DNA from: Campylobacterales bacterium
GTDB lineage: Bacteria > Campylobacterota > Campylobacteria > Campylobacterales > Nitratiruptoraceae
Reading direction: 5' to 3'
DNA length: 37,038 nucleotides
NCBI GenBank assembly: GCA_027065825.1
Contig: JAMONM010000059.1
Location: 1-37,038, forward strand
Shown here: positions 1 to 37,038 of the stretch, in pieces
How the letters are laid out: each line of letters begins with the position of its first letter
Numbering within the stretch: position 1 is the stretch's first letter
Position numbers and translations under genes: made by a program
Notes under the pieces: model-generated
What the model was told of the DNA's origin: nothing
The model's database searches: none
What the model saw: only the letters and a program-made list of their open reading frames with translations

Positions 1-229
1 GAACCAGATACTCGACTATTCCGCCCCTGGAGGGAAAAGCCAGAGCCAGTTTCGCAAGAGAATAACCGCTAAGCAGCGCAACGAGTCCGCCCAATACGAA
101 CGATAACCAGACTATATTGCCGGCGACACTGCCGGCTTCGCCCACAACTATAAATATACCGACCCCAACCATGGAGCCGATACCCAAAAATACAGCGCTC
201 CAAAGACCGAAAGCCTTGCGCTTGCTCAT
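1..229 (-). CDS. APC-family amino acid permease, N-terminal part (cut by window edge)
   Basis: Only the first 76 codons lie in the window; the gene continues past base 1. The protein starts [16 protein letters not shown], then has a glycine-rich first membrane segment containing [11 protein letters not shown] (about residues 16-26) and a second hydrophobic segment (about residues 36-55). The GxG(S/A)xxGxGIF pattern is typical of the first helix of APC-superfamily amino acid/polyamine transporters, where it helps bind the substrate backbone. The start ATG overlaps the purL stop as ATGA, so the gene is probably co-transcribed and translationally coupled to purL. Substrate cannot be told from this fragment. 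Family assignment is fairly secure; an amino-acid substrate is inference. Confidence 0.75.
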
Positions 230-2433
230 AAATCTCTTTCGATCTCGTTGGCAAAAGTCTCAAAATAGATCTTTTTGAGCACTCCCATATCCATCTCTAT
301 GTCACAAAGCGTAAATTTGTCTCCTCCCACCGTTCCCAGCGGAATCGCGTGTATTCCTATCTCCGAGGCCAACTCTTCCAATGCGTGCATATTCTTAGGA
401 TCGATCTCTATTAGAGCTCTCGAGAAGCTTTCGCTAAAAATCTCTCTGGAATCCTCAAAACAGAAATTACCCAAAAACCCTCTGTTTCCAACGGCGGCCA
501 TCTTGGCCAAAGCGATGGCTATTCCGCCGCTTCCCACATCTTTGGCGGCCTTTATAAGTCCTCTTTTGTTACCCTCGATCACAAACTCCCAAAGCTTTAA
601 TTCACGTTCATAATCTATTTTAGGCAAGACGCCGGCCACTTTGCCGAAAAGCTCCTTCAGATATAGGCTGCCGCCAAACTCTTTGTATGTATCGCCAACA
701 ATATAGACCACATCGTTTTCATTTTGGAAGGAAGATGGCAAAACCCTCTCCTGGTTTTCATTTAGACCGACCATCACAACCGTGGGAGTAGGATATACGC
801 TCTGCCCCTCCGTTTCGTTGTACAAAGAGACGTTCCCGCTAACAACCGGCGTATTTAACGCTTTGCACGCCTCTTTTATCCCCTCCGTTCCCTGAGCGAA
901 TTGCCACATGACTTCCGGATTTTCGGGATTTCCGTAATTTAGACAGTCGGTAATGGCCAATGGTCTCGCCCCCGTCATCGCCACGTTTCTACCGGCGGCC
1001 ATTACCGCCGCCGCGGCTCCTCCTTTTGGATCGATATAGCAATATCTGGGATTGCATTTGCTGCTCATGGCGATAGCTTTTGAGTTCTCTTTGACTCTAA
1101 TTACGCTCGCATCCAAAGAGCCCGGATGTTTTATCGTGTTCGTCTGCACCATGGAGTCGTACTGAGAGTAGACCCAGGATTTGTCCACCACCTCCAACGA
1201 ACCCAAAAGTCTCTCGAAGGCCTCCTGGTTATCCACATGCGAAACGGTATCTATGCTGATTTCTTTTATGTAATCGAGATATTCAGGCTTTTTGGTGGGT
1301 CTATCCAGTTCCGGAGCCTCTTCGCTTACGGGAGCCACCGGGATCTTGGCCACGAGATCCCCGTGCCAGTACAGCTCCATATCGCCTGTATCTGTAACCT
1401 CCCCTATCACTTCGGCATCCAGATCCCACTTTTTGAAAATTTTTAAAATCTCCTCTTCGGTTCCTTTTTTAGCGCAAATCAGCATCCTTTCTTGAGATTC
1501 GCTGAGCATAAGCTCGTACGGGGTCATCCCCTCTTCCCTCATAGGTACTTTTTCCAGATACAATCTCATACCGCTGCCTGCTCTTCCCGCCATTTCGAAA
1601 CTACTCGAAGTCAGTCCGGCGGCTCCCATATCCTGAATTCCGACGACGTAATCCGTTTTAAACAGCTCTAAACAGGCTTCCAGCAACAGTTTTTCCGTAA
1701 AAGGGTCGCCGACCTGAACCGTGGGTCTTAGAGATTTGGACTCCTCCGTAAAGCTGTCGCTACTCATAACGGCTCCTCCCAGACCGTCACGTCCTGTTTT
1801 GCTACCCACGTAAATTACGGGGTTGCCTACTCCTTCCGCTCTTCCGTAAAATATCTCATCCTTTTTGCACACTCCGAGAGTAAAGGCGTTTACGAGAATA
1901 TTGCCGTTGTAGCACTCTTCAAAACTCATCTCGCCACCTATCGTGGGAACGCCTACACAGTTTCCGTATCCTCCTATTCCGGCTACCACTCCTCTGACAA
2001 GATACCTTTGATGCGCACCTGTTTCGTCCTCTCTTTTGACCTCGCCGAATCTCAGAGCGTTCAGGTTGGCTACGGGCCTGGCACCCATTGTAAAAACGTC
2101 GCGCAAAATCCCTCCGACACCGGTGGCCGCACCCTGATAAGGTTCTATAAAGCTTGGATGGTTGTGGCTTTCCATTTTAAAAACTGCCGCCATGCCATCG
2201 CCGATATCTATAACGCCGGCGTTTTCTCCGGGACCTTGAATAACCCACGGCGCTTCGGTGGGAAAACCTTTTAGATACTTTTTACTCGATTTATAGCTGC
2301 AGTGCTCGCTCCACATGGCACTAAAAATTCCGATTTCAACCAGATTGGGCTCTCTGCCCAGAATCTTTTTGATATGCTCGTAATCCTCCATGGACAGCTT
2401 GTGGGATTTCAAAATCTCTTGAAGATTCTCCAT
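226..2433 (-). CDS. purL: phosphoribosylformylglycinamidine synthase subunit PurL
   Basis: Cytoplasmic purine synthesis enzyme that uses ATP and glutamine-derived ammonia to turn FGAR into FGAM. At 735 residues it is the small PurL type, which needs separate PurS and PurQ subunits; both are encoded later in the window (22688-23598). Visible family motifs are [10 protein letters not shown] at residues 41-50 and KMESHNHPS at 87-95 (nucleotide-binding and catalytic region), followed by the Gly-rich [12 protein letters not shown] segment and the second half of the AIRS-like duplication ([21 protein letters not shown]). The start has an AAGGG ribosome site about 7 bases upstream. The 62-base gap to pfkA contains a TAAAAT -10-like element, so it may have its own promoter. 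Its stop overlaps the start of the downstream permease. Confidence 0.97.
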
Positions 2434-2495
2434 TGATAGCCCTTATGAAATATTTTTGTAAGATTTTACACAAAAAGGGTTTTAGATAATATAAA

Positions 2496-3452
2496 TCATC
2501 CGCTAAAATTCAACATCGAAAGTATCTCTTCGTCTATAATATATTTTTGCGAAAGCACGCTATCGAAAGAGAGCGTCGAAAAACGCGAATCGGAATATAC
2601 TACGACTCGGTCTCTATCTCCTCTGGCCAAAGCCTTAATCGATTCCAAAGCGAAACCGGATCCCAATAGCCTATCCTTTACCGTAGGGTTTCCGCCTCTT
2701 TGGATATGTCCCAATACGCTCAACCTGGTCTCCATACCGATATCATCTTTTAACCATTTGACTATCTCTTCGGTTTTGCCGGTTCCTTCGGCTACAACAG
2801 CCAAAATATATCTTCTGCCTCTTTTTATCTCCTCTTTCAATATTTTCGTGGCGCTTTCAATATCGAAAGATACCTCAGGTATCACACACACCTCAGCTCC
2901 CGAGGTTACGGCCGATACGGCGGCCAAATATCCGCACTCTCGGCCCATCGTCTCTATGACGAAGGCTCTGCTGAAAGTCGAGGCGGTATCTCTGATCTTG
3001 TCTATCGCGTCGCGAATAACGTTCAACGCCGTATCCGCTCCGAGAGATATATCGGTACCGAAAATATCGTTGTCAATCGTAGTCGGTATACCTATAACGG
3101 CAAAATCGAACTCCTCCAAAAAGAGTTTCATTGCTTTAAAACTCCCGTCTCCTCCCATAACGACCAGAGCCTCTATCTCGGCTTTTCTCAGATTTTCATA
3201 AGCCTTTTTCCTATATTTGTACTCATACCATCTTTCGGATCTGGAAGAGCCGACAATCGCGCCTCCCCGATGTATGATACCCGCAACATCTTCGTAAGAG
3301 GCTTTGGATATTCTCTCGTCTATAAGCCCCTCCAGTCCGTCAAATACGAAATATGGTTCCATATCAAACGCGAAGGCGGCTTCGACGAATCTTTTTATAG
3401 CCGGATTCATACCCGGCGCGTCGCCGCCGGATCCCATAATTGCCACTCTCAT
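2496..3452 (-). CDS. pfkA: 6-phosphofructokinase, ATP-type
   Basis: Glycolytic kinase converting fructose 6-phosphate to fructose 1,6-bisphosphate. At 318 residues it matches bacterial PfkA length. Motifs in order: GGDAPGMN (9-16), GGDGS (100-104), PTTIDND (123-129, with catalytic Asp127), ETMGRECG (167-174) and the C-terminal QRGGNPT substrate loop. Gly103 and the following Ser indicate ATP rather than pyrophosphate use, since PPi enzymes carry GGDD there. Position 124 is Thr, where classic ATP enzymes have Gly and PPi enzymes Lys. Start chosen at the ATG with AAAGGAG five bases upstream; it lies 10 bases after the stop of the upstream membrane-protein gene. Many host-associated Campylobacterota lack PFK, so its presence suggests a free-living relative with complete glycolysis (inference). 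Confidence 0.95.
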   Translation of the reverse strand: MRVAIMGSGGDAPGMNPAIKRFVEAAFAFDMEPYFVFDGLEGLIDERISKASYEDVAGIIHRGGAIVGSSRSERWYEYKYRKKAYENLRKAEIEALVVMGGDGSFKAMKLFLEEFDFAVIGIPTTIDNDIFGTDISLGADTALNVIRDAIDKIRDTASTFSRAFVIETMGRECGYLAAVSAVTSGAEVCVIPEVSFDIESATKILKEEIKRGRRYILAVVAEGTGKTEEIVKWLKDDIGMETRLSVLGHIQRGGNPTVKDRLLGSGFALESIKALARGDRDRVVVYSDSRFSTLSFDSVLSQKYIIDEEILSMLNFSG

Positions 3453-3462
3453 TTTTTCTCCT

Positions 3463-4503
3463 TTAAAAAGAGGCGGTTTCTATCGCTATTATATACGCAA
3501 AAAGTCCCAAAAGGAAAAAAACAAATCCGTATAGAAAAAATTTAAACAGCAAAATTCTCTTGCTGCACCCTTTTAAGATCGCTTCTTTATATACGATCAA
3601 ATTTGCCATCGAAGCCCATAAAACTCCGTAGCCTCCCACGGTGACGCCCCAAATGAGCTTTTCATACTCTCCGGTTAGATCGGATAACAACACTGCCGCC
3701 GGAACGTTGCTGATAATTTGACTCAAAAATGCTGCGCTAAAAAAGATATCTTCGCCGCTTAACAGTCCCATGACCATTTCCGAAGCCAAATCGGAAAAGG
3801 CAAAAAAAAGCAAAAAGAGCGCAAAAACCGTGTAATCGACCTTTTTTAGCATCTCAAAACCGAAAAAAAGCGAATAAATAAACGCCATTATCAACAAATA
3901 CGGCGGCAGAATCTTCATCGATACGGCTACGGCCAGAAAAAAGAAAAAAACGTACGGAAGCTCTTTTTTGGTAAAGAGTTTTTCTCCAAAACGGAAGCCG
4001 ACTCCGTGTGCGACAGGTCCGGAGTCTTTAAAGAGTGCAAACGCAAACAGCAAAATAACCGACAAAAAAAAGATTGAAACCGAGGACGAAATCTTTATGA
4101 ACTCTATCCAGTGAAGATCGTATTTCCAAAAAATATAGAGATTTTGAGGATTGCTAAAGGGAAAAATCGCCGCCGCGTTGGCCGAAAAAGCGGTAAAAAC
4201 GGCCAGAGTCTCTCTGTTAGCGCTTCTTGAGCGCAATATGAGCGGAGTCAACAACATCAGAGCAATATCGTTGCTAAGAAATAGAGAAATTACGAAAACA
4301 ACCAAAAGCGAAAACGTCACTCTGTTTAGTTTGAGGAAAAACTCTCTCAGCGACAAAACAAAAACGGAACGTTCGAGAGCTTTTATCGATATCGCTACCG
4401 TAAAGAGGATCGATATCACGACGATCTCCTCAACGGTAACGGCGGGAACTCTGTTCAGATACAGAGCCAAACAGAGAGTTCCAGCCGCCAAAATCGGAAT
4501 CAA
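3463..4503 (-). CDS. SLC13/ArsB-superfamily-like membrane transporter
   Basis: Very hydrophobic 346-residue protein with roughly nine to ten predicted membrane helices. The stretch FSLLVVFVISLFLSNDIALML followed by TAFSANAAAIFPFSNPQNL resembles the helix-NDxxxL-helix and SNPQN core of the SLC13 / ArsB / NhaD ion-transporter superfamily, whose members carry anions such as citrate, arsenite or sulfate, or exchange Na+/H+. The substrate cannot be named. It is shorter than typical members (about 400 residues). The usual start here is TTG at 4503, but the reading frame stays open to 4542 and encodes a plausible N-terminus (NLVKTLFKDPL), so the true start may be a non-AUG codon further upstream (see findings). 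It sits between htpX and pfkA, probably in one transcript. Confidence 0.7.
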   Translation of the reverse strand: MIPILAAGTLCLALYLNRVPAVTVEEIVVISILFTVAISIKALERSVFVLSLREFFLKLNRVTFSLLVVFVISLFLSNDIALMLLTPLILRSRSANRETLAVFTAFSANAAAIFPFSNPQNLYIFWKYDLHWIEFIKISSSVSIFFLSVILLFAFALFKDSGPVAHGVGFRFGEKLFTKKELPYVFFFFLAVAVSMKILPPYLLIMAFIYSLFFGFEMLKKVDYTVFALFLLFFAFSDLASEMVMGLLSGEDIFFSAAFLSQIISNVPAAVLLSDLTGEYEKLIWGVTVGGYGVLWASMANLIVYKEAILKGCSKRILLFKFFLYGFVFFLLGLFAYIIAIETASF

Positions 4504-4554
4504 AGGATCTTTGAATAGAGTTTTTACTAAATTAGACGTAGCCTATCCTTTGAA

Positions 4555-5433
4555 TTAGATATCGTATCCTTTTTCCTTGGCGTATCTTTTTATATTCTCC
4601 AATCTCTTCTCTATAGGCGGATGCGAGGAAAACAGATCCATAAAACCGACAATTCCGAAGGCTTTCATATCGCTAGATAGAGCCACCTGCTCTTTTGGTA
4701 TCTGACCCAGCTTCGCCAAAGCGTAATAGATACCTTTTGGACCGTCCAGATTGACCGCCCCCTCATCCGCTCGGTACTCTCTATATCGACTAAACCACAT
4801 GGCCAGCATCGTAGCGAAAATAGTCAATACGATCTCTAAAACAATACTGATCATAAAGTAAAAAGCCGGATTGGGATTGCCTCTGTCGTCTTTGGGGGAG
4901 AGGATGTTGGCAAGAAGTCTCGAAAAGAAAAATACAAAGGTGTTCAATACCCCCTGCAACAGAGTCATGGTAATCATATCGCCGTTTTTTATATGGCTTA
5001 TCTCGTGCGCCAAAACACCCTCTATTTCATTCTCATCCATAAGTTCAAACAGAGAATTGGAAACCGCCACCAAAGAGTCGTTTCTGTTCCAGCCGGTGGC
5101 AAAAGCATTAGGCGGACCGTCGAATATTCCCACCTGCGGCATACCTATGCCGGCCTCTTCGGCCAGTCTGGAAACGGTCTCTACCAGCCACGCCTCGCGA
5201 GCGTTCGAGGGAGACTCTATAATCTCAACTCCCATACTCCTAATAGCCATCCATTTGGACAGAAACAGCGATATCAGCGCACCTGAAAAACCTACTATCA
5301 AAGAGAGTATCAACAGACCAGATACCGTGTTCTGATCTATTCTGACGCCGAAAAAGGCCTCCAGCACGAATATCGTCAAATATATGGAGGCCATAACGGC
5401 AAGGTTCATGAGCAAAAACAAAACTATACCCAT
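4555..5433 (-). CDS. htpX: HtpX membrane zinc metalloprotease
   Basis: Inner-membrane M48 protease that degrades damaged membrane proteins. Of 292 residues, the first about 60 form two membrane helices. The zinc site is HEISH at 143-147, with the third ligand probably Glu219 in REYRAD (218-223); two further hydrophobic stretches lie near 163-180 and 192-215. Length and order match HtpX closely. The ATG at 5433 follows a strong AAAGGAGGGG ribosome site. Upstream (5434-5530) is an AT-rich promoter region with a TAAAAT -10-like element and the palindrome GTTATATAAC at 5484-5493; no HspR-type operator was seen. The downstream transporter gene begins about 50 bases later. Confidence 0.95.
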   Translation of the reverse strand: MGIVLFLLMNLAVMASIYLTIFVLEAFFGVRIDQNTVSGLLILSLIVGFSGALISLFLSKWMAIRSMGVEIIESPSNAREAWLVETVSRLAEEAGIGMPQVGIFDGPPNAFATGWNRNDSLVAVSNSLFELMDENEIEGVLAHEISHIKNGDMITMTLLQGVLNTFVFFFSRLLANILSPKDDRGNPNPAFYFMISIVLEIVLTIFATMLAMWFSRYREYRADEGAVNLDGPKGIYYALAKLGQIPKEQVALSSDMKAFGIVGFMDLFSSHPPIEKRLENIKRYAKEKGYDI

Positions 5434-5530
5434 TTCCCCTCCTTTTTCAAATTTTTGATTATTTTAGCGAAAAAAGTTGAACCGTTATATAACAAAAGTA
5501 TCAAAAAGGGATTTTAAGAAGAAAATGATA

Positions 5531-5555
5531 CGAAAGCGCCGATTAGGCGCTTTCG
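5531..5555 (-). terminator. intrinsic terminator of metE
   Basis: A perfect 10-base inverted repeat, CGAAAGCGCC / GGCGCTTTCG, with a 5-base loop starts one base after the metE stop codon. Read on the minus strand, the stem is followed by a T-rich run (TATCATTTTCTTCTT). This is a good Rho-independent terminator and separates metE from htpX. Confidence 0.85.
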
Positions 5556-5556
5556 G

Positions 5557-7830
5557 TTAGAGTCTAAAAAGTCTCATTCTGATGTTTTTCGTGGCCTCGA
5601 CCATATTCGCCAAAGCTGCCTCAGTCTCCTCCCATTTTCTGGTTTTGAGACCGCAGTCCGGATTTATCCACAGTTGCGAAGCCGGCAGAACGCTTAACCG
5701 ATCCTCTATCTCCTTTTCAAGCTCCTCAACCGACGGAATCCTCGGCGAATGGATATCGTACACGCCTGCGCCCACCTCTTTTTTGTAATTGTAGTTTCTA
5801 AAAGCCTCCAATATCCTATTACCGTTTCTGGCGGTCTCTATAGAGATCACGTCGGCGTCCATGGCGTCTATAGCCTCCATAATGTCGTTGAAATCGCTGT
5901 AACACATATGCGTATGGATCTGGGTTTGAGCCTTGGCTACAGCGGTGGCTATCTTGAAACTCTCCACGGCGATCCTCTCATATTCGCGCTTATTCTCTTT
6001 TCTTAGAGGATACCCCTCTTTAAAGGCCGCCTCGTCCACCTGAATGATCTTGATACCCGCCTCTTGCAGATCGGCTACTTCGTCGGCAATTGCCAACGCC
6101 ATCTGTTTGTAAACCTGCTCTTTGGGCAGATCGTCCCTAACAAAAGACCAGTTTAGCATGGTTACCGGTCCTGTTAGCATACCTTTCATTATTTTCAGCG
6201 TCTTGCTCTGAGCGTATACAATCCATTCGACGGTCATTGATTCGGGTCTACTTACGTCGCCGTAAATAATAGGAGGTTTTACGCATCTACTGCCATAGCT
6301 TTGAACCCAGCCGTTTTCGCTGAAAGTCACTCCCTCCAGCATCTGGCCGAAATATTCGACCATATCGTTCCTTTCGAATTCGCCGTGTACCAATATATCG
6401 AGTCCCACTCTCTCCTGGACCTCTATGCAGTGATCGATGAACTCTCTGATTTTGCTTTTGTATTCCTCTTCGCTTATGATTCCCTCTTTGAACTCCCTGC
6501 GGCATTTTCTTACTTCCGGAGTCTGAGGGAAAGATCCTATCGTAGTGGTAGGCAAAGTTGGATAAGCCAGCAGCTCGTGCTGGATTTTCAGTCTCTCTGA
6601 GGCTTCCGTATCTCTTTGCATATCCGACAAAGAGAGGTTCTTTAACCTATCTTGAACGGATCTGTTATGGATTTTCAAAGAGCTCCTTCTGGTCTCGTTG
6701 GCTTTGATGTTTCGCTCCAACAGCTCCTTTTGTCTTTGGCTCAGTTCCTTATTTCTGTACATGGCGTCCAACAGATCCAATTCCTGTAGCTTTTCCAGAG
6801 CAAACGAGAGCCAACTCTTGATATCGGCGTTCATACGCTCTTCATATTTGAGGGTATAGGGCACATGAAGAAGCGAACAGCTTGTGGAAATATAGAGTCT
6901 GTGAGGGTCGAACTCCAACGATTCTAGAAACTCCCTCTTTTTTTCGAGATCGGCAACCCAGATATTTCTGCCATCAATTACTCCGGCAACTAGAATTTTT
7001 CCGCTTTTTTTTATGGACTCCACCGAATCTACGTTTTTGCTTCCGTATACGAAATCGAGCCCCAAACCTCTAATATCGGTATCGAGCAGTATCTCGGTCG
7101 CCTCTTTGGAGTGTTCGAAATAGGTAGTTACGAAAATATCGATATTGTCGCTGACCTTCGAGAGCCTTTCGTAACTCATTTTGAGAGCCTTTAGGATCTT
7201 GTCACTGGGATCTTGTACCAGCGCGGGCTCCTCAAACTGGACAACAACTCTCGAATCAAGTCTAGAAATGATCTGCAACGCCTCTCTGTAAGCTTCGAGC
7301 GCACCCTCTATCTCGTCGAGAGGATCGTTGCCCGATCTGCCTCTTGAAAAGGCCAAAAAGGTAACCGGCCCTATTATGTTTATTTTCGGCGACGCTATGC
7401 CGTGTGCTTTAGCTTCTGCGTACTCCTTGATAATTTTGTCAAGGTTGCATCCGAACTCCTGTCCTCTTTCGATCTGGGGAACGAAATAGTGATAGTTCGT
7501 ATTGAGCCATTTTGTCATGGGAAGCGCTTTATGATCGGCGTCTCCTCTGGCCATGGCGAAATATCTGTCGATACCTTCTAGATCCGAATACTCTTTGGGT
7601 TCGCAGCCCAGCATCACTATTGTATCTATCATATTGTCGTAATAGCTAAAATCGTTTACGCTTATCAGATCGATTCCGGCCTCTTTTTGATATTTAAAAG
7701 CTTTCGAACGAATATCTTTTGCCACCTCTTCCAGTTCGGAAAAAGTGATCTCTTTGTTCCAATATTTTTCCAAAGCGAATTTAAGCTCCCTCTTTTCTCC
7801 GATTCTGGGAAAACCTACCACATATTTCAT
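5557..7830 (-). CDS. metE: cobalamin-independent methionine synthase MetE
   Basis: Transfers the methyl group of 5-methyltetrahydropteroyl-triglutamate to homocysteine, making methionine in the cytoplasm without B12. At 757 residues it is full length with both TIM-barrel halves. The zinc/homocysteine site is in the C-terminal half: His and Cys in HTHMCYSDFN, Glu in SIETARNG, and Cys726 in NPDCGLKTR, equivalent to H641/C643/E665/C726 of the E. coli enzyme. The ATG at 7830 follows AAAGGAG at 8-base spacing. A possible promoter (TTGATA at 7883-7888, then GATAAA after 18 bases) lies close upstream, and a terminator follows directly. I searched the leader for cobalamin and SAM riboswitch core motifs and saw none. 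Confidence 0.97.
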   Translation of the reverse strand: MKYVVGFPRIGEKRELKFALEKYWNKEITFSELEEVAKDIRSKAFKYQKEAGIDLISVNDFSYYDNMIDTIVMLGCEPKEYSDLEGIDRYFAMARGDADHKALPMTKWLNTNYHYFVPQIERGQEFGCNLDKIIKEYAEAKAHGIASPKINIIGPVTFLAFSRGRSGNDPLDEIEGALEAYREALQIISRLDSRVVVQFEEPALVQDPSDKILKALKMSYERLSKVSDNIDIFVTTYFEHSKEATEILLDTDIRGLGLDFVYGSKNVDSVESIKKSGKILVAGVIDGRNIWVADLEKKREFLESLEFDPHRLYISTSCSLLHVPYTLKYEERMNADIKSWLSFALEKLQELDLLDAMYRNKELSQRQKELLERNIKANETRRSSLKIHNRSVQDRLKNLSLSDMQRDTEASERLKIQHELLAYPTLPTTTIGSFPQTPEVRKCRREFKEGIISEEEYKSKIREFIDHCIEVQERVGLDILVHGEFERNDMVEYFGQMLEGVTFSENGWVQSYGSRCVKPPIIYGDVSRPESMTVEWIVYAQSKTLKIMKGMLTGPVTMLNWSFVRDDLPKEQVYKQMALAIADEVADLQEAGIKIIQVDEAAFKEGYPLRKENKREYERIAVESFKIATAVAKAQTQIHTHMCYSDFNDIMEAIDAMDADVISIETARNGNRILEAFRNYNYKKEVGAGVYDIHSPRIPSVEELEKEIEDRLSVLPASQLWINPDCGLKTRKWEETEAALANMVEATKNIRMRLFRL

Positions 7831-8210
7831 AATAAAAACTCCTTTATTTTCTTTTGGTTTTATCTCTAAACTGTTAAAAAGATATCAATCAAAGAAGAGT
7901 TCAGGGGGAGCGATTCCGGTTTTTGTATATCTGCATCTGCATAAAGGGGGTTTGTTTATTTTAGATAGTTTTAAAACGTTATGAGCCTTGCATGCGAAAA
8001 AAATATTGCAAAAACACGGTTTTTTAGAAAGTAAAAGCGCCTCTGATGCATCAGGAGGATCGGCCTCGCACTCTTTACCCCCCAAAAGGCCTCTAAAGGC
8101 CATGATCCGCGCAAACTCTCTGTAGACGGACCCGATCTTTAATATTAATACATATGAAACGGTAGCCGTTATAGCCTGAAGCGAAAAGTATCTCTTTTTG
8201 AAACCTTTGG
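7831..8210 (-). other. unexplained ruvX-metE interval rich in short hairpins
   Basis: This 380-base stretch holds only a doubtful ORF (7885-8217) and the presumed metE promoter. Visible inverted repeats include GGTAGCC at 8161-8167 with GGCTACC at 8209-8215 (spanning the ruvX stop), GGCCT/AGGCC around a 4-base loop (within 8085-8105), the palindrome CTGATGCATCAG (about 8043-8054) and TTGCA/TGCAA (about 7988-8015). No tRNA, SRP RNA, tmRNA or RNase P RNA signatures were found. It may be a long metE leader, a small-RNA locus or a decayed gene. Confidence 0.35.
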
Positions 8211-8217
8211 CTACCAT
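7885..8217 (-). CDS. doubtful hypothetical ORF downstream of ruvX
   Basis: A 110-codon frame whose ATG overlaps the end of ruvX by 7 bases. The product is basic and Cys-containing, with a short hydrophobic stretch near residues 14-27 (AITATVSYVLILKI) and a proline-rich tail; no family is recognisable. For the first half, codon choice (AGA for Arg, ATA for Ile) resembles the neighbours, but the C-terminal half looks like chance translation. It could be a small membrane gene, a remnant, or a spurious frame through a structured leader or small RNA. Translation is unproven. Confidence 0.25.
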   Translation of the reverse strand: MVAKGFKKRYFSLQAITATVSYVLILKIGSVYREFARIMAFRGLLGGKECEADPPDASEALLLSKKPCFCNIFFACKAHNVLKLSKINKPPLCRCRYTKTGIAPPELFFD

Positions 8218-8609
8218 TTTTTACTTTCCAAAAACCTCTCCAAAATCAAAGCCGCCGCAATAGAATCGATTCTGCCGTCTCTTTTATGTTTCACCACTCC
8301 CTTGGTGGATTCTCTGGCCTCGTGCGAAGTGTAGGACTCGTCCACGTAATGGATCTCTCCATCAAAATCGAGAAGAGATACGAAATGTTCCGACCTCTTT
8401 CTCATCTCGTTTTCGCTCGATCCGCCCAAAGGAACTCCCACGACCAAAATATCGATTTTCCACTCTTTTAAAAATCTGCTGACCTCGTTAGCGGCCTGAT
8501 TGCGGTTTTTCCTGATGAGAGCGTTTTGCGGCAACGCGATTTTTCCGTCCGGCGATATGGCCAGACCTATCCGTTTCAGGCCGATATCCAAAGAGGCGAC
8601 TCTTTTCAA
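8211..8609 (-). CDS. ruvX: RuvX/YqgF Holliday-junction resolvase-like nuclease
   Basis: RNase H-fold protein of 132 residues, the usual size. The YqgF family is linked to pre-16S rRNA end processing in E. coli and to Holliday-junction resolution. Motifs: SLDIGLKRIG at the N-terminus (catalytic Asp8), VVGVPLGG in the middle, YVDESYTSHEA, and DSIAAALILERF at the C-terminus with the last acidic active-site residue. The gene starts close to the divergent gph promoter region. In Campylobacter as I recall it, ruvX follows dprA; dprA is absent here. The start ATG at 8609 gives the expected MKRVASLDIG N-terminus. Confidence 0.93.
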   Translation of the reverse strand: MKRVASLDIGLKRIGLAISPDGKIALPQNALIRKNRNQAANEVSRFLKEWKIDILVVGVPLGGSSENEMRKRSEHFVSLLDFDGEIHYVDESYTSHEARESTKGVVKHKRDGRIDSIAAALILERFLESKKW

Positions 8610-8662
8610 TACTTCTCCGACTTTTTTCGAAATTGTAGCATATTTTAAGATTTTTTTTGTTA

Positions 8663-8668
8663 CATAAT
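8663..8668 (+). promoter_or_regulatory. -10-like element for gph
   Basis: CATAAT (5 of 6 matches to TATAAT) lies 25 bases before the gph start, preceded by T-rich tracts typical of Campylobacterota promoters and no clear -35. The 84-base ruvX/gph gap is divergent, so both genes must start here. Confidence 0.4.
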
Positions 8669-8693
8669 ACGGACTAAAACAGAAAGAGAAAAT

Positions 8694-9347
8694 ATGAAAA
8701 AAGAGCTAATTATATTTGACCTTGACGGAACTTTGGCAGATAGCGCCCCTACCCTGGCAAATGCGCTCAATAAAGCTTTAAAGAGCGTGAATATGGAACC
8801 TTTCGATCAGGAGTCGATCAGAAACTGGATAGGCAGGGGAGCCTCCGTTTTAGTAAAAAGAGCCATAGCCGGAAAAAAAGAGTATCAAGAGGAAGATATC
8901 GACGAAAATCTATTTAAAAAGCTTTTGGAGAGATTTCTATGCGAGTACGAACGCATTCTGACCGAAGGAACGACCCTGTTTGAGGGCGTCGAGGAGGGGT
9001 TGCAGAGATTAAAAGAGATGGGTCTCTCTATGGCCGTGGCTACGAATAAACCGGTAAACTTCGTGGCTCCCGTGTTAAACTCACTGAAGATTGATCACTA
9101 CTTTTTCCATGTTGTCGGCGCTGAAGAGAGTCTTAGGAAAAAGCCGCAGCCCGATATGCTACTAAAAATCATAAAATTGTCGGGCATATCTCCCGAAAAA
9201 TCGCTGATGGTGGGCGACACTCTCAGCGATATGGAAGCGGCCGCGAGAGCCAAGGTGGATTTCGTAGCCGTTTCCTACGGATACGAAAAACCGCAAACCG
9301 AAGCAAAAATAGATTCTATAGTAGAAATAGCGGAGATCCTCAAATGA
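8694..9347 (+). CDS. gph: HAD-family phosphatase, probable phosphoglycolate phosphatase
   Basis: Haloacid-dehalogenase superfamily hydrolase of 217 residues. Motif I is DLDGTLADS at 9-17 (Asp9 nucleophile, Asp11 acid/base), motif II VATNKP, motif III the Lys in RKKPQPDML, and motif IV VGDTLSDMEAA. The helical cap after motif I and the length match Gph, which removes phosphate from 2-phosphoglycolate formed during DNA repair or oxygenation reactions. Related HAD enzymes such as PpaX or beta-phosphoglucomutase share these motifs, so the substrate is inferred. A GAAAGAG ribosome site precedes the ATG. The stop overlaps the next gene as ATGA. Confidence 0.85.
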   Translation: MKKELIIFDLDGTLADSAPTLANALNKALKSVNMEPFDQESIRNWIGRGASVLVKRAIAGKKEYQEEDIDENLFKKLLERFLCEYERILTEGTTLFEGVEEGLQRLKEMGLSMAVATNKPVNFVAPVLNSLKIDHYFFHVVGAEESLRKKPQPDMLLKIIKLSGISPEKSLMVGDTLSDMEAAARAKVDFVAVSYGYEKPQTEAKIDSIVEIAEILK

Positions 9348-10774
9348 AAAAAATAGCTATCATAGGCGGAGGGGTGGCCGGAACGACAGCGGCGTTGACG
9401 CTAGCCGCTCACGAATGCCAAATCACTCTTTTTGAAAAAAAAAGCTCTTTGGTGGGGGGACCCCCTTTTTGCCATCTGCACGCCGGAGGAAATCTATATC
9501 CGGATATCTCGATAGATCAGTGTATCAGACTTCTTGAGGAGTCTTTTTGGTTTTACAGATATTTTCCCTTTGCTGTGGAACAAAGACCCACGCTGATAGT
9601 GGTACCGAAAAAATGCGAACTTGATCCGCGCTATTTGGTACAAAGAGTACAGGTGCTCCAAAAGCGATACAAAAAGCTATGCGAGGAATACGGTTTCGCC
9701 CCTTTTGGCGATCCGAAAGAGTACTATACGCTATTTTTCGAAGAAGATCTAAAAAAAGCTTGCAAAATCGGGCAAAAAGATTTTCCTAAAACTCCACATG
9801 AATGGCTCGCCCCCGTATCCGCCGAACTGAAAAAAGAAAATATCAAATTCCCCTTGATACTGGTACAGGAGTACGGACTGAACATCTTTAGATTCTCGGC
9901 GGGAGTCGATACTGTTTTGAACTCTTTCAAAAACGTAACGGTTAAAAACGGTTGCGAGGTGCTCAGTCTAAAAAAAAGCGGCGACGGTTTCGAAATAGAA
10001 TATAAAAACGAAAAAAGCCTTGACAAAGATAGATACGATATCGTAATCAACGCGGCGGGATTTGAGAGCGAAAAGATCGACAGAGCCCTCCATTTGAAAA
10101 AGGAGCGCTACCTGGAATTCAAAGCGGCTTATATAACCAGATGGGACAACGATGCCGTATGGCCGGAAATAATATTTCACGGCAAAAGAGGAACCAAAAA
10201 CGGTATGGCTCAGTTTACTCCATACGCTTTCGGATTTGTCCAGATGCACGGAATGAGCAAGGAGATCACTCTTTTTGAGGGAGGGCTAGCAAAAAGCGAT
10301 TCCCAAAACCGATCACCGTTAAATCGCTCCTTTTACGAAAAAATAGATTTGGGCTGGGATGAGAGAGAACTGGCTCAAAGAACCGCTAAAGCCATCGAAC
10401 ATTTCAAAGATTTTCTCGAATCTTTTCCCAAAAAGGCAAAAGGCTATTTCAAGCCTCTTTACGGAATTCAGCAAATACCAGGCAAAAATCCGGATTTAAG
10501 AGCGGCCGAAGTGGACATAGTGTCGAAAAACTATTTCAGATGCGAAATCGTAAAGGTCTCCTCGGCTATCAATATGGCAAAAGAGATACAAAAAGAGATA
10601 TTCAAAGAAGTGAAGGAAAATTTTGATTATCTAAAGATTCTCGAGGAAGAAAGTTTAAAACAAAAAGCCGCCGAGATTGCCCGCCAAAGAGGATATCCCT
10701 CCGAACTATCCACGCTTTTGAATCCGCCGAAACTATTTCCCCAAACAGAACTCCCCGAACATTTTATCGAGTAG
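9344..10774 (+). CDS. FAD-dependent oxidoreductase of unknown substrate
   Basis: Protein of 476 residues with an N-terminal Rossmann FAD-binding motif, IIGGGVAGTTAALTL (6-20), followed by an acidic residue at the end of the second strand (FEKK). A conserved-looking segment CHLHAGGNLYPDIS follows at about residues 43-56. The middle contains INAAGFESEKID, as in DAO-type flavoproteins where the dinucleotide fold closes. The C-terminal third has YGIQQIPGKNPDLRAAEVD and then helices. I do not recognise the substrate; a soluble amine/hydroxy-acid oxidase or dehydrogenase is possible. It overlaps gph by ATGA, so the pair forms an operon, and its 3' end overlaps the convergent mnmE gene by 42 bases. 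No transmembrane segment or signal peptide is visible. Confidence 0.75.
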   Translation: MKKIAIIGGGVAGTTAALTLAAHECQITLFEKKSSLVGGPPFCHLHAGGNLYPDISIDQCIRLLEESFWFYRYFPFAVEQRPTLIVVPKKCELDPRYLVQRVQVLQKRYKKLCEEYGFAPFGDPKEYYTLFFEEDLKKACKIGQKDFPKTPHEWLAPVSAELKKENIKFPLILVQEYGLNIFRFSAGVDTVLNSFKNVTVKNGCEVLSLKKSGDGFEIEYKNEKSLDKDRYDIVINAAGFESEKIDRALHLKKERYLEFKAAYITRWDNDAVWPEIIFHGKRGTKNGMAQFTPYAFGFVQMHGMSKEITLFEGGLAKSDSQNRSPLNRSFYEKIDLGWDERELAQRTAKAIEHFKDFLESFPKKAKGYFKPLYGIQQIPGKNPDLRAAEVDIVSKNYFRCEIVKVSSAINMAKEIQKEIFKEVKENFDYLKILEEESLKQKAAEIARQRGYPSELSTLLNPPKLFPQTELPEHFIE

Positions 10775-12082
10775 CTCGCCGCTCTCCATCGGTCTGGTTA
10801 TCATAGCCAGATTTTTTAGAGCTTCGTTTATATGCAACGCGAATATCTCCAGCTCGTTCTCCTCTAGAGGAGCTTTTGAGGCCAGAAGCTCCTCTAGAGC
10901 TTTTTCGGCCGCTTCGGTCTGTCTTTTGTTGATCAAGATGGTCTCTTCGAATCTGCCGAAACTATCTAGAATCTCTTTTAATTTATCGATTAGGGGAGAA
11001 ATATCCTGTTTTACGCTCAGCTTTAGGGTTATATATCCTTCGAATAGGCTCTCTTTGCTCTTTTGGGGAAGATCGGCTTTGTTCAATAAAACGACAACCT
11101 CTTTGTCCCGTGCCTCTTTTTTTAGAATCTCCAAAATCTTCATATCCTCTTTGTCAAATTCGCGTGAAAGATCGAACATCGCCAAAACGATATCGCTCTG
11201 CCTGACCGCCTCCAGGGATCTTTTGACCCCTACTTTCTCTATCTCGTCGAGAGTATCGCGTATACCGGCCGTATCGACGATTCTAACCAGATGCGTACCT
11301 ATTTTTATACTCTCTTCTATCGTATCCCTGGTGGTTCCGGCTATATCGCTGACTATCGCCCTTTCATAAGAAAGCAGCGCATTTAACAAAGAGCTCTTCC
11401 CTGTATTCGGTTTTCCTATTATGGCTATTTTAAATCCATCGAGGAGAGCCTGGCGTCTTTTACTGGACTCGATCATCCTTTTTAGATTTTGGAGTATCTC
11501 CTCCAGTTGAAAAAGCATCGATTCGAGCATATCCTGTGGAAGATCCTCTTCGGCGTAATCTATATTCACCTCCGCGTACGCCAAAATTCTGATTAGATCT
11601 TCTCTGATCTTTTCGACGGCCTTTTTCAGATCGCCTTTTAAGTGTCGCGCCAAAATCTTTGCGGCATCTTCGCTGCGCGCCTCTATCAGCTTGGCTATCG
11701 CCTCGGCCTCATCAAGATCAATTTTGCCGTTTAAAAAAGCTCTTTTACTGAACTCGCCGGGCATCGCTACCCGCGCACCGGCTTCGCATACTGCGTCAAG
11801 TACCATTTTCGCCACGGTCACTCCGCCGTGACACTGAAACTCTACGATATCTTCGCCGGTAAAGGAGAAAGGTGCTTTGAAATAGATAACTATTCCTCTG
11901 TCTATAAGCTCTTTGTTGAAATCGTATATATCGCTTAAAATCGCTCGCCGCGGTTCGAAATTCTCTTTTGCACAGAGGGTTTTGGCTATATTTAACGCAT
12001 CTGAACCGCTGACCCTGACTATGGCAATGGAGCCTATACCGTGAGCCGTCGCTATGGCAGCGATGGTGTCACTGGTTTTCAT
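10733..12082 (-). CDS. mnmE: tRNA modification GTPase MnmE
   Basis: GTPase that, with MnmG, adds the (carboxymethyl)aminomethyl group to U34 of certain tRNAs. Of 449 residues, the N-terminal tetrahydrofolate-binding domain covers about 1-120, helices flank the G domain, and the G domain shows GKPNTGKS (223-230), DTAGIRDT (270-277) and NKADL. The C-terminus is the family's conserved FCLGK, whose Cys is needed for modification, so the gene is complete. Its start overlaps jag by 14 bases, making it the last gene of the rpmH-rnpA-yidD-yidC-jag-mnmE series. Its 3' end overlaps the FAD-protein gene tail to tail. Confidence 0.97.
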   Translation of the reverse strand: MKTSDTIAAIATAHGIGSIAIVRVSGSDALNIAKTLCAKENFEPRRAILSDIYDFNKELIDRGIVIYFKAPFSFTGEDIVEFQCHGGVTVAKMVLDAVCEAGARVAMPGEFSKRAFLNGKIDLDEAEAIAKLIEARSEDAAKILARHLKGDLKKAVEKIREDLIRILAYAEVNIDYAEEDLPQDMLESMLFQLEEILQNLKRMIESSKRRQALLDGFKIAIIGKPNTGKSSLLNALLSYERAIVSDIAGTTRDTIEESIKIGTHLVRIVDTAGIRDTLDEIEKVGVKRSLEAVRQSDIVLAMFDLSREFDKEDMKILEILKKEARDKEVVVLLNKADLPQKSKESLFEGYITLKLSVKQDISPLIDKLKEILDSFGRFEETILINKRQTEAAEKALEELLASKAPLEENELEIFALHINEALKNLAMITRPMESGELLDKMFGEFCLGK

Positions 12083-12989
12083 TTCTTCTGAAGTTGTTGA
12101 CTATTATAAATTTTTCGCCCTGTCTGTTTGTTCTGATGGCCACATACTTATCCGGAAAGGCGGCTCTTAGCTCTCTGAGCGCTATTTGGACCAAAACCCC
12201 GTCAAGAGGCTTGGTTTTGCCGCTGCCTTCGTTTTTTATTCGCTCAATTACCGGCTTTAAATAGTTTCTTATCATCTCTTCTTGAGTTTTTAGAAACTCG
12301 GCTATTTCCAATCTGATCTGTAGAGAGTATCTGGAATTTATCCAGTTAAAAAGCATATACGAAAGAGCCTTGTATCTGTAGCCCTCTTTTCCTATCAACA
12401 GGGCGGAATCTTCTCCCGAAAACTCTATCAAAAGCGTATTTTCGTCATAAGGGGAGACCTTTACTCTCTCCAGCCTGAAGCAGGAGTGGGAAAAGAGCTC
12501 GTTTAATTCTCTCTCCACCTCCGTTGCGATCTCCTCTATAGATTCGCTATCTTTATAAAAATTGCTAAATTCCTCATCAATTTTAGGCAGAACTCTTTTT
12601 GGTCTCTCCTCGGCCTTTTTTTGCGGTTGCTCTTTCTTTTTTGGCTCTTTTGACTCTTTTGGCTCCTGCGACATAGGCGCGACTTTTTGTGAAGGAAGAG
12701 GAGTCTCATCTTTTAGATCTTTTTTCTCCGTTTCCTGAGTCTCCTTTGATATGCTGTTTTCGCTGGTGGATTCGGCGGCTTTACCCTCTGTTTTAATAGG
12801 TGCCTCTTTCGCTTCTTTCTCTTTTTTGCAGCTTGCGAGTATGATCGCGTTCTTTTTGCCGATTCCCAAAAAGCCTTTGGATGGGTTTTGAACTATCTCC
12901 ACTTCGAGTTCGGTTATCGAACACCCCAGCTCTTTCGAAGCCAGTCTGTAAGCCTCTTCGAGAGTGGGAGCCTCTATTTTCTTGCTCAT
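12069..12989 (-). CDS. jag: KhpB/Jag-type RNA-binding protein
   Basis: RNA-binding protein of 306 residues. A Jag N-terminal domain occupies about 1-52 (TLEEAYRLASKELG, then SKGFLGIGKKNA). A long Lys/Glu/Pro-rich, probably disordered linker covers about 55-135. A KH-II domain follows at about 170-240, with LIGKEGYRYKALSYMLF as its GxxG region, and a C-terminal R3H-like region ends ...EKFIIVNNF. The Arg-xxx-His signature of true R3H domains is not seen (IALRELRAAFP stands in its place). Members bind many RNAs and form complexes with KhpA in Gram-positives; the role here is inferred. The start overlaps yidC as ATGA. Confidence 0.88.
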   Translation of the reverse strand: MSKKIEAPTLEEAYRLASKELGCSITELEVEIVQNPSKGFLGIGKKNAIILASCKKEKEAKEAPIKTEGKAAESTSENSISKETQETEKKDLKDETPLPSQKVAPMSQEPKESKEPKKKEQPQKKAEERPKRVLPKIDEEFSNFYKDSESIEEIATEVERELNELFSHSCFRLERVKVSPYDENTLLIEFSGEDSALLIGKEGYRYKALSYMLFNWINSRYSLQIRLEIAEFLKTQEEMIRNYLKPVIERIKNEGSGKTKPLDGVLVQIALRELRAAFPDKYVAIRTNRQGEKFIIVNNFRRNENQ

Positions 12990-14581
12990 TTTTCATCCTT
13001 TTGAGCAGTTTTTCTGCTCTCGAAAGCTTTGTTGACTATTAACTGTTGAATGATCGAGAGCACGTTGTTAACGAACCAGTACAGCGTAAGACCGGCCGGG
13101 AAAGTGACGAAAAAGAAAGTAAATACGATAGGCAGATATTGAAAAATTTTCTGCTGTATCGGGTCGGTTATGGTTGTAGGGGTGATTTTTTGATGGATAT
13201 ACATGGTTACCCCCATCAATATAGGCAATATAAAATAGGGATCCATAACGCTTAGATCTTTGATCCATAGTATCCAAGGGGCTCCTTTGAGCTCTATGGC
13301 GTTCAATAAAACTCTATATATAGCGAAAAATACGGGTATTTGTAGCAACAGAGGCAGACAACCGCCCATAGGATTTGCGCCATGTTTTTTATACAACTGC
13401 ATCATGTGGGCGTTCATCTTTTGCGGATCGCCTTTGTATTTTTGCTGAATTTCTTTGATTTTCGGAGCCAGATCTTTAAGCTTCTGCATAGAAACCATAC
13501 CCTTCCATGTCAAAGGAAAGAGCAAGATTCTGATAAATATGGTCAAAACCACTATCGCCCAACCCCAATTGCCAATATATTCGTAGATAGCCAGCAAAAT
13601 TTTAAACATAGGCTTGGCTATAAAGGTAAAGAACCCGTACTCTATAACATCCGTAAGTTCTGGATTTATACTCTTTAAAACTCTATAGTCTTTGGGACCT
13701 AGGTATCCTTTTACCTCGAAACTCTTTTCCCCCTCCACAAATATGATCGGGTTTTCCTCTTTATCCTTTGATATTACTACGTTGAGTCCCTTTTGAAGAT
13801 CGTAAAAAAAGGTAGTGTAGTATCTATCAACCGCGGCGGCGATTTTCGCTTTTCTAAAGCTTTCGATACCTTTTGCGTCACCGTCGTCTATCATAGTTAT
13901 GGTATTGTCGGCCTCTTTGATCAATACCCCGTGAAAGGTATATCCGTCGACCCTTACATCCGGTCTGTAGCCGGGAGAGATGTAGTATCTTTTATCCTCG
14001 CTCAGATCCACTTTTAGTTCGTAATGCCCGTCCGGATAGATTTTGATAATCTTTTCCACCTCTACCTTCGAGAGCGATTGCTTCAATCTAAGCGTAACGG
14101 GCTCTTTGTCGATTTTTATATCTCTTGTATCGCATACGTACGGAGTTTTGAAAGCCTCTTCGTTTAACTTTTCGTCGGAAAATCTAATCTCCAGCGCCTT
14201 TGGCAGCTTGTCATCGGCAAAAAGCTCTATATGCTCTCCGCTTTCGGTAACGAATCTGCTGTCTTTTAGCATTACCTGGGAAATTCTTCCGTAATCGTCT
14301 ATACTGATCGTAAAATGCTCAGATTCTATTTTCACCAACTCTTTTCCGGAGGATCTCTGCGTAGAAACCGGAGCGCTCTCGTAAGAGCCTTCTATCCTTT
14401 TCGAGGTCTCTGGCTTCTCGCCGCTTTGTACGGCCGGAGCGGATAGATTTTGTTCTATCGCGGTTTGAGTCTGATTCTTTTGAGGTTTCGGCATGAAAAA
14501 ATAGTCATAAATCAAAAACACTCCCAAAGACAACACTATAGCCAGTATAACTCTTTGATTGGCATCCATCTTTTCAAACAT
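12986..14581 (-). CDS. yidC: membrane protein insertase YidC
   Basis: Inner-membrane insertase of 531 residues that helps Sec-dependent and Sec-independent proteins fold into the membrane. The first helix is at residues 11-29, followed by a Ser/Gln/Glu-rich linker and the large periplasmic P1 domain (about 80-315) typical of Gram-negative YidC. The catalytic five-helix core begins near 317; the conserved hydrophilic-groove Arg is Arg351 in IFIRILLFPLTWKG, followed by the cytoplasmic coiled hairpin KLKDLAPKIKEIQQKY and GGCLPLLLQIPVFFAIY (407-423). It overlaps yidD by 8 bases upstream and jag by 4 downstream, so the genes are translationally coupled. Confidence 0.97.
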   Translation of the reverse strand: MFEKMDANQRVILAIVLSLGVFLIYDYFFMPKPQKNQTQTAIEQNLSAPAVQSGEKPETSKRIEGSYESAPVSTQRSSGKELVKIESEHFTISIDDYGRISQVMLKDSRFVTESGEHIELFADDKLPKALEIRFSDEKLNEEAFKTPYVCDTRDIKIDKEPVTLRLKQSLSKVEVEKIIKIYPDGHYELKVDLSEDKRYYISPGYRPDVRVDGYTFHGVLIKEADNTITMIDDGDAKGIESFRKAKIAAAVDRYYTTFFYDLQKGLNVVISKDKEENPIIFVEGEKSFEVKGYLGPKDYRVLKSINPELTDVIEYGFFTFIAKPMFKILLAIYEYIGNWGWAIVVLTIFIRILLFPLTWKGMVSMQKLKDLAPKIKEIQQKYKGDPQKMNAHMMQLYKKHGANPMGGCLPLLLQIPVFFAIYRVLLNAIELKGAPWILWIKDLSVMDPYFILPILMGVTMYIHQKITPTTITDPIQQKIFQYLPIVFTFFFVTFPAGLTLYWFVNNVLSIIQQLIVNKAFESRKTAQKDEK

Positions 14582-14912
14582 CTCGACCCTTTTTTCCGCT
14601 GAAATTAAAATCTTTTATCACATAGTAGAGGTTTTTACCTTTTGGAACCAGCCAATATTTGACGGCAATTTTTCCGTAACTTTTTCTTTTTAGCTCTTTT
14701 TTGACAACCGGATACTCTATACCGCCTTCGAAAAGCTGGTTGCATCTTAGTATTCTAAAGGCCGTCGATACCGCCGCCTTGTACCAAGGTTCGTTTTCAA
14801 CCCTCCACCTGGCGTATTCTGAACAGGTTGGATAGTATCTGCAGCTGCCTGGCGAAATTATCGAGAAAAACCTCTGATAAATCTCCAGCAGCCACAAAAG
14901 AGTCCTCTTCAT
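14574..14912 (-). CDS. yidD: membrane protein insertion efficiency factor YidD
   Basis: Small DUF37 protein of 112 residues that supports YidC-dependent insertion, usually attached to the inner face of the membrane by an amphipathic N-terminus. The hallmark ISPGSCRYYPTCSEYA lies at residues 19-34, with the two conserved cysteines Cys24 and Cys30. The C-terminal extension after about residue 75 is lysine-rich and longer than in E. coli YidD (85 residues). It starts in an ATGA overlap with rnpA and ends inside the first codons of yidC. Confidence 0.95.
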   Translation of the reverse strand: MKRTLLWLLEIYQRFFSIISPGSCRYYPTCSEYARWRVENEPWYKAAVSTAFRILRCNQLFEGGIEYPVVKKELKRKSYGKIAVKYWLVPKGKNLYYVIKDFNFSGKKGRDV

Positions 14913-15244
14913 GATCTGGCGCCGATCTTTGGCAAAACTCTTTCCAAGGCCCGTCGTATTTCATCAAAATCGGCCTCCAAAACGCCTCTTTTGGCGACAA
15001 AAACGTAGAGTCCGCCGCCAAAACCGGAACAGTATTCCCCAAAAAGCCCTCTCAGTCTTCGTTTGGCTCTGTTTCTTTTGACGGCGTTTCCTATCTTTTT
15101 GCTGGCTACGAAGCCCACCTTTTTCTCTTTGGATGGCAGATAAAAGAGAACGAAAAAGGGCGTATGAAACCCTCTACCTCTTTTATAAGCCGCCGTAAAC
15201 TCCCTACTCTCCCTTATCGGCGAAAAATCTTTTATACCGCCAAT
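14909..15244 (-). CDS. rnpA: ribonuclease P protein component RnpA (probable AUU start)
   Basis: Protein subunit of RNase P, which trims the 5' leader of tRNA precursors. The RNA-binding signature [20 protein letters not shown] is clear. The first usual start in frame is a GTG at 15118, which would give only 69 residues and lose the N-terminal fold. The frame is open back to a stop at 15311-15313 and encodes [20 protein letters not shown], which looks like a normal RnpA N-terminus. With the ATT at 15242-15244 as start, the protein is 111 residues, the usual size, and GGGAG lies 6 bases upstream. An ATA at 15233-15235 is the other candidate. This start would overlap the end of rpmH by 13 bases. 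The gene is certain; the exact start is inference. Confidence 0.85.
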
Positions 15245-15366
15245 CTTTTTCTCCCTTTGGCTCTTCTGGCGTTGATGATTTTTCTGCCGTTTTTGCTTCT
15301 CATTCTGACTCTAAAGCCGTGTGTTCTTTTTCTTCTGGTGTTATGAGGTTGATATGTTCTTTTCAT
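15232..15366 (-). CDS. rpmH: 50S ribosomal protein L34
   Basis: A 44-residue, very basic protein starting [18 protein letters not shown] and ending [11 protein letters not shown], the standard length and sequence pattern of bacterial L34. It is part of the large ribosomal subunit. The ATG at 15366 follows AAGGGGAAC in an AT-rich leader (15367-15450). It is the first gene of the rpmH-rnpA-yidD-yidC-jag-mnmE run. Its last codons contain the likely ribosome site (GGGAG) and start codon of rnpA, coupling the two. Confidence 0.97.
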
Positions 15367-15410
15367 TTTCGTTCCCCTTATAAATTTTTATCGAAATATT
15401 CGATTTTTGA

Positions 15411-15452
15411 AGGCTAAGTTTACTAAAGAGTAGCTTAAATCTCATTTAGCCT
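15411..15452 (-). terminator. possible terminator/hairpin after the CBS-protein gene
   Basis: AGGCTAA at 15411-15417 pairs with TTAGCCT at 15446-15452, enclosing an inner small hairpin (TACT/AGTA). The arm overlaps the stop codon of the CBS gene and lies just before the rpmH promoter region. On the minus strand it is followed by TCAAAAATC rather than a T-run, so termination is uncertain. Confidence 0.35.
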
Positions 15453-15840
15453 AAATATCTTCCAGTAAAACTCCGATAATATCGGTCATCGTAATTATTC
15501 CGTGCAGTTCGTTGTCGTCTACTACAAGCACCCTTTTTATGGAGTGATTCACCATCATTTTGGCCACATATTTCATCTGTACCTTTCTAGTTACGCTAAT
15601 TGCCGGAATAACCGCTATATCATATACGTTCAACAGATCGATGTCGCCCTCTTGCGCCACTATGGACTGCAGAACGTTTTTGAAGGTAACGAGACCATAA
15701 GCTCCCTCTTTGCAGTTTTTATCGACTATCACCGATTTTATGCGATGTTTTTTCATCAGCTCCAAAACCTCCCTTACTGGAGCGAGCTGATCGACTATCA
15801 CCAGCTTCTCTTTCGGGGTCATAATGTCTTCAACCAGCAT
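15451..15840 (-). CDS. CBS-domain pair protein linked to a DUF1538 transporter
   Basis: Small cytoplasmic protein of 129 residues made of two CBS motifs and nothing else. The first spans about 6-60 (VEDIMTPKEKLVIVDQLAPV ... IKSVIVDKN), the second about 75-127 (IPAISVTRKVQ ... IKRVLVVDDNELHGIITMTDI). CBS pairs usually bind adenosine nucleotides (AMP, ADP, ATP, SAM, c-di-AMP) and gate transporters or enzymes. It is the last gene of a unit with a P-II-like protein (10-base gap) and the DUF1538 membrane protein. A ribosome site AAGGAG precedes the ATG. The likely role is ligand-dependent control of the DUF1538 protein; this is inference from context. Confidence 0.85.
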   Translation of the reverse strand: MLVEDIMTPKEKLVIVDQLAPVREVLELMKKHRIKSVIVDKNCKEGAYGLVTFKNVLQSIVAQEGDIDLLNVYDIAVIPAISVTRKVQMKYVAKMMVNHSIKRVLVVDDNELHGIITMTDIIGVLLEDI

Positions 15841-15850
15841 CCGCTACTCC

Positions 15851-16201
15851 TTATAGAATGGTCTTGATTTCGTTTTCGAACTTGTGAAGCTCCTCTTTGT
15901 TTAATCCCGCCACGTGATCCAGAGAAAAGGTAAATATCATGGATCCGTTTTCGTCGTTTTCGATATCCAGCGCGTCTCTTAAAGCCTTCATAACCCTCAT
16001 CGAAAGCTTTCTAGGCAAAATGAACAGCAAAACGGTAACGCTCTCTTCCAGGGTGACACCGAAAAAGATCTTTTTCTCTTTGAGGCCTATGTTTCTGCCG
16101 TGCAAAATGGTAACTGCGCCGGCACCGGCCCCTTTTGCGATTTCGATGGCCTCCTCCTCGCTATCTTGCGGAATTATAGCCGTAAGAGCCACAAACTTCA
16201 T
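15851..16201 (-). CDS. P-II-like signalling protein linked to a DUF1538 transporter
   Basis: A 116-residue protein with the ferredoxin-like layout of P-II family regulators: strand [11 protein letters not shown], helix [13 protein letters not shown], strand [11 protein letters not shown], then a shortened T-loop region, strand [11 protein letters not shown], helix [14 protein letters not shown] and a C-terminal [11 protein letters not shown] segment. The T-loop tyrosine used for uridylylation in GlnB/GlnK is not visible, so this is probably an unmodified sensor that binds nucleotides or small ligands. Classical P-II proteins block transporters such as AmtB; SbtB does the same for SbtA. The start overlaps the DUF1538 stop as ATGA, which points to a partner role with that protein. 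Confidence 0.8.
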
Positions 16202-17694
16202 TTTCCGTCCTTTCGTCTGATTTCTGCGTAGATCCCGTAGAGCATAACGGTTATCATGGGAAACAAAGAGGCAAAAGCGATCAGTCCAAAACCGTCTATT
16301 AGAGGATCCCGGCCTTCAATATTCTGCGCCAGCCCCAATCCCAAAGCGGCAACGAGCGGAACGGTGACGGTCGAGGTTGTCACGCCGCCGCTGTCGTAAG
16401 CTATGGGAACGATATATTTGGGGGCAAAATATGTTATAAAAATCACCGCCACATAGCCGACGATTATATAATAGTGCAACTCCCCGCCGGTTACGATCCT
16501 GTACGCTCCCAGAGCAATTCCTATCGCCACTCCCATAGCCACGAAGAATCTCAAAAGCAAAGAGTTTATTCTGCCCGAACTTACCTCCTGGGCTTTTATC
16601 GCAACCGCCAAAAGCGCTGGTTCGGCCATCGTGGTGGAAAAACCTATCAAAAAGGCAAAGAGATAGATCAGCCATAAACTGCCGGTTGAAGTAAGCTGAA
16701 AAGCCAGAGTCTCTCCGATTGGAAAGAGTCCGGTCTCAAGTCCTACGATAAAAGCGTACAGACCCAAAATAACGAGAAAGACCCCCAAAAGCACTCTTTT
16801 TATGTGGGGGAGAGGTTTTTTGATGACCCCGTACTGGAAAAAGGCTATAACGGCCAAAATAGGCAAAACGTCCTTGATTACCGCCACCAGATCGAGAAAT
16901 ATCTTTTTTAATTCGAACCTGCTCTCGCTTATAATCTCCTCTTTCGCTGCAACGGCCAGATCTTTGGCTATCTCCACCGTTTCTCCTTGAAAAAACTGGG
17001 CCGCAATTCCGTAGATCTGAACAAAAATCATCGGAGTAAGCGAGGCAAAAGCAATCAACCCAAAACCGTCAATAACGGGATTTCTACCCTTTATACTCGA
17101 AGCCAGTCCGATACCCAAAGCCGCCACCAGAGGAACGGTAACGGTCGAGGTGGTTACACCTCCGCTGTCGTAGGCGAGCCCTACTATCTCTTTGGGTGCG
17201 AAAAAAGTAATGGCTACTACGATCACGTATCCCAAGATTATATAATAGTGTATCGGATGTCCCAAAACTATCCTCAGCACCCCCAAGGCAATGGCGAAAC
17301 CGACTGAAAAAGCGACCGTCAATCTAAGAAAAAACGCGTCTATTCTACCGTGACTGATAGTTTCGGCCTTGTTCGCGACCGCTATAAGAGCAGGTTCGGC
17401 CACCGTAGTGGAAAACCCTATCAAAAAAGCGAAAAAGAGGAGCCAAAAAAGACTACCTTTTTTGGCAAACTCAACGGCCAGATTCTCTCCGGCCGGAAAA
17501 ATACCCAGCTCCAGTCCCCTAATAAACAGAGCCAGTCCCAAAGCCACAACGATCAAACCCAGAGAAATTATCGCAAAATCCTCTGGCACTTCGCCTATGA
17601 CGAATATCTGAAAAAAAGCTATCACTCCCACTATAGGAGCCAGATCCCTAAAGGAGTCTTTTAAATCTTTTATAAAAACGGAAACTGCGCCCAT
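16198..17694 (-). CDS. DUF1538 family integral membrane protein, putative transporter
   Basis: A 498-residue membrane protein with a clear internal duplication. Each half (about 1-235 and 262-492) contains GFSTT(V/M)AEPAL (93-103; 351-361) and the identical block [20 protein letters not shown] (starting at 175 and 433), plus an [11 protein letters not shown] segment. About 12 or more hydrophobic helices are evident. The inverted or tandem two-repeat build and polar motifs inside membrane segments are typical of transporters, but DUF1538 has no known substrate that I can name. A hydrophilic linker (about 238-262) joins the halves. Upstream is a TATAAT box. It forms an operon with P-II-like and CBS-pair genes downstream, suggesting a transporter gated by nucleotide-binding regulators. 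Confidence 0.88.
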
Positions 17695-17722
17695 TACCTG
17701 CCCAAAACAAATCTTTTTCTCG

Positions 17723-17728
17723 ATTATA
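17723..17728 (-). promoter_or_regulatory. -10 box of the DUF1538 operon
   Basis: A perfect TATAAT on the minus strand, about 30 bases upstream of the DUF1538 start. No consensus -35 is present at 17-18 bases (CTCCAA), but AT-rich upstream tracts fit Campylobacterota promoters. Confidence 0.55.
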
Positions 17729-17803
17729 ACTTTAAAAGGCGAGTTTTGGAGGAGAATTTAAAAAAAAGCGAAGAAAAAAAAAGAAGAGTTGAAAAATAGT
17801 TAC

Positions 17804-17827
17804 GGAAAGAGGTTATACCCTCTCTCC
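17804..17827 (-). terminator. terminator overlapping the end of clpB
   Basis: Read on the minus strand, GGAGAGAGG pairs with CCTCTTTCC (9 pairs including one G-U) around a 6-base loop that holds the clpB stop codon. A short T-run (ATTTTTC) follows about 8 bases later. It probably ends the clpB transcript. Confidence 0.6.
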
Positions 17828-20398
17828 GTTGACGATAACCACCACCTCGTCACCCTCGGCTTCGAAAAGGACTGAATCGCCCTCTTTGACCTTCTCTTCG
17901 AGGATCAACTCCGCCAGTCTGTCCTCTACCAGTTCGTATAGCGCTCTTTTTAGAGGTCTGGCGCCGTATACCGGATCAAAGCCGGCTTTGGCTATAAGTT
18001 TTTTGGCGCTTTCGCTCAGCTCTATCTGGATATCTCTCTCTTTTAGCTTGTTCTTGATTCCTTCGAACATGATATCAACTATTTTAACTATTTCGGACTC
18101 TCCCAGCGGATTGAATATCACTATATCGTCCAGCCTGTTCAAAAATTCGGGTTTGAAATATCTTTTTAGTTCGTCTTTTACCGCTTTTTCTCTGTCGGCG
18201 GGATCTCTAAACTCCATAATCTTGTCGCTGGCGATATTGCTGGTCATGATGATAATGGTATTCCTAAAATCTACTGTAACGCCTTTGTTGTCGGTAAGCC
18301 TACCGTCATCCAGAACCTGCAGCAAAATATTGAACACGTCCGGATGAGCTTTTTCTATCTCGTCGAACAAAACGACGCTATAGGGCTTTCTTCTGACCGC
18401 TTCGGTAAGCTGGCCTCCCTCTTCGTAACCAACATATCCCGGAGGCGCTCCAACCAGTCTCGAAACGGCATGTTTTTCCATATATTCGCTCATATCGATC
18501 CTGATCAGAGCCTTTTCGGTATCGAAGAGAAACTTGGCCAAAGTTTTAGCCGTTTGTGTCTTACCTACGCCGGTAGGGCCAAGGAACATGAAGCTTCCTA
18601 TTGGCCTGTTGGGTTCGCTTAATCCGGCCTTATTTCTCTTGATCGCTCTTGAAACCGCCTTTATCGCCTCATCTTGACCGACAACATATTTTCTCAGCTC
18701 ATCTTCCACATGCAAAATCTTCTCTTTTTCGCTCTGCAACATCTTAGTTACCGGTATTCCGGTCCATTTGCTCACAATGGCAGCAATCATCTCTTCATCA
18801 ACGGCGTTTCTAAGCAGCGTTCCGGCCTCTTGCATCCTTTGCCACTGATCGTTGAGCTCTTTCAATTTGTTTTCGAGCTGGGGAATCTGTCCATACTCGA
18901 TCTCGGCCGCCTTGTTGTAATCGCCTTCTCTCTTAGCGCGTTCCGCTTCGACCCGTTTTTTCTCAATCTCCTCTTTTATTTTGGCGATCTCTTTAAATAC
19001 CCTCTTTTCGTTTTCGAACTGAGTTTCGAGCTCTCTCTTTTTCTCCTCTAGATCGGCCAGCTCTTTTTCTATCTCCTTTAGCCGCTCCTCGTTCTTTTTG
19101 CTCTTTTCCATCATCAGAGCCTCTTTCTCCACAAGCAGCTGCTGAATCTCCCTCTTTATCTTGGAAAGCTCGAAAGGCTCGGACTCTATCTGCATCTTCA
19201 GTTCCGCGGCGGCCTCATCTATCAAGTCGATCGCCTTATCCGGCAGATATCTGTCGGTAATATATCTCGCACTCAACTTGGCGGCGGCGACCAAAGCACT
19301 GTCTAGAATCTGAACGTTGTGATGCGCTTCGAGTCTTTCCTTCAATCCTCTGAGAATCTGAAGAGCTTCGTTTATGGAAGGCTCTTCCACTTTTACGGGC
19401 TGGAATCTTCTTTGCAAAGCCGCGTCTTTTTCGAAATATTTTCTATATTCTTTCAAAGTAGTGGCGCCTATTGTATGCAGCTCGCCCCTCGCAAGAGCCG
19501 GCTTGAGAATATTGGCCGCGTCCATACTGCCTTCGCTGGCTCCGGCGCCCACTATGGTATGAATCTCGTCAATAAAAAGGATAATGTCGCCGCTCTGTTT
19601 AACCTCGTCCACTACCGCCTTTAATCTATCTTCGAACTCTCCCCTATATTTGGCGCCGGCTATCAAGGCGGTCATATCCAGAGCCACCACTCTCTTGTTC
19701 TGCAAAGAGATAGGAACCTCTTTATTGACTATCCTCTGGGCCAGTCCCTCTACGATTGCGGTTTTACCGACTCCCGGCTCTCCCAAAAGAATCGGATTGT
19801 TTTTAGTTTTTCTAATAAGAATCTGCATGACCCTGTGAATCTCTTCGTCCCGTCCGATAACTGGATCGAGCTCTCCATCCGCAGCTTTTTTGGTCAGATC
19901 TATACCGTATTTCTCCAACGCCTCCAAAGTCTCGTCTGCGGTCTGTTTATCTATCTTTTTTCCACCCCTGATCGCCTCAAGGCTCTTTTTCAGCTCGAAC
20001 AGATCAACATATTTGCCCAATACCTCTTTGAATACCGGATCGTCTATATTGGCTTCGATCCATGTATCCACGGCAAGATAGCTATCGCCGTTTTTTACCA
20101 TCAAGCCTTCGGCTTTTTGCAGACTCTCGGCGAGATTTCTGGAAATTTTTATACTCTCTTTGGTAACGCCCGAAGATTTCGGCAGTTTGTCCGCCGCGCT
20201 TTTTGCTTCCAGCTCGATCGGAGCCTTGTCTATACCCATCTTGTTCAGCGCCTGGTTCAAAATCGATGCGGAGTCGGTCAACAGCGCCCATAACATATGA
20301 GCTACGTCAACTTCTGGATTTTTATTATGTAGAGCCAGACTCACGGCCGAATCGATGGTTTCGGTCATTTTGTGAGTTAATTTTTCCAAAATGTTCAT
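17813..20398 (-). CDS. clpB: disaggregase chaperone ClpB
   Basis: Hexameric AAA+ chaperone that pulls proteins out of aggregates together with DnaK. The start is set at the ATG at 20398 ([11 protein letters not shown]), not the in-frame codon at 20437, because AAAGGAG lies just upstream and the promoter -10 box occupies 20429-20434. That gives 861 residues, the normal length. Order: N-terminal Clp repeat domain (1-145), first AAA+ module with Walker A GEPGVGKT (206-213), a long coiled-coil M domain rich in Glu/Lys/Arg (about 400-525), and a second AAA+ module with GPTGVGKT near residue 600 and [14 protein letters not shown]. No ClpP-binding loop is expected in ClpB. Confidence 0.97.
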
Positions 20399-20428
20399 TT
20401 GGACTCCTTTGTTTCTTAGTTTTGCGTT

Positions 20429-20458
20429 ATTATACAACTTTAGTCGACTTATGTCAAG
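20429..20458 (-). promoter_or_regulatory. clpB sigma-70 promoter with overlapping HAIR-like HspR site
   Basis: On the minus strand the -35 is a perfect TTGACA (20452-20457) and the -10 a perfect TATAAT (20429-20434) with a 17-base spacer. Overlapping the -35 and spacer is CTTGACA-N7-ACTAAAG (20438-20458), which matches 11 of 14 bases of the HAIR operator CTTGAGT-N7-ACTCAAG with exact spacing. HspR is known to repress chaperone genes through HAIR sites in Campylobacter and Helicobacter; binding here would block RNA polymerase. The transcript would start about 24 bases before the clpB ATG. Confidence 0.75.
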
Positions 20459-20488
20459 TTTATTTAGCTTTATTCTTATAATAAACTT
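20456..20488. repeat. inverted repeat in the clpB/ctpA intergenic region
   Basis: AAGTTTATT at 20456-20464 is perfectly repeated in inverse at 20480-20488 (AATAAACTT), with 15 bases between. It begins inside the clpB -35 region and could be an additional operator or a chance AT-rich pair. Confidence 0.4.
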
Positions 20489-20582
20489 AAAAGAGGATCT
20501 TTTTTATCTCTAAATGTGAAGTTTTGAAGCCCTTTTTTATATAAAACTTATAGAGTTTAGCCTATTTTTAACAATTTTTAAA

Positions 20583-20588
20583 TATAAT
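20583..20588 (+). promoter_or_regulatory. -10 box of the ctpA-pur operon
   Basis: TATAAT preceded by periodic T-tracts (TTTTTAACAATTTTTAAA) and no consensus -35, the usual Campylobacterota sigma-70 pattern. It lies 42 bases before ctpA, the first gene of the operon. Confidence 0.6.
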
Positions 20589-20629
20589 CGTTTTGCCTTT
20601 TATTAATCTGGATTTAGAGGTTGCTATAG

Positions 20630-21967
20630 ATGATAAAAATGAGATATCTTACCGCGGGATTCGTAACGAGCGCCATATTGGCATATACGCTCTTTCAGAG
20701 CGATCTTTACGCTAAAAGCAACGAAGATTTAAACATCACTTCAAGACTTCAGGCTATCGCCAAATTTACGAAAGTGGTCGGGACCGTCGAAAAATATTAC
20801 GTGGATCCTCTCAATATCGAGGAGATTATAGACAAAGCCATAGCCGGGCTTTTAAGCAATCTGGACGCCCATTCCTCGTTTTTGGACAAAACCCACTTTA
20901 AAGAGTTAAAAATTCAGACCGAAGGAGAGTTCGGAGGTCTCGGAATAACGGTTGGAATACGCGACGGAGCGCTGACGGTCATAGCCCCGATCGAAGGGAC
21001 GCCGGCCGACAAAGCCGGTCTAAAAGCGGGCGATATCATTCTAAAAATCGACAACAAATCGACTATCGATATGACTCTGGACGAGGCGGTCAGCCTCATG
21101 CGCGGCAAACCCGGAACCAAGATAACTCTGACTATAGTAAGAAAGGGCGAACCGAAACCTCTAAAAGTGGAAATAGTTCGAGACATAATCAAGATCGATT
21201 CGGTCTATTCCAAGCATATAATCAACGAAGACATTCTCTATCTTAGAGTTGTTTCTTTCGATAAAAAAGTGGTAAGCGAAATCAAAAAATATATAAAAGA
21301 GAACGAAAAAAACACTAAAGGAATCATATTAGATCTCAGGAACAATCCGGGCGGTCTACTGGATCAGGCCGTAGGACTGGTAGACCTATTCGTGGACAAA
21401 GGCGTTATAGTCTCCCAAAAAGGGAGAATAGAATCTGAAAACAGAGTTTACAAAGCCAAACGGGCCGGCACCTATAAAAATATCCCCCTCGTGGTTCTCG
21501 TTAACGGAGGAAGTGCCAGCGCCAGCGAAATTGTCAGCGGATCTTTGCAAGATCACAAAAGAGCCATAGTGGTAGGTGAGAAGACTTTCGGCAAAGGAAG
21601 CGTCCAGGTAATTTTGCCGATAGACAAAGAGGAAGCGATCAAACTTACGATCGCCAGATACTATCTCCCCAGCGGCAGAACTATACAGGCGTTGGGAGTA
21701 ACTCCTGATATTACGGTACATCCCGGAGAGCTTAAAATTCACGAGGACGAGTTCGCTTTAAAAGAGGCCGAACTCAAACAGCATCTCAAAAATGAATTGG
21801 AAAAACTGGAAAACAAAGAGGAAAAAAGCCAAAACAAAGAGGAAAAAGCCAAAGATGAAAATAAAAACGGACTCATAACGGAAAAAGAGCTAAACAAAGA
21901 CGCCCAACTCAAAGAGGCGGCAGATATTTTAAAAGCTTTAATTATCATAAAATCTGACAAAGGATGA
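20630..21967 (+). CDS. ctpA: carboxy-terminal processing protease CtpA (S41)
   Basis: Periplasmic serine protease of 445 residues that trims or degrades envelope proteins. An N-terminal signal/anchor is at about 8-28 (ending LYAKS). A PDZ domain covers about 95-180 (GGLGITVGI, then [12 protein letters not shown]), and the S41 catalytic core follows. The Ser/Lys dyad is probably Ser297 in GGSASASE and Lys322 in GEKTFGKGS, 25 residues apart as in E. coli Prc. The tail after about residue 380 is highly charged (Lys/Glu) and contains a short tandem repeat. A second ATG at 20639 is an equally possible start. The stop overlaps purC as ATGA, so a protease leads an otherwise purine operon, an order I also remember from Campylobacter. 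Confidence 0.93.
21812..21852 (+). repeat. 21-base tandem repeat in the ctpA tail
   Basis: Two near-identical 21-base units beginning AACAAAGAGGAAAAA (at 21812 and 21833) encode NKEEKSQ and NKEEKAK. They keep the reading frame and lengthen the charged C-terminal tail. Confidence 0.7.
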
Positions 21968-22677
21968 AAATGAAAAAAGATCTGCTCTACGAGGGAAAAG
22001 GCAAAAAGATCTTCGCCACTGATCGGGAAGATTTTCTAATAGCACAGTTCAAAGACGATCTGACGGCGTTCGACGCTGCGAAAAAAGGGTTTGAAAAAGG
22101 CAAAGGCGCCCTTAATTGCCAGATTAGCGCCCAACTGTTCGAACTTTTGGAAAAAAACGGTGTACCCACCCACTACGTAAAGAAGCTTAGCGAAAACGAG
22201 ATGCTTATAAAAAGAGCGGAAATGATCCCAATAGAGGTGGTGGTCCGAAACATCGCCACGGGCTCCTTGACTAAAAGACTCGGCATTCCCGACGGAACCG
22301 TACTGCCTTTTACGCTTGTGGAGTTTTATTATAAAAACGACGATCTGCACGATCCGATTATCAACGACGAACACGCCATGATACTCGAGTTGGCCCAAAA
22401 CGAAGCCGAACTGGAGGAGTTAAAGAGACTCGGACGAGAGGTTAACGCGATATTAAAGCCCTTTTTCGACGGTCGCGACCTGATTTTGGTTGATTTCAAA
22501 CTGGAATTTGGGAAAGACCGCACCGGCAAAATCATCCTGGCCGACGAAATCAGCCCCGATAGCTGCAGATTCTGGGATAAAAACACCGGCGAAAAACTGG
22601 ACAAGGATAGATTCAGGCAGGATTTGGGAAACGTAAAGGTCGCCTACGAAGAGGTGCTAAAAAGAGTTTTACAATAA
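21964..22677 (+). CDS. purC: SAICAR synthetase PurC
   Basis: Joins CAIR and aspartate with ATP to make SAICAR in purine synthesis. At 237 residues it is the normal bacterial size. Visible motifs: [13 protein letters not shown] (ATP-binding start), [21 protein letters not shown] and the C-terminal [14 protein letters not shown]. Starts at 21964 ([14 protein letters not shown]) or the ATG six bases later; both are compatible with coupling to ctpA. purS follows after 10 bases. Confidence 0.97.
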
Positions 22678-22687
22678 AGGGAGGCTC

Positions 22688-22930
22688 ATGAGAGCAATAG
22701 TGGATATTTATCTAAAACCGGGAGTACTGGATCCTCAGGGAAAAGCTGTTCATCACGCACTCGAATCGCTGGGTTTTGACGAAGTCAAAGAGGTAAGGGT
22801 CGGTAAACAGATCCAGTTGACGATCGACGAAAACGACGAAGCAAAAGCGAAAGAGAGAGTCAAGCAGATGTGCGAAACTCTACTGGCCAATACGGTCATA
22901 GAAGATTACAAGATCGAGATTGTGCAATGA
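22688..22930 (+). CDS. purS: FGAM synthase subunit PurS
   Basis: Small structural subunit of 80 residues that bridges PurQ and PurL and helps pass ammonia between them. The sequence MRAIVDIYLKPGVLDPQGKAV and the following ALESLGFDEVKEVRVGKQI pattern are typical of PurS. An AAAGGGAGG ribosome site precedes it. The stop overlaps the purQ start as ATGA, so the two subunits are made together. Confidence 0.96.
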   Translation: MRAIVDIYLKPGVLDPQGKAVHHALESLGFDEVKEVRVGKQIQLTIDENDEAKAKERVKQMCETLLANTVIEDYKIEIVQ

Positions 22931-23598
22931 ATGTGGCGATCCTCAGATTTCCCGGAACCAACTGCGAATTCGATACCGAATACGCCTTTAAAAAGATAGG
23001 TGCCAAAACCTCCATAATCTGGCACAAAAGCGAAGAGCTGCCAAAAAACTGCGATCTGGTAGTCGTTCCAGGAGGATTTAGTTACGGCGACTATCTAAGA
23101 AGCGGCGCTATCGCGAGATTCAGTCCCGTAATGAGGGCGGTCAGGGACTTCGCAAAAAAAGGCGGCATGGTACTAGGGATCTGTAACGGATTTCAGATAC
23201 TTCTTGAATCCCATCTTCTGCCAGGCGCAATGAAAAGAAACGAAAATCTCCATTTCGTATCGAAATTTCAGTACATAAAAGTGATCTCTTCAAACAATCC
23301 TTTTTTAAAAAATCTAAACGAGGGAGATATTTTAAATATTCCCATAGCGCATGCCGAAGGGAACTACTATATAGATTCCGAACGGCTCGAGAGGATGTAC
23401 GACAACGATCAAATAATATTGAAATATTGCAACAAAGATGGCAACTACGACAATCCCAACGGATCAGTTGACGCAATTGCCGGTATATGCAACGAAAACA
23501 GAAACGTTTTCGGTCTGATGCCCCATCCGGAAAGAGCCTGCGAAAAGATCCTCGGAAGCGAAGACGGAATAAAAATGATTAAAGGATTCGCATATTAA
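22927..23598 (+). CDS. purQ: FGAM synthase glutaminase subunit PurQ
   Basis: Class I glutamine amidotransferase of 223 residues supplying ammonia to PurL. Start set at the ATGA overlap with purS, giving MNVAILRFPGTNCEFDTE, the usual N-terminus; the frame is open further upstream but that part overlaps purS. Catalytic Cys86 lies in GICNGFQILLE, and the His-Glu pair is in the C-terminal LMPHPERA. The stop TAA overlaps by one base the proposed ATT start of the next gene. Confidence 0.97.
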   Translation: MNVAILRFPGTNCEFDTEYAFKKIGAKTSIIWHKSEELPKNCDLVVVPGGFSYGDYLRSGAIARFSPVMRAVRDFAKKGGMVLGICNGFQILLESHLLPGAMKRNENLHFVSKFQYIKVISSNNPFLKNLNEGDILNIPIAHAEGNYYIDSERLERMYDNDQIILKYCNKDGNYDNPNGSVDAIAGICNENRNVFGLMPHPERACEKILGSEDGIKMIKGFAY

Positions 23599-24655
23599 AG
23601 GAGTACTAAAAACACTCGCCGCAGCGGTACTTGCATGCCTCTGCGCCTATGCCCAAAGCGAGGGAGAGGTATATATATCCTACAAAGAGTTTCCGAAAAA
23701 AATCTACAAAAACGAAATTTTCTCTATAAAACTGAAACTGGTTATCACCGAAGAGTTCGACGAGATAGAGTTTCTAAAAAGCGGCCACAAAAACGTAAAA
23801 GTTTTGGATATAGACGAACCTTACGTCAAAGACGGGCCGTATATTTACAAAAAAATTTATTTAAAAGCCCTTGGTCGATCTCTCAAAACACCCGATATTA
23901 CCGTCATAGCCTACAAAGATTACAAAGAGGTGGCAAACGGCTTTATAGGCGGTAAAAACGTAAATACCATCAAACTGAATCCTCCCAAGGACTTTTGCGG
24001 CGTATTGGCAAGATCGTTGAACGTAGAGGAGTTTCAGGCGGCCCAGTACGATTTAGAAAACAATCTGATCGTAATTAAAATTTCGGGTTACGGCGCCAAT
24101 TTGGAAGATTTCAACATTCCTTTCGCAAAAAAACAGGGTATAGAGGATTTCGACTCTTCCAATCTGGCCTATAAAATGACCTATTACGCCATAATACCGG
24201 CATACCACAAAAATTTCAGATTCTCATATTTCGATCTCAAACGTAACCGTTTCGCACATTATGCTCATCCGATTAAAGTAAGAGACGAGACGGTAAGCAC
24301 GCAGTCCGATATAAAACCTACAGAAGGAGGGCACAAGGTTTTAAAAATCGCGATCGCTCTCTCCGCCGGCGCACTGTTTTTGATTATTTTCTTTTTTAAA
24401 AGATCCTGGTCTATCTTCTTTCTATCCATGGCGAGCCTGTTGTACGGTCTTTATCTTTTGATACCCGTAAAAGAGGTTTGTATTCAAAAAAACGCAAAAG
24501 TGAGGCTTTTGCCCACTCAAAACAGCACGATTTTTTTCATAACCACACAGAGTTTTAAAACAAAGCTTTTAAATTCCCGTAACGGTTACGTAAAAATCGA
24601 GCTTCCAAACGGAAAAATAGGATGGGTCAAAAATGAACATATCTGCAAAAATTAG
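23594..24655 (+). CDS. periplasmic/membrane protein with C-terminal SH3-like domain (probable AUU start)
   Basis: Conserved-context protein between purQ and plsC; I recall a periplasmic protein (Cj0515) in the same place in Campylobacter jejuni. No ATG, GTG or TTG precedes the first domain: the first usual start (TTG at 23804) would remove a convincing signal peptide. Beginning at ATT 23594 gives 353 residues with KGVLKTLAAAVLACLCAYA followed by QSEG (signal peptidase site after AYA). A beta-rich region (about 25-235) resembles BatD-type oxygen-tolerance or Ig-like folds but is not securely assigned. Two adjacent membrane helices follow (about 250-295), then a C-terminal SH3b-like segment (NAKVRLLPTQNST ... 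GYVKIELPNGKIGWVKNEHI). AAAGGA lies 7 bases before the ATT. Function unknown; an envelope role is likely. Confidence 0.75.
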   Translation: MKGVLKTLAAAVLACLCAYAQSEGEVYISYKEFPKKIYKNEIFSIKLKLVITEEFDEIEFLKSGHKNVKVLDIDEPYVKDGPYIYKKIYLKALGRSLKTPDITVIAYKDYKEVANGFIGGKNVNTIKLNPPKDFCGVLARSLNVEEFQAAQYDLENNLIVIKISGYGANLEDFNIPFAKKQGIEDFDSSNLAYKMTYYAIIPAYHKNFRFSYFDLKRNRFAHYAHPIKVRDETVSTQSDIKPTEGGHKVLKIAIALSAGALFLIIFFFKRSWSIFFLSMASLLYGLYLLIPVKEVCIQKNAKVRLLPTQNSTIFFITTQSFKTKLLNSRNGYVKIELPNGKIGWVKNEHICKN

Positions 24656-25328
24656 AGGTTTCTATGCTGCCGTCGTTATCATCGTAATGGTAACGTTAAA
24701 TATTTTCGCCTTTTTACTCTTTCCAAAAAGCAGCTACAAATCGATCAAAAGATTTTTTACGCGAACGATCCTGAAGCTAATTGGCGTGAAAGTGCTGATT
24801 GAAAACAAGCCCGATCCAGAGGCGAAAATGTTGATTATGAACCACTCTAGTTTCATCGACATTCCGATAATCGAAGCCGTCTACCCCAATGACATGGTAT
24901 GGATTGCGAAAAAGGAGCTGTTCGATACTCCGTTTTTCGGACTTTTACTGAAACTTCCCGAAAACATCAGACTCGACAGGGAGGACAGAAAATCTATAGT
25001 TCATCTTTTGAAAGAGTCGAAAAAAAAGTCTCAAACAAAAACGATAGCCATATTTCCCGAAGGAACCAGAGCGAGAGGGGATAAGCTGCTTCCGTTTAAG
25101 CCGGGAGCCAAAATTATAGCCGAAAAACTATCCATAAAGGTCCAACCGGTCCTGATAGTGTGTGCCAGAGCACGATTCGACAGCAAAAAGCTGGAGCTAA
25201 ATCCCGGAACCGTAAAAGTTATCTATATGGACTCTTTCCATCCCGATTCACAAAAGGAGTGGCTAAAAGAGCTCAGAGACTCTATGCAAAAGCTTTTAGA
25301 GGAAGAAAAAAGAAAGCTATGCCCCTGA
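24633..25328 (+). CDS. plsC: 1-acyl-sn-glycerol-3-phosphate acyltransferase
   Basis: Inner-membrane enzyme that acylates lysophosphatidic acid to phosphatidic acid. Of 231 residues, one hydrophobic helix is at about 11-30. The catalytic His71-x4-Asp76 is in NHSSFIDIP, and the glycerophosphate-binding FPEGTRARGD is at 141-150. It overlaps the preceding gene by 23 bases and ends in a 12-base tail-to-tail overlap with the ABC ATPase. Length is typical of PlsC. Confidence 0.93.
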   Translation: MNISAKIRGFYAAVVIIVMVTLNIFAFLLFPKSSYKSIKRFFTRTILKLIGVKVLIENKPDPEAKMLIMNHSSFIDIPIIEAVYPNDMVWIAKKELFDTPFFGLLLKLPENIRLDREDRKSIVHLLKESKKKSQTKTIAIFPEGTRARGDKLLPFKPGAKIIAEKLSIKVQPVLIVCARARFDSKKLELNPGTVKVIYMDSFHPDSQKEWLKELRDSMQKLLEEEKRKLCP

Positions 25329-25904
25329 TTCGCCCAAATCGATTATTTTGTCGCTACACCACCTGGCAAGATCGATATCGTGCGTAATGAGTAAAATCCC
25401 TATCTCATCCAGAAACTCCAAAAGAGTCTTCATAACCTCAAGCTGTATTATGTTATCGAGAGCCGAGGTGGGCTCATCGGCCAAAAGCAGTGAAGGCTTC
25501 ATCAGCAAAGCCCTCAATATGGAGCATCTTTGCAACTGACCGCCGGATAGCTCGTGCGGCATTTTATCCAGCAACGAAATATCCAGACTCATTTTAGAAG
25601 CTATCCGCTCCAGATTCGACAGATCTGCCACATCGCTTATCTGATTGACAATAGAATATGAAGGGTGAAAGGAAGTATAAGGGTCTTGGAATACCTGGGA
25701 AAAAGTTCCCCTTCGTATACGCCCTTTCAAAGGTTTCAAAAATCCGGCCACAAGTTCAAAAAGCGTGGTTTTCCCTACTCCGCTGGGACCGACGATAGCA
25801 ACGACTTCACCCCGCTTAACCTCCAAAGAGAAATCTTTGAACAGCACTCTATTATTTTCGTAACCGAATGTGAGATTCTCTATCTTTAAAACCGTTTCGC
25901 TCAT
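25317..25904 (-). CDS. orphan ABC transporter ATPase, Opp/Dpp/Nik type
   Basis: A short (195-residue) ABC ATPase. Walker A GPSGVGKT is at 39-46, the Q-loop region FQDPYTSFHP (72-81) has the pattern of oligopeptide/dipeptide/nickel importers, the signature is LSGGQ at 119-123, Walker B LLLADEPTSALD near 139-150 and the H-loop LITHD follows. Peptide ATPases are normally about 270 or more residues with a C-terminal peptide-transport extension; that is absent here, and no permease or binding protein is encoded nearby. It may serve a transporter elsewhere or act as a stand-alone half. It is divergent from the metal-efflux operon. Confidence 0.82.
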   Translation of the reverse strand: MSETVLKIENLTFGYENNRVLFKDFSLEVKRGEVVAIVGPSGVGKTTLFELVAGFLKPLKGRIRRGTFSQVFQDPYTSFHPSYSIVNQISDVADLSNLERIASKMSLDISLLDKMPHELSGGQLQRCSILRALLMKPSLLLADEPTSALDNIIQLEVMKTLLEFLDEIGILLITHDIDLARWCSDKIIDLGESGA

Positions 25905-25934
25905 AGAGTAATTATCGCATCTTTTGGCTTAACC

Positions 25935-25952
25935 TAGCTTTTCTTAAAGCTA
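25935..25952. repeat. small palindrome between the ABC ATPase and efflux genes
   Basis: TAGCTTT and AAAGCTA flank TCTT in the 107-base divergent gap. It could be an operator for either gene or a chance pair; no regulator gene lies next to it. Confidence 0.3.
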
Positions 25953-25988
25953 TCCAAATTATCATTTTAATATATATTTTCATAGGAA

Positions 25989-25994
25989 TATAAT
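25989..25994 (+). promoter_or_regulatory. -10 box of the metal-efflux operon
   Basis: TATAAT 18 bases upstream of the small Cys/His-rich gene, preceded by AT-rich periodic tracts. The upstream hexamer at 17 bases is TTTAAT, a weak -35. Confidence 0.5.
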
Positions 25995-26011
25995 TTTCCT
26001 TCGACTAAAAT

Positions 26012-26338
26012 ATGCCCATGATTAAAAAAATGTTTCTCTGGGGTAAAAAGGGCGTATTGGCCCTTTTGTTAGTCAGTTTCGCATTTTTCGTCGTTCACGA
26101 TTACGTTTTCGAGTATATCGACTCATGTCCTACTCAAAACGTATGCGAGAGATCGTGCGACATAAAGCAGCAAGACGGCGTATGCCAGCTACATGCCGAA
26201 ATTCACCATTCTCTTTTCATACTCCAAACTGCCGATTACAGCTGTGAAAGCATAAAATCGGATACTATCTTGCACAGCGATTCCGTGCACCCGTTTTTCG
26301 TCCCCGATTCTATATTCCATCCTCCTGCGCTCTCATAA
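26012..26338 (+). CDS. small Cys/His-rich membrane-anchored protein, first gene of the efflux operon
   Basis: A 108-residue protein I do not recognise. One membrane helix (about residues 13-28) after a Lys-rich start suggests an inside N-terminus and a periplasmic C-terminal part. That part holds five cysteines (39, 45, 49, 58, 78) and seven histidines in the whole protein (29, 61, 65, 66, 88, 93, 103), which suggests metal binding or disulfides. It lies 67 bases before an RND metal-efflux operon and shares its orientation. A role as metal chaperone or sensor for the pump is inference. Two in-frame ATGs (26012, 26018) are possible starts. Confidence 0.65.
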   Translation: MPMIKKMFLWGKKGVLALLLVSFAFFVVHDYVFEYIDSCPTQNVCERSCDIKQQDGVCQLHAEIHHSLFILQTADYSCESIKSDTILHSDSVHPFFVPDSIFHPPALS

Positions 26339-26405
26339 CTTTTTATCATCCACTATACATTAAACCCTAAAATATAAAACTATAAAAAATATAAAGGAAA
26401 AAGTT

Positions 26406-27605
26406 ATGAGAGCGATCGCAATATTTTTAACTCTATCTATCACGTTATCGACTCTTTTTGCACAGACGTTAAACGATCTGATAAAAGAGGCCTTAAAACA
26501 CCATCCGGACCTGCAACAAATAGAGATACAAAAAAGAGCTCTAAAAGCCAGGGCTCAGAGCGCTATAACAACCGATCCCGCCGAACTGCAATTGGGAGGT
26601 GGTTACGCCCTCGACAACGACTCCAGCGGCGGAAAAGAGTTTTTTGCCGGTATCTCTAAAGAGTTTTTTACCCCCGCTGTCAAACGAGCTCTGCAAGAGA
26701 GTTCCGAGCTTCTATTTAAATCTGAGCTTCTTAGGCTAGAAAGCCGATTATTAGAGAGTATATATACGATAGAATACCTCTATTTCGATAGCTGTTTACA
26801 AAAGAAAAAGCTGCTGTTAAAAGAGAAACTCTACGAAGAGTTCAACCGTTTTGCCCGGAAAATGCGAAGAGCTCAAGAACTGGGCGAAATCTCAAAAAAG
26901 GATCTTATAACCATTGAGTCCGAGTTGGCAAAAGACGAATTGGAGCTCAAACTTCAAAAAAGCTCCTACAGAGCCTCATTGATATCTTTGCAAAGAGAGC
27001 TGTACAGACCTAAACCTATCGGTGAACTCTCCTGTAGCGAGGATTTTGAAACCTTCAAAATAGAGCTTAACGAAAAGTCCGCGGTGAAAAGATCGCTGAA
27101 CATAAAATCGAAAGAGCTAAAAATCAAAGCTCTAAAAAGAGCTTTGAAAAAGTTCGACGCTCTATTTGACAGATACACTCTCTCGGCCGAATATTCGGAC
27201 GAATTCGGAACTACGAGATACGGCGGCTATATTTCGCTACCTCTATATTCCCTCTCGAAAAAAAAAGAGCTGGAAAAAAAGATTTTAATGGAGCAGATAT
27301 CGCTGGAGACGCTAAATATGCATGCCCAAAAACTAAAAACCGAAAATATGATAAAAGAGTTAAAAGAGATACTTCATACTATCCACGACTCGATAGCTCT
27401 ATATAAAGAGCTTGAAAAAGAGAAAAGTCGCCTGGTTCAGATGGTTCAACGCAGCTACCTCAGCGGAGAAAGCTCCGTAACCGAGCTCATCAGCGCCAAA
27501 AAGGAGCGCGTGTATATCTATCTAAAAACGATAGATCTACAGCAAGAATATCTAAAAAGGCTGTTCGATATGTATAAAACAGCGTCCATCAAGGAGATAA
27601 GATGA
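26406..27605 (+). CDS. TolC-family outer-membrane efflux protein (CusC/CzcC-like)
   Basis: Outer-membrane channel of a tripartite pump, 399 residues. A signal peptide is MRAIAIFLTLSITLSTLFA, cleaved before QT. The rest is mostly long amphipathic helices with heptad-like charged repeats, as in the two-fold TolC repeat (NDLIKEALKHHPDL near the start; the second repeat is near residues 210-390). It is shorter than E. coli TolC (about 470 mature), as usual for CusC/CzcC relatives in this group. An AAAGGAAAAAG ribosome site precedes it and the stop overlaps the adaptor gene as ATGA. Confidence 0.88.
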   Translation: MRAIAIFLTLSITLSTLFAQTLNDLIKEALKHHPDLQQIEIQKRALKARAQSAITTDPAELQLGGGYALDNDSSGGKEFFAGISKEFFTPAVKRALQESSELLFKSELLRLESRLLESIYTIEYLYFDSCLQKKKLLLKEKLYEEFNRFARKMRRAQELGEISKKDLITIESELAKDELELKLQKSSYRASLISLQRELYRPKPIGELSCSEDFETFKIELNEKSAVKRSLNIKSKELKIKALKRALKKFDALFDRYTLSAEYSDEFGTTRYGGYISLPLYSLSKKKELEKKILMEQISLETLNMHAQKLKTENMIKELKEILHTIHDSIALYKELEKEKSRLVQMVQRSYLSGESSVTELISAKKERVYIYLKTIDLQQEYLKRLFDMYKTASIKEIR

Positions 27606-28678
27606 AAAAAACGTTACTGGCTTTAATTACTGTGTGCGCTCTTTTTGGAGCGGAACCGATAGTTTTGAGCAAACAGCAGATATTAAACTGGCAGATAAAA
27701 ACGGCTAAACCCCAAATAGCGCACAAACTGCCTCTTGGCAACTTCATGATGGAGGTTAAGGCTCCGGCTTCGATGTATAGAACCGTTTCGCTCCCTTTTG
27801 AGGCTTCGATAGTTAAAATTTACGTAAATAGATACGACAAGGTCTCCCGGGGAGCCGCCCTTTTTCAGGTAACCTCGAAGGAACTGATCGAAAGGCAAAA
27901 CGAACTGGCAGCTCTCGGCATAGAGCTTTCGAGTCTAAAAATCGAAAACGAAAGAAAAGGTAGGCTCTGCGCCGAAGGCATCATTGCTCAAAAGGAGTGC
28001 ATATACTCTCAAACCAGACTCAAGACGCTGCTTGGCAAAATAGAAAAAACCAGATCATTGCTGAGACTCTACTCTCTCGATAAGGATATGATCAAAAACG
28101 TAGAATCGGGGAAAAAGATCTACAGATATCTTACCGTTCGTTCGCCTATAGAGGCGGTTGTCGCGGATCTGCATCTGCATTCAGGATCGGTCGCGGAAGT
28201 TTCGAAACCTATTGTTACGCTCCTTTCCACCGATAAGAAAATTCTAGACGCCATGATTCCGGTAGAGAGAGCCAAAACCCTAAAACCAAAAACCGAAGTT
28301 GCCCTAGAATTGGGCGAAACCTATTACGCCGCGAGCGTCAAAAACGTTGCGCAGATAGTACAAAGCACAAATCAAACCCAAAAGGTCCGATTCGAAATAA
28401 AAGAGAGACTCGATCTACCGGTAGGATACAGAACCGAAGGAAGAGTATATATCTTTAAAGAGAGTCTAAAAGTACCGAAAATAGCCGCCATCTTTTATGA
28501 CAAGAACTACTATCTGTTCAAAAGAGGCAAAAAAGGTTTTATTCCAATAAAGATCGACATTCTATCTGATAGCGAAAACTTTTTCTATATACCCAAAGAG
28601 ACCCTGCAAAAGAGCGACGAAATAGTGGTAGAAGGTTCTATGGTACTAAAAGGAATGATGGAGCAAAGCGATGATTGA
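27602..28678 (+). CDS. periplasmic adaptor of an RND metal pump (CusB/CzcB-like)
   Basis: Membrane-fusion protein of 358 residues that links the inner-membrane pump to the outer-membrane channel. A signal peptide is at MKKTLLALITVCALFGA, cleaved before EP. A barrel-sandwich (lipoyl-like) half with FEASIVKIYVNRYDKVSRGA is followed by a helical hairpin (about 95-155) containing two cysteines (GRLCAEGIIAQKEC), the second lipoyl half (VRSPIEAVVADLHLHSGSVAE), a beta-barrel and a membrane-proximal domain. The N-terminal methionine cluster of E. coli CusB is not obvious; FMMEV and scattered Met are all that is visible. Overlaps the pump gene by 8 bases. Confidence 0.9.
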   Translation: MKKTLLALITVCALFGAEPIVLSKQQILNWQIKTAKPQIAHKLPLGNFMMEVKAPASMYRTVSLPFEASIVKIYVNRYDKVSRGAALFQVTSKELIERQNELAALGIELSSLKIENERKGRLCAEGIIAQKECIYSQTRLKTLLGKIEKTRSLLRLYSLDKDMIKNVESGKKIYRYLTVRSPIEAVVADLHLHSGSVAEVSKPIVTLLSTDKKILDAMIPVERAKTLKPKTEVALELGETYYAASVKNVAQIVQSTNQTQKVRFEIKERLDLPVGYRTEGRVYIFKESLKVPKIAAIFYDKNYYLFKRGKKGFIPIKIDILSDSENFFYIPKETLQKSDEIVVEGSMVLKGMMEQSDD

Positions 28679-31600
28679 CGCCATAATTAAATTCTCGCTA
28701 TCCCAAAGACTGTTTGTTATGCTTTTGGCTCTGGTAATATTGGGATTCGGTATAAAATCCTACAAAGAGCTTCCTATAGACGCGTTTCCGGACATTTCGC
28801 CCACTCAGGTAAAGATTATCATGAAAGCCAGCGGAATGACCCCCAGCGAAGTGGAATCCAGAATAACCACGCCGATAGAGCTGGCGATGCTGGGAATCCC
28901 CCACCAAACCATCGTAAGATCTATATCCAAATACGGTCTTTGCGATATAACGATAGATTTTGAAGAGGGAACTGATATATACTGGGCCAGGCAGCAAGTC
29001 AGCGAAAGACTAACCGCCATAAAAGACGAACTGCCCAAAAACGCCGAAGGCGGTATGGCGCCAATCAGTACGCCTTTGAGCGATATTTTGATGTTTACGA
29101 TAGAATCGGACTCTCTCTCCCTGATTGAAAAAAGAACTATTCTGGACTGGATTATAGCGCCAAAAATCAGGAGCATAAACGGCGTAGCGGAAGTAAACTC
29201 CCTGGGAGGTTTCGTCAAAACCTATCAAATAACGCCGAACCTATCTAAAATGCAGGCTCTGGGAGTAACTATGGAGGATATCCGCCTCGCTCTACAGAAC
29301 AACAATCAAAACGACGGGGCGGGCAGGATCAGCGTAGGACCGGAGAGTTTTTACGTACGTAGCGTAGGACGGATAAAAAACATTGAAGATATAGAGATTC
29401 GCGCCGTAAAAAACGTAGACTCCAAGGTTATCAGAATAAAAGACGTAGCCACCGTAGGTATCGGACACCTAACCAGAGCCGGTTTCGTAACAAAAGACGG
29501 TATATCAGAAGCGGTCGAGGGTATAGTTTTGTCGCTAAAAGGAGCCAACGCGGCAAAAGTTATAACCCAGGTAAAAGAGGAGCTCTCACAGCTTGAAAAA
29601 TCTCTTCCGCCCGGCACGAAAATAAAACTGCTCTACGATAGAAGCGAACTGGTGGATATCGCCACCTATACGGTTAAAAAGGCGCTCATCGAGGCCGTAA
29701 TTCTGATCATAGTCATACTGCTGCTTATGTTGGGGAATATCGCTTCGGCCGTATCCGTGGCTCTAATACTGCCTTTTGCCCTGCTTATGAGTTTTATCGC
29801 TATGAAAATGTTCGGTCTCAGCGCCAATTTGATGAGTCTGGGAGGTTTGGCAATAGCTGTGGGAATGCTGGTGGATTCGGCCGTCGTTATGGTTGAACAC
29901 ATAACCGCCGAACTGGGCAACAAAAGACATAAAAGATGCTCTAAAATGGAGATAATACTACGTGCCGCAAAAGAGGTAGCCCCCTCTATAGTGACAGGAG
30001 TGTTAATTATAATTATAGTATTTATGCCTCTGTTGACTCTCGAGGGGCTCGAAGGCAAACTCTTCAAACCCGTGGCTCTGAGTATAGTTTTTGCGCTTTT
30101 TAGCTCGCTGTTGCTGGCGCTGACGCTGATTCCCGTTATTAGCTATATGCTTTTGAAAATCAGACCCGATAAAGAGTCTTTCGTTATGAGGGTTCTTTTA
30201 AAAATTTACAAACCTACGCTGATGTGGGCGATCAAGCGTCAGTGGGTTGTGGTTGCGATAGCTCTGACGCTGATGGGAGCTGCCGGATATATGTTTACCA
30301 AAGTGGGAAAAACATTTATGCCTACCATGGATGAGGGCAGCATAATAATCGGAATAGAGAAAAACCCCTCCATCAGCCTGGAAGAGAGTCGCGAAATGGA
30401 TCTAAAAATTCAGCAAAAAATTCTAAAAGAGGTTCCCGAGGTCCTCTCGATCGTAGCTAGAACCGGAACGGACGAACTTGGACTGGACCCGATGGGTCTA
30501 AACGACACGGATACATTTTTGGTTCTAAAACCGAAAAACGAGTGGAGAAAACCGGACAAAGAGTGGCTGATCAACGAACTTAGAAAAGTTTTGGAACAGT
30601 TTCCCGGTATTGAATACAGTTTTACCCAGCCGATAGAGATGAGGGTTTCGGAGATGTTAACCGGCGTCAGAGGCGATCTGGCGGTTAAAATATACGGTAG
30701 CGACCAGAACAGGCTCAACGAACTGGGCAAACAGATAAAAGATATCATTGAACAGGTACCCGGCAGCAGCGACGTTTACAAAAAAGCCAACGAAGGCTTT
30801 GAGTACCTCGAACTGGTATTCAATCACGAAGCGCTCGGAAGATACGGATTGAGCGAGTCGGATATAGCTGACTATCTAAAAACTCTGGTAGACGGAGTTA
30901 AAATCGGCATTGTTCAGGAAGGGTTAAAGAGGTTCGACCTGGTCATTAAAGGCGATAGCGAATACCAAAAATCCATAGAGTCTCTCAAGAGCCTAAACTA
31001 TGTATTGAACGACGGAACGGTCATAGCTTTGGAGAGACTCGTAACCTTTAGGCAAAGCGGAGGACCCGTTCAGATAGAGCATGAAAAAGGATTAAGAAAA
31101 ACCGTCGTTCAAAGCAACGTGGAGGGGCGTGATCTGGTAGGATTTGTGGACGACGTAAAAAAAGCTATACAACGAGAAATAAAACTGCCTCCAGGATACT
31201 TTATCGAATACGGCGGCGAATTCGAAAACCAGCAAAGAGCGGCCAAAAGATTGATGATTATCGTGCCGATTTCCATATTTATGATATTCGTGCTGCTATT
31301 TATATCTTTCAACTCTTTGACTCAGGCCCTGCTGGTACTGGTCAATATTCCTCTTGCTCTGGTAGGCGGAATAGCGGGACTGTACTTTACCGGCGAATAT
31401 CTATCCGTTCCAGCCTCAGTGGGTTTTATAGCCCTTTTGGGAATTGCCATTCTAAACGGCGTGGTGATGGTTAACTATTTCAATCAACTGGTACTTAACG
31501 GCCTGAGCGTAAAAGAGGCTGTTATAACCGGAGCGGCCAGAAGACTCAGACCGGTTTTGATGACGGCTCTAATAGCCGCTTTGGGGCTTTTGCCTCTAAT

Positions 31601-31742
31601 GTTCGCAACTGGCCCAGGATCCGAAATACAAAGGCCCCTGGCTATCGTGGTCATCTACGGATTGGCCAGCTCAACACTGCTGACGCTGGTAGTTTTACCC
31701 ATTTTATATCTGAGATTTATCAAGGATCTCAACAATAGATAG
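28671..31742 (+). CDS. heavy-metal efflux RND pump (CzcA/CusA family)
   Basis: Inner-membrane proton-driven pump of 1023 residues with the duplicated six-helix plus periplasmic-porter layout. N-terminal helix ends in ELPIDAFPDISPTQVKI, typical of the heavy-metal (HME) branch. Helix 4 carries AVGMLVDSAVVMVEH, with the proton-relay Asp near residue 402. The porter domain has MRVSEMLTGVRGD. Compared with E. coli CusA, only one of the three copper-binding methionines has an approximate counterpart (EMLTG), and the third is Leu (RYGLSESD), so a divalent metal such as Zn, Co, Ni or Cd is as likely as Cu/Ag. It ends next to a strong hairpin. Confidence 0.92.
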   Translation: MIDAIIKFSLSQRLFVMLLALVILGFGIKSYKELPIDAFPDISPTQVKIIMKASGMTPSEVESRITTPIELAMLGIPHQTIVRSISKYGLCDITIDFEEGTDIYWARQQVSERLTAIKDELPKNAEGGMAPISTPLSDILMFTIESDSLSLIEKRTILDWIIAPKIRSINGVAEVNSLGGFVKTYQITPNLSKMQALGVTMEDIRLALQNNNQNDGAGRISVGPESFYVRSVGRIKNIEDIEIRAVKNVDSKVIRIKDVATVGIGHLTRAGFVTKDGISEAVEGIVLSLKGANAAKVITQVKEELSQLEKSLPPGTKIKLLYDRSELVDIATYTVKKALIEAVILIIVILLLMLGNIASAVSVALILPFALLMSFIAMKMFGLSANLMSLGGLAIAVGMLVDSAVVMVEHITAELGNKRHKRCSKMEIILRAAKEVAPSIVTGVLIIIIVFMPLLTLEGLEGKLFKPVALSIVFALFSSLLLALTLIPVISYMLLKIRPDKESFVMRVLLKIYKPTLMWAIKRQWVVVAIALTLMGAAGYMFTKVGKTFMPTMDEGSIIIGIEKNPSISLEESREMDLKIQQKILKEVPEVLSIVARTGTDELGLDPMGLNDTDTFLVLKPKNEWRKPDKEWLINELRKVLEQFPGIEYSFTQPIEMRVSEMLTGVRGDLAVKIYGSDQNRLNELGKQIKDIIEQVPGSSDVYKKANEGFEYLELVFNHEALGRYGLSESDIADYLKTLVDGVKIGIVQEGLKRFDLVIKGDSEYQKSIESLKSLNYVLNDGTVIALERLVTFRQSGGPVQIEHEKGLRKTVVQSNVEGRDLVGFVDDVKKAIQREIKLPPGYFIEYGGEFENQQRAAKRLMIIVPISIFMIFVLLFISFNSLTQALLVLVNIPLALVGGIAGLYFTGEYLSVPASVGFIALLGIAILNGVVMVNYFNQLVLNGLSVKEAVITGAARRLRPVLMTALIAALGLLPLMFATGPGSEIQRPLAIVVIYGLASSTLLTLVVLPILYLRFIKDLNNR

Positions 31743-31770
31743 TTTATGGACCGCTAACGCGGTCCATAAA
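31743..31770. terminator. perfect 12-base hairpin between convergent cusA-like and proA genes
   Basis: TTTATGGACCGC and GCGGTCCATAAA form a perfect 12-pair stem with loop TAAC, in the 31 bases between two convergent stops. There is no T-run on either side beyond the A/T ends of the stem, so it may be a bidirectional terminator of unusual form or a 3'-end stabiliser. Confidence 0.7.
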
Positions 31771-31773
31771 TGA

Positions 31774-33009
31774 TCACTCCCTGATCTGTCCTTCTCCGTA
31801 TATCTTATATTTGTACGTAGTCAGATCGTTGATACCCATAGGGCCTCTGGCGTGGAGTTTGTTGGTACTGATTCCGACTTCCGCTCCAAAACCGAACACT
31901 CCTCCGTCCGTAAATCTCGTAGAAGCGTTCAGATAAACGCAGGCGGCGTCGATAGAGTTCATAAATTTCTCGGCAGTGGAGTAGTTTTGGGTTACGATAG
32001 TCTCACTATGGCCGCTACCGTATCTGTTTATATGCTCTATAGCCCCCTCTACTCCATCTACGACTTTAATCGAGAGAATATTGTCCAAATATTCGGTGTC
32101 GAAATCCTCTTCGGTAGCCTTCTCCACGTTAATACTCTCCAAAGTCTTAGGACAACCTTTCAAGAGCGTTTCGTGCGGTTTGAAAGCTTCGTAGATTCTA
32201 GGCAATATCTCGCTCTTTATAGCCTCATCCACCAATAGAGTCTCCATGGCGTTGCAAACGCCGGGTCTTTGAACCTTGGCGTTAACGGCGATACGGATAG
32301 CCTTTTCAAAATCGGCCTCTTTGTCGATATAGGTATGACATACCCCTTTGTCGTGCTTGACCACCGGAACCGTAGCGTTTTCAGAAACATATCTGATTAA
32401 AGCCTCCCCTCCTCTAGGAATGATCAAATCCACGTACCGATCCATCTTGATCAATTCGGCTACTCCCTCTCTGCTGTAGTCGGGCAGAAGGGATATCAGC
32501 TCGGCAGGAAGCGAATTTGCCAACAGCACCTCTCTCAATATGGCGGCAATCGCCTCGTTCGAATTTTTGGCCTCGCTGCCCCCTTTTAAAATGCACACGT
32601 TAGAGGATTTGAAACAAAGGGCCGCCGTATCGCTGGTAACGTTGGGCCTAGATTCGTAAATTATCCCTATTACCCCTATCGGAACGGAGACTTTCTCTAT
32701 TTTTAAGCCGTTATCTAAAATCCATCCCTCAAGAACTCTTCCTACCGGATCCTTCAAGGCGGCTATCTGCGCTACGGAATCGGCCATATCCATGACTCTT
32801 TTCCTATTTAACAAAAGCCGATCCATCATTGCCGAAGATAGGCCGTTCTTGCGCGCGTTTTCCATATCGATCTCGTTAGCCGACAGAATCCTCTCCTCAT
32901 TTTTCAAAATGGCTTCGGCCATCTCTTTGAGAACCCTCTTTTTCTTCTCTCCGGTAACGGTAGAGAGAACCGAAGCGCTCTCTTTGGCCTTTTTTAGGAA
33001 CTCTTCCAT
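31774..33009 (-). CDS. proA: glutamate-5-semialdehyde dehydrogenase
   Basis: Second step of proline synthesis, reducing gamma-glutamyl phosphate to glutamate semialdehyde with NADPH. At 411 residues it is complete. Aldehyde-dehydrogenase fold motifs: IYESRPNVTSD (118-126 region), LKGGSEA (141-147) and the catalytic Cys252 in QRPGVCNAMETLL. The C-terminus holds GFGAEVGISTNKLHARGPMG. An AGAGG ribosome site lies 8 bases before the ATG. proB and proC are not in the window, as expected for the scattered pathway in this group. Confidence 0.97.
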   Translation of the reverse strand: MEEFLKKAKESASVLSTVTGEKKKRVLKEMAEAILKNEERILSANEIDMENARKNGLSSAMMDRLLLNRKRVMDMADSVAQIAALKDPVGRVLEGWILDNGLKIEKVSVPIGVIGIIYESRPNVTSDTAALCFKSSNVCILKGGSEAKNSNEAIAAILREVLLANSLPAELISLLPDYSREGVAELIKMDRYVDLIIPRGGEALIRYVSENATVPVVKHDKGVCHTYIDKEADFEKAIRIAVNAKVQRPGVCNAMETLLVDEAIKSEILPRIYEAFKPHETLLKGCPKTLESINVEKATEEDFDTEYLDNILSIKVVDGVEGAIEHINRYGSGHSETIVTQNYSTAEKFMNSIDAACVYLNASTRFTDGGVFGFGAEVGISTNKLHARGPMGINDLTTYKYKIYGEGQIRE

Positions 33010-33032
33010 TTTACACCTCTTTTTTGTCCGAT

Positions 33033-33061
33033 ATTTTACACCCGTACAGCTTTTTGAGCAA
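33033..33061 (-). promoter_or_regulatory. probable proA promoter
   Basis: TTGCTC (33056-33061) and TAAAAT (33033-33038) on the minus strand are separated by 17 bases, 24 bases upstream of the proA ATG. -10 matches 5 of 6 and -35 matches 3 of 6. Confidence 0.5.
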
Positions 33062-33132
33062 TTAAACGTCCCTTTTATATTTCTTTAAGCGACACGCTCC
33101 CATAATATAAGAAATTATTATAAGGAGCCGGC

Positions 33133-34098
33133 ATGGAAAAGATTTACGAAATGGCTATTATAGGGGCCGGACCGGCAGGTATAGCTGTTGCGGTAGAGAG
33201 CCGTACAATGGGTATAGAAGATATATTGTTGCTCGAAAAATCGCACAGCCACTCCGCTACGATAAGAGAGTTTTACAAAAACGGCAAAAGGGTCGACAAG
33301 GAGTGGAAGGGACAAAAAATCGATTGCGAAGGTAATATCGTATTTACTGAAGGAACCAAAGAGAGTACGCTGAATCTCTTTGAGAAGCTTTTGGCCGCAC
33401 ATGAGATTGATACCGTTTTTAACACCGAAGCAGAAAGCGTAAAAAAACTAGACTCCATATTTGTCATCACTACCTCGAACAACCAAAAATTCAAAGCGGA
33501 AAACGTGGTCATAGCGATTGGGAAAATGGGCAAGCCCAACAGACCGGATTACAAGATTCCTCCTCAACTGAGATCGAAGATAGATTTTAATCTGGACAGA
33601 TGCAGACCGAAAGAGGATATATTGGTAGTAGGAGGCGGCAACAGCGCGGCGGAATACGCGTGCGCCCTTGTTGAGTCAAACAGAGTGACTCTAAGTTATC
33701 GCAAAGAGAGATTTACAAAATTAAACGAAGAGAATCTGCAACAGATCGAAAACTGCGTAAAAAAGGGAGCGTTGAGACTAAAATTAAACAGCCAAATCGA
33801 AAAAATTCAGCAGATCGACGAAAAAGTCGGCGTATTCTTCCGCGATAAAACGGTAGAGAAATTTGACAGAATAGTTTATGCGATAGGAGGTACCACGCCG
33901 GTCGAGTTTTTAAAAAGATGCTCTTTAGAATTAAAAGGAGACTCGCTGGAAGTGGACGAAAACTTTATGACTCCGATTACGGGACTGTTCGCGGCAGGCG
34001 ATATAGTATGCGATACGGGCGGATCGATTGTAGCCGCGCTCAACCACGGCTATAAAATTGCTTCATACGTGGCTGGTCGGAAAAGAGGCGTAAAATAG
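33133..34098 (+). CDS. NAD(P)/FAD-dependent oxidoreductase (YpdA/thioredoxin-reductase-like)
   Basis: Soluble flavoprotein of 321 residues. The FAD motif GAGPAGIA is at 11-18, the second dinucleotide motif VVGGGNSAAEYA at 165-176 and the C-terminal GLFAAGDIVC motif near 285-295. The redox CxxC of thioredoxin reductase is missing, so it resembles YpdA or ferredoxin-NADP reductase type members. Its place divergent from proA matches Cj0558c-Cj0559 of Campylobacter jejuni as I recall it. A strong AAGGAG site lies 5 bases before the ATG. The last 36 bases overlap the convergent HDOD gene. Physiological substrate unknown. Confidence 0.85.
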   Translation: MEKIYEMAIIGAGPAGIAVAVESRTMGIEDILLLEKSHSHSATIREFYKNGKRVDKEWKGQKIDCEGNIVFTEGTKESTLNLFEKLLAAHEIDTVFNTEAESVKKLDSIFVITTSNNQKFKAENVVIAIGKMGKPNRPDYKIPPQLRSKIDFNLDRCRPKEDILVVGGGNSAAEYACALVESNRVTLSYRKERFTKLNEENLQQIENCVKKGALRLKLNSQIEKIQQIDEKVGVFFRDKTVEKFDRIVYAIGGTTPVEFLKRCSLELKGDSLEVDENFMTPITGLFAAGDIVCDTGGSIVAALNHGYKIASYVAGRKRGVK

Positions 34099-34803
34099 CT
34101 CTTTGTCCATACAGCCATTATACTCTTTTAGAAGCTCTCCCCTGATGTCCAGATTGGATCTGAGGCTCCTTAGAGCGTCGGATAAAGGAGAGTTGCCGCA
34201 CTCGGAGGCTAATTTAATTATCTGAACAATTCTGTCTTCGAATCCCCAGTTTTTAAATATTTCCGCACCAACGGCAAGCGTATCGAAACCGCAAAACTCT
34301 CTCTCTTTTTCGTCTATTTGAGTCAGCGATCCGGAAACGTCGAACTTTTTACCTTCTTTAACGGCCGCTTTGGCTATGAGCACCTTTCCTATATCTGATA
34401 AAAATGCGCAACTTTTAAACAGCGAAGATTCCGCCTTTGCGTTAAAAGGTCTAAAAGCGCTCTTTTTAAGCGAAACTCTCAAAAAGATCTCTTCGTTTAT
34501 ACCGTAAGGTGAAAAATCCGGTTTTAAAGAGGTTTTTACGGTGCTAAAAAGAGCGAAGTTGAAAATTTCGTCCATTCCCAACAATACTATGGCGTGTCTC
34601 AGATCGAAAATTTCGTGCGCAAAGCCGTAGTAGGGAGAGTTGGCGATTTTCAATATATCGGCAACCAAAAAGGGATCTTCGGAGATGGTCTTTTCGATAT
34701 CGCGCGCGGTAGCCTCATCGTCTTCGTAGAGCTCTTTTAGTCTCAGTACCGTTTTCGACAGCGGCGGCAGAGTCTCGATCTCTTTTAAGATATCCGCGCT
34801 CAT
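34063..34803 (-). CDS. HDOD-domain protein
   Basis: A 246-residue protein whose N-terminal two thirds form an HDOD domain: IETLPPLSKTVLRLKELYED, then ADILKIANSPYYGF (about 47-60) and LRHAIVLLGMDEI (about 67-79). HDOD proteins are HD-superfamily relatives without the metal-binding HD residues and act in signalling (often with c-di-GMP or stress responses). No other domain is fused. It starts in an ATGA overlap with gpsA, so it is translationally coupled to a phospholipid gene, a pairing whose meaning is unclear. Confidence 0.85.
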   Translation of the reverse strand: MSADILKEIETLPPLSKTVLRLKELYEDDEATARDIEKTISEDPFLVADILKIANSPYYGFAHEIFDLRHAIVLLGMDEIFNFALFSTVKTSLKPDFSPYGINEEIFLRVSLKKSAFRPFNAKAESSLFKSCAFLSDIGKVLIAKAAVKEGKKFDVSGSLTQIDEKEREFCGFDTLAVGAEIFKNWGFEDRIVQIIKLASECGNSPLSDALRSLRSNLDIRGELLKEYNGCMDKELFYASFPTSHV

Positions 34804-35684
34804 TTTAATAGATCCCTCAGACTCTCTCTCGGTTCCTTGCCGTTTATAATTTTATGGACTTCAGAGGCGATAGGTACGTATATGTCGTGTTCATTGGCCA
34901 GCTTCACGATCGCCTTCGAGGTCAAAACCCCTTCGGCAACCTCGTTCAGTTCTCTTAAAATCTCATCCAGGCTCTTTCTTTTGGCCAATCCTACTCCTAC
35001 TCTATAGTTTCTGGATAGTTTACTGCTGGCAGTCAAAAAGAGGTCTCCGGCGCCGCTGAGCCCCAAAAATGTTTCGCTCCTGCCTCCGAAACGAACGGCG
35101 AATCTCTCCATTTCCACCAAACCCCTAGCCAGCAACGAAGCTCTGGCGTTGTTTCCAAGCCCCAGACCGTCACATATTCCGGATGCGATCGCTATGACGT
35201 TTTTGTAGGCCCCGGCAATCTCAGCGCCAATAACGTCTTCGCTTTTGTAAGTCTTTATGAAATCGGGAAACATTTCGCAAAAAGTTTGGGAGAGTCTATT
35301 GTTCGTGGAGTTCACCACCAACGCCGTGGGCAATCCCTCCATCACCTCTTTGGCGAAAGAGGGCCCGGTTAAAAAGGCAAGATTCTCTTTGGGAACGAAC
35401 TCTTCGTATATCTGATTCAAAAATTTGCCAGTTTTAGCCTCGATACCCTTGGATGCCACCAGAATTTTGTGGTTTTCATCTAGAGGATGGCTGCTGAGCC
35501 ACTCTCTCGTAGCCTGGGCGGAAATCGCAATAACCAGATATTCCAGACTCTTAATCTCTTGAAAATCTACAAAACCCTCTATCTCTCTTTTTCTGTGCGA
35601 AGTTATCAAAACGCTGTTTTTAACAGAAAGGGCGTATCTCAAAGCCAGTCCCCACTTGCCAGCGCCTACGATACCTACTCTCAT
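34800..35684 (-). CDS. gpsA: NAD(P)H-dependent glycerol-3-phosphate dehydrogenase
   Basis: Makes sn-glycerol 3-phosphate from dihydroxyacetone phosphate for phospholipids; PlsC later in the window's pathway uses its downstream product. At 294 residues it is slightly short but complete. The N-terminal nucleotide motif is GIVGAGKWGLAL (4-15), followed by VASKGIE, LTGPSFAKEV and GAYKNVIAIASGICDG, the conserved catalytic Lys being in GAYKN. Starts in an ATGA overlap with the upstream RCK gene, and its own stop overlaps the HDOD gene. Confidence 0.96.
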   Translation of the reverse strand: MRVGIVGAGKWGLALRYALSVKNSVLITSHRKREIEGFVDFQEIKSLEYLVIAISAQATREWLSSHPLDENHKILVASKGIEAKTGKFLNQIYEEFVPKENLAFLTGPSFAKEVMEGLPTALVVNSTNNRLSQTFCEMFPDFIKTYKSEDVIGAEIAGAYKNVIAIASGICDGLGLGNNARASLLARGLVEMERFAVRFGGRSETFLGLSGAGDLFLTASSKLSRNYRVGVGLAKRKSLDEILRELNEVAEGVLTSKAIVKLANEHDIYVPIASEVHKIINGKEPRESLRDLLK

Positions 35685-36391
35685 TCTTTTCCTTCGAGAC
35701 TGCGTTCAAATCTCTCTATATCGCTTTTTTTACCTATTACAACCAAAACGTCCCCTGCGTCCAATTTATGGCTTACGCCTTTGGTAATAAAGGTAAATCT
35801 GTTGCCCAGCTCCTTATCCACTATTCCTATTACAATGATACCGAAACTCTTTTTTATTCCTGCCTCTTTTATATTGACTCCGTCAAGAAAGGATCCCGGG
35901 GGTATCTCGATCTCCTTGAAAGTCAAGGATGGATCTTTGAACAGAATATGGTCTATCGCTTCCGTTACGGCCGGCTTTTCCAGAATAAAAAAGATTCTGT
36001 TCGCGGCGGCCTCCATAGTATCTATCACCTTGTCAGCGCCGGCCAGTTTGAGCTTTCTTTCGGTCTCTTTGGATTCACAAAGAGCGATAATGTCTATATG
36101 CTTGAATATAGATTTGAAGGTGATCGTCAAATAGATATTCTCCTCTTCGTTATCGAAAGCGCAAAACACTCTGGCAAAACCGTTGCTTATCAGCAAGTCT
36201 GCCAGCTCTTCGTCGCTCTCTATATCCACTACCGAAATATCCTTAAAACCGTCCTGGGCGGCCCGCTTTAGATTTTTTTTGTCGTATTCGGCTATATATA
36301 CCCCGTATCCGCCGTATTTTAGATGTTTGGCTATCTGCTCTCCGTATCGGCCGTAACCGAACAGAAGCACTCTATCTTTCGTCTCTGACAT
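35681..36391 (-). CDS. RCK (TrkA-N/TrkA-C) potassium-channel regulatory protein
   Basis: A 236-residue cytoplasmic protein with an RCK_N Rossmann domain (LLFGYGRYGEQIAKHL at 9-24, binding NAD(H) or nucleotide) and a C-terminal RCK_C/TrkA-C domain from about 150 (EIEIPPGSFLDGV ... AGDVLVVIGKKSDIERFE). It has no membrane helices of its own, so it must act on a channel encoded elsewhere, most simply the RCK-containing product of the overlapping upstream gene (20-base overlap). Together they could form a mixed gating ring. Upstream of gpsA in one operon. Confidence 0.82.
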   Translation of the reverse strand: MSETKDRVLLFGYGRYGEQIAKHLKYGGYGVYIAEYDKKNLKRAAQDGFKDISVVDIESDEELADLLISNGFARVFCAFDNEEENIYLTITFKSIFKHIDIIALCESKETERKLKLAGADKVIDTMEAAANRIFFILEKPAVTEAIDHILFKDPSLTFKEIEIPPGSFLDGVNIKEAGIKKSFGIIVIGIVDKELGNRFTFITKGVSHKLDAGDVLVVIGKKSDIERFERSLEGKE

Positions 36392-37038
36392 GTTTTAGAC
36401 TGCTCTCCGTAACGAGTGATTTGAAATTGGCTATACTGATACTGTATCCCATGATTATTAAAATATCGTTGGTACCCAATCGATAATCATCAGGAGGATT
36501 GAATATAAAATCTCTTTTGTGACCGGGCACGACCGGTTCCTTGACCGCTTTGACCACACCCAAAAGGATCAGTTTATATTTTGCCAGATCGATCTCCTCC
36601 ACTCTCTTGCCATCTATGAACGAACCCTTTAAAACCTCCACCTGATCGCAAAGAGCGTTCTTCTTTGCCGTTAAAATATCGTTTATCGCCTCTATGGCCA
36701 CGGGCTGTTCTATAATTTTGGATCCGAAAATCCCCGCCGTTTCATACGGAGATACCAGATAATCGGCACCGGCCAGTTTGAGCTTTTTATGGGAGTTTTT
36801 ATCTATGGTTCTGGATATTATAAACACATCTTTACTGAAACTTCGTACGTTCAAAGCTATAAAAATGTTGTGCATATCTTTATCCGTCAGCGTCAAAACG
36901 GCTCTTACTTTGGAAAAATCGATCTTTTTAAAAGCCTCCTTTTTTGTAGCGTCGGCCGTAATTGCCAAAAAACCCTTCAAAAGAGCTTTTTGAGTTTTTT
37001 CCTTGTCGTTGTCGATAATTACGAAACTCTTTTTCTCC
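36372..37038 (-). CDS. RCK-domain potassium channel or TrkA-like protein, partial
   Basis: The 5' part lies beyond the window; the visible 222 codons begin inside an RCK_N fold (KKSFVIIDNDKEKTQKALLKG). The first visible usual start (TTG at 36980) is internal to this fold, so it is not the gene start. RCK_N continues to about residue 140 of the visible part, with VRAVLTLTDKDMHNIFIAL and LAGADYLVSPYETAG, and an RCK_C domain follows (LKGSFIDGKRVEEIDLAKY ... GTNDILIIMGYSISIANFK). In this phylum such a gene usually encodes a two-helix K+ channel with a C-terminal RCK domain; the pore is not in the window, so that is inference. Confidence 0.78.
   Translation of the reverse strand, partial: EKKSFVIIDNDKEKTQKALLKGFLAITADATKKEAFKKIDFSKVRAVLTLTDKDMHNIFIALNVRSFSKDVFIISRTIDKNSHKKLKLAGADYLVSPYETAGIFGSKIIEQPVAIEAINDILTAKKNALCDQVEVLKGSFIDGKRVEEIDLAKYKLILLGVVKAVKEPVVPGHKRDFIFNPPDDYRLGTNDILIIMGYSISIANFKSLVTESSLKHVRDER

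Follow-up and report, generated by a model that had tools for sequence, protein, structure and literature searches.

Transporters of the DUF1538 family have a studied member in UmpAB of Halomonas zhaodongensis, which is described as a Na+(Li+,K+)/H+ antiporter and makes E. coli KNabc tolerant of NaCl, LiCl, and pH 8.0; umpA or umpB singly was inactive, and co-expression of both worked in E. coli (PMC5484666). UmpAB has been reported as a heterodimer, and a machine-learning study counted DUF1538, in the part of its text available, among pH-adaptation families (PMC13255231). Two systems in which a PII protein meets a transporter served as models for the locus described here. In GlnK-AmtB the PII protein is linked to its transporter and controls it (PMC10710835, in extract), and in SbtB-SbtA, a PII-like protein with a Na+/HCO3- symporter, the model is the docking of the T-loop (PMC8352866, in extract). 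A search of the UmpAB paper for the terms P-II and CBS gave no mention of either (PMC5484666), and among the matches listed in the open-access literature no publication was found that ties UmpAB to a PII or CBS protein. As far as we found, the PII-like neighbour of the transporter, although already annotated as a 'P-II family nitrogen regulator', has apparently not been discussed in the literature.

The three-gene unit of the window

This study focused on a three-gene unit in a 37,038-nucleotide stretch of DNA from a Campylobacterales bacterium, the whole of which is referred to as the window. The initial annotation, made from the sequence alone, had described a tight unit of three genes for an uncharacterised transporter, a P-II-like protein, and a stand-alone CBS pair. 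The term uncharacterised has to be given up for the family, since UmpAB is a studied Na+(Li+,K+)/H+ antiporter (PMC5484666, in extract), while the unit itself was found as described, with all three open reading frames in place on the minus strand, an ATGA overlap, and a gap of 10 bases between the PII-like gene and the CBS gene. The features are as follows:

15451..15840, minus strand: stand-alone CBS pair, 129 aa (two Pfam CBS domains)
15851..16201, minus strand: PII-like protein, 116 aa, with a short T-loop and a degenerate B-loop
16040..16084, minus strand: short T-loop, residues 40-54 (limits set by hand), with a mostly conserved aromatic pair, F46-F47; a low-confidence loop in the model
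16198..16201, minus strand: ATGA, 4-base overlap of the antiporter stop and the PII-like start
16198..17694, minus strand: fused UmpAB-type DUF1538 antiporter, 498 aa, two homologous halves (Pfam PF07556 twice, and NCBIfam)
16228..16860, minus strand: second DUF1538 repeat, UmpB-like half, with AEPA (E358) and YDSGG (D434) motifs
17005..17634, minus strand: first DUF1538 repeat, UmpA-like half, with AEPA (E100) and YDSGG (D176) motifs

The ATGA overlap likely couples translation of the antiporter and PII-like genes, and a 4-base overlap between these two genes was present in 65 of the 112 loci measured. A promoter scan returned three promoter-like sites where 3.2 were expected, so that none is claimed. 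Terminator-like sites, which are pattern matches, numbered 10 against 4.0 expected (sd 1.9) and lay mostly within genes; a site at 17829-17802, among the two longest, falls near the end of the upstream 874-aa gene and, as a pattern match only, would agree with transcription of the trio on its own. Judged by eye, this upstream gene is ClpB-like, and the genes at 12069-15118 on the minus strand, downstream of the trio, are those for Jag, YidC, YidD, and RnpA. Homologues of RnpA and YidD hold their place downstream of the trio in four of five relatives (L004-L007). On the plus strand, positions 26406-31742 carry what appears by eye to be a CusCBA-like operon of an outer-membrane factor, an adaptor, and an RND pump.

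The 498-aa membrane protein contains two copies of DUF1538 (Pfam PF07556, E 1.5e-140, two stretches). It passed the NCBIfam equivalog for UmpA, NF041627 (522.2 bits over two stretches, cut-off 490), and scored below that for UmpB, NF041628 (449.7 bits, cut-off 500), and was therefore filed as a relative within the DUF1538 family and not as UmpB itself. Both of the motifs that had been noted as twofold do occur twice, GFSTTxAEPAL starting at residues 93 and 351, and a second motif, of 14 letters, at residues 175 and 433. The acidic residues E100, D176, E358, and D434 were invariant in 158/158 aligned antiporters. Both repeated motifs lie at or beside helix breaks in each half of the model predicted for a fused relative, a position in which a secondary transporter built of two repeats would be expected to have its ion sites. 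The protein had no sequence match in the PDB, and its fold was not identified, the fold searches with the fused model having been filled by the PII domain. From its sequence, the window locus appears to encode a DUF1538 (UmpAB) family antiporter that exchanges monovalent cations for protons, an activity known from one relative.

The PII-like protein of the window matched the Pfam P-II family below threshold (14.2 bits, cut-off 25, E 0.055), and was among the eight members of alignment A4 that fell outside the 51 of 59 matching that family at E<=0.01. A profile of the family matched solved PII proteins in the PDB (best 3.5e-6), and the AF2 model of the window protein, a monomer with a pLDDT of 79.7, has a ferredoxin-like PII fold, for which Foldseek returned SbtB (6mmc, E 2.6e-6, probability 1.00) as well as CPII and GlnK. 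The A4 profile gave no significant match to E. coli GlnK (hhalign probability 0.5%, E 0.13), so that the P-II-like assignment, which was upheld, rests on the relatives that match Pfam P-II, on the solved proteins matched by the family profile, and on the predicted fold. No NCBIfam family was assigned to the PII-like set. The T-loop is short, as had been noted: a hand alignment places about 14 residues between G39 and S54, where E. coli GlnK has about 20. Across 171 aligned PII-like domains G26 and T31 were invariant, T31 corresponding to Thr29 of GlnK in a rough alignment of the loops, and the aromatic pair at 46-47 was mostly kept, as FF, as FY in fusions, and as FL in a fifth of the split class.

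The window protein lacks the canonical B-loop TGxxGDGKI (motif as given in PMC6516651). A degenerate B-loop is found across the PII-like domains, with the fusions retaining more glycines. The window protein has no arginine at the positions of GlnK R101/R103, in an alignment to GlnK that is rough in the loops; these are the C-loop arginines of canonical PII proteins. It contains no tyrosine, and so lacks the tyrosine of T-loop uridylylation, and no cysteine, and so lacks the C-terminal CGPxGC redox loop, which is conserved in some SbtB homologs according to the available extract of PMC8352866. It is plausible from the sequence that the protein has a ligand, and its binding of nucleotides could be lost, given the missing B-loop motif and C-loop arginines. 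A separate canonical P-II is encoded elsewhere in the same genome (contig C83), which makes the window protein a specialised paralogue.

The CBS pair also proved to be as described, with two CBS domains in a protein of 129 aa (Pfam PF00571, two stretches, 61.2 bits, cut-off 24, E 1.2e-16). Its second domain carries T117-x-x-D120, and the T/S-x-x-D pattern, presumably a ribose-binding signature, is kept among 122 aligned proteins, with D in 94% of them. The matches of the pair to HhpR, PrdR, and similar NCBIfam families were set aside as generic CBS matches, far below cut-off.

Linkage and fusion of the PII-like protein and the antiporter

Within the phylum of the window, 249 genomes were searched: 40 of them contain PF07556, and 39 of these 40, but no others, match the PII-like profile. 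The fortieth (G075) has, by inspection, two divergent PII-like ORFs adjoining the transporter, giving a PII-like neighbour or fusion in 40/40 (39 by search, one by inspection). Genomes with both, DUF1538 only, PII-like only, and neither numbered 39/1/0/209 (Fisher p ~7e-45, a value that ignores shared ancestry), and a six-sequence profile (A1) had no match in the 209 phylum genomes without DUF1538. The 40 genomes contributed 43 loci, arranged, with UMP for the antiporter, as UMP-PII-CBS (22), PII-CBS-UMP (3), a UMP-PII fusion ORF (12), UMP-PII (5), and UMP-PII-PII (1). Co-conservation of the three-gene order, put forward initially as a check, thus held for the PII-like gene, present in 43/43 loci, and not for the CBS gene, which was found in 25/43 and not found in 18/43; the latter include two loci that could not be judged, one at a contig edge (L032) and one in masked DNA (L096, an N stretch after residue 63 or 64 of the PII-like protein). 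There was no CBS gene within 1.5 kb of any of 26 fusion loci (L032 having no downstream DNA). The CBS gene is frequent but optional, and the earlier suggestion of a two-input system is weakened to the extent that it is not general, since the second sensor was not found in those 18 loci and stands beside none of the fusions. In two cases (G192:C44, L087, and G211:C58, L092) a genome with the standard trio also encodes another, divergent DUF1538 protein of 511 aa, which has a separate PII-like neighbour of 111 aa.

A second sample comprised 274 genomes of Gammaproteobacteria, the class of Halomonas gemina (L117, G264). DUF1538 was present in 90 and the PII-like protein in 96, with 87 common to both (both, DUF1538 only, PII-like only, neither: 87/3/9/175; Fisher p ~1e-56, again ignoring shared ancestry). 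Divergent PII-like genes adjoin the transporter in the three DUF1538-only genomes (G411, G462, G502), so a PII-like protein is encoded in 90/90 DUF1538 genomes of this sample (87 by search, 3 by inspection), and over both samples in 130/130, which bears out the expected co-conservation of this gene with the transporter. Two of the divergent PII-like proteins, of 384 and 392 aa, apparently contain more than one PII-like stretch and lie beside a divergent DUF1538 protein (L283 2226-3380, L289 1974-3152). The two genes were on one contig within 2 kb in 85/90 genomes and on different contigs in four, and their place in G401 was not listed. Seven of the nine PII-like matches without DUF1538 were weak (E 9e-4 to 1e-4) and two were strong: in G365 the contig ends directly upstream of the PII-like gene, and G458 has PII-CBS with no transporter in the 1,380 bases upstream nor elsewhere in the genome. 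Forty loci of this sample were arranged as UmpA-UmpB-PII-CBS (30), UMP-PII-CBS (6), PII-CBS-UMP (1), UMP-PII-UMP (1), and without a transporter (2); they were picked from the list of PII matches, which biases adjacency, and the count of 85/90 is the fairer one. L252 and L266 (PII-CBS, no antiporter on the contig) were left out of the antiporter locus counts.

A scan of named genome records, limited to the best 80 of 572 relatives and overlapping the phylum sample (e.g. L176 and G210), gave 54 loci of UMP-PII-CBS, 4 of PII-CBS-UMP, 4 with an extra PII upstream, 14 fused, and 4 at a contig edge, which end right after the antiporter with no neighbour visible. In L122, L149, L159, and L166, the antiporter has a PII-like gene on either side, the extra one immediately upstream and the usual one downstream. 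Five of nine plasmid records with DUF1538 were examined; an annotated 'P-II family nitrogen regulator' adjoins the transporter in four, and the fifth, unannotated, has a double-PII ORF. The Bacillota plasmid records L110, L111, and L112 show a DUF1538 protein followed by an ORF of 217-229 aa with two PII-like stretches.

The PII-like domain forms the C-terminal part of the transporter in 12/43 phylum loci and in 14 of the best 80 of 572 named-record loci, two sets that overlap. The fused proteins are about 640-690 aa long, with a linker of about 45 residues joining the second DUF1538 repeat to the PII domain. They occur in records of Poseidonibacter, Aliarcobacter, Arcobacter, Sulfuricurvum, Sulfurimonas, and Thiovulum (among the best 80 of 572) and in the single-contig genomes G137, G144, and G222, which makes an assembly fault unlikely. 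The predicted model of one of them (L180, monomer, pLDDT 82.7) has a PII fold at residues 530-636, with Z scores of 9.2-10.2 to SbtB (6n4a), GlnK, CPII, and the SbtB of the SbtA complex. These natural fusions show physical coupling of the PII-like domain and the transporter. At L114, a PII-CBS-UMP unit is preceded on the same contig by what appears to be the end of a fused UMP-PII gene, so that two systems can sit side by side.

Pairwise distances among 122 loci were correlated at 0.71 for UMP-PII, 0.69 for UMP-CBS, and 0.88 for PII-CBS, values uncorrected for the species tree; the best of 500 shuffles for UMP-PII reached 0.07. The distance set held 158 of 168 loci (seven common architectures, joined antiporter of 380-560 aa, no X in antiporter or PII), of which the 122 have a CBS gene. 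The PII-CBS-UMP units of Thiomicrospira (L115) and of a second-sample locus (L239) are, after each other, nearest to Campylobacterota copies in all three genes, and given this closeness the unit has probably moved as a whole.

Proposed gating of the antiporter and alternative explanations

The near-constant PII-like partner, the fusions, and the frequent CBS sensor suggest that cells gate cation/proton exchange by an internal signal. We consider it probable, with room for doubt, that the locus specifies an UmpAB-type antiporter gated from the cytoplasm by a dedicated PII-like partner, with an accessory CBS regulator in this lineage. Three PII-like chains would assemble into a trimer and bind the antiporter from its cytoplasmic side, where the short T-loop with the aromatic pair may act as a plug or lever. 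Sensed in the PII clefts, by the CBS pair, or by both, a small-molecule signal, most likely adenine nucleotides, would set the rate of cation/proton exchange. We infer the trimer, the T-loop docking, the ligand, and the sign of regulation, and the same applies to the words nucleotide-controlled and two-input in the initial annotation. A fuller version, which is tentative and somewhat less likely than not, would make this the first PII-gated cation/proton antiporter. In it UmpAB would be trimeric and would exchange ions at a rate controlled by an energy or second-messenger signal; a dedicated PII-like trimer, permanently fused to the antiporter in some lineages, would pass that signal on, and the CBS pair would be an optional second input. 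Gating of this kind predicts that UmpAB is a trimer, or else that PII is able to work otherwise. Counting against gating by the PII-like partner are the UmpB score below cut-off, the loss of the B-loop motif and C-loop arginines of canonical PII, the optional CBS gene, and the two genomes (G365 and G458) with a strong PII-like match and no DUF1538 match.

The linkage observed would also fit a PII-like protein that serves the antiporter constitutively, as a structural subunit or assembly factor, and not as a ligand-responsive switch; near-obligate linkage, fusions, and a degenerate nucleotide motif all agree with such a role. However, umpA and umpB alone gave salt tolerance and antiport in E. 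coli (PMC5484666, in extract), which makes the PII-like and CBS partners more likely regulators than essential subunits, even if a host PII may have stood in, and the double-PII, multi-PII, and extra-PII arrangements look regulatory. A constitutive subunit is regarded as unlikely, and gating by the PII-like partner is preferred.

Less likely again is that the physiological substrate is another ion, such as bicarbonate, with cation antiport as one facet and the PII-like protein sensing carbon status in the manner of SbtB/CPII. SbtB and CPII are among the closest solved folds, and several carriers belong to sulphur-oxidising genera, which are autotrophs, but Marinobacter, Vibrio, and Clostridia, which are heterotrophs, also carry DUF1538. 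Moreover, Na+, Li+, and K+/H+ antiport was measured for UmpAB (PMC5484666), and DUF1538 is listed with families of pH adaptation (PMC13255231), both as given in extracts of these sources. That the gene order is a neutral, co-inherited cluster with no functional coupling, in favour of which it may be said that the distance correlations take no account of the species tree, hardly deserves further consideration, as it is already contradicted by the fusions, by several gene orders with equal content, by split and fused forms of the antiporter, by recurrence in two broad samples and in annotated Alphaproteobacteria and Bacillota plasmids, and by the count of zero DUF1538 genomes lacking a PII-like protein in the two samples (130/130).

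If the antiporter is indeed gated by its PII-like partner, a partner that is near-universal and naturally fused would bring the homeostasis of pH, sodium, and potassium within the reach of PII signalling. With the fusion proteins, gating can be tested directly in a single polypeptide.

Comparison with known systems

The locus can be set beside several described systems. UmpAB of Halomonas zhaodongensis belongs to the same family and has two homologous DUF1538 domains, but these are encoded there by two genes and in the window by one fused protein. SbtB-SbtA is similar in having a small PII-like gene beside a transporter, and SbtB was among the closest predicted folds; it differs in its transporter family, and the window protein is without the cysteine R-loop. 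In the available extract of PMC8352866, no fusion or CBS gene is mentioned for that system. GlnK-AmtB involves an ammonium channel and a PII protein with a long T-loop bearing Tyr51 and a canonical B-loop, whereas the PII-like protein of the window has no tyrosine. CPII, which binds bicarbonate and ADP, shares the PII-like fold and appeared in the match list of the window model, but has a carboxysome context, unlike the window locus. Finally, OpuA, MgtE, and CorB/MpfA resemble the window locus in that a CBS pair is tied to a transporter, and differ from it in that their CBS pair is a domain of the transporter, while here it is the product of a separate and optional gene.

Follow-up and report, generated by a model that had tools for sequence, protein, structure and literature searches.

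A small protein encoded ahead of an RND efflux operon as a candidate nascent-chain metal sensor in Campylobacterota

We analysed a stretch of 37,038 nucleotides from a member of the Nitratiruptoraceae (below, the window), in which a small ORF directly precedes an operon for a heavy-metal efflux system of the RND type. Our analysis suggests, with a probability of roughly 0.7, that this ORF is a cis-acting leader similar in type to CutF and CruR: metal on the exported nascent chain would modulate a ribosomal pause at a C-terminal Pro-Pro motif and in that way open an RNA stem over the start of the next gene. The small gene ahead of the pump would thus probably be a switch that reads itself and not a metal carrier.

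Results

The leader ORF and its operon

The features of the leader ORF and of the operon that follows it are:

26012..26338, plus strand: ORF of the leader (108 aa), a candidate metal sensor acting as a nascent chain (ORF reading, relatives)
26051..26119, plus strand: codons for the hydrophobic stretch near the N-terminus, about residues 14-36, which includes the invariant His29 (sequence, family alignment)
26183..26206, plus strand: CxxHxxxH codons (Cys58, His61 and His65), a candidate metal site (family motif)
26318..26326, plus strand: codons of His103-Pro104-Pro105, proposed pause site (Pro-Pro in 70 of 70 members)
26406..27605, plus strand: outer-membrane efflux protein (OEP, PF02321), the tolC-type gene (Pfam match)
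27602..28678, plus strand: periplasmic adaptor of the HlyD_D23/CusB type (Pfam and NCBIfam matches)
28671..31742, plus strand: RND heavy-metal pump (TIGR00914, CusA/CzcA family; Pfam and NCBIfam matches, CusA alignment)

The leader ORF spans from the ATG at 26012 to the TAA at 26338 and encodes MPMIKKMFLWGKKGVLALLLVSFAFFVVHDYVFEYIDSCPTQNVCERSCDIKQQDGVCQLHAEIHHSLFILQTADYSCESIKSDTILHSDSVHPFFVPDSIFHPPALS, a protein in which a single hydrophobic stretch near the N-terminus (about residues 14-36) is followed by a tail with five Cys (39, 45, 49, 58 and 78). The protein has seven His (29, 61, 65, 66, 88, 93 and 103) and no Met-rich motif. Because relatives at 40-46% identity keep the reading frame ahead of the same operon, the ORF to which an earlier note on this DNA had drawn attention is confirmed, on comparative grounds, as a real gene. 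Its start codon is uncertain: the relatives align from about Met7, and there is no clear Shine-Dalgarno sequence ahead of Met1. Pfam and NCBIfam scans of the leader protein and 29 relatives gave no significant family match and, as judged from these scans, the leader belongs to a protein family that is absent from current family libraries. An AlphaFold model, made with one relative in the alignment, had a mean pLDDT of 47.5 and no confident fold, which hardly bears on whether the protein is a metal carrier.

Between the stop codon of the leader and the start of the tolC-type gene lies a gap of 67 nt, in which we found no intrinsic terminator, and the sole forward match in a promoter scan of the locus was no better than chance. 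TM4 of the pump resembles that of CusA (SLGGLAIAVG..VD..VVMVE). Gly561, Asp612 and Glu661 of the pump align to M573, M623 and M672 of CusA, respectively, which we take to be the three copper-binding Met residues of that pump. Because Gly, Asp and Glu align to this Met triad, copper is not supported as the substrate. Part of the leader family, moreover, carries His without Cys; copper has no better claim than zinc, cobalt, nickel or cadmium to be the metal.

Relatives of the leader in Campylobacterota

Named genomes yielded a single relative, encoded by a Nitratiruptor sp. MAG (44% identity; locus L001). Within the Nitratiruptoraceae, the family of the window's own genome, leader matches occur in 9 of 22 genomes and fall into two groups: clade A leaders precede the same pump type as in the window, and clade B leaders precede a second RND operon. 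The N-terminus is clearly hydrophobic; by eye, that of clade A resembles an uncleaved anchor, and that of clade B ends in cleavable-looking sites of the HA/SHA type. The window's genome has one leader of each clade; its second leader-headed RND operon is at G000:C93:1-7431 (L025), with the leader MKRRSVTLLVLLSLFFNIAHAG...TKPPATLV.

A profile built from clade A and clade B leaders (A3; cut-off E<=0.01) matched 66 of 397 Campylobacterota genomes, about 60 of them strongly. We examined 70 family members together with their surroundings and took as representatives those below 60% identity (n=43). The next large gene after the leader encodes an OEP in 42 of the 43 representatives, and the family stands ahead of efflux operons across Campylobacterota, where the earlier note had advised a search. 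All 70 members are at most 767 nt from a large ORF, and some lie 300-500 nt from the OEP gene with another small gene between them.

The remaining representative precedes a gene for a P-type ATPase: the L066 leader (796858-797157, minus strand, contig 1 of G278) is followed by an ORF of 629-636 aa that matches P-type (E1-E2) ATPases, a hint that other metal exporters, too, may be under this switch. In many operons a further small gene, also conserved (about 98-117 aa, e.g. MKTILMSFLLAIVSFAKVEHYEIHKYNQKPSIRIQ...; L019, L021, L057, L064, L065, L066, L069, L072, L074, L080 and L085), lies between leader and OEP, and where it is present its start is the one that adjoins the leader. In a check by position only, the operons of G003 and G005, which have pumps close to that of the window, and of G409, none of which gave a family match in our genome searches, have a small ORF immediately ahead of the OEP gene, and these ORFs all end in Pro-Pro (TPPPKL, TPPPRG and TPPKA, respectively).

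Conserved features of the leader family

In all 70 members a Pro-Pro lies no more than five residues from the C-terminus; Lys, Arg or His stands before it in 67 of them, and in 49 exactly two residues come after it. A C-terminal Pro-Pro was found in none of 253 control proteins of at least 200 aa from the same loci and in none of 29 small ORFs with a membrane segment from elsewhere in related genomes. HxxxH is present in 65 of the 70 members and CxxHxxxH in 43. The gap from HxxxH to Pro-Pro is 37-39 residues in 36 of the 39 representatives in which it could be measured, and the sequence within it is poorly conserved. The Cys residues are more variable: their number ranges from 0 to 5, in seven of the 70 members the part beyond the membrane segment lacks Cys altogether, the nearest relatives share only C39, C45 and C58 with the window copy, and C49 and C78 are peculiar to it. 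The description of a small and new protein, anchored in the membrane or exported, that has a His/Cys motif and heads metal-efflux operons therefore holds for the family; in the conservation expected of its Cys and His residues, the His part is borne out by HxxxH, and the five Cys do not form a conserved set.

These patterns bear on the function suggested in the earlier note, i.e. that the finished, membrane-anchored protein binds metal through its His and Cys residues in the periplasm and passes it to the adaptor or the pump. The position before the pump, the membrane anchor, the conserved His and the frequent presence of Cys are in line with such a carrier. However, the invariant part of the family is the C-terminal Pro-Pro beside the stop codon together with its spacing from HxxxH, the number of Cys varies as described, and an RNA stem (see below) links the end of the leader ORF to the next start. 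Neither CusF nor any other metal-chaperone family was matched in Pfam or NCBIfam, so that the protein is, as had been supposed, not CusF-like. Because a stable carrier needs no C-terminal Pro-Pro, fixed spacing or stem, whereas a regulator acting as a nascent chain does, the leader reading is favoured; capture and hand-over of metal find no support in what is invariant, and we regard the carrier as an improbable and weaker explanation.

An RNA stem between the leader and the tolC-type gene

The elements of the predicted stem are:

26328..26343, plus strand: 5' arm, comprising the last codons and stop codon of the leader and 5 nt beyond (RNA folding)
26349..26351, plus strand: UCC, paired with GGA in the Shine-Dalgarno sequence of the tolC-type gene (RNA folding)
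26394..26398, plus strand: Shine-Dalgarno sequence of the tolC-type gene, AAGGA (sequence, RNA folding)
26399..26414, plus strand: 3' arm, which holds the AUG (26406-26408) of the tolC-type gene (RNA folding)

Positions 26328-26343 are perfectly complementary to 26399-26414, giving a predicted stem of 16 bp with an MFE of -23.4 kcal/mol in the window (z=-5.1; 0 of 200 shuffles as good). The duplex scores -23.2 in the window and -20.3 in the genome's other copy, whereas the strongest among 61 control junctions reaches -16.5. In that other copy (L025) the stem between stop codon and Shine-Dalgarno region is almost perfect and pairs ACTCTCGTTTGACG with CGTCAAAGGAGAGT. An Rfam search matched no known RNA family.

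Across the leader family, the arms of a locus pair better with each other than with swapped arms (z -5.6). Ordinary operon junctions in these genomes (L124-L143 and the window) also have locus-specific complementarity between the stop region and the next start, albeit weaker (z -3.5), which suggests that stem-based translational coupling is common in Campylobacterota, and part of the stem signal of the leader family is therefore generic coupling. With a fixed 36-nt arm, the pairing was significant when set against shuffles and against swaps. Because control operon junctions peaked too, if less strongly, we do not claim a specific stem for the whole family and instead compare leader junctions (n=41) with control junctions (n=51). 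In this comparison, the fraction of the Shine-Dalgarno sequence and start codon that is paired with the upstream 3' end is 0.45 for the leaders as against 0.23 for the controls (p=1.2e-6, with related loci and hence cases that are not independent), and it is above 0.5 in 49% of the leader junctions versus 12% of the controls. The stem is weak in some relatives including the clade members L016, L017 and L018. In two divergent operons (L144 and L145) the leader ends in PPP codons (CCCCCCCTCCC) that are complementary to the Shine-Dalgarno sequence AAGGAGGG before the OEP gene.

When Pro104 is in the P site, the ribosome would cover the mRNA to about 26336, at the usual toeprint distance. Blocking the mRNA up to this position changes the predicted fold from -24.6 to -4.9 kcal/mol and raises the predicted probability that the AUG is open from 0.00 to 0.55. 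A ribosome at the leader stop codon opens the predicted stem similarly; thus, the stem reports the presence of a ribosome, whose length of stay a pause would determine, and a metal-dependent pause is not demanded by these data alone. Translation of the leader might then open the stem without any sensing, or with sensing of export as in SecM, and tie synthesis of the pump to leader translation or Sec activity. The opening by a ribosome at the stop codon, the weaker complementarity at ordinary junctions and the possibility that Pro-Pro by itself pauses ribosomes all fit this explanation, which nevertheless leaves the conserved HxxxH, its fixed distance to Pro-Pro and the restriction to metal-efflux operons unexplained, and we therefore think it unlikely.

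Comparison with known systems

A close parallel is CutF of Rhodobacter capsulatus, for which an exported chain with a copper motif, a C-terminal proline pause and a stem over the Shine-Dalgarno sequence are experimentally supported (PMC9973294). Like CutF, the leader protein is small and probably exported, is encoded by the first gene of a metal operon at a short distance from the second, carries a putative metal motif and a C-terminal Pro motif, and is followed by a stem that hides the Shine-Dalgarno sequence of the next gene. By the operational definition of CutF-like proteins (PMC9973294), the leader is one of them in size (108 aa), C-terminal Pro-Pro (104-105) and position (67 nt), and it shares the stem shielding the next ribosome-binding site that is a feature of the CutF mechanism, strongly in both genome copies and weakly in some members. 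The two differ in that the metal motif is CxxxC in CutF and CxxHxxxH or HxxxH, combined with a single [K/R/H]PP, in the leader; in that CutF precedes a multicopper oxidase and the leader a full RND efflux system; in that the leader stem, unlike that of CutF, also buries the AUG and overlaps the leader stop codon; and in phylum, the leader being from Campylobacterota. Many CutF-like proteins precede OEP/CusA genes (PMC9973294). As summarised in the CutF survey, such proteins occur mainly in Pseudomonadota and Bacteroidota with other phyla minor (PMC9973294), and in the literature we found no paper on such leaders in Campylobacterota, of which the survey's supplementary lists may hold a few.

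In CruR of Bordetella pertussis (DUF2946, PF11162), CXXC and RAPP are 45 residues apart (PMC9426467), and arrest at two Pro codons has been shown in vitro (PMC12992588). CruR controls a TonB-dependent transporter via Rho-dependent termination across a 162-nt gap, and copper relieves the arrest (PMC9426467). CruR is exported, as the leader probably is, and both have a motif, for metal in CruR and putatively so in the leader, at a fixed distance from the C-terminal Pro-Pro (45 residues in CruR, 37-39 in the leader); the leader lacks the CXXC and RAPP of CruR and has CxxHxxxH and [K/R/H]PP instead. Membership in DUF2946 was rejected: PF11162 matched neither the leader protein nor the 29 relatives, had no match in the window's genome, and its matches across the phylum are at other loci. 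Proteins resembling DUF2946, with CxxC and a C-terminal RAPP, occur elsewhere in Campylobacterota (L120, L122 and L123, of which only L120 passes the PF11162 cut-off), so that both families coexist in the phylum; an hhalign comparison of the leader family with three DUF2946-like proteins of the phylum gave 44%, for the N-terminal part only.

CopL of Xanthomonas/Stenotrophomonas (NF033807) is likewise a cis-acting leader, before a copper-resistance gene (PMC9973294); the leader protein and its relatives score far below the cut-off of this model (E=0.027 for the best of 29 relatives), and the weak matches in Campylobacterota are at other loci. CrdA of the Helicobacter pylori CrdAB-CzcBA system is CopC/PcoC-like, Met-rich and free of His (PMC9182242). 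It is a small secreted protein from the same phylum and, like the leader, is encoded with a TolC/CzcB/CzcA-type system, in its case for copper resistance, but the leader, with seven His and no Met-rich motif, is different in architecture and is not CrdA. SecM, VemP, MifM and the RAPP arrest peptides resemble the leader in that a C-terminal stall in an exported leader, proposed in our case, opens a stem before the next gene. SecM, VemP and MifM sense protein export, whereas the neighbouring genes and the conserved His/Cys of the leader point to metal.

CzcI occupies the same place before czcCBA and has been suggested to be a metal-sensing regulator (PMC9973294), and by analogy the leader protein could be a stable periplasmic regulator of this kind that modulates a two-component system. 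Yet the leader has no sequence relation to CzcI (hhalign probability 1% with three sequences on the CzcI side; no CzcI model among the NCBIfam matches), CzcI is reported to have no C-terminal proline motif (PMC9973294) while the motif is invariant in the leader family, and no histidine kinase gene adjoining the operon was seen among the listed ORFs of the window. We consider this explanation highly improbable.

Discussion

Combining the family-wide features with the predicted fold and the precedents of CutF and CruR, we suggest a model in which the N-terminal segment brings the nascent chain to the membrane and begins its export, and in which the HxxxH/CxxH region would reach the periplasmic side about when the ribosome, 38 residues later, arrives at Pro-Pro. 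Metal on this region may then alter the length of a pause at Pro104-Pro105, three codons before the stop. The paused ribosome would cover the mRNA to about 26336 and remove the outer 5' arm of the 16-bp stem, which would otherwise bury the AUG and part of the Shine-Dalgarno sequence of the tolC-type gene. With the stem open the pump operon would be translated, and with no pause the stem would close and the pump would stay low. As to the direction of the response, we infer that metal prolongs the pause and raises pump synthesis, in the way that copper raises CutO via CutF. The opposite sign, with metal relieving the pause as it does in CruR, would mean less pump on exposure to metal, a less sensible arrangement for an exporter. 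What can be read from the genomes is the family with its invariant features, their spacing and its position, and the stem; pausing and metal binding in this model are, like the direction, our interpretation of them.

Several points count against the leader reading. The motif is [K/R/H]PP, whereas the proven motif is RAPP, and EF-P, the gene for which is present in the window's genome, could relieve a plain Pro-Pro pause. The weakness of the stem in some relatives, the generic part of its signal, its opening by a ribosome at the stop codon and the members at 300-500 nt from the OEP gene count in the same direction.

More tentatively, with somewhat less than even odds, we propose that the family as a whole consists of nascent-chain sensors of Campylobacterota that are separate in sequence from DUF2946, CutF and CopL, that switch RND efflux operons, that use a ruler of 38 residues to [K/R/H]PP, and that are convergent with CruR and CutF; HxxxH, which often comes without Cys, suggests that metals other than copper are read.

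Extracytoplasmic metal sensing by a ribosome-bound protein is known mainly from two worked-out cases, CutF and CruR, both from Pseudomonadota. There is a fair chance that the leader family is distinct from and convergent with these two. A family distributed across Campylobacterota would offer many natural variants for testing how a nascent chain reads metal, and it suggests translational control of RND metal pumps, whose control is commonly described at the level of transcription. It also advises caution with small Cys/His-rich proteins encoded ahead of pumps, which are not necessarily metal carriers.
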